Counted from the first letter of the stretch, positions 1-49,233 are shown. The stretch is 49,233 bases of DNA from Alphaproteobacteria bacterium (GCA_016869145.1 VGEU01000001.1:1-49233); one strand, 5' to 3'. A program made the numbers and translations. Notes: generated by a model from the sequence alone, not told the origin.

Positions 1-459
1 CGGCGCGGCCGCCCCGACGACGCGACGCCGATCGTGACGCCGATCGTGACGACGGCGAGCGTCTTTGTCCGCTCGCAGCCGGCGGCCACGGCCGCGCGGG
101 TCGCCCAGCTTGAGAAGTGGACGCGCGTCGAGATCGTCGAGACATCGCCCGACGGCGCCTGGCACAAGATCGCCCATGACGGCAAGGACGTCGGCTACGT
201 CACAGTCGATGCAGTCGCACCGGAGAAAATGCCGACCGAGATCGAGGTGGCGCCGATCACGCAGCCTTCGCTCATGACGCGTCGCGCGATCGTCATCCGC
301 GCCGCGCCGACGATCGAATCGACGCGCCTCACCGTGCTGCCGGAAGGCAGGCGCCTCGTCGTCAACAGCCAGGTCAATGACGGGGAATGGTACCGCCTCG
401 CGCGGAACCAGGGTTACATGCAAGGCCGCTTCCTCGTCACCGAGGCGGCGGAACGCTGA
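1..459 (+). CDS. SH3-domain protein, 5' end outside window
   Basis: The reading frame is open from the first base, so the N terminus lies outside the window; the GTG at 34 is only an internal possibility. About 152 codons are visible. They form two bacterial SH3 (SH3b) units: the first around the VFVRSQP / GAWHKI segment and the second around IVIRAAP / GEWYRL, each with the usual R-x-x-P start and a W in the middle. Such repeats bind peptidoglycan or proteins in the envelope. A 12-bp exact tandem duplication (25-36 and 37-48) encodes a repeated TPIV just before the first unit. The stop is 25 bases before the next gene, so cotranscription is likely. Function beyond envelope binding is not visible. 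Confidence 0.7.
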   Translation, partial: RRGRPDDATPIVTPIVTTASVFVRSQPAATAARVAQLEKWTRVEIVETSPDGAWHKIAHDGKDVGYVTVDAVAPEKMPTEIEVAPITQPSLMTRRAIVIRAAPTIESTRLTVLPEGRRLVVNSQVNDGEWYRLARNQGYMQGRFLVTEAAER

Positions 460-484
460 CCGGCCAACGGCGGGAGACGCGATC

Positions 485-1600
485 ATGGACAGCGGACACG
501 CGACGGCACGCCTCGATCCCGCTCTCGCCACCAATGCCGAGATCGGCGCGCGCAACCTTCTCGTCAACGCCGCGCGGCTGCTCGCCGGTCAGTCGCTCCT
601 CATCGTCAACGTCGACGACGGCACGGTCGATCCCGCGGTTCCGGCGACGATCGCGCGGATCGCCCGGGCGATGGGCGCCCGCGTCGACGTGCTGTGGACG
701 GCCGACATCGCCGCGCCCGACGAGGTGCCGGCTGTCGTGCGCGCCGCGTTCGAGGCGGCCGACGTCACAATCTTCAACCACCGCATGGGCAACATGCTCC
801 GCATGATGCCGCTCGCCGCCGGCACCTATGTCAGCAATTTCATGACGACGCTGCCGCTCCTCTCCGCACCGGTCGCGCGGACACCGATGCGCTACTGGAT
901 GCAAATGCTGGGCGCGCTCCACGCCCGCCTCGCGACGGCGAAGCGCTGGCGCCTCACGTGCCCGGCCGGCACCGACATCGCCGGTGCGGTCGAGCCGGAC
1001 GCAAGCGAGGGCCGCCGCGGGCCGGCCGAGCAGGCCTTCACACTGGTCGCATTTCCGGTTGGCGTGTTCCGGCCGTTCTCGACGCTCGCCGCGTCGGGGC
1101 GTATCGCGATGCGCTGGTTCACCTCGAGTGGCATCCACGCCTATGACGCCGGCTGCTCACTGGCGGCGCCGGTCGTCGTCGCGGTCGAGCGCGGCCGCCT
1201 CGTCGGCTTCGACGGCGATGCCGGCGACGTCGCGGCGATGAGATCCCATCTCGGGCACGTCGCGGCACGGTTCGGCAAGGAGCCGATGATCGTCAATTCG
1301 TGGCACGCCGGCCTCAACGCGCAGATGATACCGGCGGCGGCGATCGCCGAAGACCTCGACGAGTGGATGCGGATCGCGCATTGCAACCCGCGTGTCCTCC
1401 ACTTCCATGTGGTCGGCGAGGCGGTGCCGGGCGAGCTCTCGGTGCCGATCATCGATCCGACGGTCACGATCGACGACGAGATCCTGTGGGATCGCGGCCG
1501 TTTCGCGTTCGCGGACGATGCGCGGCTTGCCGCGTCGCTCGCGCTCCTCGCCGATCCGGCGATCGCGGCGAGCCGGCCCGCCGATATCGGCGTCGCGTAG
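485..1600 (+). CDS. M29 peptidase-like / NicX-like (2,5-dihydroxypyridine dioxygenase family) protein
   Basis: 371 residues. The frame is open further upstream, but ATG485 fits the end of the previous gene and starts a plausible N terminus. The overall pattern (LTCPAGTDI near the middle, SWHAGLN, then a late HFH followed by PGELSVPIIDPTV) resembles proteins of the M29 aminopeptidase-like group, which includes NicX, the non-haem iron enzyme that opens the ring of 2,5-dihydroxypyridine. Candidate metal ligands are His274, His306 and His308. NicX uses His-His-Asp, so the last ligand and the spacing do not match exactly, and an aminopeptidase-like or other role is possible. Its neighbours (alpha/beta hydrolase, flavoprotein hydroxylase, maleate-isomerase-like protein) are what a NicX relative would be expected to have. 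Confidence 0.6.
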   Translation: MDSGHATARLDPALATNAEIGARNLLVNAARLLAGQSLLIVNVDDGTVDPAVPATIARIARAMGARVDVLWTADIAAPDEVPAVVRAAFEAADVTIFNHRMGNMLRMMPLAAGTYVSNFMTTLPLLSAPVARTPMRYWMQMLGALHARLATAKRWRLTCPAGTDIAGAVEPDASEGRRGPAEQAFTLVAFPVGVFRPFSTLAASGRIAMRWFTSSGIHAYDAGCSLAAPVVVAVERGRLVGFDGDAGDVAAMRSHLGHVAARFGKEPMIVNSWHAGLNAQMIPAAAIAEDLDEWMRIAHCNPRVLHFHVVGEAVPGELSVPIIDPTVTIDDEILWDRGRFAFADDARLAASLALLADPAIAASRPADIGVA

Positions 1601-1711
1601 CCGCGACCCGCCGCCCGTATCCCGTTCACCGCGGGCCGATCACGGTTGCGACCGGATCGTTAGATTGCTAGCTTTCGACCCAATCACCGCACGAGACAAA
1701 AGGAGAACGTC

Positions 1712-2497
1712 ATGGCGGGATGCACGGAAAGCACGGTCAAGGTCGACGGCACGGACGTGTTCGTCCGGCGCGGCGGCAAGGGCCAGCCGCTTTTGTTCCT
1801 GCACGGCGCCGGCGGCGTCGGCGCGTGGCTGCCGGTGTTCCAGAAGCTCTCCGACGGCTATGACGTGATCGTCCCCGACCACCCGAGCTTCGGCAAGTCG
1901 CCGCTGCCGCCGTGGCTCGACGACATCCACGACGTCGCCTATTTCTACCTCGACTTCATGAAGGCGCTCGGCCTCAAGGGCGTCCATGTCGTCGGCCAGT
2001 CGCTCGGCGGCTGGATCGCGCTCGAGGTCGCCGTGCGCTCGACGGCCGCGCTCAAGAGCCTGACGCTGGTCGGCGCCGCCGGGATCCACGTCAAGGGCAA
2101 GCCCAAGGCCGACATCTTCATGATGGCGCCCGAGGAGCTCACCCGGAACCTCTTCGTCGACCAGAAGCTGATCGAGACCGCGCTCGCGCAGACGCTGACC
2201 GAGGAGCAGGAGGACACGCTCATCGTCAACCGCGTCGCCACCGCGCGCCTCGGCTGGCAGCCGCGGCTGTTCAACCCTAAGCTCCACAAGTGGCTGCATC
2301 GGATCGACGTGCCGACCCACATCGTGTGGGGCGATTCCGACAAGATCATCCCGCCCGCCTATGCCGACGCGTTCAAGGGACTTATCAAGGGCTCCGAGGT
2401 GACGCTGATCAAGGACTCGGGCCATCTGCCCCATATCGAGCGGACCGAGCCGTTCCTCAAGGCGGTGACGGGCTTCATCCAGGCCAAGGCCGCATAG
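1712..2497 (+). CDS. Alpha/beta-fold hydrolase
   Basis: 261 residues. ATG1712 is preceded by a clear AGGAG at 1701-1705. This is a typical single-domain alpha/beta hydrolase of the meta-cleavage-product hydrolase / NicD type: oxyanion segment FLHGAGG near residue 30, nucleophile elbow GQSLGG with Ser97, and by position Asp210 (GDSDKIIP) and His238 (DSGHLPH) to complete the triad. All three codons were checked in frame. The family hydrolyses C-C bonds in ring-fission products, or formyl-amides in the nicotinate pathway. The substrate cannot be read from sequence. It lies 111 bases after the NicX-like gene and 36 before the LLM oxidoreductase on the same strand. Confidence 0.85.
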   Translation: MAGCTESTVKVDGTDVFVRRGGKGQPLLFLHGAGGVGAWLPVFQKLSDGYDVIVPDHPSFGKSPLPPWLDDIHDVAYFYLDFMKALGLKGVHVVGQSLGGWIALEVAVRSTAALKSLTLVGAAGIHVKGKPKADIFMMAPEELTRNLFVDQKLIETALAQTLTEEQEDTLIVNRVATARLGWQPRLFNPKLHKWLHRIDVPTHIVWGDSDKIIPPAYADAFKGLIKGSEVTLIKDSGHLPHIERTEPFLKAVTGFIQAKAA

Positions 2498-2533
2498 CGC
2501 GACCGGTTCGCGAGGCGTACGCGGGAGTCTCCC

Positions 2534-3730
2534 ATGCAAGTCTTCATGTTCCATCTGATGCCGTACGGCCCCTTGGACATGAGCTTCCGGGAGAAATACA
2601 ACAGCGTCTGGGTGCTCCTCCCGAACTCCTATTTCGATCCCGTCAAGGGACACGAGATCTATAACCGCTATCTCGACGAGCTCGAGCTTTCGGCCGAGCT
2701 CGGCTTCGACGGCGTCGCGGTCAACGAGCATCATCAGAACGCCTATGGGCTGATGCCCTCGCCCGTCGTCATGGCGGGCGCGCTCGCGCGGCGCATCACC
2801 AAGAAGATCGCGATCCTCGGCAACGCGTTCTGTCTCCGCGAGCACCCGCTCACGCTCGCCGAGGAACACGCGATGCTCGACTGCATCACCGGCGGCCGGC
2901 TGATCACCGGCTTCGTCCGCGGTGTCGGCGCCGAATATTTCTCGATGGGCGTGAACCCGGCCTTCTCGCTCGAGCGCCACCACGAGGCGGCCGATCTCGT
3001 GGTCCGTGCGTGGACCGAGCCCGGCCCCTTCGCCTACGAGGGCAAGCACTATCACTTCGAGTACGTCAATGTCTGGCCGCGGCCCTATCAGAAGCCGCAT
3101 CCGCCGATCTGGTGCCCGTCGACCGGCAGCGTCGAGACCGTGACGTGGTCGGCGCACCCGTCGCGGAAATATGTCTACCTCCACGCCTTCACGCCGTTCG
3201 ATTCCGTCCTTCAGTATCTCGATCTCTACCGCGAGACCGCGGCGACCCGATACGGCTACAGCGCGGCCTCGAGCCAGCTCGGTTTCTGCACGCCGGTCTA
3301 TGTCGCCGAGACGGACGAGCAGGCGCACGCCGAGGCGAAGCCGCATTTCGAGGCGATGTTCAACATCTTCCTGCCCAAGGTCTCGCTCCTGATGTTCTCG
3401 CCACCGGGCTATGTGACCATGGAGTCCTACCGGCGCGTCATCCGCCACAACCGGAGCGTCCGCGGCGAGCAGTCGTTCGAGAGCCTGCTCGCGCGCAACG
3501 TCGTCATCTGCGGCAGTCCGGACACCGTCCGCAAGCGCATCACGGAATGCCACCGCGACGCCGGCTTCCAGAACTTTCTCTGCCTCCTCCAGTTCGGCAC
3601 GCTGCCGCGCGACCTCACGGAGAAGAACATCCGCCTGTTCGCGACCGAGGTGCTGCCGTCGCTCCAGGCGCTCTCCGACCGCGACTATCGCGGCTTCGAG
3701 GCGAAGGGAAAGACCCTCGCCGCCGAGTGA
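2534..3730 (+). CDS. LLM-class flavin-dependent oxidoreductase
   Basis: 398 residues. The protein has the bacterial luciferase-like (LLM) TIM-barrel pattern: an N-terminal strand with MFHLMPYG, then GFDGVAVNEHHQ around residue 60 (the conserved ExHH-type motif), the ITGGRLITGFVRG segment, and a C-terminal CGSPDTVRKRI block typical of the family. These enzymes use reduced FMN supplied by a reductase to oxygenate or cleave organic substrates, including nitrogen heterocycles and sulfonates. No flavin reductase gene is nearby. ATG2534 follows a weak GGGAG. The stop is 3 bases from the stop of the convergent flavoprotein hydroxylase. Substrate unknown. Confidence 0.85.
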   Translation: MQVFMFHLMPYGPLDMSFREKYNSVWVLLPNSYFDPVKGHEIYNRYLDELELSAELGFDGVAVNEHHQNAYGLMPSPVVMAGALARRITKKIAILGNAFCLREHPLTLAEEHAMLDCITGGRLITGFVRGVGAEYFSMGVNPAFSLERHHEAADLVVRAWTEPGPFAYEGKHYHFEYVNVWPRPYQKPHPPIWCPSTGSVETVTWSAHPSRKYVYLHAFTPFDSVLQYLDLYRETAATRYGYSAASSQLGFCTPVYVAETDEQAHAEAKPHFEAMFNIFLPKVSLLMFSPPGYVTMESYRRVIRHNRSVRGEQSFESLLARNVVICGSPDTVRKRITECHRDAGFQNFLCLLQFGTLPRDLTEKNIRLFATEVLPSLQALSDRDYRGFEAKGKTLAAE

Positions 3731-3733
3731 GGT

Positions 3734-4930
3734 TCAGGTGATCGCCGCGGCGCGCTCGAGACCGGTGATCATCGACGACTGGCGGAGATAGTCGCGCGCC
3801 CGTCTCGGGTCTTCGCTCACGCGGCGGAGCACGTCGAACTTCTCCCGTCGCTTCGCCGGATCGCGCTCCTCGAGGAGCGCCTTGTTGCGGAGCGTCGCGG
3901 TCTGCACCACCTCGACCGCGATCGGGCGGCGCTGGCGATCATAGCGGTCGAGGAGACCGTCCTCGCCCTCGCCGCGCCAGATCGCGACCAGCTTCTCGGC
4001 GAGGTTGATCCCGTCATGGATGCCGCCGTTCATGCCCATGCCGCCGAGCGGGTTGTTGATGTGGGCGGAATCGCCGGCGAGCAACACCCGGCCCTTGCGA
4101 TAGCTCGACGCGACCCGCTGGTGCACGGCATAGGCTGTCCGATGCACGATCTCGTAGCGGGCCCCGGTCGGGCAGTACTCCTGGACGCGGGCCTGGAGAA
4201 CCTCCTCCTCGACGATGCGCTCGGCCGTGTCGCCGGCGCGCGTCGGGAACAGGAGACGCCACAGCCCCGGCACGCGGACGAAGACGAACCAGTTGTCAGG
4301 GTCGGCGACATAGGCGATCGGCGCCAGGCGCTCGAAATGGCGCGCGAAGTCATGCGGCGTCGAGACGACGAGCCAGAGCTCGGGGAAGGTCAGGCCGGCG
4401 AACTCGATCCCGAGCGATTTGCGAATGGCGCTCGAGGCGCCGTCGGCGGCGACGAGATAGCGGCCACGGAGACGCTCCCGCCCGTTCGCGGTCTCGACGT
4501 GGAGCGTGACACCGTCGGCGTCCTGCTCGACCCCGCTCGCTCGCGTCGCGAAACGGAAGTCGACGCCCGGCATGCCGCGGAGCACATTGCCGACGATCCG
4601 GGTCAGGCGGAACTGCTCGGCCTGGACGCGATAAGGATGGCGCGTGTCGTCCCTGAGGACACCGAGGTCCCAGTTGGCGACGACGCCTTCGCGGGTGTCG
4701 CGGTGCTGCCAGACGGGACAGATGATGCCCTCGCCGATCAGCATCTGGACGACGCCAAGATCGTCGAGCATGTCGAGCGTCGGCGGGTGGAAGGTCGAGG
4801 CGCGCAAGTCCTCCTGGAAATCGCGGGCCGCCTCGACGACCGTCACCGGGATGCCGCGGCGGGCGAGATAGAGCGCGGTGACGCAGCCGACCGGCCCTGC
4901 GCCCGCCACCAGGATGCGTCGATCGTCTAT
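3734..4930 (-). CDS. FAD-dependent aromatic-ring hydroxylase-type monooxygenase, apparent ATA start
   Basis: 398 residues if translation begins at the ATA at 4930. All three motifs of group A flavoprotein hydroxylases are present: GAGPVG at residues 10-15, AADG with Asp163, and LAGDSAH with Asp287 followed by NPLGGMGMNGG. These enzymes use NAD(P)H and FAD to hydroxylate phenols or hydroxypyridines, as NicC and PobA do. No ATG, GTG or TTG lies at the expected start; the first GTG (4909) is inside the first beta strand of the Rossmann fold. The ATA sits 6 bases after AGGGGAG, exactly where a normal start would be. CTG starts upstream are an alternative. The frame stays open far upstream, antisense to the next gene, which is not coding. 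Confidence 0.85.
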   Translation of the reverse strand: MDDRRILVAGAGPVGCVTALYLARRGIPVTVVEAARDFQEDLRASTFHPPTLDMLDDLGVVQMLIGEGIICPVWQHRDTREGVVANWDLGVLRDDTRHPYRVQAEQFRLTRIVGNVLRGMPGVDFRFATRASGVEQDADGVTLHVETANGRERLRGRYLVAADGASSAIRKSLGIEFAGLTFPELWLVVSTPHDFARHFERLAPIAYVADPDNWFVFVRVPGLWRLLFPTRAGDTAERIVEEEVLQARVQEYCPTGARYEIVHRTAYAVHQRVASSYRKGRVLLAGDSAHINNPLGGMGMNGGIHDGINLAEKLVAIWRGEGEDGLLDRYDRQRRPIAVEVVQTATLRNKALLEERDPAKRREKFDVLRRVSEDPRRARDYLRQSSMITGLERAAAIT

Positions 4931-4953
4931 GGTCCGCTCCCCTCGCTCGGCCA

Positions 4954-4989
4954 GGCTGCAAGCCGGGCTGCAAGCCAGGGTGCAAGATA
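4954..4989. repeat. Three tandem 12-bp units with internal dyad, candidate operator
   Basis: Units at 4954-4965, 4966-4977 and 4978-4989. The first two differ only in the last base; the third is degenerate. Each good unit contains GGCT-3 bases-AGCC, a dyad. On the minus strand they run from the putative -10 box to just before the ribosome binding site of the flavoprotein hydroxylase gene, the place expected for a repressor site. Function is inferred. Confidence 0.5.
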
Positions 4990-5011
4990 GTCCCGGACCC
5001 CTCCCCGTCAA
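4984..5011 (-). promoter_or_regulatory. Putative sigma70-type promoter of the flavoprotein hydroxylase gene
   Basis: On the minus strand: TTGACG (5011-5006), 16-base spacer, TATCTT (4989-4984). The inferred transcription start is near 4977, giving a leader of about 47 bases to the apparent ATA start. The -10 overlaps the third repeat unit. Confidence 0.45.
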
Positions 5012-5068
5012 CGGGCCTTGCCGCCGCACCGGCCGGTTGGCATCCTCCGGCGAAACGAGGAGGGTGCC

Positions 5069-5812
5069 ATGCAGGATGGAGCGGCGGACAGGAATGCGAG
5101 CTGGCGGGCGCGGATCGGCGTCATCGTGCCGGTCAGCAACACCATGAACGAAGTCGAGTTCAACCGGATGGCGCCGTCCGGTGTGACCGTCCACTGCACC
5201 CGTGAGCCCCTCCACAAGGACCCCGGCGCCGATGACTTCCGCGCCATGCTGCACGATGCGGCGAGATCGGCCGAGGCGCTCGCCGCATGCAAGGTCGACG
5301 TCATCGCCTATGGCTGCACGGCGAACTCGATGGCGTGCCCGGCCGACCGCCTCCTCGGCACCATGGAGAAGGCGGGCGGCACCCGTTCGGTGACGACCGC
5401 GGGCGCCATCCTCGCCGCCTTGAAGGCGCTCGGGGTCCGCCGCATCGCCATGGCCACGCCCTACACCCAGGCGACCAACGACCACGAGGTCGAGTTCCTC
5501 CACGAGCACGGAATCGAGGTCGTCGCCCATGCCGGCCTCGGGCTCAACGTCGATCTCGCCGGCATCCAGAAGATCTCGCGCGTGCCGCCCGAGGCGGTGC
5601 TCACCCATGCCCGCTCGGTCGACCGCAAGGAGGCCGACGCGCTCCTGATCTGCTGCACCGATTTCGGCGCGCTGCCGGTCGTCGATAGGCTCGAGAAGGA
5701 GCTCGGCAAGCCGGTCATCACCAGCAACACGGCGACCTTCTGGGCCGCGCTCCGTACAGCCGGCGTTAAGGATAAGGTGCCAGGCTGCGGGCGGCTCCTC
5801 GCGGAGCACTGA
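5069..5812 (+). CDS. Maleate isomerase / Asp-Glu racemase superfamily protein
   Basis: 247 residues, chosen at ATG5069 behind a strong GAGGAGGG; the open frame continues upstream but without such a signal. Members of this superfamily act through two cysteines facing a dicarboxylate. Here they are Cys83 in AYGCTANS and Cys195/Cys196 in LLICCTDFG, the second of which has the usual spacing. PVSNTMNEVEF near residue 21 matches the substrate-binding N terminus of maleate isomerases and arylmalonate decarboxylases. In nicotinate degradation NicE isomerises maleate to fumarate, which fits the divergent flavoprotein hydroxylase and the NicX-like gene. Arylmalonate decarboxylase or a racemase are the alternatives. 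The 138-base divergent gap holds the repeat and promoter described separately. Confidence 0.75.
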   Translation: MQDGAADRNASWRARIGVIVPVSNTMNEVEFNRMAPSGVTVHCTREPLHKDPGADDFRAMLHDAARSAEALAACKVDVIAYGCTANSMACPADRLLGTMEKAGGTRSVTTAGAILAALKALGVRRIAMATPYTQATNDHEVEFLHEHGIEVVAHAGLGLNVDLAGIQKISRVPPEAVLTHARSVDRKEADALLICCTDFGALPVVDRLEKELGKPVITSNTATFWAALRTAGVKDKVPGCGRLLAEH

Positions 5813-5904
5813 ACCGGATCACCGGCCCCTCACGCGGTTGTCAGAACCGGCCGGCCGCACGCGATGCTAGAACCGCCGCCGTTCGGTTTGTTCGGGAGAA
5901 CACG

Positions 5905-6312
5905 ATGTTCGCCTTTCCCCTCCTCGCGCGCAACGCCGCCGCCGCCGTCGCCGCCTACGCCCTCTTCATGGTCGTCCTGATCGGCGTCGCGACGGCGAAG
6001 ACGCCGTTCAACGCCGCGGCCTTCGATGCCGCCCAGGCCCAGGGCAAGACGATCCTGGTCGAGGTCTCGGCCCCCTGGTGCCCGGTCTGCCGCCAGCAGA
6101 AGCCGATCATCGAATCGCTGATGGGCAAGCCCGAGTTCAAGAACGCCGTCCTCTTCGTCGTCGACTTCGACACCCAGAAGGACGCGTTCAGCCGTCTCGG
6201 CGTGCAGCGCCAGGCGACGTTGATCGCCTTCAAGGGCAAGGACGAGAAGGGCCGATCGACCTTCGATACCAACGCCCAGACGATCGGATCGCTGTTCAGG
6301 AGCGCGCTCTAG
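5905..6312 (+). CDS. Periplasmic thioredoxin-family protein
   Basis: 135 residues. The first 31 residues are a hydrophobic signal anchor, then a thioredoxin fold with active site WCPVC (Cys59 and Cys62). The following helix, RQQKPIIESL, is typical of DsbD C-terminal domains and related periplasmic reductases. The residue before the TLI strand, normally a cis-proline, is alanine here (RQATLI), which is unusual. It would receive electrons from the membrane protein encoded 34 bases downstream (CcdA) and pass them to periplasmic disulfides, for example in cytochrome c maturation. GGGAG precedes ATG5905. Confidence 0.85.
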   Translation: MFAFPLLARNAAAAVAAYALFMVVLIGVATAKTPFNAAAFDAAQAQGKTILVEVSAPWCPVCRQQKPIIESLMGKPEFKNAVLFVVDFDTQKDAFSRLGVQRQATLIAFKGKDEKGRSTFDTNAQTIGSLFRSAL

Positions 6313-6346
6313 CCAGCCCGCATAAGGCGACGCGCGCAGCCCGGCG

Positions 6347-7063
6347 ATGATCGGACTCGCGCTTTCGCTCGTCGCCGGCGCGCTCTCGACGCTCTTCCCC
6401 TGCGTCCTCCCCATCCTGCCGATCGTCGTCGCCGCCGCGCTCGATCGCCACCCGCTCGGCCCGCTCGCGCTCACCGCCGGTCTCGCCGCGAGCTTCGCCG
6501 CGATGGGCGTGATCCTCGCGACCGTCGGCCTCGCGATCGGGCTCGACGTCGACACGGTTCGCAATGCCGGCGCGGTCCTGATGCTCGGCCTCGGCACGAT
6601 CCTCCTGAGCGGGGCCTTGCAGATGCGCTTTGCCGCGGCGACGGCGGGCTTCACGCAGCCGCTCAACACCGTCGCCGCGCGGTTCGAGGCGGGCGGGCTC
6701 GCCGGTCAGGTCGGGATCGGGGCCTTGCTCGGCCTCGTCTGGGCACCCTGCACCGGACCGCTCCTCGGCGCCGCGCTCACCTTCGCGAGCCGGGGCGAGA
6801 GCGCGGGCTATGCCGCGCTCGTGATGGTGCTGTTCGCGATCGGGGCGGTCTTGCCGCTTCTGGCGCTCGCCTATCTCGCGCGCTCGGCGATGCCGCAGCT
6901 CAAAGCGCGCCTCGCCGCGGTCGGCCGGCACGGCAAGACCGTCCTCGGCGGCGTCCTTCTCGGCTTCGGGCTCCTCGTTCTGAGCGGGCTCGACAAGCGT
7001 CTCGAGGCCGCCGCGCTCGACATCCTGCCCGCGGCGTGGGTCTCGCTGATGACCCGGTTCTGA
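6347..7063 (+). CDS. ccdA: CcdA/DsbD-type transmembrane thiol-electron transporter
   Basis: 238 residues, about six hydrophobic segments. The paired redox cysteines of CcdA are visible: Cys19 in LFPCVLPILP and Cys135 in WAPCTGPLLG, each followed by the expected proline. CcdA moves electrons from cytoplasmic thioredoxin across the inner membrane to a periplasmic thioredoxin, which is the gene just upstream. The two form a compact redox pair; no cytochrome c assembly genes are in the window, so the client is unknown. The stop is 4 bases from the convergent decarboxylase-like gene. Confidence 0.85.
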   Translation: MIGLALSLVAGALSTLFPCVLPILPIVVAAALDRHPLGPLALTAGLAASFAAMGVILATVGLAIGLDVDTVRNAGAVLMLGLGTILLSGALQMRFAAATAGFTQPLNTVAARFEAGGLAGQVGIGALLGLVWAPCTGPLLGAALTFASRGESAGYAALVMVLFAIGAVLPLLALAYLARSAMPQLKARLAAVGRHGKTVLGGVLLGFGLLVLSGLDKRLEAAALDILPAAWVSLMTRF

Positions 7064-7067
7064 GCGC

Positions 7068-7469
7068 CTATTTCTTCTTCGCGTCGATCTCGGCCAGCGC
7101 CTCGCGGAAATTGCGGAACGCGTTGACGCCGGCCGGAATGCCGCAATAGATCGTCGCGTGGCGGAGCGCCTCGGCGATCTCCTCGCGCGTCAGGCCGTTG
7201 TTGAGCGCACCCCGCGTATGGGCCTTGATCTCCTGCGGCTTGTCGAGCGCGGTCAGGATGCAGAGCGTCATCAATGACCGCGTCTTGCGGTCGAGCTTGC
7301 CGTCGGTCCAGCCGAACCCCCAGCAATACTCGGTGACCATGTCCTGCAAGGTCTTGGCCACCGGGTCGGTCTCGGCGGCATTGATCTGCGGCATGACATA
7401 CTGGTCGCCGAGCACCTCGCGACGGACCTTGAGGCCGGCCTGGTAGAGCTCTTCGTTGCGCTTGGGCAT
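7068..7469 (-). CDS. Carboxymuconolactone decarboxylase family protein
   Basis: 133 residues, the usual length for PcaC. The family pattern is complete: EYCWGFGW, then RKTRSLMTLCILTAL, EIKAHTRGALNNGLT, and IYCGIPAGVNAFR. PcaC decarboxylates 4-carboxymuconolactone in the protocatechuate branch of the beta-ketoadipate pathway, but no other pca gene is present, so a different lactone or a peroxidase-like role is possible. GGGAG precedes the start. It is last in a minus-strand series after the aminotransferase (39 bases). Confidence 0.85.
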   Translation of the reverse strand: MPKRNEELYQAGLKVRREVLGDQYVMPQINAAETDPVAKTLQDMVTEYCWGFGWTDGKLDRKTRSLMTLCILTALDKPQEIKAHTRGALNNGLTREEIAEALRHATIYCGIPAGVNAFRNFREALAEIDAKKK

Positions 7470-7508
7470 GGCGGTCTCCCGATCGGGTTGGCGGCGTTGG
7501 GCGGCGGG

Positions 7509-8834
7509 TCAGGCGACCGCGCGGCACGCGGTATCGAGCGCGCGGACGGTCTCCTCGAAATCCTTGTCGGTATGGACCGAGGAGACGAAGCCGCGCACCA
7601 TCGGGAGCACGTAGAGCCCCGCCTTCATCTGCGCCACGTTGAGCTTCCGCGTGCGGTCGGCATCGGCCGCCATCACGTCGGCATGGTTCGCCGGCGGGCG
7701 CGGCATGAAGATGATCTGCCACAGGGACGCCTCGCCGACGGCGAGCGCCGGCAGGTTGTGGCGGTCGAGCACCTTCTGGCATTCGCGCCGGATCAGGTCC
7801 GCGCGGGCGTTGAGCGTCTTGTAGTAGCCCGGCTCCTTCAGGATCCGGAGCGAGGCGAGACCGGCGACCGCGGCGATCGGGTTGCCGTGGAGCGTGCCGT
7901 TGACATAGGCGTAGTTGGGCTTCCCCTTGTAGGACGGCGCTGCGAGGCCGATGACATCGGCGCGCCCCGCGACGCAGCCCAAGGGGCCGCCGCCGCCGAC
8001 GACCTTGCCGTAGCTCGCGAGGTCGGGCTTGACCCCGAAATACTCCTGGGCGCCGCCATAGGCGAGCCGGAAGCCCGTCACCACCTCGTCGAAAATGAGG
8101 AGGATGCCGTTGTCGTCGCAGATCTTGCGGAGACCGGGGAGGAAGTCGGGCTTCGGGAAGATGATGCGCTGCGCCGGCTCGACGATGATCGCGGCGAGGT
8201 CGTCGCGGTTCTCACGCACGATGCGGCGTACCACCTCGAGGTCGTTATAGGGCGCGATCAGGATCGACTGCGCGAGCCCGCTCGGGATGCCGCCTGTCTC
8301 CGGCTGGCCGGCCGGATAGTTGGAGAGCGCCTTCGGCGTCACGCTGAAGGCGGAGTAGTCGTGGTTACCGTGGTAGCCGCCCTCGAACTTGAGGATCTTG
8401 CTCTTGCCTGAATGAGCGCGCGCCATGCGCATGGCGTAGAACGTCGCTTCGGAGCCGGTCGAGGTGAAGGTGATCTTCTCCGCGCACGGGATCGCCGCCT
8501 GGAGCTCCTGGGCGAGGTGAAGCGCGGCCTCGTTGAGCGTGCCGAAGAAGTGCATCCCCTTGGCCGCCTGCTCCTGCACCGCGGCGACGATCGCGGGATG
8601 GGCGTGACCGAGGATGAGGGCGCCGGCGCCGCCGACATAGTCGATGTACCAGCGGCCGCGGACGTCCTGGAGCCGTGAACCCTCGCCTTTGTGGATCACG
8701 AACCGCACGTCGTTCGGCAGCGAATAGCCGCCGAGCCCGGCGCCGGGCAGGAGACGCTCGGCGAGCGCGTAATAGGCCTCGTGCGTCATCGCGCCGGGGC
8801 CGGTCTCAACGGCGATGGTGTCTTCGGGCGTCAT
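7509..8834 (-). CDS. Class III PLP aminotransferase, glutamate-1-semialdehyde-aminomutase-like
   Basis: 441 residues, typical of class III aminotransferases. Visible signatures are GHAHPAIV, STGSEATFYAMRMAR (phosphate binding), IIVEPAQR, LIFDEVVTGFR and the PLP lysine Lys277 in SYGKVVGGG. The fold and the NGTLHGNP segment near residue 310 resemble HemL-like aminomutases and related omega-transaminases. HemL itself is unlikely because the context is catabolic: it follows hyuA by 77 bases on the same strand and precedes a carboxymuconolactone-decarboxylase-like gene. It may act on an amino acid released by the hydantoinase-type enzyme; the substrate is not identifiable. Confidence 0.85.
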   Translation of the reverse strand: MTPEDTIAVETGPGAMTHEAYYALAERLLPGAGLGGYSLPNDVRFVIHKGEGSRLQDVRGRWYIDYVGGAGALILGHAHPAIVAAVQEQAAKGMHFFGTLNEAALHLAQELQAAIPCAEKITFTSTGSEATFYAMRMARAHSGKSKILKFEGGYHGNHDYSAFSVTPKALSNYPAGQPETGGIPSGLAQSILIAPYNDLEVVRRIVRENRDDLAAIIVEPAQRIIFPKPDFLPGLRKICDDNGILLIFDEVVTGFRLAYGGAQEYFGVKPDLASYGKVVGGGGPLGCVAGRADVIGLAAPSYKGKPNYAYVNGTLHGNPIAAVAGLASLRILKEPGYYKTLNARADLIRRECQKVLDRHNLPALAVGEASLWQIIFMPRPPANHADVMAADADRTRKLNVAQMKAGLYVLPMVRGFVSSVHTDKDFEETVRALDTACRAVA

Positions 8835-8911
8835 CGGGACCTCACGGGGTCAAAAGGGGTCCGTCGGCGGACCTGTTCGGAAGCTAATCGTCGGACAAGC
8901 GCAAAACAAGC

Positions 8912-10966
8912 TCACCCGACCGCGCCGGCGCGGCAGTCGAGCGTGCCCGACGCCAGCACCGTGATGCGCCAGCCGGGCGGCACGACCGAGGTGCCGCCGG
9001 CCTCCTCGAGGATCATCGGGCCGGTCAAGACGTCGCCGATCTGGAGCTTCGCCCGGTCGAAGACGGGGCAATCGGTCCAGCCGTCGCCGAACCAGACCGG
9101 GCGCCGCTCGATCAGCGGGTCGCCCTTTCCCTCCGGTGCGAACTCGAGCGTCGGCTTGTCGATCAGGCCGAGCGAGACGAGACGGATATTGACGATCTCG
9201 GCGTCGTTCTCGGCATCGGCATAGCCGAAGGTCTGCTTGTGGCGCGCGCCGAACGCGGCACGGAGATCGTCCCACGTCGCGGTCGCCGGATCGCAGCCGA
9301 TGGTGAGCGTGTAGGACTGGCCGGCATAGCGCATGTCGAGGGTGAAATTATGCGCCTGGCGTGCCGGCTCGAAACCGTCGCGGGCGAGGTCCTTCGCCCC
9401 CTCGTCCAACATCGCCCGACAGCGTTGCTTGAACACCGCCGGGTCGAGTGTGCCGAGCCGGCCGCCCCAGGCGAGAACGCGGTCGTGACGCTGGTCGGCG
9501 AGGAGCTGGCCAAGCGCCGACAGATGACCGGGAAAGCGCGGCACGATCACGTGCGGGATCGCGAGCTCCTCGGCGACCAGGAACACGTGCATCGGCCCGG
9601 CGCCGCCGAAGCCGAGGAGCGCGAAGTCGCGCGGATCGAAGCCGCGATTGACGGAGACCTCGCGCACGGCACCCGCCATCTTGGCGGTCGCGATGCGGAT
9701 CACGCCGTCGGCGAGACCGACGATGTCCTCGCTGGCACCGAGCTCTCGGGCGAGACCACGGAACGCCTCCTCCGCGCGCGGCTTCGAGAGCTGGAGCCCG
9801 CCGGCGAGCGTGCGCGTGGTCGGCAGCCGGCCGAGGATCAGGTTCGCGTCCGAGATCGTCGGCAGTGTCCCGCCGCGCTGGTAGCAGGCCGGCCCCGGCA
9901 ACGCGCCGGCGCTCCGCGGGCCGACCTCGAGCGTGCCGTCCTTCTGCACCCAGGCGATCGAGCCGCCGCCGGCGCCGATCGTGTGGATATCGAGCTGCGG
10001 CACCTGGAGCGGATAGGACTCGATCTGGTTGGCGTGGCTGATCCGCGGCGTCAATGCATGGATCAGCGCGACATCGGTCGAGGTGCCGCCCATGTCGAAG
10101 GTGATGCAGTCGGCGACGCCGGCCATGGCGCAGATGCGGACGCTGCCCCCGACGCCGCCGACCGGACCCGACAGGAACGTGCCGGCCGCGAAATCGGCGG
10201 CCTGTGCGAGCGTCATGGCGCCGCCATTCGAACCCATGATGTTGACCGGCGCGGCGAGGCCGTGGCCCTCGAGCTCGGCCGCGAGCGTCTTGAGGTAGGT
10301 CCGCACCACCGGCGTGAGATAGGCATTGAGCACCGCGGTCGAGAACCGCTCGAACTCGCCGCGCTCGTTGACGACCGATGTCGATTCGCAGACCGGCACC
10401 GCGCCGAGCCGCGCGCGGAGCCTATCGCCCGCGCTTCGTTCCGGCGCGCCATTGAGATAGGCGTTGATGAAGCAGATCGCGACCGATTCGACACCTTGGG
10501 CCGCGAGGGTCCGCGCGAGCGTGTCGAAGTCGTAGCCCTCGATCGAGCGCAGCACGGTCCCGTCGGCCGCGGTGCGCTCGGGCACCTCGAACCGGAGATC
10601 GCGCGGCACGAGCGGCTTGGGACGGACGAATTTGAGGTCGAACAGGCCGCCGATGAGCCGCCGCGTCCGCCCGATCTCGAGCGTGTCGCGGAAGCCCTCG
10701 GTCGTCAGGAGCGCCGTCTTCGCGCCCTTCTGCTCGAGGAGCGCGTTGGTCGCGATCGTCGTGCCGTGCACGAACGCGCGAACCTCGGCACCGTCGATGC
10801 CAAGCGAGCCGAGCGCGTTGAGGACGCCCTTCCACTGGCTGCCGGGGAGCGAAGGCACCTTCGCCGACTTGATCTCCTGCGACACCGTGTCGAGGCAGAG
10901 GATGTCCGTGAACGTGCCACCGACGTCGACGCCGATGAGATAGCGCGCGGTTGCCATGGCCGCCAT
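8912..10966 (-). CDS. hyuA: Hydantoinase/oxoprolinase subunit A (HyuA family)
   Basis: 684 residues from ATG10966; a second in-frame ATG at 10957 is also possible. The ASKHA-type nucleotide site is visible near the start (GVDVGGTFTDIL) with HGTTIATNALLE, and the mid-protein FDMGGTSTDVALI repeat. This is the ATP-using subunit of N-methylhydantoinase / 5-oxoprolinase / acetone-carboxylase-like enzymes, which open cyclic amides or carboxylate ketones at the cost of ATP. The ATG overlaps the stop of hyuB as TAATG, so the two subunits are translationally coupled. Confidence 0.9.
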   Translation of the reverse strand: MAAMATARYLIGVDVGGTFTDILCLDTVSQEIKSAKVPSLPGSQWKGVLNALGSLGIDGAEVRAFVHGTTIATNALLEQKGAKTALLTTEGFRDTLEIGRTRRLIGGLFDLKFVRPKPLVPRDLRFEVPERTAADGTVLRSIEGYDFDTLARTLAAQGVESVAICFINAYLNGAPERSAGDRLRARLGAVPVCESTSVVNERGEFERFSTAVLNAYLTPVVRTYLKTLAAELEGHGLAAPVNIMGSNGGAMTLAQAADFAAGTFLSGPVGGVGGSVRICAMAGVADCITFDMGGTSTDVALIHALTPRISHANQIESYPLQVPQLDIHTIGAGGGSIAWVQKDGTLEVGPRSAGALPGPACYQRGGTLPTISDANLILGRLPTTRTLAGGLQLSKPRAEEAFRGLARELGASEDIVGLADGVIRIATAKMAGAVREVSVNRGFDPRDFALLGFGGAGPMHVFLVAEELAIPHVIVPRFPGHLSALGQLLADQRHDRVLAWGGRLGTLDPAVFKQRCRAMLDEGAKDLARDGFEPARQAHNFTLDMRYAGQSYTLTIGCDPATATWDDLRAAFGARHKQTFGYADAENDAEIVNIRLVSLGLIDKPTLEFAPEGKGDPLIERRPVWFGDGWTDCPVFDRAKLQIGDVLTGPMILEEAGGTSVVPPGWRITVLASGTLDCRAGAVG

Positions 10967-12978
10967 TACATCTCGGGCGCGGAACGGACGACGCGGAGCT
11001 CGACCCGGTCGCCGGGCGCGGCCGCGAGGAGACGGAGGCTCGACGGACCGACCTGCACGGTCTCGCCGTCGCCACCGCCGATCCGCGCCCACGCGCGCAC
11101 CGGGGCGGCGCGTCCGGTCGAGAGCTCGATCAGCGTCCGGTCGGTGACGCCGAGACGCCGGGCAAGCGCGGCCGACACGCGAAACTGGCGGCGCGGACCG
11201 TCCTCGATCTCCTCATTGGCCACCGCGACCGCAACGTGGACCCGGCTCGCGGCGATCGCCCGGCGCCCGCGCGCGGTCGCCGCCTTGTCGATGGTGCCGT
11301 TCGCATCGACGACGACGCCGTAGCGGCGCTCGGCGAGCACCCGCGAGAGATAGCCCTCGCGCACGTCGGCCGCCACGCGCTCCGGCGCGCGTTCCAGCGG
11401 ATCGCCGTAGCCGCCGCCGCCCGCGGTCTCCTCGAGCACCACGTCGTTCTTGCCGAGCATGAACCCGGAGACCTTGCCCGGCATCGTCGAGGGCTCGACG
11501 ATCTTGCCGTCACGGACCACGACGAAGCGGTTGGCGGCGCCGTTCCGCCCGCCCGCGACGCCATAAGGCGGGATGACGTTCTTCTCCGACAACACCGAGA
11601 GCATCGCGCGGTCGCCGAGGACGCGGACGGCGCGGCGGAGCCCGAAGCCGCCCCGGTACATCCCGTCGCCGCAGCTTCCCTCGCGGATCTCGCAGCGATC
11701 GACGCGGAGCGGGAACTGGCTCTCCACGGTCTCGACCGATTGGATCGAGTTGAAGTCACCCTCGTTGTAGCTCCGGACCGCGTTCGAGCCGTCGACGCCG
11801 TTCGATGCGCCGGTGCCGCCGGCCGGCCATTCGTAGTGGATGAACGTGCCGCCGGCCGCGCGCGGGCCCGCGACGTGGACATGGTTGGCGCCGCCCTTGA
11901 GGTCGCCGACGGTCATCTCCGGCACGATCTGGCCCATCGCCGCGGCGACGACCGAATCGATCGTGAACTTGACCTCGGCCATGCCGCCGCACGGCGCCGG
12001 GTCGCGCGCGTTGATGAAACTGCCGACCGGGGCGATCACCTCGATCGGGTTGAACGAGCCGTGATTGATCGGCGTCCGCGGATCGAGGAACGACTTCACG
12101 ATCGTGCCGACGGCATTGAGGGCGAGTGCGGGCCCGCAATTGGTCGGACCGTTGGTCTGCGGCGAGGTGCCGGTGAAGTCGGCGATGATGCGATCGCCGG
12201 CAACGGTGAGCTTGAGGCGGATGACGAGCGGGTCGGGGTTGGTGCCGTCGCTCTCGACATAGCCCTCGGCGAAATAGTCGCCGTCGGGACACTCGGCGAT
12301 GCGGGCCCGGAGCTGGCGCTCGGCGCGGAGGATCAGCTCCTCGATGCCGTCGAGGAGGCCCTTGCCGCCGAAGCGCTGGAACAGCCGCGCCAGATGCTCG
12401 CCCGCCTTGCGGCCGGTTCCGATCATCCCGTTGAAGTCGCCGAGACGCTCGGTTCGCCCGCGCATGTTGTTGAACAGGAGGTCGAGGAACGCCTGGTTCA
12501 TCACGCCTTTCGACGCAATGCGCGTCGGCGGGATTCGGATGCCTTCCTGGATGATCTCGTTGACGCGCCCGGAGAGGCTGCCCGGTGTCATGCCCCCGAC
12601 GTCGTTCCAGTGGCAGCGGATCGCGGCGAACAGCGCGAGCGCACCCTCGTGGAACACGGGATGGAGGAGGAGGACGTCGTTGAGATGCGTGCCGCCCGTA
12701 TAGGGATCGTTGTGCAGGAACAGATCGCCCGCGTGGATATCACCGCGGAACGCCTTCACCACCTCGCGCGTCGAATAGGGGACGGCGAAGATGTGGATCG
12801 GGTGATCGGCGAGACCTTGCGCGACCTGGCGCCCGTCGGCCGCCATCAGGGCACACGAAAAGTCGTGGCCTTCGTAGATGATCGGCGCGTAGGACGAATG
12901 GATGACGTTCGCGCGCATCTCGTTGACGACCGCGATCAACGACTCGCGGATCAGTTCGAGACGGACAAGATCCTGCAT
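10966..12978 (-). CDS. hyuB: Hydantoinase/oxoprolinase subunit B (HyuB family)
   Basis: 670 residues from ATG12978. The upstream open frame contains low-complexity antisense sequence, and the ATG begins the usual HyuB N terminus (LELIRESLIAVVNEM). Family blocks include SSYAPIIYEGHDFSCALM, LHNDPYTGGTHLNDV, the glycine-rich substrate region GGTGASNGVDG and the late GGGGYGDPLERAP. It forms the catalytic partner of HyuA, whose start codon overlaps its stop by one base. Neighbouring aminotransferase suggests amino-acid or cyclic-imide breakdown. No racemase or carbamoylase is nearby. Confidence 0.9.
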   Translation of the reverse strand: MQDLVRLELIRESLIAVVNEMRANVIHSSYAPIIYEGHDFSCALMAADGRQVAQGLADHPIHIFAVPYSTREVVKAFRGDIHAGDLFLHNDPYTGGTHLNDVLLLHPVFHEGALALFAAIRCHWNDVGGMTPGSLSGRVNEIIQEGIRIPPTRIASKGVMNQAFLDLLFNNMRGRTERLGDFNGMIGTGRKAGEHLARLFQRFGGKGLLDGIEELILRAERQLRARIAECPDGDYFAEGYVESDGTNPDPLVIRLKLTVAGDRIIADFTGTSPQTNGPTNCGPALALNAVGTIVKSFLDPRTPINHGSFNPIEVIAPVGSFINARDPAPCGGMAEVKFTIDSVVAAAMGQIVPEMTVGDLKGGANHVHVAGPRAAGGTFIHYEWPAGGTGASNGVDGSNAVRSYNEGDFNSIQSVETVESQFPLRVDRCEIREGSCGDGMYRGGFGLRRAVRVLGDRAMLSVLSEKNVIPPYGVAGGRNGAANRFVVVRDGKIVEPSTMPGKVSGFMLGKNDVVLEETAGGGGYGDPLERAPERVAADVREGYLSRVLAERRYGVVVDANGTIDKAATARGRRAIAASRVHVAVAVANEEIEDGPRRQFRVSAALARRLGVTDRTLIELSTGRAAPVRAWARIGGGDGETVQVGPSSLRLLAAAPGDRVELRVVRSAPEM

Positions 12979-13036
12979 CCGGGGTTCCCTGGTTCCGGGC
13001 CTCGCTCGCGCGCGGCGCGCGCGGCGCCGGACCCTA

Positions 13037-14131
13037 TCAAAAATCGCGGCCTTGACCAATAAGCCGATCGGCGGCGCGCCGCGCGAGGCCGTCGAGAACC
13101 AGAAGCCAGGCATCGGCGATCGCCGCGGGTGTGGCGTGATCGCGGACGAATGTCTGACCGGCGGCGATGCGCCCGCGCGCCGCGCCCGGATTGGCGAGCG
13201 CCCAGGCGATGCCCTCGACGAGATCGTCGCCGACCCAGCCATAGGCGGCGAGGTCAAGATAGGCCGGCAGCTTATGGGCGACCACGAGGCGCCCGGCACG
13301 GAGCGCCTGGACCATGCGGTTGCCGCTCTTGAGCCGATCGAGCGGGCTCTCTAGGTCGACCGGCAGGATCACGATGTCGGTTCGCGTCAAGCTGCGGGCG
13401 AGCGCCTCGACCGACCAGCGGACGAGGCGGATCGACGCGCCGGCGGCACCCGGCGGCACGGCGTCGCTCACGATCGCGAGCTCGAATGGCTGGAGCCGTC
13501 CGAGCCGCGGCAGATCGCGCTGGATCAGGCGGTCGAGCGCGACGCGGTGCGGACCCGAGAGACCGAACCAGACGAGCCGGAGCGGTGTCCCCGGCGCGAA
13601 AGCGACGACCGCCTCGGGCAACTCGGCCGGATCGGGCACGAACGCGATCCGCTGTCGGGGCAGCAACGGCGCGAGCGTCGCCATGAGCGCCTGGCTCGAG
13701 GTCGTGACGGCATCGACCGTGCCGGCGAGATCGCGGAAGAATGCGGCCGCGGCCTTCGTGAACGCGGCGCCGAACTAGGCGCTGCGCGCGACCTCGTAGT
13801 CGGGCCCGAATTTGAGATCGGTGACGTCGAGGACGATCCGGGTTCCGGCGGCGCGATGCCGCGCGACAAAATCGAGGAGCGCCGGCGCGACCGCCGGCGC
13901 CGAGCGGAGCGTCGTCTCCTTGATCTGGGGCACGACGATCGTGCCCACGGTGAAGCCGCGCGAGAGTGCGCGGCCGATCGGTGCGATCTCGACGAGGCGG
14001 CCGCGCGCCCGGATCGCATGATAGGGGATGGTCGCCCGGTACCGCGTGCTGGCGAGCCGTGTCGCCGGCGCCGTCGCGTCGGCGTCCGGGTCTTCGGTCG
14101 CGGCGAGGAAGAGGATGGTCGATTGCGCCAT
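13037..14131 (-). pseudogene. Glycosyltransferase interrupted by an in-frame TAG
   Basis: One frame runs from ATG14131 to 13037 (365 codons) and is broken only by TAG at 13775-13777. Upstream: 118 residues with IVVPQIKET and IVLDVTDLKFGPDYE, like the donor-side half of surface-polysaccharide glycosyltransferases. Downstream the same frame continues without a break (FGAAFTKAAAAFFRDL, then TSSQALMATLAP) to a GT-B type C-terminal segment SGNRMVQALRAG and a late GRIAAGQTFV. A single CAG-to-TAG change would explain it. It may be a recent pseudogene, a sequencing error, or a suppressed amber codon. ATG13684 could restart the C-terminal half. Confidence 0.7.
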
Positions 14132-14180
14132 GCGGCCCGGGGTCCTCGGCTCGACGCCATTATCGCATCGGACCCGCCGG

Positions 14181-14209
14181 TTGGCAGTCCCCCGGGGCCA
14201 CGATAGATT
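14181..14209 (+). promoter_or_regulatory. Putative sigma70-type promoter of the CoA ligase gene
   Basis: TTGGCA (14181-14186), 17-base spacer, TAGATT (14204-14209), 29 bases before ATG14239. The same -10 hexamer occurs in the promoter proposed for the ABC operon. Confidence 0.5.
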
Positions 14210-14238
14210 GCGCCCGACCGAGACCAGGACCGCACCCC

Positions 14239-15897
14239 ATGGCCGAGCCGACCGCCCACGTCGACACCTTCATCCGCGACAACCTGCCGCCGCGCAGCCT
14301 GTGGCCGACCATGGACTATTCCGTCCTGCCCGAGCTCGCCGCCTACCCGCCCCGCTTCAACGCCGCGGTCGAGCTCCTCGACAAGATGGTGGCGGCCGGC
14401 TACGCCGACAAACCCGCGATCCTGTTCGGCCGCGACAGCTGGACCTATGGCGCGCTCCTCGCGCGCGCCAATCGGATCGCGGGCGTACTCGTCGAGGACT
14501 GCGGCCTCGTCCCAGGGATGCGGGTCCTGTTGCGCTCGGGCAACCATCCGATGGTGGTCGCGGCCTGGTTCGCCGTGCTCAAGGCCGGCGGCATTGCGAT
14601 CGCGACCATGCCGGTGCTCCGCGAGCGCGAGCTCGTGTTCATGGTCAACCGGGCGAAGATCCAGTTCGCGATCTCCGACATCAAGCTCGCCGACGACATC
14701 GAGAAGGCCAAGGCCGGCGCGCCCGATCTCCGCCGCATTCTCTATTTCGGGACCGACCGGCAGGACGGTCTCGAGGCGCTGATGGCGGCGAAGCCCGCGC
14801 ACTTCGCCAGTGTCGACACCGCGGCCGACGATGTCGCGATCATCGGCTTCACCTCGGGCTCGACCGGCCAGCCCAAGGGCACGATCCATTTCCACCGCGA
14901 TCTACTCGCCGTCGCCGACACGTTCATCCGCTACGTGGTCAAGATCCGGCCCGGCGACATCGTCTGCGGCAGCCCGCAGATCGCCTTTCTCTATGGTCTG
15001 TGCGCCTTCATGGTCGACACGCTGCGCTTCGGTGGCACGAGCGTGCTCCTCGAGCGGGCGACGCCGGAGTTGCTTCTCCAGACCATCCAGGACTACCGCG
15101 CCACCGTCTGCTTCTCGACGCCCTCGGGCTACAAGCTGATGCTCGACAAGGCCGGCGACTACGATCTCTCCTCGCTCCGGGTCTGCGTCGCCGGCGGCGA
15201 GCCGCTGGCGCCGGCCACCTTCAACGCCTGGGAGAAGATCACGGGCGTCCGCATGATCAACGGGCTCGGCATCTCGGAGCTCCTCCACATCTTCATCTCG
15301 GCCGCCGGCCCCGACATCAAGCCCGGGCTGATCGGCAAGGCGATCCCGGGCTTCGAGGTCCGGGTCGTCGACGAGGCCTTCAACGACGTCAAGCCGGGCG
15401 AGACCGGCCAGATGATCGTCAAGGGGCCGAACGGGTGCCGCTATCTCGACGACATCGAGCGCCAGAAGAAGTACATCCGCGATGGCTGGAACCTGTCGGG
15501 AGATCTCTGCCGCATCGACGCCGACGGCTACATCTCCTACGAGGCGCGGACCGACGACATGATCCTGACCGCGGGCTACAACGTCTCCGGCCTCGAGGTC
15601 GAAAGCGTCCTGCTCGAGCATCCGAAGGTGAAGGAATGCGCGGTCGTCGGCTCGCCCGACAAGGATCGCGGCCAGATCGTCAAGGCCTTCGTTGTGCTGG
15701 CGACCGGCGCGAGCCCGGGCGAGGACACCACGCTCGAGCTGCAGAACTTCGTGAAGAGCCAGATCGCGGCGTTCAAATACCCGCGCGCGATCGAGTTCGT
15801 CGCCGATCTGCCGCTGACCGCGACCGGCAAGATCCAGCGCGGCGCGCTGCGCCAGCTCGAGCGCGAACGCGCCGCGGGAACCGGCGGGACTACTTGA
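14239..15897 (+). CDS. Benzoate/2-aminobenzoate-CoA ligase family acyl-CoA synthetase
   Basis: 552 residues from ATG14239; the longer open frame upstream is antisense to the glycosyltransferase. This is an ANL-superfamily adenylating enzyme: P-loop TSGSTGQPKG at 205-214, FSTPSGYKLML, the A5-type GLGISELLHIF, SGDLCRIDADGYISYEARTDDMI, and the catalytic Lys531 in ATGKIQR. The pattern without fatty-acid-specific inserts and the LPPRSLWP N terminus fit the benzoate / 2-aminobenzoate-CoA ligase group, which activates aromatic acids with ATP and CoA. The rest of an aromatic-CoA pathway is not adjacent. It overlaps the end of the next, convergent gene by 8 bases. Confidence 0.85.
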   Translation: MAEPTAHVDTFIRDNLPPRSLWPTMDYSVLPELAAYPPRFNAAVELLDKMVAAGYADKPAILFGRDSWTYGALLARANRIAGVLVEDCGLVPGMRVLLRSGNHPMVVAAWFAVLKAGGIAIATMPVLRERELVFMVNRAKIQFAISDIKLADDIEKAKAGAPDLRRILYFGTDRQDGLEALMAAKPAHFASVDTAADDVAIIGFTSGSTGQPKGTIHFHRDLLAVADTFIRYVVKIRPGDIVCGSPQIAFLYGLCAFMVDTLRFGGTSVLLERATPELLLQTIQDYRATVCFSTPSGYKLMLDKAGDYDLSSLRVCVAGGEPLAPATFNAWEKITGVRMINGLGISELLHIFISAAGPDIKPGLIGKAIPGFEVRVVDEAFNDVKPGETGQMIVKGPNGCRYLDDIERQKKYIRDGWNLSGDLCRIDADGYISYEARTDDMILTAGYNVSGLEVESVLLEHPKVKECAVVGSPDKDRGQIVKAFVVLATGASPGEDTTLELQNFVKSQIAAFKYPRAIEFVADLPLTATGKIQRGALRQLERERAAGTGGTT

Positions 15898-16288
15898 CGA
15901 TATCGCAGACGTAGGTTGTCACGACCGGGCCGATCGCATCGGCCGTCGCCTTGTTGAACGACACCGTCGCCTCGAGCCGGGTCGTCAGCACCTCGCGCTT
16001 CTTCTCGTCGCCATAGACGATCTCGCGCAGCGCCGCCGCCGTGCCGGCCTTGCAGTCGAAATGCGCGAGCAGCTGACGGGCTTCGGCCTTCTTGTCGCCG
16101 ACCGCCTTGGGCTCGCGGTAGACGATCCGCGTCCAGGCCGTCTTGACGTCGCCCGCGATCCGAACGCCCGGTGTGTCGAGATAGATCTTCCCGTCCGAAT
16201 CCTCGCCGACGACCTCCCACTGCTGCGCCGCCGCCGGCGTCGCCGCCACCGCCAGAACCACGCCCGCGACGATAGCCCACCTGGTCAT
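15890..16288 (-). CDS. Exported surface-adhesin-E-like small protein
   Basis: 132 residues. A clear signal peptide ends around ATPAAAQQ (about residue 22), and the strong GAAGGAGG lies 4 bases before ATG16288. The mature part has the pattern seen in adhesin-E-like / SH3-sized periplasmic proteins: WEVVGEDSDGKIYLD, KTAWTRIVY, and two cysteines (DCK and YVCDIVK) that could pair. Function in this family is poorly known. Nothing links it to its neighbours; the 89-base upstream gap is AT-rich for this genome (16322-16345) and may hold its promoter. Confidence 0.6.
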   Translation of the reverse strand: MTRWAIVAGVVLAVAATPAAAQQWEVVGEDSDGKIYLDTPGVRIAGDVKTAWTRIVYREPKAVGDKKAEARQLLAHFDCKAGTAAALREIVYGDEKKREVLTTRLEATVSFNKATADAIGPVVTTYVCDIVK

Positions 16289-16377
16289 GTTGCCTCCTTC
16301 GTCTGATCCCTGAAGTTGCGCGAAAATTAGAGGGTTTTTCAGCTATTTCGAGCTTCTTGTCGAGGTGATATCGAGGT

Positions 16378-17370
16378 TCAACGGCGGCGCGGCTCGAGGA
16401 TCACCTTGCCGCGTACCTGGCGGTTCCGGATCACATCAAAGCCGGGCACGAAATCGGCGAGCGCGAAACGCGCCTGCACCGGCACGCGGATCTTGCCGGC
16501 GAGATAGAGCGCGAAGATCTCGTCCTGCACCCGCTGCACCCAGGCCGGATCGCGATCGCGATAGTCGCTCCAGTTGACGCCGGTGACCGCGATGTTCTTG
16601 AGGAGGAGATAGTTCGCCTTGACGGTCGGTATCTCGCCGCCGGTGAAGCCGACGACCACCTGCCGGCCACGCCAGTTGAGCGCGCGGAGCGCACCGTCGA
16701 ACGTCTCGCCGCCAACCATCTCGATCACGACGTCGACGCCGCCGCCGGTGATCTGGCGGATGTCGGCGCGCACGCGCTCGCGGAGGTCGTGGCCGGACAG
16801 ATCGATCACGTGATCGGCGCCGTTCTCGCGCGCGAGGTCGGCCTTGGCGGGCGAGGTGAGCCCCGCGATCACCGTGCAGCCGAACGCCTTGGCGAGCTGC
16901 ATGGCGCCGATGCCGACGCTCCCGGTCGCCGCCGTCACGAGGACGCTTTCGCTCGCCTTCACCGCGGCCCGATCGACGAGGGCGAAGTGCGCGGTCTGGT
17001 AGGCAATACCGACCGCGGCGGCCTCATCGAACCCCATCGCGTCCGGGATGGGGTAGCAGTGCGTCGCCGGCGCGACGAGCTCCTCGGCAAAGGCGCCGTA
17101 CTCGACCTGCACCATCACGCGGTCGCCGACCCGGAGGGCCGCGACGTCCGCGCCGAGCGCCGCGACGACGCCGGCGCACTCCTTGCCGGGGCTGAAGGGG
17201 AGCGGCGGCCTGACCTGGTAGCGGCCGGCGATCACCAGGAGATCGGGAAAATTGATCGCTGCGGCGTGGACGTCGATCCGGACCTCGCCCTTGCCCGGCA
17301 CCAAGGAGGGGACGTCCTCGATCGCGAGGTCCTCCGGCGCCCCGAGCTTCCGCGCGATGATTGCCCGCAT
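16378..17370 (-). CDS. Quinone oxidoreductase-like zinc-free medium-chain dehydrogenase
   Basis: 330 residues. GroES-like N-terminal half with [14 protein letters not shown] and [12 protein letters not shown], then a Rossmann half with [14 protein letters not shown] and a late HPRIALDE-free ending, RGKVILEP. The structural-zinc cysteine cluster of alcohol dehydrogenases is missing, so it belongs to the NADPH:quinone oxidoreductase (QOR/crotonyl-CoA-reductase-like) group. Substrates could be quinones, enones or enoyl-CoA. It is divergent from alanine dehydrogenase across 173 bases. Confidence 0.85.
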
Positions 17371-17543
17371 GTTGCCCTGCCCTTGCCGACCGCCGGTCCC
17401 GCCCCAATGTGAACGAAACCCGCGCCGTTCCCTGGGACAATCCGCTTATAGACAGCCCGGCGGCCGCGGTCCAGTTTCCGCCCTGCCGGTCGTCGACCAG
17501 GCACCCTGGCCAAACACGACGGCCAGCCACGATGGAGAGCGCG

Positions 17544-18668
17544 ATGCGCGTCGGCATCCCCAAGGAGATCAAGAACCACGAATACCGGGTCGGCATGACG
17601 CCGCCGGGTGTGCGTGAGCTCGTCCGTCATGGCCATACCGTGATCGTCGAGCGGAACGCCGGCCGCACGATCGGGATCGACGACCACCACTACGCGGCGG
17701 CGGGGGCCCGCGTGGTCGATGATGCCGCCGCGGTGTTCGCCGAGGCCGACATGGTCGTCAAGGTCAAGGAGCCGCAGGGGTCCGAATATGCGCTCCTCCG
17801 CGCCGGCCAGATCCTGTTCACCTATCTCCATCTCGCGCCCGACCTGGACCAGACCCGCGCCCTGATGCGGTCGGGCTGCATCGCGATCGCCTACGAGACC
17901 GTCACCGATGTCCAGGGCGGCCTGCCGCTGCTCGCGCCGATGAGCGAGGTCGCGGGCCGCATGGCGGTGCAGGCCGGGGCGACCTGTCTCGAGATCGCCC
18001 ATGGCGGGCGCGGGGTTCTCCTCGGCGGCGTTCCCGGTGTCGAGCCGGGCAAGGTCGTCATCATCGGCGGCGGCGTGGTCGGGGCCAATGCGACGCTCGT
18101 CGCGATCGGGATGGGGGCGAGAGTGACCGTGATCGACAGATCGCTCCGCCGCCTCGCCGAGCTCGACTACCACTACAAGAGCCTGATCACGACGCTCTAT
18201 TCGACCCATGACGCGATCGAGGCGGAGGTCGCCACCGCCGATCTCGTGGTCGGCGCCGTGCTCCTGCCGGGGGCCGCCGCGCCCAAGCTCGTCACCCGCG
18301 CGATGGTGCGCGGCATGAGGCGCGCCTCGGTGATCGTCGACGTCGCGATCGACCAGGGTGGCTGCGCCGAGACCAGCCGGCCGACGACCCATGCCGAGCC
18401 GACCTATGTCGAGGAGGAGGTCGTCCACTACTGCGTCACCAACATGCCGGGGGCGGTCGCGCGCACATCGACCTTCGCGCTCAACAACGCGACCTTGCCG
18501 TTCATCCTCCGGATCGCCGATCTCGGCTACCGCAAGGCGCTCGAAGGCGACCCGCATTTGCTCGCCGGGCTCAACGTCTATCGAGGCCTCCTGACCTATG
18601 GCGCCGTCGCCGAGGCGCAAGGCGCCGCGCACGTGCCGCCGCGCGAGGCGCTCGCCCGCACCGCCTGA
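17544..18668 (+). CDS. ald: Alanine dehydrogenase
   Basis: 374 residues from ATG17544, which is preceded by GGAGAG; an in-frame ATG at 17532 would overlap that site. The protein interconverts L-alanine and pyruvate plus ammonia with NAD. Substrate residues known for Ald are in their exact places: Lys75 in VKVKEPQ and His96 in FTYLHLAPD. The dinucleotide fold GGGVVGANA starts near residue 175, and [15 protein letters not shown] is the family block. Length matches Ald. No Lrp/AsnC-type regulator, often adjacent to ald, is present. Confidence 0.93.
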
Positions 18669-18676
18669 GCGGACGC

Positions 18677-18991
18677 CTATTGCAGCGGCGAGAACGAGAC
18701 CGGCATCAGGATGCGGTTCTCCTGCTTCACGATGAGGTCGAGATTGGCCTTGAGATAGGCCGGCCATTGCGGGTGCTGGGCGAGGAGGACCCGCCGGCGC
18801 GCGCGGTCGTCGAGCGAATCATAGGCCCAGATGTGGACCACCGTGTTGAGCGTCCCGACATCGCACTGCCAGAAGCCGATCAGCCGGCCCAGGACCTCGC
18901 GCTGCACCGGGAGCCCGAGCGTCTCGTAATTGCGGATGTACTCGGCGACGCGGCCGGTCACGATCGTGTAGGTGCGTTCCTCGTAGATCAT
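18677..18991 (-). CDS. NIPSNAP-family small protein
   Basis: 104 residues from ATG18991. Dimeric alpha-beta-barrel (NIPSNAP) pattern: YEERTYTIVTGRV at the start, NTVVHIWAYDSLDDRARRR in the middle and NRILMPVSFSPL at the end. It is a paralogue of the gene at 25078: same length, with matching positions throughout. Biochemical role in bacteria is not established. Convergent with ald, 8 bases between stops, which leaves no room for a normal terminator. Confidence 0.8.
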   Translation of the reverse strand: MIYEERTYTIVTGRVAEYIRNYETLGLPVQREVLGRLIGFWQCDVGTLNTVVHIWAYDSLDDRARRRVLLAQHPQWPAYLKANLDLIVKQENRILMPVSFSPLQ

Positions 18992-19079
18992 CGTCGCGGT
19001 CCCCTCGGTCTCGGGTCGTTCTAGCATGGGGGCCGGCGGGCGTCTAAGCTCGTACCGACCCACCATCGAAAGCGCCGCG

Positions 19080-19613
19080 ATGCCGCCATTCATGCCGTCT
19101 CTCCCTGCCGTCCCGGGAACGCTCGACCTCTGGAGGTTCGACCGCACGCTCTCGGCCCACCTCAACCCCTATAGCCATGTGCTTATGCTCGGCCCGTCGG
19201 CGATGTCGAACGGCGAGCGCGACCTGATCGGCGTCTATGTCTCGGCGCTCAATCGCTGTCGCTTCGCCTATCGCCTCCATGTCGAGGTGTCGACGCTGTT
19301 CGGCCTGCCGCGCGCCGCCCTCGATGCGCTGTGGGAGAAACCGGAGCCCGACGGCTTCGGGCCGAAGATGCGCCCCATCCTCGCCTATGCACGGACGCTC
19401 ACCCGGGCGCCGGCGAGCGCGACGCAAGCGGACGCGAATGCGATCTACGCCGCCGGCTGGGACGAGCAGACCTTCTTCCAGGCGGTCAACATCGCCGCCT
19501 ATTTCAACTTCATGAACCGCCTGCTCAACGGCACCGGCGTCGACGGCAACCGCGACGACTTCGTGCGGCTGGCGCGTCAGATCGTCGACATCGGCTATGT
19601 CGGGCGCACCTGA
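19080..19613 (+). CDS. AhpD/peroxidase-related carboxymuconolactone-decarboxylase-fold protein
   Basis: 177 residues from ATG19080. The family block E-x-x-x-IGVYVSALNRC...YRLH is present, followed by FQAVNIAAYFNFMNRLLNGTGV, typical of peroxidase-related AhpD-like proteins. AhpD uses C-x-x-C next to a histidine; here only Cys60 remains and the second position is Ala63 (C-R-F-A, His67), so disulfide peroxidase chemistry of the AhpD type is unlikely. It overlaps the next gene by 17 bases and starts a three-gene plus-strand unit. Confidence 0.75.
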   Translation: MPPFMPSLPAVPGTLDLWRFDRTLSAHLNPYSHVLMLGPSAMSNGERDLIGVYVSALNRCRFAYRLHVEVSTLFGLPRAALDALWEKPEPDGFGPKMRPILAYARTLTRAPASATQADANAIYAAGWDEQTFFQAVNIAAYFNFMNRLLNGTGVDGNRDDFVRLARQIVDIGYVGRT

Positions 19614-20520
19614 CGCCGTCGCGGCCCCGGTCGGGTTCATCGGCGTCGGCATCATGGGCCGACCGATGGCCGCCTGCCTCCGGCGCGCCGGCTTCGCGGT
19701 CCTCGTCCACGACGCCCGCGCCGAGACCGCCGAGGCCGTCGCGCGCGAGATCAGAGCGACCGCGCTCGCCTCGCCCGCCGCCATCGGTGCGGCCTCCCCG
19801 ATCGTCGTCACCATGCTGCCGTCGTCGGCCGAGGTGCGCGCCGTGACGCTCGGCGCGGGCGGCCTCGTCGAGGGTTTCCGTCCTCGGAGCATCGTCCTCG
19901 ACATGTCCTCATCGGTGCCGGCGGAGACCGTGACCCTCGCCGCCGATCTCGCCCGGCTCGGCCATGCTCTGGTCGATGCCCCGGTCTCGGGCGGCAGGCC
20001 GCGCGCGATCGACGGCACGCTGACGCTGATGGTCGGCGGCACCGACGCCGATGTCGCCCACGTCATGCCGGTCCTCCGCGCCATGGGAAAAGACATCTTC
20101 CGCACCGGGCCCGCCGGCTCCGGCCATGCCATGAAGGCGCTCAACAATCTCCTCAATGGCCTCGGCGTGCTCGCCGCCGCCGAGACGCTCGCGATCGGGC
20201 GCCGCTTCGGGCTCGACCCCAAGGTCATGGTCGATGTCGTGAACGCCTCGACCGGCATGAACCATGCGACGCGGAACAAGATGGAGCGCTACGTCTTCTC
20301 GCGCGCGTTCAACTCGGGCTTCGGGCTCGACCTGATGGTCAAGGACCTCGAGATCGCGCTCGGCATCGCCGCCGGCCATGGTGCGCCGGCGCCCCTCGGG
20401 GAGCGTTGTCTCGCGCTCTGGCAGTCGGCGCAAACGGCGCTCGGCGCCGGCCGGGACCACACCGAAATCGCGCGCTGGGTCGAGGAGCGCGCCGCGACCC
20501 ATCTCGGCGGGGACGGCTGA
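19597..20520 (+). CDS. 3-hydroxyisobutyrate-dehydrogenase-like NAD(P)-dependent oxidoreductase
   Basis: 307 residues. Beta-hydroxyacid dehydrogenase pattern: cofactor loop GFIGVGIMGRPMA (13-25), substrate loop DAPVSGGRPRA, and catalytic Lys180 in GHAMKALNNLLNG. The family oxidises 3-hydroxyisobutyrate, tartronate semialdehyde or 2-hydroxyglutarate-type acids. The exact substrate cannot be told. Its start lies inside the end of the AhpD-like gene (overlap 17 bases) and the EamA gene starts 8 bases after its stop. Confidence 0.88.
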   Translation: MSGAPDAVAAPVGFIGVGIMGRPMAACLRRAGFAVLVHDARAETAEAVAREIRATALASPAAIGAASPIVVTMLPSSAEVRAVTLGAGGLVEGFRPRSIVLDMSSSVPAETVTLAADLARLGHALVDAPVSGGRPRAIDGTLTLMVGGTDADVAHVMPVLRAMGKDIFRTGPAGSGHAMKALNNLLNGLGVLAAAETLAIGRRFGLDPKVMVDVVNASTGMNHATRNKMERYVFSRAFNSGFGLDLMVKDLEIALGIAAGHGAPAPLGERCLALWQSAQTALGAGRDHTEIARWVEERAATHLGGDG

Positions 20521-20528
20521 CCGCCCGC

Positions 20529-21428
20529 ATGCGTCAACCGATCGGGTTACCCACGAACAATCTCCGCGGCGTCCTCTGGATGCTGGGCGCGATCCTCGCG
20601 CTCACCGCGATGTTCGGGTTCATGAAGCTCCTGATCCAGGAGAAGCTGCCGCTGTTCGTCGCGGCCGATCTCCGCAACGTCTTCGCGCTCCTCACCATGA
20701 TCCCCTTCGTGCTCCGCATCGGCGGCCCGAGCGGGCTCGCGACGCGACGGCCATGGGATCACCTCCGGCGCTCGATCTACGGCAACCTCGCATTCGTGCT
20801 CCTCGTCTACGCGCTCGAGCACCTGATCCTCGCCGACGCGATGACGCTCTCGTTCACAACACCCTTGTGGGCGATCCTCACCGCCTTCGTTCTCCTCGGT
20901 GAGCGCATCCGGCCGAGGCGCGCGGTCATCATCCTGATCGGCTTCTGCGGCGTCCTCCTGATCGTGAAGCCCCAAGGCGGCGTCGAACCCGCAGCCGTCC
21001 TCGCGCTTCTGAGCGCGCTCGCGACCAATCTCGCGATGATCGAGGTGAAGAAGCTCTCCTCGACCGAGCCGCCCACGCGGATCGCGTTCTGGTTCCTTCT
21101 CTTCGGGCTGGTCGTCCTCGCGCCGCCCGCGATCTACACCTGGCAGACCCCGACCGCGCTCCAGTTCGTCTGGCTGTTCGCCGCCGGCGTCCTCACGACG
21201 CTCGGCCAGGAATGCCTCGCGCGCGCCTATGGCTACGGCGAGATGACGATCATTGCGCCGATGGACTATCTCCGTCTCCCGGTCGCCGCGGCGATCGGCT
21301 ATTTCGGGTTCAGCGAGCTCCCCGATGCTCTGTCGGGGCTCGGCGCCGTCATCATCATCGGGACGTCGTTCTACATCGCCCGTGTCGAGGGGCGCCGACC
21401 GCGCGCCGGGCCGCGCGGCTCAGCGTGA
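20529..21428 (+). CDS. EamA/DMT-family transporter
   Basis: 299 residues from ATG20529. About ten hydrophobic helices in two EamA repeats; typical segments are the PLWAILTAFVLLGERI end of repeat one and MDYLRLPVAAAIGY in repeat two. The drug/metabolite transporter superfamily exports amino acids, metabolites or toxic compounds through the inner membrane. The coupled dehydrogenase may make or remove the transported metabolite. It overlaps the convergent methylcitrate synthase end by 9 bases. Confidence 0.88.
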   Translation: MRQPIGLPTNNLRGVLWMLGAILALTAMFGFMKLLIQEKLPLFVAADLRNVFALLTMIPFVLRIGGPSGLATRRPWDHLRRSIYGNLAFVLLVYALEHLILADAMTLSFTTPLWAILTAFVLLGERIRPRRAVIILIGFCGVLLIVKPQGGVEPAAVLALLSALATNLAMIEVKKLSSTEPPTRIAFWFLLFGLVVLAPPAIYTWQTPTALQFVWLFAAGVLTTLGQECLARAYGYGEMTIIAPMDYLRLPVAAAIGYFGFSELPDALSGLGAVIIIGTSFYIARVEGRRPRAGPRGSA

Positions 21429-22550
21429 AGCGAGGGCCACGACCGGCCGCTGCGCGACGCCGCCATAGGCGCTCAAGGGCCGGATCAGACGATTGTCGGC
21501 GTTCTGCTCGAAATAATGCGCCGACCAGCCGGTGGTCCGCGCCATGACGAAGATCGGCGTGTAGAGGTCGATCTCGAAGCCCATCAGGTAGTAGGCCGGG
21601 CCCGACGGAAAATCGAGATTGGGGTGGATGTTCTTCTCGCTGAGCATGTAGTCCTGGAGCTCGTCCTCGATCGCGAGCCACCGGTTCTCGCCCGCCCAGC
21701 GCGACAGGTCCTCGAGACATTTCCGCATCGTCGGCACGCGCGAATCGCCGGTCTTGTAGACGCGGTGACCGAAGCCCATGACGAGGCGCTTGTTCCTGAG
21801 CGCCTGCTCCATCCAGGCGCGCGCCTTCTTCGCGGTGCCGATCTCGCGCAGCATGTGCATCACCGCTTCGTTGGCGCCGCCGTGGAGCGGCCCCTTGAGC
21901 GAGGCGATGCCCGCCGTCGTCGCGCCATAGATGTCCGAGCGCGTCGAGGCGACGACGCGGGTGGTGAAGGTCGAGGCATTGAAGCTGTGCTCGGCGTAGA
22001 GGATGAGCGAGATGTCGAAGGCGCGCACGACCTCCTTCGGCGGCACCTTGCCGAAGCACATGTGGAAGAAGTTCTCCGAGAACGATAGATCGCTCCGCGG
22101 TGCGATGCGGCGGAGCCCCTTCCGGACCCGGTAGTCGGTCGCGATCATGGTCGGGATCTTGGCGAGGAGGTCGAGCGCGCGGCGCTTGTCCGCCTCGAGC
22201 GTCTCGCCGCCCCAGGCAACCTCGCGGAGACCGAGAAAGCTCACCGAGGTGCGGATCGTGTCCATCGGGTGCGCGCGCTTCGGATAGCGCTTGATGACCG
22301 CGAGGAGATCGGCGCCGATCTCGCGCCGGGCGCGTTCGGCGCGGCGGAAGGCGGCGAGTTCCTTCTTGTTCGGAAGCTCGCCATTGTAGATCAGATAGGC
22401 GACCTCCTCGAACGTACAATGGGCGGCGAGATCCTGGACCGCATAGCCGCGATAGGTGAGCGAGTTCGTCTCGGGCATCACCTTCGAGACGGCCGTCGTA
22501 TCGACGACGACGCCATCGAGCCCGCGATAGATCTTCTGTTCTTCGGCCAT
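21420..22550 (-). CDS. prpC: 2-Methylcitrate synthase
   Basis: 376 residues. Citrate-synthase fold with the three catalytic residues: His223 in GPLHGGANEAV, His262 in GFGHRVYK and Asp313 in NLDFPSGPAY. Substrate-binding LYAEHSFNASTFTTRVVAST is typical of the short PrpC/CitA type. It condenses propionyl-CoA with oxaloacetate. The position directly after prpD and prpB on the same strand (30 bases downstream of prpB) supports the methylcitrate role over plain citrate synthase. Confidence 0.92.
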   Translation of the reverse strand: MAEEQKIYRGLDGVVVDTTAVSKVMPETNSLTYRGYAVQDLAAHCTFEEVAYLIYNGELPNKKELAAFRRAERARREIGADLLAVIKRYPKRAHPMDTIRTSVSFLGLREVAWGGETLEADKRRALDLLAKIPTMIATDYRVRKGLRRIAPRSDLSFSENFFHMCFGKVPPKEVVRAFDISLILYAEHSFNASTFTTRVVASTRSDIYGATTAGIASLKGPLHGGANEAVMHMLREIGTAKKARAWMEQALRNKRLVMGFGHRVYKTGDSRVPTMRKCLEDLSRWAGENRWLAIEDELQDYMLSEKNIHPNLDFPSGPAYYLMGFEIDLYTPIFVMARTTGWSAHYFEQNADNRLIRPLSAYGGVAQRPVVALASR

Positions 22551-22580
22551 GGTCGTGCGTCTGCCCCCGTGCAGCGGCGC

Positions 22581-23474
22581 TCAGAGCTTGAAGTTGAAGA
22601 CGCTCTGATCGAACGCGTTGTATTCCTCGTAACGAATGAGGTCGTAGAGCCGGGCGCGCGTCATCATGCGATCGACCACGCCTTTCTGCGAGCCTTGCGC
22701 CTTGATCGCGTCATAGGCGGAATCGATCGCACCCATCGCGAGGCGGAGCGCGGTGACGGGATAGATGACTAGGTTGTAGCCGAGATCGGCGAGCTGCTTC
22801 GTATCGTAGAGCGGAGTCTTGCCGAACTCGGTCATGTTGGCGAGAAGCGGCGCCGCGATCGCCTTCCGGAACGCGGCATACTCCGCCTCGGTCTGGAGCG
22901 CCTCGGGAAAGATCATGTCGGCGCCGGCATCGACATAGGCCTTCGCCCGCGCGACCGACGCCTCGAAGCCCTCGGACGCGCGCGAGTCGGTGCGCGCGAT
23001 GATCAGGAAGTTCTTGTCGCGGCGCGCCTCGGCCGCGGCGCGCACGCGCTGGACCATGGTCGCGGTGTCGACGAGCTGCTTGTTGTCGAGATGGCCGCAG
23101 CGCTTCCGGCTCACCTGATCCTCGAGATGACAGCCGGAGAGACCGGCATCCTCGAGCTCGCGCACCGTCCGCGCCGCGCCCATCGCCTCGCCGAACCCGG
23201 TGTCGATGTCGATGATCGCCGGCAGATCGGTGACGCGGGCGACCTGGTGACCGCGGAGCGCGACCTCGGTGAGCGTCGTGAGCCCGATATCGGGAAGCCC
23301 GAGCTCGTTGGCGAGGACGGCGCCCGAGATATAGACACCGTCGAACCCCTTCTCCTCGATCAGCATGGCAACGAGAGGCGAGAACACGCCGGGAAAGCGC
23401 AACAGACGCCCCGACGCGAGGGCCGTGCGGAACTCCTTGCGTTTCGCGGCGGCCTCGAGCTTGGTGAACAGCAT
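22581..23474 (-). CDS. prpB: 2-Methylisocitrate lyase
   Basis: 297 residues, isocitrate-lyase / PEP-mutase family. The lyase signature KRCGH is at 124-128 with catalytic Cys126. DIDTGFGEA (metal-binding aspartates) and IARTDSRA are present. It splits methylisocitrate to pyruvate and succinate, the last step of the methylcitrate cycle. The start codon overlaps the prpD stop as TGATG, so translation is coupled. Confidence 0.93.
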   Translation of the reverse strand: MLFTKLEAAAKRKEFRTALASGRLLRFPGVFSPLVAMLIEEKGFDGVYISGAVLANELGLPDIGLTTLTEVALRGHQVARVTDLPAIIDIDTGFGEAMGAARTVRELEDAGLSGCHLEDQVSRKRCGHLDNKQLVDTATMVQRVRAAAEARRDKNFLIIARTDSRASEGFEASVARAKAYVDAGADMIFPEALQTEAEYAAFRKAIAAPLLANMTEFGKTPLYDTKQLADLGYNLVIYPVTALRLAMGAIDSAYDAIKAQGSQKGVVDRMMTRARLYDLIRYEEYNAFDQSVFNFKL

Positions 23475-24982
23475 CAGAATATCCCGCGGTTGTCGCGTTC
23501 GGCGTGGGTGAGCGTCGCCTTGTCGAGGACGACGTTGATTTCGGCGACGCGCTTCGCTTCGAGGCCGGGAAGACGCTGGACGAGGTCGAGGAAGCGCCGG
23601 CTCTCACCGGGAGAGATCAGCCCTTCGGTGAGCGTCTCGAACTTCCTGATGTAGTCGGCGCGTGCAAAGGGCCGCGCGCCGGCCGCATGAGCGTTCGCGA
23701 CCGCGAGCTCGTCGGCGATGACGCGGCCGTCCTTGAGCGTGATCTCGACCCGGCCGCCGAAGGCGCGCTTGTTGGGGTCGGGCTCGTGGTAGCGTTTGGT
23801 CCAGCCCGGGTCCTCGACCGTCGCGACCTTGTGCCAGAGCCGCACCGTGTCGGCGCGACCGGCGCGCTCCGGCGTATAGGAGCGGATGTGGTGCCAGGCG
23901 CCGTCCTGCAGCGCGACGGCGAAGATGTACATGATCGAGTGATCGAGCGTCTCTCGGCTCGCCTTCGGGTCCATCTTCTGCGGATCACCCGACCCCGAGC
24001 CGATGACATAGTGCGTGTGGTGGCTCGTCCTGATGACGATCTTGTCGATCGCCTCGATGTCTGGGACCTTCGGCCGGAGCTTGAAGGCGAGATCGATCAA
24101 GGCCTGGCTCTGGTACTCGGCCGAGTGTTCCTTCGTATAGGACTCGAGAATGGCCTGCTTCGCCTCGCCCTTCGCCGGCAACGGCAGCTTGTAGCTCGCG
24201 TCCGGTCCCGACAGCATCCAGGCGATCACCGAATCCTCGCCTTCATAGATCGGCGACGGTGATTTCTCGCCGCGCATCGCCCGGTCGGCCGCCTCGATCG
24301 CGAGCTTGCCCGCGTGCGCCGGCGCGAAAGCCTTCCAGCTCGAGATCTCGCCCTTCCGCGACTGCCGCGTCGTGCAGGTGACGTGGAGCGCTTGCTGCAC
24401 CGCCTGATAGATCGTCTCGGTCGGAAGCCCCATCAGCGTCCCGAGCCCGGCCGCCGCCGAGGGCCCGAGATGGGCGATGTGGTCGATCTTATGCTCATGC
24501 AGACAGATGCCCTTCACGAGGTCGATCTGTATCTCGTAGCCGGTCGCGAGGCCCCGGATCAGCGCGCGCCCGTCCTTGCCGCATTGCTGCGCCACCGCGA
24601 GGATCGGCGGGATGTTGTCCGCCGGATGCGAGTAGTCGGCGGCGAGGAAGGTGTCATGGAAATCGAGCTCACGGACCGCGGTGCCGTTGGCCCAGGCCGC
24701 CCACTCTGCCTCGACGCGCCGCTCGAGCGGCAGACCGAACACCGCGGCGCCGCCCGCACGCGGATGGGCGACCGCCTGGGCGCGCGCGGCCGCGACGGGC
24801 TCGCGGTTGATCGCCGCAATCGCCACGGATGCGTTGTCGATGATGCGGTTCACGATCATGTCGACGACCGCGGGCTCGACCTCGACCGCATCGCTCGCGA
24901 CGGCCGCGATCTTCCAGGCGAGTTGGTCTTCCTTGGCGAGCTTCTCCTTGGAGGGATAGACCCGGACGGTATGGTCGATCAT
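23474..24982 (-). CDS. prpD: 2-Methylcitrate dehydratase
   Basis: 502 residues from ATG24982, with GGTGAAG upstream; in-frame ATGs at 25021 and 25018 are alternatives. PrpD/MmgE family with the substrate-binding blocks [38 protein letters not shown] and [19 protein letters not shown]. The length and these blocks are those of authentic PrpD. It dehydrates methylcitrate to 2-methylaconitate/methylisocitrate without an iron-sulfur cluster. First gene of the prpD-prpB-prpC unit; no propionyl-CoA synthetase (prpE) or PrpR regulator is in the window. Confidence 0.92.
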
Positions 24983-25077
24983 GATGTAATCTTCACCGGT
25001 ATCGTTGGCGGCGCGCATCATAGCCCATCGACCCCTCGGGTCAATGAACGGGCGGAACGGCGCCGCGGAGGGAAGGC

Positions 25078-25392
25078 ATGATCGTCGAGGAACGGATCTA
25101 CACGCTCAAGGCCGGCGCCACGCCCGACTACATGCGTATCTATGAGACGGAAGGGTTGCCGATCCAGACGCGAATCCTCGGCAATCTCGTCGGCTGGTAC
25201 ACGACCGATTTCGGACCGCTCAACCAGGTCGTTCACATGTGGGGCTATGCCGACTTCGCCGACCGCACGCGACGGCGCGCCGCGCTTGCCGCCGACAAGG
25301 ACTGGCAAATCGTGCTCGGCAAGCTCCGCGCGCTGATCCTGACCCAGGAGAACAAGATCCTCTCGCCCGCGCCGTGGTCGCCCGTGCGATGA
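25078..25392 (+). CDS. NIPSNAP-family small protein coupled to a ThDP enzyme
   Basis: 104 residues. ATG25078 is preceded by GGAGGGAAGG. NIPSNAP pattern: [46 protein letters not shown]. It is a close paralogue of the gene at 18677. The stop TGA overlaps the next start as ATGA, so the two proteins are translationally coupled. Divergent from prpD across 56-95 bases depending on the prpD start. Confidence 0.82.
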
Positions 25393-27080
25393 ACACCCGG
25401 CCGAACATGCGCACCGGCGGCCAGATCCTGGTCGATGCGCTCCGCCTCCACGGCACCGACATGGTGTTCTGCGTGCCGGGGGAGAGCTATCTCGCGACCC
25501 TCGATGCCTTCCACGACGCCGCGGACGCGATCCGCCTGATCGTGTGCCGGCAGGAGGGCGGCGCCGCCAACATGGCGGAGGCCTATGGCAAGCTGACCGG
25601 GCGGCCCGGGATCTGTTTCGTCACGCGCGGCCCCGGCGCGACCCACGCCTCGGTCGCGATCCACACCGCGCACCAGGATTCGACGCCGCTGGTCCTCTTC
25701 GTCGGCCAGGTCGGCCGGTCGATGATCGAGCGCGATGCGTTCCAGGAAATCGACTACCGGCGCATGTTCGGCCAGTTCACGAAATGGGTGGCGCAGATCG
25801 ACGATCCGGCGCGCGTGCCCGAGATGGTGAGCCGCGCGTTCCACACCGCGACCTCCGGCCGGCCGGGCCCGGTCGTCCTCGCGCTGCCCGAGGACATGCA
25901 GACCGAGACGGCGGCGGTCGAGGACGGTCTCCGCTATCACCCGATCGAGCCCGCCCCCGATGCCACCGACATGATCCGCCTCCACGACCTCCTGTCACGG
26001 GCGAAGCGCCCGTTGATGATGGTCGGCGGCGGCGGCTGGTCGAAGGCGGCCTGTCGCGACATCGTCGCCTTCGCCGAAGCGAACGACCTCCCGACGATCG
26101 CCGCCTTCCGCCGCCAGGACGTCTTCGACAACACGCACCGCAACTACGCCGGCGATATCGGGCTCGGCATCAATCCGGCGCTGCAGGCACGGGTGCGCGA
26201 AGCCGATCTCCTCCTCGTCGTCGGTGCGCAGCTCACCGAGATCATCACCGGCGGCTATACGCTGTTCGACATGCCGAAGCCGCGCCAGACGCTGATCCAC
26301 GTCCACCCCGGCATCCACGAGCTCGCGCGCGTCTATCAGGGCGATCTCCTGATCAATGCGGGCATGAACCGGTTCGCGCACGCCGCGCGTCTGATGGCAC
26401 ACGTGACCGGGCGGCCGTGGGGCGAGTGGGCGCGCGCCGCACGCGCCGACTATGAGCGCCATCTGGTTCCCGAGGGCTCGCCCGGCGCGGTCGACCTCGC
26501 CGAGATCGTGATCGCGCTCCGCACTCAGCTTCCGCGCGATGCGATCATCGCCAACGGCGCCGGCAACTACACCGTCTGGGTGCACCGGTTCTACCAATGG
26601 CGCGACTACGGCACCCAGCTCGCGCCGCAGTCGGGCTCGATGGGCTATGGCGTGCCGGCCTCGATCACGGCGGCGCTCCTGCACCCCGACCGCCCGGTCG
26701 TCTCCTTCGCCGGCGACGGCTGCTTCCTGATGAACGGCCAGGAGCTCGCGACCGCCGTCCAGTACGGCGCCAAGGTGGTCTACATCGTGGTCAATAACGG
26801 GATCTACGGCACGATCCGCATGCACCAGGAACGCGAGTATCCCGGGCGCATTTCCGGCACCGGGATCAACAACCCCGACTTCGCGGCCTATGCCCGGGCC
26901 TTCGGCGCCCATGGCGAGCTGGTGACGCGGACCGCCGATTTCGCCGCCGCCTTCGACCGCGCCCGCGCGCATGACGGCCCGGCGCTGATCGAGCTTCGGG
27001 TCGACCCGGAAGCGATCACGCCCAAGACGACGCTCCGCGCGATCCGCGACGCCGCGCTCGCCAAGAGCAAGAAAGGGTGA
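25389..27080 (+). CDS. Thiamine-diphosphate-dependent acetolactate-synthase-like enzyme
   Basis: 563 residues from ATG25389 (ATGA overlap with the NIPSNAP gene). The ThDP-activating Glu56 is in CRQEGGAANMAEAYGKLTG. The C-terminal ThDP/Mg motif is FAGDGCFLMNGQELATA, ending in VVNNGIYGTIR. Three domains are recognisable. The family includes acetolactate synthase, glyoxylate carboligase, sulfoacetaldehyde acetyltransferase and related 2-oxoacid enzymes. No regulatory ilvN subunit follows, so this is a catabolic member. The natural reaction is not known. Tail-to-tail with the methyltransferase, 7 bases apart. Confidence 0.88.
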   Translation: MNTRPNMRTGGQILVDALRLHGTDMVFCVPGESYLATLDAFHDAADAIRLIVCRQEGGAANMAEAYGKLTGRPGICFVTRGPGATHASVAIHTAHQDSTPLVLFVGQVGRSMIERDAFQEIDYRRMFGQFTKWVAQIDDPARVPEMVSRAFHTATSGRPGPVVLALPEDMQTETAAVEDGLRYHPIEPAPDATDMIRLHDLLSRAKRPLMMVGGGGWSKAACRDIVAFAEANDLPTIAAFRRQDVFDNTHRNYAGDIGLGINPALQARVREADLLLVVGAQLTEIITGGYTLFDMPKPRQTLIHVHPGIHELARVYQGDLLINAGMNRFAHAARLMAHVTGRPWGEWARAARADYERHLVPEGSPGAVDLAEIVIALRTQLPRDAIIANGAGNYTVWVHRFYQWRDYGTQLAPQSGSMGYGVPASITAALLHPDRPVVSFAGDGCFLMNGQELATAVQYGAKVVYIVVNNGIYGTIRMHQEREYPGRISGTGINNPDFAAYARAFGAHGELVTRTADFAAAFDRARAHDGPALIELRVDPEAITPKTTLRAIRDAALAKSKKG

Positions 27081-27087
27081 CGGGGCC

Positions 27088-27819
27088 TCAGCGATCGGCC
27101 GCGTAGACCGTGACGGTGTGTGGGCTCAAGGCGTGGGTGAGGCCGTCGCGGAAGCGGTGCGTCGCCGCGTGCAGAAAACCGGCGCGCGCCAGCACCGCCT
27201 CGTGCACCGGGTTCACGTAGACGAGATAGATCGGCCTGGGGCGGTGCTCCCAGAAGCGGCGCACGTTCTCGACGAAGGCTTCGAGCACCGGCGCATCGAA
27301 CGGATGGTACAGGAAGAAGACGCACGGCTCGTCCGGAACCGCGAACGTGGTCGCATCCTCGTGCAGCACTTCGACCTCGGTCGCGTCGGGGCGACGGCGG
27401 CGCTGCCCTGCGGCGTTGGCGCGCGCAATGTCGATCAGCTCGCGGGCGAACTCGACGCCGACGACACGCTTGTAGCCGAGCTCGGCTGCCACGAGCAGCA
27501 TGCGTCCCTTGCCGGCGCCGACATCGACGAAGACGAACTCGGCGGGCGCGCCGGGAAGCCGTTGCAGGATGCGACGGAGCACCCAACCCGGTGTCGGCAT
27601 GTATTCGATGCCGAGATCGCGGTTGGGGCCGGTGACGGTGAGCTGGTCCGGCGTCACGCCGCCCCGCGTCGTCGCGCCGTAGCGATGATCGAGCGCGCGG
27701 TCGTGAAACCACCAGTGAAGCCGGTAGAGGACGACCTTTCGCACCGCCCCGAGCGCGTAGCGGAAGCCTTTGTCGCGGGCGAGCGCCGCGACGGCGCGTA
27801 GGTCATGGACGAGGCGCAC
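27088..27819 (-). CDS. Class I SAM-dependent methyltransferase-like protein
   Basis: About 243 residues if GTG27819 is used. ATG27894 is possible but would overlap the upstream gene by 44 bases and add unlikely sequence. The SAM motif I FVFVDVGAGKGRMLLVA is near residue 95, with motif II VVGVEFARELID. The N-terminal part (VLYRLHWWFHDRALD) is typical of small methyltransferases in polysaccharide or unknown loci. Substrate unknown. It is 31 bases downstream of the isocitrate-lyase-family gene. Confidence 0.7.
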   Translation of the reverse strand: MRLVHDLRAVAALARDKGFRYALGAVRKVVLYRLHWWFHDRALDHRYGATTRGGVTPDQLTVTGPNRDLGIEYMPTPGWVLRRILQRLPGAPAEFVFVDVGAGKGRMLLVAAELGYKRVVGVEFARELIDIARANAAGQRRRRPDATEVEVLHEDATTFAVPDEPCVFFLYHPFDAPVLEAFVENVRRFWEHRPRPIYLVYVNPVHEAVLARAGFLHAATHRFRDGLTHALSPHTVTVYAADR

Positions 27820-27850
27820 GCGCCGCGCTCGGGCCGATTGCTGCCGTCGG

Positions 27851-28684
27851 CTACCGGGCGAGAAGCTTGTTGAGCTCGGGATGCGGCACCGCATCCGCCA
27901 TGTAACCGTAGGTCCCCCCCGCCTTCAGTTCCGCCGCCGCCTTGCGCACGATGCCGTAGGCCGCGCGCGCGATGGAGCCGCCGACGGTGACCCGGCAGAC
28001 GCCGAGGCGTTGCAGCTCCGGCACCGGCGGCGTCTTCGGGGTGGCGAGGATATTCACCGGCGCGGCGATAGACGTCACGAGCCGGCCGATCGATTCCGCG
28101 TCGTTCACGAAGGGAACGAAGATGCTGTCGGCGCCGGCCTGGCGATAGGCATTGCCGCGCGCGACCGCCTCGTCGAAGACCGCGCTCCCCGTGCCGCCGG
28201 TCCAGAAACCGTCGGTGCGGGCGTTGATGACGAGCGGCACGCCGGCCTTGCCGGCGGCCTCGCGCGCGGCCCGGATACGTTCGACCGCGAGAGACCGGTC
28301 GATCAGCGGGCTCTTCGCGTCGTGGGTGCCATCCTCGAGATTGATGCCGACGGCGCCGGCCTCGATCGTCTGGCGCACCGTCTCCGCCACGTGCTCGGGC
28401 TTCGGGCCGTAGCCAGCCTCCATGTCGGCGGTGACCGGAACGCGGAGCCGGGTTGCGATGCGACGGACCATCTCGATCATTTCACCGCGCGAGATCACCT
28501 CGCCGTCCGGATAGCCGTAGACGAAGGCGACGCCGGCGCTCGTCGTCGCGACCGCAGGAAAGCCCGCCTCCTGGAGGAGGACCGCGCTCGCGACGTCCCA
28601 GGCATTCGGGATGAGGAGGATGTCGGGACCCTGGTGGAGTCTGCGGAACGCCTCCGCCCTCGCCGTCTGTGTCGCATTGTCCAT
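27851..28684 (-). CDS. PEP-mutase / isocitrate-lyase family protein
   Basis: 277 residues from ATG28684, with AGAAGGG upstream. Phosphoenolpyruvate-mutase-like TIM barrel: IPNAWDVASAVLL, DMEAGYG (metal binding), GINLEDG and INARTDGF. The lyase loop KKCGH of PrpB/AceA is replaced, so methylisocitrate lyase activity is not expected; the family includes oxaloacetate decarboxylases and carboxy-PEP mutases. Substrate unknown. Confidence 0.82.
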   Translation of the reverse strand: MDNATQTARAEAFRRLHQGPDILLIPNAWDVASAVLLQEAGFPAVATTSAGVAFVYGYPDGEVISRGEMIEMVRRIATRLRVPVTADMEAGYGPKPEHVAETVRQTIEAGAVGINLEDGTHDAKSPLIDRSLAVERIRAAREAAGKAGVPLVINARTDGFWTGGTGSAVFDEAVARGNAYRQAGADSIFVPFVNDAESIGRLVTSIAAPVNILATPKTPPVPELQRLGVCRVTVGGSIARAAYGIVRKAAAELKAGGTYGYMADAVPHPELNKLLAR

Positions 28685-28711
28685 CGCCGCACCCTTCTGT
28701 CGAGCCGGTGA

Positions 28712-28740
28712 AGGATAGCGCGCGGCGACGACCGTGTCTT
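28712..28740 (-). promoter_or_regulatory. Putative promoter of the PEP-mutase-family gene
   Basis: On the minus strand: AAGACA (28740-28735), 17-base spacer, TATCCT (28717-28712), about 28 bases before ATG28684. Matches to consensus are moderate. Confidence 0.35.
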
Positions 28741-28751
28741 CCCGCGTGAGA

Positions 28752-29947
28752 CTAGGGCGTCGGAGCGGTCGCCCGGGCGAGCGCCGCGACGAGGTCCTGC
28801 GGCTCGACCGGCTTTGCCACATGATCGGTCATGCCGGCGGCGAGGCAGCGCTCGCGATCGCCCGGCAAGGCATCAGCGGTGAGCGCGATGATCGGCGCCC
28901 GGCCGCGCGCATCGCCGAGCGCGCGGATTGCGCGCGTCGCCTCAACCCCATCGAGGACCGACATGTTACCGGCATGTTGAGGTCCATCAGGATCGCGTCG
29001 TAGACGGTCCAGCGGGCCATGGCGACGGCCTGGGCGCCGGTCGCGACGACATCGACCCGATGCCCGGCCCGCTCGAGGATGGTGGCGAGAAACATCCGGT
29101 TGATCTCGTTGTCCTCGGCGAGAAGGAGGTTGAGCGACGCGAGCGCGCCTGGCGCACGCCGGGCGTGGTCCTGCGGTTCGACCGCCGCACGGCCGAACGG
29201 CACGGTGAAATGGAGCCGGCTGCCACCACCCGGCGCCGGCGCGACCGCGATCTCTCCCCCCATCCGCTCGACGAGCGTCCGGCTGATCCAGAGCCCGAGC
29301 CCGGCGCCACCCCGCCTCCGCCCGCCCTCGCCTTGTCGGAAGCGGGCGAAGAGCGTCGCCGCTTCCTCGGCCGGGATCCCGGGGCCGGTATCGGTCACGG
29401 CGAACCCGAGCGTCGTCTGCGTCCGGCCGCGCGCCGCGACCGCCACATCGATGGCGATGCCGCTGCGCTCGGTGAACTTGATCGCGTTGCCGACGAGATT
29501 GGCGAGCACCTGGCGGACGCGGACCCCGTCGCCGAGGAGGCTCACCGGGACGTCCGGCGCGATGGTCGCAACGAGCGTGAGGCCGCGCGCCGCCGCCCGC
29601 GGCCGTTCGAGCTCGACGAGACCGGCGATGAGATCGGCGGCCGAGAACGGGCGCATTTCGATCGCGAACCCGTCCCTATCGAGCCGCGCGAGATCGATGA
29701 CGTCGTCGAGGAGGCGGGCGAGCGTCTCGGTCGCGCCGCGGAGCGCCTCGACATGGCGTCGCTGGGTCGGATCGATCGCCTCGTCGGCGAGGAGCGTGGT
29801 CATGCCGAAGATGCCGCCGAGCGCCGTCCGCATCTCGTGGCTGACCGTCGCGAGCGCTTCGAGCGAAGGGTCACGTTGGTCGGGAACGGCGGCCTCGGCC
29901 GGCGGAGCCGGCTCGGTCAAGGCAGCGCGGGCGCGGGGCGCGTTCAA
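28752..29947 (-). pseudogene. Hybrid sensor histidine kinase with frameshift in the receiver domain
   Basis: Starts at TTG29947 (GAGG upstream). Dimerisation helix with His37 in ATVSHEMRTALGGIFG, HATPase domain with [10 protein letters not shown] and [18 protein letters not shown], then a receiver from [11 protein letters not shown] to the phospho-acceptor Asp322 in LMDLNMP. Immediately after that the frame changes: the correct continuation, [15 protein letters not shown] through [15 protein letters not shown], is in another frame from 28964 to 28752. The shift lies between 28962 and 28972 and is repaired by adding one base. There is no transmembrane or sensor domain, so an intact form would be a cytoplasmic signalling kinase. 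Confidence 0.8.
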
Positions 29948-30028
29948 TGGACCAGCCTCGGCATACGATGGCAGGTCGATCGTTTCGGATGGCGGTTAAA
30001 CCGGGATTAACGGCGCCGGTGGCCGTGG

Positions 30029-31351
30029 TTAGAGAAGCCGGATCTCCGGGATCGGGCCACCATCGGCCATCGCCAGCACCGGCCCGATCACCGACTGCGG
30101 GTCGGCGAGGCCCGCGAAACGAAGGAGATCGCGCGCCTTGTCGATCATCTCGGCGGCCGACAGCGCGAGCTCAGGGTCGCCCTTGCAGTGGGTGCGCGCC
30201 GCGCTGATGCGCCGGCCATCCTTGAAGACGACCGCGACCTCGCCGCCCCAGGCGCGCGGGTAGTTGCCGGCATAGGGCTCGCCGGCGCGGACCCGCATGA
30301 GGCGACGGAGCGCCCCGGCCCGGCCGCGGGCGCCCGGCTCGAAGCTCTCGAACGAGACCTTGCCGTCGAGGAGCGCGATCGCGACGCAGTGCTGCAGCGA
30401 GAACTTGGCCTCGTAGAGGCTCGCCGGCTCCGCCCGGTCGCACACATCGAGCGCGGCGCGATAGGTGACGACGTCGACCTCGGCAACCGACTGCGTCGCG
30501 AGCGAGGGCGCGAGCTCGAGCGCGGCATCGATCACCGGGTGGGTGTGGCGGCACGACGGCCACGGCTTGATCGATGTCGCATGGACCTGCCAGCGGGATT
30601 CCGGGCTCCGGAATACCGCGTCGGGGTCCGGATCGGGGCAAGCGCCGGCATAGAGCCCCGCCGGCCCCTCGAGGATCGTGGGCGGGCCGGTGAACCCCTC
30701 GGCGGCGAGCTCGGCCGCGACCACGCCGGCTTCCGCGGCACGGCCGGCGTGAAGGTGCTTCGACATGGCGCCGGTCGCGAGGAACTCCCAGAGCCCCGCC
30801 GACTGGGTTCCGGCATTGCCGAGCGCATGCACCGCCTGGTCGTCGTCGAGACCGAGAAGCGCCGCCGCCGCCATCGCCGACCCGTACGGCCCGCAGGTCG
30901 CGGTGTTGTGCCAGACCTTGTAATGGGCCCCGCCGACCGACATGCCGACGCGTGCCGTCGCCTCGAAGCCGTGCAGGATCGCCCGCAGGACCGCCTCGCC
31001 CGTGGCCCCTTTGGCGCGCCCGATCTCGAGCGCGGCGGGCACGACGACGCAGCCGGGATGGACGACCGAGGCGCGGTGGAGATCGTCGACCTCGAGGATG
31101 TGGATGAGCGCGCCCATCAGGAAGGCGCGCCGCCCGGCATCGCCCTGGCGACCCTTGGCCCATTTGAGGAGCACCTCGCCCGGGGCCGAGCGCCGCCCGG
31201 CGAGGGCATTGGCGATCGCATCGAGGGTGAACAGCGCCGTCACCTCGAGGTCGGCCGCCTGGATCGGCTTGGTGCGGATCAGGGTCACGAGGCGCCGGGT
31301 CAGTGACCCGGCGTCCCGCTCGGCGAGCCTCGGGGTGGCGGTCGCGTTCAT
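30029..31351 (-). CDS. MmgE/PrpD family protein
   Basis: 440 residues. All-helical MmgE/PrpD domain with HILEVDDLHRASVVHPGCVVVPAAL, WHNTATCGPYGSAMAAAALLG and IKPWPSCRHTHPVIDAAL. It is more like the general MmgE/PrpD group (itaconate/aconitate-isomerising or dehydrating enzymes) than the true PrpD at 23474. Last gene of the apparent eight-gene ABC-Rieske operon, 7 bases after the amidohydrolase. It may dehydrate or isomerise a product of that pathway. Confidence 0.85.
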   Translation of the reverse strand: MNATATPRLAERDAGSLTRRLVTLIRTKPIQAADLEVTALFTLDAIANALAGRRSAPGEVLLKWAKGRQGDAGRRAFLMGALIHILEVDDLHRASVVHPGCVVVPAALEIGRAKGATGEAVLRAILHGFEATARVGMSVGGAHYKVWHNTATCGPYGSAMAAAALLGLDDDQAVHALGNAGTQSAGLWEFLATGAMSKHLHAGRAAEAGVVAAELAAEGFTGPPTILEGPAGLYAGACPDPDPDAVFRSPESRWQVHATSIKPWPSCRHTHPVIDAALELAPSLATQSVAEVDVVTYRAALDVCDRAEPASLYEAKFSLQHCVAIALLDGKVSFESFEPGARGRAGALRRLMRVRAGEPYAGNYPRAWGGEVAVVFKDGRRISAARTHCKGDPELALSAAEMIDKARDLLRFAGLADPQSVIGPVLAMADGGPIPEIRLL

Positions 31352-31358
31352 CGCGGCC

Positions 31359-32588
31359 TCAGGTCATCGGCTTGTAGTTCGGGTAGCGGGCGGACACGTC
31401 GATGTCGAACAGCTTCCGCGAGTTCTCGCCGAGGATGTTGCGCTTGGCCTTCTCGTCGAGGAACGGCAGGTCGTAGATGACGCTCGGCAGATCCATGTCC
31501 CAGTGCGGATAGTCGGAGCACCACAAGAGTTGCGTCTCCGCCTTGATCATCTTGAAGGTGCACTCGAGCACGGACATGTCGCTCGGCATCTCCATCGGCT
31601 GGTTGGTGTAGAACATGTCCTGCATGTACTCGCTCGGCAGCTTCTTGAGGCCGGGGGCCTCGGAGCTCCGCATCTTGTAGTCGTTGTCGAGCCGCTGCAT
31701 CAGCCACGGGATCCAGGCGAGGCCGGACTCGATCCACACCACTTTGAGCTTGGGGAACCGTTCCGGCAGCGCGTTGACGATCCAATTGGCGCAGTGAACG
31801 ACGTTGAAGAACGTGAAGCCGAGCGCGTGGGCGACCAGGAACCGGTTGGTGTTGGAGAGCATCTGGTCGTTCCAGTTATACGAGGCGTGGAAGCTGAGCG
31901 GCTTCCCCATCTCCTCGATCAACCGGTAGGTCTTCATGTAGGCGTTGTCGTGCACCGGCTTGTAGCGGGTGGACACCACCATGAAGCCGCACACGCCCTT
32001 CTTGTCGCCGAAGTCCTTGACCATCTTGTAGGTCGCTTCGGGATCGTTGAACGGGAGATACAGCATCGTCTTGATGCGCGGCTCGTCGGCCATGATCTTC
32101 TCGATCAGCCAACGGTTATAGGCGCGCGACATGGCGACCTCGACTTCGGCCTGCGGGTGGAGGCCGAGGAGCAGCATCGGGGTCGGGAACAGACAGGCAT
32201 AGTCGACGCCCATCGCGTCCATCCACTTGAGCGACAAATGGACGTCGCGGTGCTTGCCGTCGGCCGGCGTTCTCTCGGTCTTGCGCAAGGGATAGCGCGT
32301 CACGCGCCCGGCCATGTCCTGGTAGCCGACGACACCGGGCAGAAGCGGCGTCTGCGCACCGGTGCCCTTGCCGGAATAGACGAGACCGGTGTGGCGGATG
32401 ACCGGATCCTCGATGAACTGCACGATCTCGGCCATCGACTCGTTCTCGTAGTGATGGCAGTCGATGTCGATGATCGGAAACTGGTGGTACTTGCGCTCGT
32501 CGCGCTGGCGCGCGGCGTTGATGAGCAGCTTCGCGGTATCGAACTCCTCGACGGTCATCTTGTGGATGTCGCTGGTCGGCAATTCCAT
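31359..32588 (-). CDS. PF04909-type amidohydrolase family protein (ACMSD-like decarboxylase group)
   Basis: 409 residues; ATG32588 has a strong GAAGGAGG. Metal-site motifs of the amidohydrolase-2 superfamily: IDIDCHHYE near residue 41, MGVDYACLFPTP, FHASYNW, and WCSDYPHWD near the C terminus. This group mostly contains non-oxidative decarboxylases (ACMSD, 5-carboxyvanillate, resorcylate) and some hydrolases. It lies 11 bases after the 108-residue unknown gene and 7 before the MmgE/PrpD gene. Confidence 0.85.
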   Translation of the reverse strand: MELPTSDIHKMTVEEFDTAKLLINAARQRDERKYHQFPIIDIDCHHYENESMAEIVQFIEDPVIRHTGLVYSGKGTGAQTPLLPGVVGYQDMAGRVTRYPLRKTERTPADGKHRDVHLSLKWMDAMGVDYACLFPTPMLLLGLHPQAEVEVAMSRAYNRWLIEKIMADEPRIKTMLYLPFNDPEATYKMVKDFGDKKGVCGFMVVSTRYKPVHDNAYMKTYRLIEEMGKPLSFHASYNWNDQMLSNTNRFLVAHALGFTFFNVVHCANWIVNALPERFPKLKVVWIESGLAWIPWLMQRLDNDYKMRSSEAPGLKKLPSEYMQDMFYTNQPMEMPSDMSVLECTFKMIKAETQLLWCSDYPHWDMDLPSVIYDLPFLDEKAKRNILGENSRKLFDIDVSARYPNYKPMT

Positions 32589-32599
32589 CGTTTCCTCCT

Positions 32600-32926
32600 T
32601 CAGACCCCTGACCAGGCCTGGAACATTCCAAGCTCGAACAGTTCGAGATTGACCGCCCGCAGCATCACGGTCGCCATGATCATGACCGCCGTCGCCGGGA
32701 TCGGCCGCGACAGATCGAACGGCGCGACGCGCTCGCCAAGCTGGAAACGCACGGTGTAGAGCCGCACCAGCGCCGTCATGAATTCCTGGATCAACTCGGG
32801 CGGCAGTTCGGCACCCGGCGGCAGCGCGGCGAGCTTCGCCGCGGCGGCCCGGAGGAGCGCCCCTTCCTCGCCCGCATCCGCAAGGAGATCGCCCGGCGCG
32901 CCGGACGCGGCCTCAGACGAGGACAT
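32600..32926 (-). CDS. Uncharacterised 108-residue protein coupled to the Rieske gene
   Basis: 108 residues, not recognised. Acidic, alanine-rich N terminus (residues 1-35), then a helical part with LIQEFMTALVRLYTVRFQLGER and a C-terminal VMIMATVMLRAVNLELFELGMF. No signal peptide; one hydrophobic helix of about 20 residues that is probably amphipathic rather than membrane-spanning. Its ATG32926 lies inside the end of the Rieske gene (14-base overlap), so the two are translated together and may form a complex. Confidence 0.65.
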   Translation of the reverse strand: MSSSEAASGAPGDLLADAGEEGALLRAAAAKLAALPPGAELPPELIQEFMTALVRLYTVRFQLGERVAPFDLSRPIPATAVMIMATVMLRAVNLELFELGMFQAWSGV

Positions 32927-33284
32927 AAACGGCGTCGCCCTTCTCGACGACGTCGTATTTGCGCAGGCGGAACTTGCGATCGGCGACCATGTGGCCGGTC
33001 TCGAGATCGTATTCCCAGCCGTGCCACGGGCACACGATGTGCATCTCGTTGTGGTTGAAGCGCATGCCCTGATAGGTCTTGTCCGGTGCGATGACCTCCT
33101 CGACCTTGGCCATCAGGAGTCCCTCGCAGGCCGGGCCGCCCTGATGGCCGCACAGGTTCTGGTAGGCATAGAGCTTGCCCTTGACGCGATAGACGCCGAT
33201 CTCGGATTTGCCGTTGGGGATGATCTTGCGATCCCCGTCCTTGAGCTCGCCCGACTTGCACACCATCAGTTCGGTCTTGGCCAT
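32913..33284 (-). CDS. Rieske [2Fe-2S] ferredoxin-like protein with long inter-motif insert
   Basis: 123 residues. Cluster ligands are Cys45-His47 (CGHQGG) and Cys85-His88 (CPWHGWEYDLETG). The two halves are separated by 37 residues instead of the usual 16-17 seen in ring-hydroxylating dioxygenases and their ferredoxins, so the basal part carries an insert (EEVIAPDKTYQGMRFNHNE). No oxygenase alpha subunit or reductase is nearby. It may donate electrons to the amidohydrolase-side chemistry or another enzyme, or the coupled 108-residue protein may be a partner. Confidence 0.82.
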   Translation of the reverse strand: MAKTELMVCKSGELKDGDRKIIPNGKSEIGVYRVKGKLYAYQNLCGHQGGPACEGLLMAKVEEVIAPDKTYQGMRFNHNEMHIVCPWHGWEYDLETGHMVADRKFRLRKYDVVEKGDAVYVLV

Positions 33285-33312
33285 CTTCGTCCCCTGGGTC
33301 TCTTACTTGGTG

Positions 33313-34155
33313 TTATCGCGTGCTGAGGCTGTTCGACGATCCGCGGACGACCTTACCACCTGTCCGGTAGCGGTTGAAGTTGTCCTGGAAGCGCGTCATG
33401 CCGACATTGGCCGCCGCCGCCAGCCCGAAGATGATCAGGAGCATCGCGTACATCGGCGCGATCTGGAACTGCTCGTAGTACTGCATCAGGCGGTGGCCGA
33501 CGCCGGCGTCTGAGAACTTGATCTCGGCGACGATGATGCCGATCACGGTGATCGCCATGCCGAGGCGCAACCCGGTGATGACGGGGTTCATCATCGCCGG
33601 GATGTAGATCTTCGCCACAGTCTGCCAGACCGACAGGTTGAAGCTGCGCCCGACCCGCAGCAGCACCGGGTTGATCGTCACCATGCCGAGAATGGTTGAG
33701 AACACGACCGGGAAGAACGCCGACAGCGCACCCTTGGCCATCTTGGACTCGATGCCAGTACCGAACATCAGGAACAGGATCGGCAGGAAGATGATCTTGG
33801 GCGTCGAGCCGATCGCGTTGAGATAGGGCTCGAGCACGCGGCGGAGATAGGGCGTCGCGCCGAGGACGATCCCGGTGGCGATGGCGATGCCGGAGCCGAC
33901 GAGGAAGCCGACCACGTATTCGAGGAACGTGTAGCCGAGATGGAAATAGAACTTCCCGTCCGTCAGCTCGCGCGCGATGGCGATGACGATCTTGTAGGTC
34001 GACGGGATGACGTCGCGGTAGAACAGGCCCGAGTTGGCCATCGCCTCCCAAATCAGGAACAGGACGACGACCGTGACGACGCGAACCCGCGTGACGGTCC
34101 AGCCGCGGGACAACCAGCTCGATCGGGTCGACTGGATTACGCCGGTCTGAGCCAT
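33313..34155 (-). CDS. ABC transporter permease (SsuC/TauC type), second of pair
   Basis: 280 residues, BPD_transp_1 permease with about six helices; EAA-loop region around IYIPAMMNPVITGLRLGM. Same family as the gene at 34137, whose end it overlaps by 19 bases. The pair forms a heterodimeric channel for the nitrate/sulfonate/taurine-type importers. N-terminal cytoplasmic extension RSSWLSRGWTVTRV. Confidence 0.88.
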   Translation of the reverse strand: MAQTGVIQSTRSSWLSRGWTVTRVRVVTVVVLFLIWEAMANSGLFYRDVIPSTYKIVIAIARELTDGKFYFHLGYTFLEYVVGFLVGSGIAIATGIVLGATPYLRRVLEPYLNAIGSTPKIIFLPILFLMFGTGIESKMAKGALSAFFPVVFSTILGMVTINPVLLRVGRSFNLSVWQTVAKIYIPAMMNPVITGLRLGMAITVIGIIVAEIKFSDAGVGHRLMQYYEQFQIAPMYAMLLIIFGLAAAANVGMTRFQDNFNRYRTGGKVVRGSSNSLSTR

Positions 34156-34901
34156 CGCTCGATCCTCCCGAAGCCCCAGAAGAAGAAGACGCTCACGGCG
34201 ATCACGGCGAGGATGCTGGCATAGGTGCTGGGGATCTCGAAGCGGAAATACATCTCCGAGACGACCCTGCCGAGCCCGCCGAAATCGACCAGGTACTCGA
34301 TGGCGACGATGTTAACCAACGTATACATGACACCGACCTTGATTCCGGTGAACACCGCCGGAACCGCCGCTGGCAGCATGATCTTCCAGAACAGGACGCG
34401 CTCGGGCGTGTTGAAGGTCCGCCCGACATTGATCAGGGTCTGCGATACGCCGAGAAGGCCCTGACGCGTCTGGATGATGATCGGGATGCAGCCCGGGATA
34501 GCCCCCATCACGATCAGGGTCAGATGGGTTCGCCCGAAGAGGACCAGGAACAAGGGATAGAGAAGGACGAGCGGCGCCGAAAAGGCGGCGGCGAGCCAGC
34601 CCTCATAGGCGACGCCGAGGACGTGGTTGCGATAGAGAAGATAGCCGAAGGGGATACCGATGATCAGCGCGATCGCGGTCGCGACCGCGGTCATGCCGAG
34701 CGTCGTGAAAAACGCGCCCAGGAGGTCCATCTCGCGGAAGAGAGGCGGAAACGACTCGATCGTCTCGGTCGGGCGCGCGACGATCAGCGCCGGGATCCAT
34801 TTCTGGTTGACGCAGAACTCGAGGATCGCCGCGAGGATCACGAGGCCGACGAACCCCGCCATCATCGGCGACAGGAACACCTTCCTCAGCATCGTCTCCA
34901 C
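34137..34901 (-). CDS. ABC transporter permease (SsuC/TauC type), first of pair
   Basis: 254 residues with six hydrophobic segments and the EAA loop near WKIMLPAAVPAVFTGIKVG, which docks on the ATPase at 36016. It lies 68 bases after the binding-protein gene; the gap contains the tandem repeat at 34928-34987 that also includes the stop of that gene. Confidence 0.88.
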   Translation of the reverse strand: METMLRKVFLSPMMAGFVGLVILAAILEFCVNQKWIPALIVARPTETIESFPPLFREMDLLGAFFTTLGMTAVATAIALIIGIPFGYLLYRNHVLGVAYEGWLAAAFSAPLVLLYPLFLVLFGRTHLTLIVMGAIPGCIPIIIQTRQGLLGVSQTLINVGRTFNTPERVLFWKIMLPAAVPAVFTGIKVGVMYTLVNIVAIEYLVDFGGLGRVVSEMYFRFEIPSTYASILAVIAVSVFFFWGFGRIERWLRPA

Positions 34902-34927
34902 CGTGGCGATCCTCCCGCTTGTTATCG

Positions 34928-34987
34928 GATCAGCGCTGCGCCGGGCGATCTAGCGCTGCGCCGGTCGATCTAGCGCTGCGCGCCGGG
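34928..34987. repeat. Three tandem copies of a 20-bp unit at the end of the binding-protein gene
   Basis: Units at 34928-34946, 34947-34966 and 34967-34987, each containing GCGCTGCG followed by CCGG or GCCGG; copy one lacks one base and copy three has one extra. Copy three includes the real stop codon of the binding-protein gene (TAG at 34972-34970), so the 3' end of the gene has been duplicated twice downstream by slippage. Confidence 0.85.
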
Positions 34988-35950
34988 CGGCAGCCACACG
35001 AAGTCGACGAGCTGCCTCTTCTGCTCGCTGGTCAACGGCTCGCGGATCTGCTGGGTCTCGAGCGCGATCTGGACCAGACGATCGAGCTCGCCGATCGGCG
35101 AGAAGCTCACCTCGTCATATTTCACGAACTCGGGCCCGCGCCGCGCGTCGTTGATGTCCATGCCCCATTCCTTGGCATAACGCTCGAAGGCGCGGTCGCC
35201 GCCCTTGTACTGGAACTCGAGCCCGCGCCACATGGCGCGCATGAACCGGGTCGCGACGTCGCGGTTCTTCTTCACCCATTCGGAGTTGGCGGCATAGACG
35301 CGAATGGTCGCGCCACGAAGACCCGACGCCTCGTCGCCGGTGCCGATGATCCGGATCTCGTTGCGGCGGAGAAGGTCGAGACCCGCCGGCGGCGTCATCC
35401 ACCCGGTCGCGACCTGGCCGGTCATGACCTGGGTGCGAGAGGCGGCCATGCCGCCGACCGATACGAGCTTCACGCTGTCGAGCGCGAGGGTCTTCTTGAT
35501 GTCGAGCACGCCGAGATGGCTGGTCGTGCCGTTGCGCGAGAAGACGAGCTCCTTGTCGCCGATGTCCTTGAACGTCTTGATCGCGCTGTCGGCCTTCACG
35601 TACCAGACCGTATCGCCGATGCCGCGCTTGGTGCTTCCGAGGATAACGAGCGGCGCGCCCTTGGAGAAGGCGCTGATCACGCTCAGCACACCGACGCCGT
35701 TGGTCGCGTCCTGGCTGCCGGTGATGATGGTCTGGAGCGTCGCCGCGCCACCGTCGCTGTAGATGATCGAGACGTCGAGCTTCTCCTCCTTGAAATAGCC
35801 CTCGGCGAGCGCCTGGTTGGGCGCATACATCTCGAACGGCATCTTGGTGCTGACGATGAGCCGCACGCGGTCATTGGCCTCCGCGGCGATCGGAAGTGCG
35901 ACGATCGCCGAGGTCGCCAACGCGAAACCAAACGCTTTCCAACGTGTCAT
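34970..35950 (-). CDS. ABC transporter periplasmic substrate-binding protein (NMT1/SsuA/TauA-like)
   Basis: 326 residues from ATG35950, chosen because the preceding AGAGGAAACAC is a usable ribosome site and the first 25 residues form a signal peptide ending at PIAAEA. The mature protein has the type II binding fold: VSTKMPFEMYAPNQALAEGYFKEEKLDVSII, then GVGVLSVISAFSKGAPLVI and ATRFMRAMWRGLEF. Ligands of this family are sulfonates, nitrate, thiamine precursors, phthalate and other anionic compounds. The downstream amidohydrolase and Rieske genes suggest an aromatic or dicarboxylic acid here. Confidence 0.85.
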   Translation of the reverse strand: MTRWKAFGFALATSAIVALPIAAEANDRVRLIVSTKMPFEMYAPNQALAEGYFKEEKLDVSIIYSDGGAATLQTIITGSQDATNGVGVLSVISAFSKGAPLVILGSTKRGIGDTVWYVKADSAIKTFKDIGDKELVFSRNGTTSHLGVLDIKKTLALDSVKLVSVGGMAASRTQVMTGQVATGWMTPPAGLDLLRRNEIRIIGTGDEASGLRGATIRVYAANSEWVKKNRDVATRFMRAMWRGLEFQYKGGDRAFERYAKEWGMDINDARRGPEFVKYDEVSFSPIGELDRLVQIALETQQIREPLTSEQKRQLVDFVWLPPGAQR

Positions 35951-36015
35951 GTGTTTCCTCTCCCTGTGCGGAGCCAGTCCGCCTTGAAATTCCGGTTGCG
36001 ACCGATGCGCGCGTG

Positions 36016-36831
36016 CTACTGCGCCGCGGCGCGGCCGGCGATGCGCCGTTCCTGGTCGAGCATGCCGCGCGTCGCCTCCTCGCGGAGCTCGTTCCAGATC
36101 GAGCCGACATATTGGCCGAACGCCGCGGTCGTGATGACCTCGGAGCTGCGCGGCCGCGGCAGGTCGATGTCGATGACGCGCTTGATCTTGCCCGGGCGGA
36201 ACGACATCACGACGACGCGATCGCTGAGCTGAACCGCCTCGGTGATGTTGTGGGTGATCAGCAGCATCGTCTGGTTGAGCGTGCGCCAGATCTCGAGAAG
36301 CTTGTCGCCGAGGAGGAGACGCGTCTGCTCGTCGAGGGCCCCGAACGGCTCGTCGAGCAGCATCAAGCGCGGCTCGTAGGCGAGCGTCCGCGCGACGGCG
36401 GTGCGCTGCTTCATGCCGCCCGAGAGTTGCGCCGGGTAATGGTTCTCGAACCCGTCGAGCCCGACCAGCTTGATGAAATGGAGCGCCCGCTTCTCGCGCT
36501 CCGCCTTGGCCATGCCCTGAACCTCGAGCGGAAAGGCGACGTTCTCGAGCGTGGTCCGCCAGGGGAAGGTCGATTCTTCCTGGAAGACGACGCCGACATC
36601 GGTATGGACGCCGTTGACCTCGTGGCCGGCGATGCGAACGCTGCCGCCATAATCGCCGATCAGGCCGGCGATGATGTTGAACAAGGTCGACTTGCCGCAA
36701 CCGGAGGGACCGATGACGGAGACGAACTCGCCCTGCCGCACCGAGAGCGAGACGTCATCGAGCGCAACCACCGCATTAGGGCCATCCCCAAACGTTTTGC
36801 TGACACTCGCTATTTCAAGAATGTTCGTCAT
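36016..36831 (-). CDS. ABC transporter ATP-binding protein (SsuB/TauB type)
   Basis: 271 residues. Walker A GPSGCGKST at 41-49, Q-loop VVFQEES near 82, signature LSGGMKQR at 136-143, Walker B LMLLDEPFGALD at about 156-167 and H-loop LITHNITEA. Length and the C-terminal RPGKIKRVIDIDLPRPR tail are typical of SsuB/TauB. First gene of the minus-strand operon; promoter 141-168 bases upstream. Confidence 0.92.
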   Translation of the reverse strand: MTNILEIASVSKTFGDGPNAVVALDDVSLSVRQGEFVSVIGPSGCGKSTLFNIIAGLIGDYGGSVRIAGHEVNGVHTDVGVVFQEESTFPWRTTLENVAFPLEVQGMAKAEREKRALHFIKLVGLDGFENHYPAQLSGGMKQRTAVARTLAYEPRLMLLDEPFGALDEQTRLLLGDKLLEIWRTLNQTMLLITHNITEAVQLSDRVVVMSFRPGKIKRVIDIDLPRPRSSEVITTAAFGQYVGSIWNELREEATRGMLDQERRIAGRAAAQ

Positions 36832-36971
36832 GCTTCCCTGCGGTTGTCCGGCCGTTCGGTAGGCTCAGGTTCCGGGCATGTGGCGGGATCGGTCGTCAGG
36901 CCATCGCCATGCACCAGGCACCGCCCGACGCACCGCGGATATATCCGTCCGCCGTCCCGACCGGCGTTTTC

Positions 36972-36999
36972 AATCTATCCAACGCCCTGACCCTGTCAA
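36972..36999 (-). promoter_or_regulatory. Putative sigma70-type promoter of the ABC-Rieske operon
   Basis: On the minus strand: perfect TTGACA (36999-36994), 16-base spacer, TAGATT (36977-36972). The transcription start should be near 36965, about 134 bases before ATG36831, leaving a leader in which a regulator could act. Confidence 0.55.
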
Positions 37000-37041
37000 T
37001 TGCGGATACTCCCGGGGCGATCGGCCGCCGCCGGCGCAGAC

Positions 37042-37050
37042 TTATCCACA
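37042..37050 (+). promoter_or_regulatory. Perfect DnaA-box 9-mer
   Basis: TTATCCACA equals the high-affinity DnaA box; TTGTCCACA at 37164-37172 differs by one base, 122 bases downstream on the same strand. In this GC-rich sequence a perfect copy is expected only about once in several windows, but two boxes do not make an origin. Confidence 0.35.
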
Positions 37051-37188
37051 CCAAGAGGGGCTCCCGCACCCGGTCGCCCCGCCGTCGGCGGTGCCGTCCG
37101 ACACGACCCTGGCGCGAACCCGGTCGGTCGGGCGCTCAACTACCGGGCCATTTGCCAACAGAGTTGTCCACAATGCCCCGGCGGTGCC

Positions 37189-39000
37189 TCAACCGGCCGA
37201 TCCCTCGCCGCTCGCCCGTGTCGCCATCGGCGCGGCATAGCCAGGCTCGACATGAACATCGAGCAGGAACGGCTCGCCGGCATCGACCGCGGCGAGCGCG
37301 CGGCGCATCGCCGGCACGAGCGCGCCGATCGTCTCGACCGGCCCCTCGGCCTTGATGCCCTGGGCGCGCGCGAAGCCCGCGAGGTCCAGGGTCGGATGGT
37401 CGATCTGCTGTCCGATCCACCGGTTCTCGACCGGACGGCCGCGGTCCTTGGCGACGGTCTCCTGGTGGATCTCGTCGTTGAAGTTCGACCGGTTGTTCGA
37501 GATCACGAACAGTACCGGGATCTTGTAGTGGGCGGCGGTCCACAATGCCGTGCCGCCCTGCATGAAATCGCCGTCACCGAGGATCGAGATCGTCGTCCGA
37601 CCGCTGCCGAGAAGCCCGAGCGCGGTGCCGATCGCCGCACCCGGTCCGTTGCCGAGGCCGCCGCCCCCGTCATTGCCCATGTAATCGAGCGGGCCGGTGA
37701 AGTGGTAGGCATCGCCCGCCCAGCCGAGCGGCACGCGCGCGAGCGTGACGGCGCGCTGGCCCTTCGCCTCGTTGAGCGCGAGCGCGACGTCGCGGGGTGT
37801 TATGCGGGCGTTCTGGTCGCGGTCGCCGATCTTCGGGATCGGCGCCCGGGTGGCCTTGGGCTTGCCGTCCCATGCCGATCGGCGCCCGGCCAGCGCATCG
37901 AGAAGCTGGCCGGTGAAGACATCGGGGTCGGCCAGAACCGGCAGGTCGTTCGGCGCCAGATGGAAGTGGTCCATGCTCCAGCCATTGTGGAGATAGCTGT
38001 CAAGCGAGGCGTGGATGACCTTGCCCGCCACGTTGTCCTTGGAGCCGAGAGCGGTCTTGAACGTACCGCCGAGATCGAGCCAGTCGAGGCTAAGGATCAC
38101 GTCCGCGTTGCGGAACGCGGCCTTCGCGGCATCCGTCATATGGCTCGCCGGCGGCGAGACCATGAGGGCGTGATCGGACGGGAAGGATGCGGCCGACTTG
38201 AGATCGGTGAGCACACCGGCGCCGAGGAGCTCGGCGAGCTTGACCCGGCGGACCCAGTCGTCCTGGCGACGCGACACCCGGCCGGCGAGGATCAGCGGGC
38301 TCTTGGCCGCGGTCAGAAGCTCGACCGCGCGTTTCACCGCTTCGGCCGATGCCGGCGACGGATCGGCCGGCCGATAGCGGGCCACCTCCGGGATGCGCAC
38401 GTCCCTCTTGAGCTCGGTCTCCTGCAGCCCGGCATCGAGGCAGACATAGACCGGCCCATGGGGCGCCGTCTTGGTGATCTGGACGGCGCGCAGCATGGAT
38501 TCGACGATCGCCTGCGCCGAGCGCGGCTCGTCGTCCCACTTGACGTAGCTCCGCAGGAGTGCGCCCTGGTCCTTCGCGGTGTGGATCCAGTCGATCCACG
38601 GCCGGCGCAGCTCGGAATCGACCGGACCCGTCGCGCCCATCACCACCATCGGCACGCGCCCGCACCAGGCGTTGAACACGTTCATCAGCCCGTGCATCAA
38701 CCCGACATTCGAATGCAGCACGCAGCCCATCGGCTCGCCGGTGACCTTGCCGTAGCCGTGCGCGATCGCGACCGCGTGGTCCTCGTGCAGGCAGAGGAGC
38801 ATCTGCGGATCGACATTGCCGAGATAGTTCACGAGGCTGTCGTGAAACCCGCGATAGCTCGCCCCCGGATTGAGCGCGATGAACTTGATGTCGAGCCGGC
38901 GCAGCATCTCGGCGGCGACGTCGCTCGCCCAGCCCATGCGCCGGTTGCCGCCGAGTTTCGGGCGATCGAACTTGGTCAGATCGGGGGTCGAGTCTGGCAT
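37189..39000 (-). CDS. Thiamine-diphosphate-dependent 2-oxoacid decarboxylase-like enzyme
   Basis: 603 residues. Catalytic Glu73 is in LLCLHEDHAVAIAHGYGKVTG; the ThDP/Mg motif ILGDGDFMQGGTALW continues to FVISNNRSN. Middle-domain LILAGRVSRRQDDWV is present. The protein is about 75 residues longer than benzoylformate decarboxylase. It starts 3 bases after the stop of the FMN alpha-hydroxyacid dehydrogenase, a combination that suggests oxidation of an alpha-hydroxyacid to a 2-oxoacid and then its decarboxylation. Other catabolic ThDP enzymes cannot be excluded. Confidence 0.85.
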   Translation of the reverse strand: MPDSTPDLTKFDRPKLGGNRRMGWASDVAAEMLRRLDIKFIALNPGASYRGFHDSLVNYLGNVDPQMLLCLHEDHAVAIAHGYGKVTGEPMGCVLHSNVGLMHGLMNVFNAWCGRVPMVVMGATGPVDSELRRPWIDWIHTAKDQGALLRSYVKWDDEPRSAQAIVESMLRAVQITKTAPHGPVYVCLDAGLQETELKRDVRIPEVARYRPADPSPASAEAVKRAVELLTAAKSPLILAGRVSRRQDDWVRRVKLAELLGAGVLTDLKSAASFPSDHALMVSPPASHMTDAAKAAFRNADVILSLDWLDLGGTFKTALGSKDNVAGKVIHASLDSYLHNGWSMDHFHLAPNDLPVLADPDVFTGQLLDALAGRRSAWDGKPKATRAPIPKIGDRDQNARITPRDVALALNEAKGQRAVTLARVPLGWAGDAYHFTGPLDYMGNDGGGGLGNGPGAAIGTALGLLGSGRTTISILGDGDFMQGGTALWTAAHYKIPVLFVISNNRSNFNDEIHQETVAKDRGRPVENRWIGQQIDHPTLDLAGFARAQGIKAEGPVETIGALVPAMRRALAAVDAGEPFLLDVHVEPGYAAPMATRASGEGSAG

Positions 39001-39003
39001 CCG

Positions 39004-40080
39004 TCAATACTCCGGCGTGGGAATGTGGACATGGGTGTAGGCGCTCGCCGCGTGCGGCGACGTCACCGGCAAGGCCGGGTGCAGATAGGCGCGGTTGAGC
39101 TGCGCGAGGCGCGTGACGCCGAGGAGGCCCATCGCGGACTTCATCTCGATCTCGAGGATGTCGAGCATGCGCGCGAGGCCGGCGACGCCGCCCGCCGCCA
39201 TCGCCCAGCCTTGCAGCTTGCCGAGCGCGACGACATCGGCACCGAGCGCGATCGCCTTCACGATGTCGGAGCCCCGACAGAACCCGCCGTCGACCATGAT
39301 CCGGGCGCGGCCCTTCGCGACGTCGACGATCTCGGGCAGCATGTCGATCGTGGCGCGCCCATGGTCGAGCTGGCGGCCGCCGTGGTTCGACACGTAGATG
39401 ACATCGACGCCATGCTCGATGCAGAGCGCGGCGTCTTCGGCGGTCGCGATGCCCTTGAGGACCAGGGGCACCGAAAGGAGGTCCTTGAGACGCTTGACCG
39501 TGTCCCAGGAGAGTGCCGCCTGCCAATCGCGCCCGCCGGCACTGCGGCGGCCGGCCGGGACGTAGCGCTTGATCAGGTCGCGCTCGCGCCGACTATAAAC
39601 GGCCGTGTCGACCGTGAGGGCGAACGAGAAATAGCGGTGCTGCATCGCGCGGCGCGCGTAGTCGTCGACCCAATCGGCATCGCCGCGGACATAGAGCTGG
39701 AACATGGTCGGGTTATCGGCCTTGGCCACCTCCTCGAGGCCCGGCTGCGTGACCGAGCTCACGATCGAGAAGATGCCTCCCGCCTTGGCGCCGAGCGCGG
39801 CGGTCATGGCGCCGCCCTTCTCGATCGTCTGCAGCGATCCGATCGGGGCGAGCGCGATCGGAAGGCGCATCTTCACGCCGAGGAAATTCGTCGTGCAGTC
39901 GATGTCGCTCACGTCGACGAGGACGCGCGGGCGGAACGCGATGCAGTCGAGCCCGTGCCGATTGCGTCGCAGCGTGGTCTCGGATTCGGCGCCGCCCGAC
40001 AGGTAGTCCCAGACGTCGAGAGGCAGGCGCCGGCGCGCCTCGCGGTAGATTTCCTGAAGCGTCTCGAAATGGGTCAACAC
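39004..40080 (-). CDS. FMN-dependent alpha-hydroxyacid dehydrogenase/oxidase
   Basis: 358 residues, probably from GTG40080 (GGAGGGGC just upstream; a TTG follows directly). FMN-dependent TIM barrel with Tyr130 (FQLY), Lys209 (LVLKG) and the catalytic base His233 in SNHGGRQLD, plus MVDGGFCRGSDIVKAIALGA. Members include lactate dehydrogenase, mandelate dehydrogenase and glycolate oxidase. With the coupled ThDP enzyme it makes a mandelate-type two-step pathway likely. Confidence 0.9.
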   Translation of the reverse strand: MLTHFETLQEIYREARRRLPLDVWDYLSGGAESETTLRRNRHGLDCIAFRPRVLVDVSDIDCTTNFLGVKMRLPIALAPIGSLQTIEKGGAMTAALGAKAGGIFSIVSSVTQPGLEEVAKADNPTMFQLYVRGDADWVDDYARRAMQHRYFSFALTVDTAVYSRRERDLIKRYVPAGRRSAGGRDWQAALSWDTVKRLKDLLSVPLVLKGIATAEDAALCIEHGVDVIYVSNHGGRQLDHGRATIDMLPEIVDVAKGRARIMVDGGFCRGSDIVKAIALGADVVALGKLQGWAMAAGGVAGLARMLDILEIEMKSAMGLLGVTRLAQLNRAYLHPALPVTSPHAASAYTHVHIPTPEY

Positions 40081-40172
40081 GCCCCTCCCCGGTCGGCTCT
40101 TGTCGTGACCGGTGGTCTAGCCAAGCGGTTCCGGGCTGTCCAGGCGAATCCGGCGAGCTCGGCTGCGCGAGC

Positions 40173-40376
40173 CTAGTCCATCGGGCTCGGCAGGAACAAC
40201 GAAATCGCCGGCAACGCGACCGGCGGCGCGATCGACCCGTTGACGACGATCTCGATCGTCTGCGCGCCGAACCAGATGAGGATGGACCAGATGAGGATGG
40301 AGAGGATGCGCGCGCGGCGCGGCCCGATCGCGTCATGCGCCGGGGAAGGGTCAATCGACCCCGCCTCGCGCGCATG
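40173..40376 (-). CDS. Possible small membrane peptide or gene remnant without canonical start
   Basis: A frame of 67 codons between two TAG stops, with no ATG, GTG or TTG before a TTG near its end. It contains one strongly hydrophobic helix (ILSILIWSILIWFGAQTIEIVV) and a positively charged stretch before it (GPRRAR). ATT40355, eight or so bases after GAGGCGGGG, is the only start with a plausible ribosome site. It could be the 3' remnant of a membrane-protein gene. No family recognised. Confidence 0.25.
   Translation of the reverse strand, partial: HAREAGSIDPSPAHDAIGPRRARILSILIWSILIWFGAQTIEIVVNGSIAPPVALPAISLFLPSPMD
40271..40300. repeat. Perfect 15-bp tandem duplication
   Basis: ACCAGATGAGGATGG occurs at 40271-40285 and again at 40286-40300. 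On the minus strand it duplicates five codons, SILIW-SILIW, inside the hydrophobic helix of the small frame, keeping the frame intact. Confidence 0.9.
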
Positions 40377-40411
40377 CTAGGCTTCGGGCTCGATCGATCA
40401 GGGAGGATGCT

Positions 40412-41449
40412 GTGGTGCGCGCGCGCGGGCTGATCGTCGCGGTCATCGCCGCGACACTTCTTCCCGTCCCGGCGTCGGCCGATGCGATCGAGGATTTCTA
40501 CCGCGGGCGCGTCGTCGAGATCCTCGTCGGCTCGGACGCCGGCGGCGGGTTCGACATCGTCGCCCGTGTGGTCGGCGCCCATATCGGCCGACACATCCCT
40601 GGTGCACCCGACGTCGTCGTCAAGAACATGCCGGGCGCCGGCAGCCGCCGCGCCGCGGCCCATCTCCACACCCAGGCGGCCAAGGACGGGAGCGTCATCG
40701 GCGCGATCTTTCCCGGCGCCATCATGGAGGCGGCGATCAAGGGCACGGAGGCCGTGCGCTACGACCCGCGGACATTCGTCTATCTCGGCAGCCCCGAGAC
40801 CGGCACGAATCTCTGCATCGTGTCGCGCCAGAGCCCGGCCAAGACATTTGCAGAGGCGCGCGACAAGGAGGTGATCCTCGGCGCGACGCAGGCTGGCGGC
40901 TCGACACGCGATTTCGCGCTGTTCCTGAACGGGCTCTTCGGCGCCAAGTTCAAGCTCGTCAGCGGCTATCCCGGTTCGCGCGAGATATCGCTCGCCATCG
41001 AGCGCAACGAGGTGCAGGGCGTTTGCGGGCTCAACTGGTCGAGCTTCAAATCGCAGCGCCCGGACTGGGTCCGCGACCGGACGATGATCTATCTCATCCA
41101 GTACGGGCTCAAGCCGCACCCCGAGCTCGCCCCCTACAACGTGACCTTCATCGGCGATCTCGTGAAGACGGAGGCGGAACGGCAGGCCGTCGACTTCTTC
41201 GGCAGCCAGCTCGCCTTCGCGCGGCCTTATCTGCTGCCGCCGGGGACACCGGCCGACCGTGTCGCCGCGCTCCGCGCCGCTTTCGATCGCACGATGGCCG
41301 ATCCCGCGTTCCGCAGCGCCGCCGAGAAGGCCTCGCTCGAGATCGAGCCCGAGAGCGGTATCGCGATGCAGGATCGGGTCGCGGCCGTGTTCGCTACCCC
41401 GCGCGAGGTGATCGACCGGGTCGCCCGCGCCTTGGACCCCGGCCGTTAA
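40412..41449 (+). CDS. TctC/Bug-family periplasmic substrate-binding protein
   Basis: 345 residues, starting at GTG40412 or GTG40415 behind GGGAGG. Signal peptide of about 23 residues ending LPVPASADA. The Bug fold is recognisable: VVEILVGSDAGGGFDIVARVVGAHIGRHIPG, then VVVKNMPGAGSRRAAAHL, and the late LLPPGTPADRVAALRAAF. Bug proteins bind carboxylates for TctAB-type transporters or sensors. No tctA or tctB gene is adjacent, so it is an orphan. 68 bases before the flippase. Confidence 0.85.
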   Translation: MVRARGLIVAVIAATLLPVPASADAIEDFYRGRVVEILVGSDAGGGFDIVARVVGAHIGRHIPGAPDVVVKNMPGAGSRRAAAHLHTQAAKDGSVIGAIFPGAIMEAAIKGTEAVRYDPRTFVYLGSPETGTNLCIVSRQSPAKTFAEARDKEVILGATQAGGSTRDFALFLNGLFGAKFKLVSGYPGSREISLAIERNEVQGVCGLNWSSFKSQRPDWVRDRTMIYLIQYGLKPHPELAPYNVTFIGDLVKTEAERQAVDFFGSQLAFARPYLLPPGTPADRVAALRAAFDRTMADPAFRSAAEKASLEIEPESGIAMQDRVAAVFATPREVIDRVARALDPGR

Positions 41450-41517
41450 CCGATCGGGAATAGCATCGCGCCGCCGGCGTCCGCCGCCAGCCCGGCCACG
41501 GGACAGCTGACCTCGGC

Positions 41518-42844
41518 ATGAATGCGTCCACCAACCTGAGCCGCGCGCGCGGGCTCGCCGACATCGCCAAGGTCGCGCGCCGGGCGCTCGGCGTCATCGC
41601 CATCCGGGGCGGCGGCGCCGTCCTCGCCTTCGCCGTCCAGGTCCTTCTCGCGCGCTGGATGGGGGCGGCCGAGTACGGCATCGTGACTTACGCGTGGTCG
41701 TGGATGCTGGCGCTCGGCACCCTCGCCTCGATCGGCTTTCCGGCCGCGGTGGTCCGCTTTGTTCCCGAGCACGAGGTGCGCGGCGAACTCGGTGCGGTGC
41801 GCGGGCTTCTCCGCCGCGCCGCCCAGATCGTCATCGTCGCCTCGGCGTTGATCGCGCTGATCGCGCTCGGCAGCGCGCACGCCTTGGCCGATGCGATCGC
41901 GCCCTATTACGCCATTCCTCTCCTCGTAGCGCTCGCGGCGATCCCGCTCTACGCCCTTCTGGAGCTCGTCGAGTCCGAGGCGCGCGGCTGGCTGGGTCGA
42001 TCTCGCCTATGGACCGAGCGTCCTCGTCCGCCCGCTCGTGTTCCTGATCCTCGTCGGCGGCGGCATCGCAATCGCCGATCTGCGGACGGCCGTTCCGGCG
42101 ACGGTGATGCTGGCTCTCTCCTATCTTCTCGTCGTTCTCGGCCTCGTCGTCCTGTTCTACCGTCGGCTCCCGCGCGCGATCCTCGCCGCGACCCCGGTCT
42201 ACGAGACCCGGACATGGACGCGCGTCGCGCTCCCCCTCCTCGTCTACGAGGCGGGCCATCTCGTCTTCCACTTTGCCGACGTGATGATCATCGGCATGCT
42301 GCTGTCGCCCGAGGCGGTCGCGGTCTACAACGTCGCCGCGCGCACGGCGGGCCTCGTCATCCTCGTTCTCTACGCCATCTCGGCCTTCTCGGTGCCGCGC
42401 TTCGCCGCGCTCCACGCGAGCGGCGACCGCGATGGCCTGATCCGCCTCGCCCGCCAGGTGAGCGTCTGGGTGTTCTGGCCCTCGCTCGCGATCGTGGCCG
42501 TCCTCTATCTGGCGGCGACGCCGGTGCTCGCGCTGTTCGGAGCCGAATTCACGGCGGGCGCGCCGATCGTCACCGTCCTTCTCGTCGGGACGCTTCTCCG
42601 CTCGGCGTTCGGGCCGGTCGACGCCCTCCTCAACATGGCCGGACACCAAAACCGCACGCTGGTCGCGCTCGTCCCGTGCGCGGTTCTCGATATCGTACTC
42701 TGCTTCGCGCTGGTGCCCTCGATGGGGCCGATCGGCGCGGCCTGGGCGACGGCCATCTCGTTCTCGCTCGTCATGATGGCGAGCGCGTGGATCGTCTGGC
42801 GCCGCCTCGGCTTCCTCGTGGTCTGCGGTTTCCGGCTCGCCTAA
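41518..42844 (+). pseudogene. Polysaccharide flippase broken by a 4-bp tandem duplication
   Basis: The first half (41518 to about 41991) encodes an N-terminal flippase with RGGGAVLAFAVQVLLARWMG, typical of MATE/MOP-type lipid-linked sugar exporters (Wzx/RfbX-like). The second half (to TAA42842) continues in a different frame: VDLAYGPSVLVRPLVF and AVYNVAARTAGLVILVL. At 41985-41996 the sequence CTGGCTGGG contains CTGG twice; removing one copy joins RGW to VDLAYG in frame. A slippage pseudogene or a read error would both give this. Overlaps the stop of the convergent JmjC-like gene by 4 bases. Confidence 0.8.
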
Positions 42845-43779
42845 GGCGTCTCGAGCCGGCCGATGCAGTCGGGCGCCGGGAGGTCGACCCGGAACGATTT
42901 CGCCACCTGGGTCTCGATCCGCCGCTCGCCGCCGAGACGCTGGAGCGCGCGGAAACCGAAATAGAGCCCCTCCTTGAGCCGGGGGCCGAGCCCTTCTGTG
43001 CCGAGCGACCGCGCCGGTATGCCGAAGCGGCGCCGGAGCATCCGGTTGGCGCGGAACATGGTGACGCGGCGACGTTGTGCCGACGTCATGTGCTCGGTCG
43101 ACAGCGAGATGTTGAACGTGTCGAGATTGCTGATCCGATGCGGCGCGTTCTGCCGCCAGGTGACGACCTCACCCGGCTTGAGATCGACCACGGTGGCGGC
43201 GGCATCGAACGCCGGATCATAAGCGAGGCCCTCGTCTGCCTCCGCGGCGATGATGCGCTCGAGGCTCTCGGGCGGCGCAAAGCGCGCATCATCGGCGGGA
43301 TAGGACCAGACGCGCTTCGCCCCCCGGATGTGCCACAGCATGTTGGCGGGTATGTCGAGGTGGTAGTAGACCCAGGCGTGCGGCGAGGACACGAGCATCG
43401 TGCCGGCGGTCCAGATCGGCGCGAAGCCCGGTGTCTTGCGTGCGATCTCGCCATAGAGATCCACCAACAGCCGCCGATAGGCCTCGTGATGAACGTCGAC
43501 CCGCTTGATGTTGAGCCAGAGCCGTCCCTTGCGCACCGCCTCGAGGAGCCGCGCACCGTCGAGGCCGGACGCATCGCCCTGGCGCCAGTCCGGCCGACGC
43601 GGATCATCGCCCATGGTCATGACGCAGAGGTTTTCGCGCGGGTGGCGGTCGAGGAGCTCGACGATGCCGTCGTCGGTGAACAGAGCGAGGCTCGCGAGCC
43701 GGTGTCGCGCAACCAGCACGTCGCGCCCGAATGCGGACGCTTCCGCCTCGCCCCAGGTCAGGAGTTCGCCGTCGCTCAT
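42841..43779 (-). CDS. JmjC/cupin-like putative Fe(II)/2-oxoglutarate oxygenase
   Basis: 312 residues. Double-stranded beta-helix with a possible facial triad: His140 and Asp142 in VYYHLDIPANMLWHI, and His214 in NAPHRISN. An N-terminal domain (LALFTDDGIVELLDRHP, RENLCVMTMG) and a C-terminal extension are not recognised. Enzymes with this arrangement hydroxylate proteins or small molecules. It lies tail-to-tail with the flippase, and similar genes occur near surface-polysaccharide loci, but the substrate is unknown. Confidence 0.6.
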   Translation of the reverse strand: MSDGELLTWGEAEASAFGRDVLVARHRLASLALFTDDGIVELLDRHPRENLCVMTMGDDPRRPDWRQGDASGLDGARLLEAVRKGRLWLNIKRVDVHHEAYRRLLVDLYGEIARKTPGFAPIWTAGTMLVSSPHAWVYYHLDIPANMLWHIRGAKRVWSYPADDARFAPPESLERIIAAEADEGLAYDPAFDAAATVVDLKPGEVVTWRQNAPHRISNLDTFNISLSTEHMTSAQRRRVTMFRANRMLRRRFGIPARSLGTEGLGPRLKEGLYFGFRALQRLGGERRIETQVAKSFRVDLPAPDCIGRLETP

Positions 43780-43844
43780 CGCATCATCGCCGTGGTGCCG
43801 CCGGTCCGCGAGCCTAGCGCGCCGGCCTTAACAAATGACGAGAC

Positions 43845-45500
43845 CTACTCGTCGTCGCTCCGCTCGAGGCGGCGGACCTCGGTGTTCATGGGCACATCCT
43901 TCCGTCGCCGCTGCGCGATGAGCGTGCCTGTCTCGAAGTAGTCGCCCTTGACCGCGAGCTCGGCCGCGTGGTCGAGCTCGGCCGACCACTCGCCGAGCGA
44001 ATAGCCGAACCAGGGGCTTTCGGGGCGGAGCTCGGGAAGGCCGAGTTCCTCCCAGATCTTCCGCGCGTTCTCCATATACGCGCGCTTGGGCAGCGAGATC
44101 GGCGGGAAGCCTTCCTTGAGCGTCGCATCGAACAGGACGGATGCGTCCTCGCCGCCGTTCCGGAGGCTCCGCGGTCCGTGCCCCTGGTCCCGGTGCGGGA
44201 GCATCTGGACGTCGAGCGCCGGGTTGCAGCGATAGGCCATCGCCCAGAACAAGGCATCGGCGTGGTCGGGGTCGATGTCGTCATTGACCGCGATCACGAA
44301 CTTGCCGGCGGCGCGGAGAAGCGAAGCGGCGCCATAGAGCGCGCGCCATACCTCGGTCCGCGGCACGTCGCGCTCGAGCTGGACGACCAGCACCTTCCGG
44401 ATATTGGTCAAGGGCTCGTGCATGCCGACCTTGATCACGCCCTTGATGCCGAGGTGATTGCGGAGATGGTCGAGGAACATCGGCTCGTAGGCGACGCGTT
44501 TCATCAGGCTCGATTCGCTCGGCGTGACCTGGCTGATGATCGAGGTGAGGATCGCATCGCGCCGGCGCGTGATGCAGGTCACCTCCATATAGGCGTTGTA
44601 CTCCTGGAGATTGACGTGGCCGTGGCTCTCGCCGAACGGCGCCTCCGGCTCGAGATATTCGGTGTCGATGAAGCCCTCGACGACGATCTCGGCCTCGGCC
44701 GGGACGACGAGATCGACGGTGCGGCAGCGGACGACATTGACGGGCGCGCCGATCGCGCCACCGGCGACCGCGAGCTCGTCCAGCCGCTCGGGTATCTTCT
44801 GCGCCGAGGTGAAGGTGACGATCGGCGGCGCGCCGAGGACGACGGCGGCCGGCATTCTCTCGCCGCGTTTGCGGTACTTCTCCCAGTGCGTGTAGATGCC
44901 CGGCCGCAGCTCGAGCGAGGGGTTCATGCCGAGCCGGCGCGGCCCCTTCATCTGGCCGCGATAGTTCCCCATGTTCTGGACGCCGGTGTCCGGGTCCCGG
45001 GTTATGTATTGCGACAGCGTCGTGTAGGGCGCGTTGTCCCAGCCCGGCGTCGAGATCGGCACCGGGATGAGGTCGAGCCCGTTGCCCGGCCGATCGAGCT
45101 CGGCGCCCTCGATCACGATCTCCTGGCAGGGCGCACGCCCGACGAGGCGCGGCGGCAGCGGATTGGCGATCGCCTTGGTCCAGCGCTCGCCGATCTCCTC
45201 GAGCGGACAGCCGATGCCGACGCGATAGACCTCGCGGCTCACCGCGAGCGCGCCGACCACGACGGGGATGTCGTAGCGGCGGCCCTTGCTGTCGGTAACG
45301 TTGGTGAAGAGGAACGCCTTCCGATCCTTCTCCGCGATCCCGCCGCGGAACTGCCAGCGGACCAGCGGGTGCATCTCCGTGTCCTTGTTGATTGGCCGGT
45401 CCACGGTGACGAGGAGGCCCGCGTCGTCGAGGGCCTTGAGATGATCGTGGAGATCCGGATAGGCCCGCGCCGTCTTCGCCGGCTTCACCTTGGTCGCCAT
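43845..45500 (-). CDS. UbiD-family prenyl-FMN-dependent decarboxylase, copy 1
   Basis: 551 residues. The catalytic Arg-Glu-Glu set of UbiD/Fdc1 is in register: Arg181 in GNYRGQM, Glu286 and Glu291 in LEPEAPFGESHGH. Further UbiD blocks: MHPLVRWQFRGG, PISTPGWDNAPYTT and AVNDDIDPDHADALFWAM. The enzyme reversibly decarboxylates aromatic or alpha,beta-unsaturated acids and needs prenyl-FMN from UbiX, which is not in the window. Paralogous to the gene at 46368, the two being separated by an SDR; the order suggests one operon on the minus strand. Confidence 0.92.
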   Translation of the reverse strand: MATKVKPAKTARAYPDLHDHLKALDDAGLLVTVDRPINKDTEMHPLVRWQFRGGIAEKDRKAFLFTNVTDSKGRRYDIPVVVGALAVSREVYRVGIGCPLEEIGERWTKAIANPLPPRLVGRAPCQEIVIEGAELDRPGNGLDLIPVPISTPGWDNAPYTTLSQYITRDPDTGVQNMGNYRGQMKGPRRLGMNPSLELRPGIYTHWEKYRKRGERMPAAVVLGAPPIVTFTSAQKIPERLDELAVAGGAIGAPVNVVRCRTVDLVVPAEAEIVVEGFIDTEYLEPEAPFGESHGHVNLQEYNAYMEVTCITRRRDAILTSIISQVTPSESSLMKRVAYEPMFLDHLRNHLGIKGVIKVGMHEPLTNIRKVLVVQLERDVPRTEVWRALYGAASLLRAAGKFVIAVNDDIDPDHADALFWAMAYRCNPALDVQMLPHRDQGHGPRSLRNGGEDASVLFDATLKEGFPPISLPKRAYMENARKIWEELGLPELRPESPWFGYSLGEWSAELDHAAELAVKGDYFETGTLIAQRRRKDVPMNTEVRRLERSDDE

Positions 45501-45588
45501 AACGCGTTCACTCCCCTTGTTCTCTCCGCGGCGACCGTGCGGCGATGGCGATGGCGACAGCAGCCGGGGACGGCGAACGTCGCCGCCG

Positions 45589-46347
45589 TCACCACATCGC
45601 CGAGCCGCCGTCGATGACGACCGTCTGACCGGTCATGAAATCGCTTTCCGCCGAGGCCAGAAATACGGCCGTGCCGACGAGGTCGTCGGGCACCTCGTCG
45701 CGCTTGAGCGCGCGGCTCTGCACCGTTTCCTTCGGACCGCCGCCGGCCCAGTTGGTGCGCTTAAGGACGTTCTCGCTCATGGTCGAACCGGGCGCGATCG
45801 CATTGACCGCGATGTTGTCGCTGCCGACCTCGCGCGCGAGCGAGCGCGTGATGCCGAGGACGGCACCCTTCGAGGCGTCGTAATGCAGGAAATACGGCAT
45901 CCCCTTGAAGATGCGCCCGGTCGCGATCGAGATGATCTTGCCGTATTTGCGCTTCTGCATGTCGGGCACGACGGCCTTGGCGCAGAGCCAGACGCCGCGG
46001 ACATTGACCGCCATCAGCCGGTCCCATTCGGCGACCGGGATGTCGAGGAAGGATTTGCGCTCGACGGTGGTGAAGATCGCGGCGTTGTTGACGAGGATGT
46101 CGATCTTACCGAACGCAGCGACCGTCTTCGTCGCCATCGCCCGCGTCGAGGCCTCGTCGGCGACGTCGGTCCGCACCTCGATCGCCGCGCCGCCGGCCGC
46201 CTTGATCTCGGCGACGATCTTGTCCGCCGCATCGATGTCGGCGATCGCGACCTTGGCACCCTCGGCCGCGAAACGGCGCGCGAAGGCCGCCCCGATGCCC
46301 TGCGCCGCGCCGGTTACAATTGCCACCCGTCCGTCGAGCCGACCCAT
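45589..46347 (-). CDS. Short-chain dehydrogenase/reductase with Thr at the catalytic Ser position
   Basis: 252 residues from ATG46347 (GGGGAGG upstream). Classical SDR: cofactor loop TGAAQGIGAAFA (12-23), NNAA near 87, Asn115, and Tyr156-x3-Lys160 (YDASK). Thirteen residues before the Tyr is Thr143 (IATGRIF) where the catalytic Ser is normally found. The C-terminal VFLASAESDFMTGQTVVIDGG is standard. It lies 20 bases after UbiD copy 2 and 88 before copy 1, so it probably oxidises an alcohol or diol in the same pathway, perhaps a ring dihydrodiol. Confidence 0.88.
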   Translation of the reverse strand: MGRLDGRVAIVTGAAQGIGAAFARRFAAEGAKVAIADIDAADKIVAEIKAAGGAAIEVRTDVADEASTRAMATKTVAAFGKIDILVNNAAIFTTVERKSFLDIPVAEWDRLMAVNVRGVWLCAKAVVPDMQKRKYGKIISIATGRIFKGMPYFLHYDASKGAVLGITRSLAREVGSDNIAVNAIAPGSTMSENVLKRTNWAGGGPKETVQSRALKRDEVPDDLVGTAVFLASAESDFMTGQTVVIDGGSAMW

Positions 46348-46367
46348 CGCGTCCTCCCCTGCCGCCT

Positions 46368-48041
46368 CTATTTCTTGCGGCTGTCGTTCCCCGGATAGTC
46401 CGGCAATGTCCGGACCTCGGTGTTCATCTTGACGTCCTTCCGCCGGCGCTGTGCGATCACCTTGCCGGTCTCCCAGTACTCGCTCTTGACCGCGAGCTGC
46501 GCCATCCGCTCGAGATCGTCGTTCCACTCGCCGAGATCATAGCCGAACCAGGGTGCCTGCGGGGTAAGACGCGGCAGCCCCATGTCCTCCCAGATCTTCT
46601 TCGCCGCCTCCATGTATTCGCGCTTCGGCAGCGATACCGGCGGGAACGTCTCCTTGAGCGTCGCATCGACGAGAACCGCCGAATCCTCGTTGTCGATCAT
46701 CGACCGCGGGCCGTGGCCCTCGTCCTTGTGTTGCAGCATCTGCACGTCGTGATGCGGCTTGCAGCGATACGACATGGCCCAGAAGATCGCGTCCGCGTTG
46801 TCGGGGTCGATGTCGTCGTTGACCGCGACGACCCACTTCCCTTCCGCGCGACGGAACGAGGCGACGCCGTAGAGCGCACGCCAGATCTCGGTCCGCGGCA
46901 CGCCGCGCTCGAACTGGATGACGATGAGCTTGTGGAGCGAGGTCAACGGCTCGTGGGTGACGACATGCACGATGCCCTTGATGCCGAGATGATCGCGCAG
47001 ATGCTCGATCTGCGCCGCCTCGTAGGCGGGCCGCTTGATCGTGGAGGATTCCGACGGCGTCACCTGGCTTACCCATGACGTGAGCACCGCGTTCTTCCGC
47101 CGCGTGATGCAGGTGACGTCCATGTAGCCGTTATATTCCTGGAGATTCACGTGGCCGTGGCTCTCGCCGAACGGCGCCTCGGGCTCGAGATACTCGGTGT
47201 CGACATAGCCCTCGATAACCACCTCGGCCTCGGCCGGCACCAGGAGGTCGACGGTCCGGCATCGGACGACGTTGAGCGGCTCGCCGACGAGGCCGCCGGT
47301 GACCCAGAGCTCGTCGAGCTTTTCCGGCACCTTCTGGACGGCGGTGTAGGAGACCGCCGGCGGACAGCCGACGACGACGGCGCAGGGCATCTTCTTGCCG
47401 AGCGCCTTCCATTTCTCCCAATGCTGATAGCCGCCGGTTCTGAGCTCGATCGATGGGTTCATGCCCATCCGGTTCGGCGCTTTGATCTGGCCGCGATAGT
47501 TGCCCATGTTCTGGATCCCGGTCTCGGGATCCTTGGTGATGAAGTGAGACGAGGACGTATAGGGCGCGTTGTCCCAGCCGGGCGAGGAGATCGGCACCGG
47601 CAGGTCGTCGAGGCCCTTGCCGTCGAGGAGCTCTTTGCCCTCGAACACGAGCTCCTGGCACGGCGCCTTCTCGACCACCCGCGGCTCGATCGGGTTGTTC
47701 ATCGCCTTGATCCAGGTGTCCCGGATCTTGTTGATCGGCACGCCCATGCCCATCGAGTAGATCGCGCGATTGCCGGCGAGGCCGCACACGAGGACCGGGA
47801 TGTCGAACGCGCGGCCCTTGGAATCGGTGATGTTGGTGAAAAGGAACGCCTTGCGCTCGGGCTCCGGGATGCCGCCGCGGAACTGCCAGCGCACCAGCGG
47901 GTGCATCTCCGTGTCCTTGTTGATCTTGCGGGTCACCTCGATGAGGAGACCGGCCTCCCGAAGCGCCTTGATGTGATCGTGAAGGTCCGGGTAGCCCCGA
48001 CGCCCAGCTTCCTTTGCGGCGTCGCGCTTCTTGGTCGCCAT
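46368..48041 (-). CDS. UbiD-family prenyl-FMN-dependent decarboxylase, copy 2
   Basis: 557 residues from ATG48041 (AAAGGACGA upstream; a GTG two codons before is possible). Same architecture as the gene at 43845, with the catalytic set Arg183 (GNYRGQI), Glu288 and Glu293 (LEPEAPFGESHGH). N-terminal lysine-rich start MATKKRDAAKEAG. The two copies keep nearly all signature blocks but differ in substrate-pocket segments, suggesting a heteromer or two substrates. First gene of the minus-strand unit, divergent from the diiron-oxygenase-like gene across 177 bases. Confidence 0.92.
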   Translation of the reverse strand: MATKKRDAAKEAGRRGYPDLHDHIKALREAGLLIEVTRKINKDTEMHPLVRWQFRGGIPEPERKAFLFTNITDSKGRAFDIPVLVCGLAGNRAIYSMGMGVPINKIRDTWIKAMNNPIEPRVVEKAPCQELVFEGKELLDGKGLDDLPVPISSPGWDNAPYTSSSHFITKDPETGIQNMGNYRGQIKAPNRMGMNPSIELRTGGYQHWEKWKALGKKMPCAVVVGCPPAVSYTAVQKVPEKLDELWVTGGLVGEPLNVVRCRTVDLLVPAEAEVVIEGYVDTEYLEPEAPFGESHGHVNLQEYNGYMDVTCITRRKNAVLTSWVSQVTPSESSTIKRPAYEAAQIEHLRDHLGIKGIVHVVTHEPLTSLHKLIVIQFERGVPRTEIWRALYGVASFRRAEGKWVVAVNDDIDPDNADAIFWAMSYRCKPHHDVQMLQHKDEGHGPRSMIDNEDSAVLVDATLKETFPPVSLPKREYMEAAKKIWEDMGLPRLTPQAPWFGYDLGEWNDDLERMAQLAVKSEYWETGKVIAQRRRKDVKMNTEVRTLPDYPGNDSRKK

Positions 48042-48154
48042 GCGCACTTCGTCCTTTCTCGGCTGTCGGCGGCGATCAATACCGGCCGGTCCGGGGCAAG
48101 TCAATCGAGGCACCTGCCGCGGGTGGCCTGTGCGGAGATGTTCCAATCCTCCGC

Positions 48155-48183
48155 GAGACAGGCGCGCCGCAGCCTCCTATCAT
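48155..48183 (+). promoter_or_regulatory. Putative promoter of the heme-oxygenase-like gene
   Basis: GAGACA (48155-48160), 17-base spacer, TATCAT (48178-48183), about 35 bases before ATG48219, in the divergent gap with UbiD copy 2. Confidence 0.4.
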
Positions 48184-48218
48184 AACCCGGCACGGTACCA
48201 GCATGAGAGGAAACCGCG

Positions 48219-48938
48219 ATGTCGCTCTCGACCCAGTCAGTCCTTCAGCAGATCACCCAGATGCACAAGGACCAGCCGATGTACGGCCATCCGCTGTGGA
48301 CCGGCATGGTCGAGGGACGCTGGAACCTCGAGCAGACCCGCTATCTCTGCAAGCAGCACGGCGGCATCCCGCTCCATAACCACAACTACCATGGCAATCT
48401 CTACGTGATCTGCCCCGATCCGGCGTGGCGCGAGATGATCGCCGAGGTCGCCTATGAGGAGGCGACGGGACGGCTGATGTCGAACGGCGTCTCGCATCAC
48501 CGCCTCTATCTCAACTTCGCCAAGGGCCTCGGGCTCGAGCCGCACGAGATGTACGACCCACCTTATTGCCCGGGCGTCGCCGCGTTCCAGGCCTGGTTCG
48601 CCTATATCTGCTCGAAGACGTTCCTCGAGGGCGTCGCCGCGCACATGCTGGCCGGCGAGGCGGCGATCCCCGGGCTCTACATCCGGATCGCCGAGCAGTT
48701 GCAGCGGAAGTTCGGCCTCAGCGACGAGGCGGTCGCCTACTGGGTCATCCACGACAAGGCGGATGCCGAGCACTCCGATGTCGGGCGCCGCCTCCTCGAC
48801 CAGTTCGCGCCGACCGTCGACGACCGGCGCCTCGTCCTCAAGACGGCCAAGCGGATGCTCGACATCCAGCATCTGATGTACGACGACATGCTGAAATACA
48901 CGCTCCGCCTCGGCGGGCGCGACAGCGCCGCGGCGTGA
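48219..48938 (+). CDS. Heme-oxygenase-like diiron oxidase (HDO) / TenA-PqqC-like protein
   Basis: 239 residues; GAGAGG lies a few bases before ATG48219. All-helical heme-oxygenase fold with candidate metal ligands Glu81 (YEEATG), His93/His94, Glu147 (AGEAAIPG) and the late His178-x3-Asp182-x2-His185 (IHDKADAEH). That last spacing is typical of heme-oxygenase-like diiron enzymes (CADD, UndA, BesC and others), which use O2 to oxidise organic acids or amines. PqqC and TenA relatives lack it. Divergent from UbiD copy 2 and followed, in the opposite direction, by a molybdenum hydroxylase end, so it probably belongs to the same catabolic locus. Substrate unknown. Confidence 0.75.
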   Translation: MSLSTQSVLQQITQMHKDQPMYGHPLWTGMVEGRWNLEQTRYLCKQHGGIPLHNHNYHGNLYVICPDPAWREMIAEVAYEEATGRLMSNGVSHHRLYLNFAKGLGLEPHEMYDPPYCPGVAAFQAWFAYICSKTFLEGVAAHMLAGEAAIPGLYIRIAEQLQRKFGLSDEAVAYWVIHDKADAEHSDVGRRLLDQFAPTVDDRRLVLKTAKRMLDIQHLMYDDMLKYTLRLGGRDSAAA

Positions 48939-48945
48939 GGAACCC

Positions 48946-49233
48946 TCAGCGCCCGCCTTTCTGCCGCGCCGCCTGAACCGCGCGCCACACCGATTGTGGC
49001 GTGAGCGGGAGCTCGACATGGCGGACGCCGAGCGGCCATAGCGCGTCGACGACGGCGTTGCCGATCGTCGCCGGCGGCCCGATGGTTCCGGTCTCGCTGC
49101 CGCCCTTGACGCCGAGGATGTTGCTCGGACACGGGATCTCCTGGAAGACGAGCGCGAGCCGTTCGGGCATGTCGTCGGCCCGCGGCATCGCGTAGTCGAC
49201 GAACGAGCCGGAGACGAGCTGGCCGCTCTCCCG
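48946..49233 (-). CDS. Xanthine-dehydrogenase-family molybdopterin subunit, C-terminal end
   Basis: Only the last 95 residues are in the window; the N terminus lies beyond the right edge. The segment SGSFVDYAMPRADDMP, then ILGVKGGSETGTIGPPATIGNAVVDAL, matches the C terminus of CoxL/xanthine-dehydrogenase-type large subunits. The GSETG glutamate is at the place of the catalytic base in this family. These enzymes hydroxylate carbons next to ring nitrogens or aldehydes. Convergent with the heme-oxygenase-like gene, 7 bases apart. Confidence 0.82.
   Translation of the reverse strand, partial: RESGQLVSGSFVDYAMPRADDMPERLALVFQEIPCPSNILGVKGGSETGTIGPPATIGNAVVDALWPLGVRHVELPLTPQSVWRAVQAARQKGGR

What the first reader, a model, noticed from the sequence alone, without database searches (positions are those of the whole stretch)
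30029..36831. Eight-gene ABC-Rieske-amidohydrolase-MmgE operon with an unknown 108-residue member
Very short gaps or overlaps (28, -14, 11, 7 bases) join a SsuABC-type importer to a Rieske protein, an unknown helical protein, a PF04909 amidohydrolase and an MmgE/PrpD protein, all behind one TTGACA promoter. There is no oxygenase alpha subunit for the Rieske protein. A complete uptake-and-degradation module for one compound is likely, with the unknown protein possibly a missing enzyme subunit. This is the best candidate in the window for an undescribed system.
Basis: partly seen in the sequence, partly recalled or inferred. Interest (0 to 1): 0.62.

Follow-up and report, generated by a model that had tools for sequence, protein, structure and literature searches.

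The report
Rieske-fed metal monooxygenase with new partner
A bacterial gene cluster that looked like an importer plus an electron-carrier protein with no oxygenase very probably does contain the oxygenase, because its "amidohydrolase" carries every metal ligand of a recently recognised two-metal oxygenase family, and the unknown 108-residue protein is a nearly inseparable companion of that enzyme for which no description was found.

Summary
The eight-gene operon is real: coordinates and quoted gaps check out, and its order recurs in two other families of the same order. The Rieske protein is not missing an oxygenase. The PF04909 "amidohydrolase" (31359-32588) has all six metal ligands plus the diagnostic second-shell Asp of the amidohydrolase-related dinuclear oxygenases (AROs: AibH2, SfbO, PtmU3). 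The 108-residue protein (U108) matches nothing in Pfam, NCBIfam or the PDB. It sits with a Rieske ferredoxin and an ARO in every locus not cut by a contig end except one decayed cassette, in several gene orders. In 387 alphaproteobacterial genomes, U108 and this ARO clade occur in exactly the same 19. Eleven Rieske-linked AROs outside the clade lack U108; 8 of them carry instead a second, AibH1-like PF04909 subunit with Asp342 replaced by Gln, which no U108 locus has. Best explanation: a Rieske-fed dinuclear monooxygenase in which U108 takes the place of the AibH1-type auxiliary subunit. ARO identity is firm on sequence; the role of U108 is inferred; the substrate is unknown. A fused AlphaFold2 model did not dock U108 confidently. 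New variant of a known kind.

The parts
31359..32588 (-). PF04909 'amidohydrolase' = predicted ARO dinuclear monooxygenase; ligands D43, H45, H234, E287, D359, H362 and second-shell D364
   Evidence: a relative's model
32600..32926 (-). U108, unknown 108-residue helical protein, the constant companion of this ARO clade
   Evidence: no Pfam, NCBIfam or PDB sequence match; AlphaFold2 four helices, pLDDT 84.7; cassette linkage
32913..33284 (-). Rieske [2Fe-2S] ferredoxin (CxH ... CxxH), predicted electron donor to the ARO
   Evidence: PF00355 2.1e-15; motif spacing
33313..34155 (-). ABC permease B
   Evidence: PF00528
34137..34901 (-). ABC permease A
   Evidence: PF00528
34970..35950 (-). NMT1/SsuA-like substrate-binding protein
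   Evidence: PF09084 5.3e-17; SsuA_fam below its cut-off
36016..36831 (-). ABC ATPase (taurine/nitrate/sulfonate type)
   Evidence: PF00005; NCBIfam matches all below cut-off
30029..31351 (-). MmgE/PrpD family enzyme, nearest in the PDB to iminodisuccinate epimerase and cis-aconitate decarboxylase
37189..39000 (-). ThDP-dependent enzyme, benzoylformate-decarboxylase-like; conserved neighbour in the relatives
39004..40080 (-). FMN-dependent alpha-hydroxy-acid dehydrogenase/oxidase; homologues recur near the cassette in relatives
36972..36999 (-). possible sigma-70 promoter TTGACA-16-TAGATT (weak evidence)
   Evidence: TTGACA before the ABC gene also in five relatives of one genus

Best explanation
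The operon encodes uptake and first-step oxidation of a small organic substrate by a Rieske-fed dinuclear (Fe2 or Mn/Fe) monooxygenase of the amidohydrolase fold (an ARO). Electrons pass from an unidentified, unlinked reductase to the Rieske protein (32913-33284) and on to the dinuclear site of the PF04909 protein (31359-32588), which activates O2 and hydroxylates a C-H bond. U108 (32600-32926) is a small non-catalytic helical partner that takes the place of the AibH1-type auxiliary subunit of AibH1H2. It probably binds the ARO, the Rieske protein or the interface between them, stabilising the enzyme or gating electron transfer. MmgE/PrpD, the hydroxy-acid dehydrogenase and the ThDP enzyme would process the product. 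Shown by sequence: ligand set, family placement, cassette linkage, alternation of U108 with an AibH1-like partner in the sampled loci. Inferred: chemistry, metal identity, contacts, role of U108. Unknown: substrate.
For: Best PDB sequence matches of the PF04909 protein are AROs: 8sm7 (2.6e-35), 8sm6 SfbO (2.6e-30), 8sm9, AibH2 (2.2e-22), 8sm8, PtmU3 (by profile). All AibH2 ligands (D25, H27, H211, E265, D337, H340; PMC10401708) and the Asp342 equivalent, reported to mark dinuclear sites (PMC7782822), are present, with no substitution in 149 homologous ORFs. Foldseek ranks AROs and AibH1H2 chains 1-19, ahead of decarboxylases, for a relative's model. In AibH1H2GF all four proteins were needed and Rieske AibG is the electron carrier (PMC7782822); Rieske adjacency was the criterion by which AROs were discovered (PMC10811679). 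U108: 76 of the 80 best genome hits have both partners; three others begin at a contig end and one is a decayed cassette. Orders Rieske-U108-ARO 84, ARUA 9, ARU 6, RUAA 4, RAU 1. U108 and this ARO clade (518 bits or more) occur in the identical 19 of 387 genomes, from eight families. Eleven Rieske-linked AROs outside the clade: no U108, 8 with a D342Q partner. Distance correlations U108-ARO 0.87, U108-Rieske 0.84, null maximum 0.11.
Against: No biochemical data. AlphaFold2 on a read-through U108-ARO chain gave pTM 0.71, about what two independent domains and a loose linker would give, so direct contact is not supported; that model had one ARO copy and no Rieske protein. The genome has seven AROs with full ligands but only two U108 genes, so five lack a neighbouring U108. 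Three of the 11 AROs outside the clade have neither U108 nor an H1-like partner, and PtmU3 is reported to work without one (PMC10401708). No reductase gene was recognised in the cluster. High distance correlations are expected of any genes inherited together.
Confidence: 0.72

Rival explanations
1. U108 is an assembly or metal-loading factor (metallochaperone-like) needed to build the dinuclear or [2Fe-2S] centre, not a component of the working enzyme.
For: Obligate linkage to two metalloproteins. Fewer U108 genes (2) than AROs (7) in this genome would suit a catalytic assembly factor acting in trans. No docking was seen in the fused model.
Against: Invariant and nearly invariant positions are T79, F97, L99, M101, Q47, W102: no Cys or His, so no obvious metal-binding set. 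AROs expressed in E. coli take up metal without any U108 (PMC10811679), though those AROs come from outside this clade.
Confidence: 0.2
2. U108 serves the Rieske protein only (docking or stability partner of the ferredoxin), regardless of the oxygenase.
For: U108 is usually next to the Rieske gene and overlaps it by 14 bases here. U108-type Rieske proteins have a CxH-CxxH spacing of mostly 36-38 residues against 32 in the 12 spacings read beside AROs without U108.
Against: U108 tracks one ARO clade exactly across 387 genomes. In one locus the order is Rieske-ARO-U108.
Confidence: 0.15
3. The PF04909 protein is an ordinary hydrolase or ACMSD-like decarboxylase and the Rieske protein serves an oxygenase elsewhere.
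For: Pfam annotation is 'Amidohydrolase'; many PF04909 members are decarboxylases.
Against: The closest solved relatives are all AROs, the dinuclear ligand set and Asp342 equivalent are invariant, and the Rieske gene accompanies it in nearly every U108 locus.
Confidence: 0.05
4. U108 is a regulator or unrelated passenger in a long operon.
For: No known fold or family.
Against: Kept through changes of gene order and of neighbouring genes, in several alphaproteobacterial families, two Burkholderiales-type records and an Actinomycetota MAG.
Confidence: 0.05

Closest known systems
AibH1H2-AibG-AibF, 2-aminoisobutyrate monooxygenase of Rhodococcus wratislaviensis (PMC7782822, PMC10401708)
   Same: PF04909 catalytic subunit with the same six ligands and Asp342 equivalent; small Rieske protein encoded alongside; transporter gene linked
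   Different: Catalytic subunit is paired with a second PF04909 protein (AibH1, mononuclear); a reductase (AibF) is in the cluster; no U108 in the published gene table. Here there is one catalytic PF04909 protein, U108, and no recognised linked reductase
SfbO and the other crystallised AROs 8SM7, 8SM8, 8SM9 (PMC10811679)
   Same: PF04909 with dinuclear ligands, found by adjacency to a Rieske protein; best sequence matches of the window protein
   Different: About 20-26% identity to a model of this clade in structural alignment; no U108 mentioned in the main text; native substrates unknown
PtmU3, diterpenoid hydroxylase (PDB 6OMP-6OMR)
   Same: Dinuclear amidohydrolase-fold hydroxylase; sequence match 7.8e-12
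   Different: Biosynthetic; reported to have no auxiliary mononuclear partner (PMC10401708); Glu rather than Asp at the 342 position (PMC7782822)
Bacterial multicomponent (diiron) monooxygenases such as toluene-4-monooxygenase
   Same: Works like one: oxygenase, Rieske-type ferredoxin and possibly a small effector protein
   Different: Catalytic subunit is a TIM barrel rather than a four-helix bundle (PMC7782822); that U108 acts as an effector is only an analogy

Membership tests
Amidohydrolase-related dinuclear oxygenase (ARO) | PF04909 domain | tested here: met
   PF04909 2.4e-20, above its cut-off
Amidohydrolase-related dinuclear oxygenase (ARO) | six metal ligands equivalent to AibH2 D25, H27, H211, E265, D337, H340 | tested here: met
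   D43, H45, H234, E287, D359, H362; no substitution in 149 ORFs
Amidohydrolase-related dinuclear oxygenase (ARO) | acidic residue at the AibH2 Asp342 position | tested here: met
   D364, conserved; Gln in the H1-like partners of loci outside the clade
Amidohydrolase-related dinuclear oxygenase (ARO) | small Rieske protein encoded next to it | tested here: met
   window, and nearly every U108 locus
Amidohydrolase-related dinuclear oxygenase (ARO) | closest solved structures are AROs | tested here: met
   sequence; fold of a relative:
Amidohydrolase-related dinuclear oxygenase (ARO) | O2-dependent hydroxylation by a dinuclear Fe or Mn/Fe site | not testable with these tools
   needs purified protein
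AibH1H2-type heteromeric ARO | second PF04909 subunit lacking the Asp342 equivalent | tested here: not met
   no such gene in the operon; none of 149 ORFs departs from Asp there; present in 8 of 11 Rieske-linked loci outside the clade
AibH1H2-type heteromeric ARO | linked flavin reductase (AibF) | tested here: not met
   none among the eight genes and two upstream neighbours
Rieske non-heme dioxygenase system | oxygenase alpha subunit with its own Rieske and mononuclear Fe domains | tested here: not met
   none among the genes 30029-40080
U108: any known protein family | match in Pfam, NCBIfam or PDB sequences | tested here: not met
U108: any known fold | significant structural match in the PDB | tested here: inconclusive
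   no Foldseek match at E <= 0.001; VIA-align best Z 7.7, to generic helical hairpins over residues 5-66

The most novel reading that the evidence does not exclude
U108 founds a new family of obligatory coupling or effector subunits that defines a second architecture of ARO monooxygenases (Rieske-U108-ARO), alternative to the AibH1H2 type with its second PF04909 subunit.
Probability: 0.5. Interest if true: 0.72.

Novelty: new variant of a known kind. Interest (0 to 1): 0.55.

Why it matters
AROs are a young enzyme class, found in 2019-2024, some using Mn/Fe instead of Fe2 to attack C-H bonds. How they receive electrons and why some need a second, apparently non-catalytic subunit is open. A clade that seems to have exchanged that subunit for a 108-residue protein gives a small, directly testable system for this question. 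It also corrects an annotation ('amidohydrolase') that hides probable monooxygenases in many Alphaproteobacteria. The claim is predictive: U108 marks these loci, and cultured strains with the cassette exist (Paracandidimonas soli DSM 100048, Ancylobacter polymorphus DSM 2457, Sinorhizobium mexicanum ITTG R7).

Tried and rejected
Family and fold identification of U108: Pfam (also over 29 members), NCBIfam, PDB sequences by profile, Foldseek and VIA-align all gave nothing significant. U108-ARO docking: AlphaFold2 on an in-frame read-through of locus L101 (564 residues, stop codon read as Gly, 43-residue natural linker) with a part-paired alignment gave pTM 0.71 and low confidence for the end of U108, so it does not show docking. 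Natural gene fusions of U108 with the Rieske protein or the ARO: none among the ORFs examined. Riboswitch before the ABC gene (xanthine/NMT1 motif considered because of the NMT1 transporter): no Rfam match in 29800-40300. Literature for a small third ARO component: none found in the open library; the supplementary figures and tables of the ARO papers could not be read, so a prior mention there is not excluded. Substrate: the importer is SsuA/TauA-like below all curated cut-offs and the MmgE protein is nearest to iminodisuccinate epimerase; neither is specific enough to name a substrate. I considered that the U108 gene might be a passenger; rejected because it persists through several gene orders and different neighbours.

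Full report
What is in the sequence. The eight genes lie on the minus strand exactly as reported, with the quoted gaps of 28, -14, 11 and 7 bases. Pfam confirms an ABC importer with an NMT1-type binding protein, a small Rieske protein, a PF04909 protein and an MmgE/PrpD protein; the 108-residue protein, here U108, has no match. Two further genes upstream on the same strand, a ThDP enzyme and an FMN hydroxy-acid dehydrogenase (37189-40080), belong to the conserved neighbourhood.

Conservation. Of 143 related genomes, 26 encode U108. Maps of the surrounding DNA show the whole eight-gene order in two other families of the order (L034-L037; L047, L048, L050, L051, some with an extra PF04909 gene). 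In a fourth family the importer is replaced by a second PF04909 gene and two hydroxy-acid dehydrogenase genes stand upstream, while PF04909-Rieske-U108-PF04909-MmgE remains. A second Rieske-U108-PF04909 set lies in the same genome on contig 10.

The oxygenase. The best PDB matches of the PF04909 protein are the amidohydrolase-related dinuclear oxygenases (AROs): 8sm7, SfbO 8sm6, 8sm9, AibH2, 8sm8 and PtmU3. The published AibH2 ligands are D25, H27, H211, E265, D337 and H340 (PMC10401708), and an acidic residue at 342 is reported only in dinuclear members (PMC7782822). The window protein has D43, H45, H234, E287, D359, H362 and D364, and none of 149 homologous ORFs shows a substitution at any of the seven positions; gaps occur only in incomplete sequences. 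Foldseek places AROs and AibH1H2 chains at ranks 1-19 for a model of a relative. Small Rieske proteins next to PF04909 genes are the signature by which AROs were found (PMC10811679). The 'missing' oxygenase is therefore this protein. That it hydroxylates, and with which metals, is inference from the family.

U108. A scan of genome contigs gave 137 relatives; in 76 of the best 80 both a Rieske and a PF04909 gene are adjacent on the same strand, three more start at a contig end, and one (L096) carries a decayed cassette. Across non-redundant loci the orders are Rieske-U108-ARO 84, ARO-Rieske-U108-ARO 9, ARO-Rieske-U108 6, Rieske-U108-ARO-ARO 4 and Rieske-ARO-U108 1. In 387 alphaproteobacterial genomes U108 occurs in 19, and the ARO clade (518 bits or more; the next best hit is 162) in the same 19, from eight families. 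In a second sample, the two genomes with strong ARO hits, beyond the window's own, have four Rieske-U108-ARO loci.

The contrast. Eleven Rieske-linked ARO loci outside this clade (about 140-160 bits; L187-L197) have no U108 even at E 0.01. Eight of them carry a second PF04909 protein in which the Asp342 equivalent is Gln, as expected of an AibH1-like auxiliary subunit. No U108 locus has such a partner. The Rieske proteins also differ: residues between CxH and CxxH are 36-38 in all but one of 132 readings with U108, and 32 in the 12 readings beside AROs without U108. Hence the proposal that U108 stands in for the AibH1-type subunit. It is based on a modest sample of loci outside the clade, and 3 of the 11 have neither partner.

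Structure of U108. AlphaFold2 predicts four helices (11-33, 43-62, 78-91, 96-105) with mean pLDDT 84.7; the most conserved positions are Q47, T79, F97, L99, M101 and W102, mainly hydrophobic and near the C-terminus, which suggests a docking surface rather than a metal site. No known fold was found, but a helical protein of this size is a weak query. A read-through U108-ARO chain did not give a confident arrangement (pTM 0.71); this neither shows nor excludes binding, since the ARO dimer and the Rieske protein were absent.

What remains open. The genome holds seven AROs of this clade with intact ligands but two U108 genes, so either U108 acts in trans on several AROs or some AROs do without it. 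No reductase is linked. The substrate is unknown: the importer resembles sulfonate/taurine/nitrate systems below all curated cut-offs, the MmgE protein is nearest to iminodisuccinate epimerase and cis-aconitate decarboxylase, and the upstream enzymes would suit oxidation of a hydroxy acid followed by ThDP-dependent cleavage. The promoter claim is weak. No RNA element was found.

Verdict. The system is a new variant of a known kind: a Rieske-fed ARO monooxygenase whose auxiliary subunit appears to be an undescribed 108-residue protein.

Noticed in passing
G000 contigs C1, C6, C10, C15, C24, C112 (L153, L154, L062, L198, L199, L200 and the window): The genome encodes seven AROs of this clade with complete ligand sets, five of them with no Rieske or U108 gene detected nearby; an unusually rich set.
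   Followed up: partly
L201 6522-8156 (G000:C1:111043-112155): A divergent PF04909 homologue (335 bits) with several metal ligands replaced in the alignment (D, R, H, E, G, Q, N at the seven positions): possibly a non-catalytic relative.
   Followed up: no
window 32913-33284 and U108-type Rieske proteins: Residues between the CxH and CxxH motifs number 36-38 in almost all, against 16 in an unrelated Rieske protein of L053 and 32 in those of AROs without U108; a possible docking insertion.
   Followed up: partly
L096 7207-8210: Cassette with an apparently shortened Rieske reading frame, an intact U108 frame and no ARO downstream: the only full-length locus where U108 lacks an ARO neighbour.
   Followed up: partly
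L101 7740-7890: In this Hyphomicrobiales locus the U108 reading frame begins with a Lys/Ala-rich extension that looks disordered.
   Followed up: no
window 34925-34985: Short imperfect tandem repeat (CGGCGCAGCGCTAGATCG...) across the stop codon of the binding-protein gene.
   Followed up: no
window 25239-27080 and 27851-28822: A second ThDP-dependent enzyme on the plus strand, and on the minus strand a protein that looks like the isocitrate lyase/PEP mutase family (recalled, not tested).
   Followed up: no
L033-L037, upstream of the ABC gene: A conserved stretch TTGACA followed about 20 bases later by AACATGATCCCACGC directly before the ABC gene: a candidate promoter in that genus.
   Followed up: no
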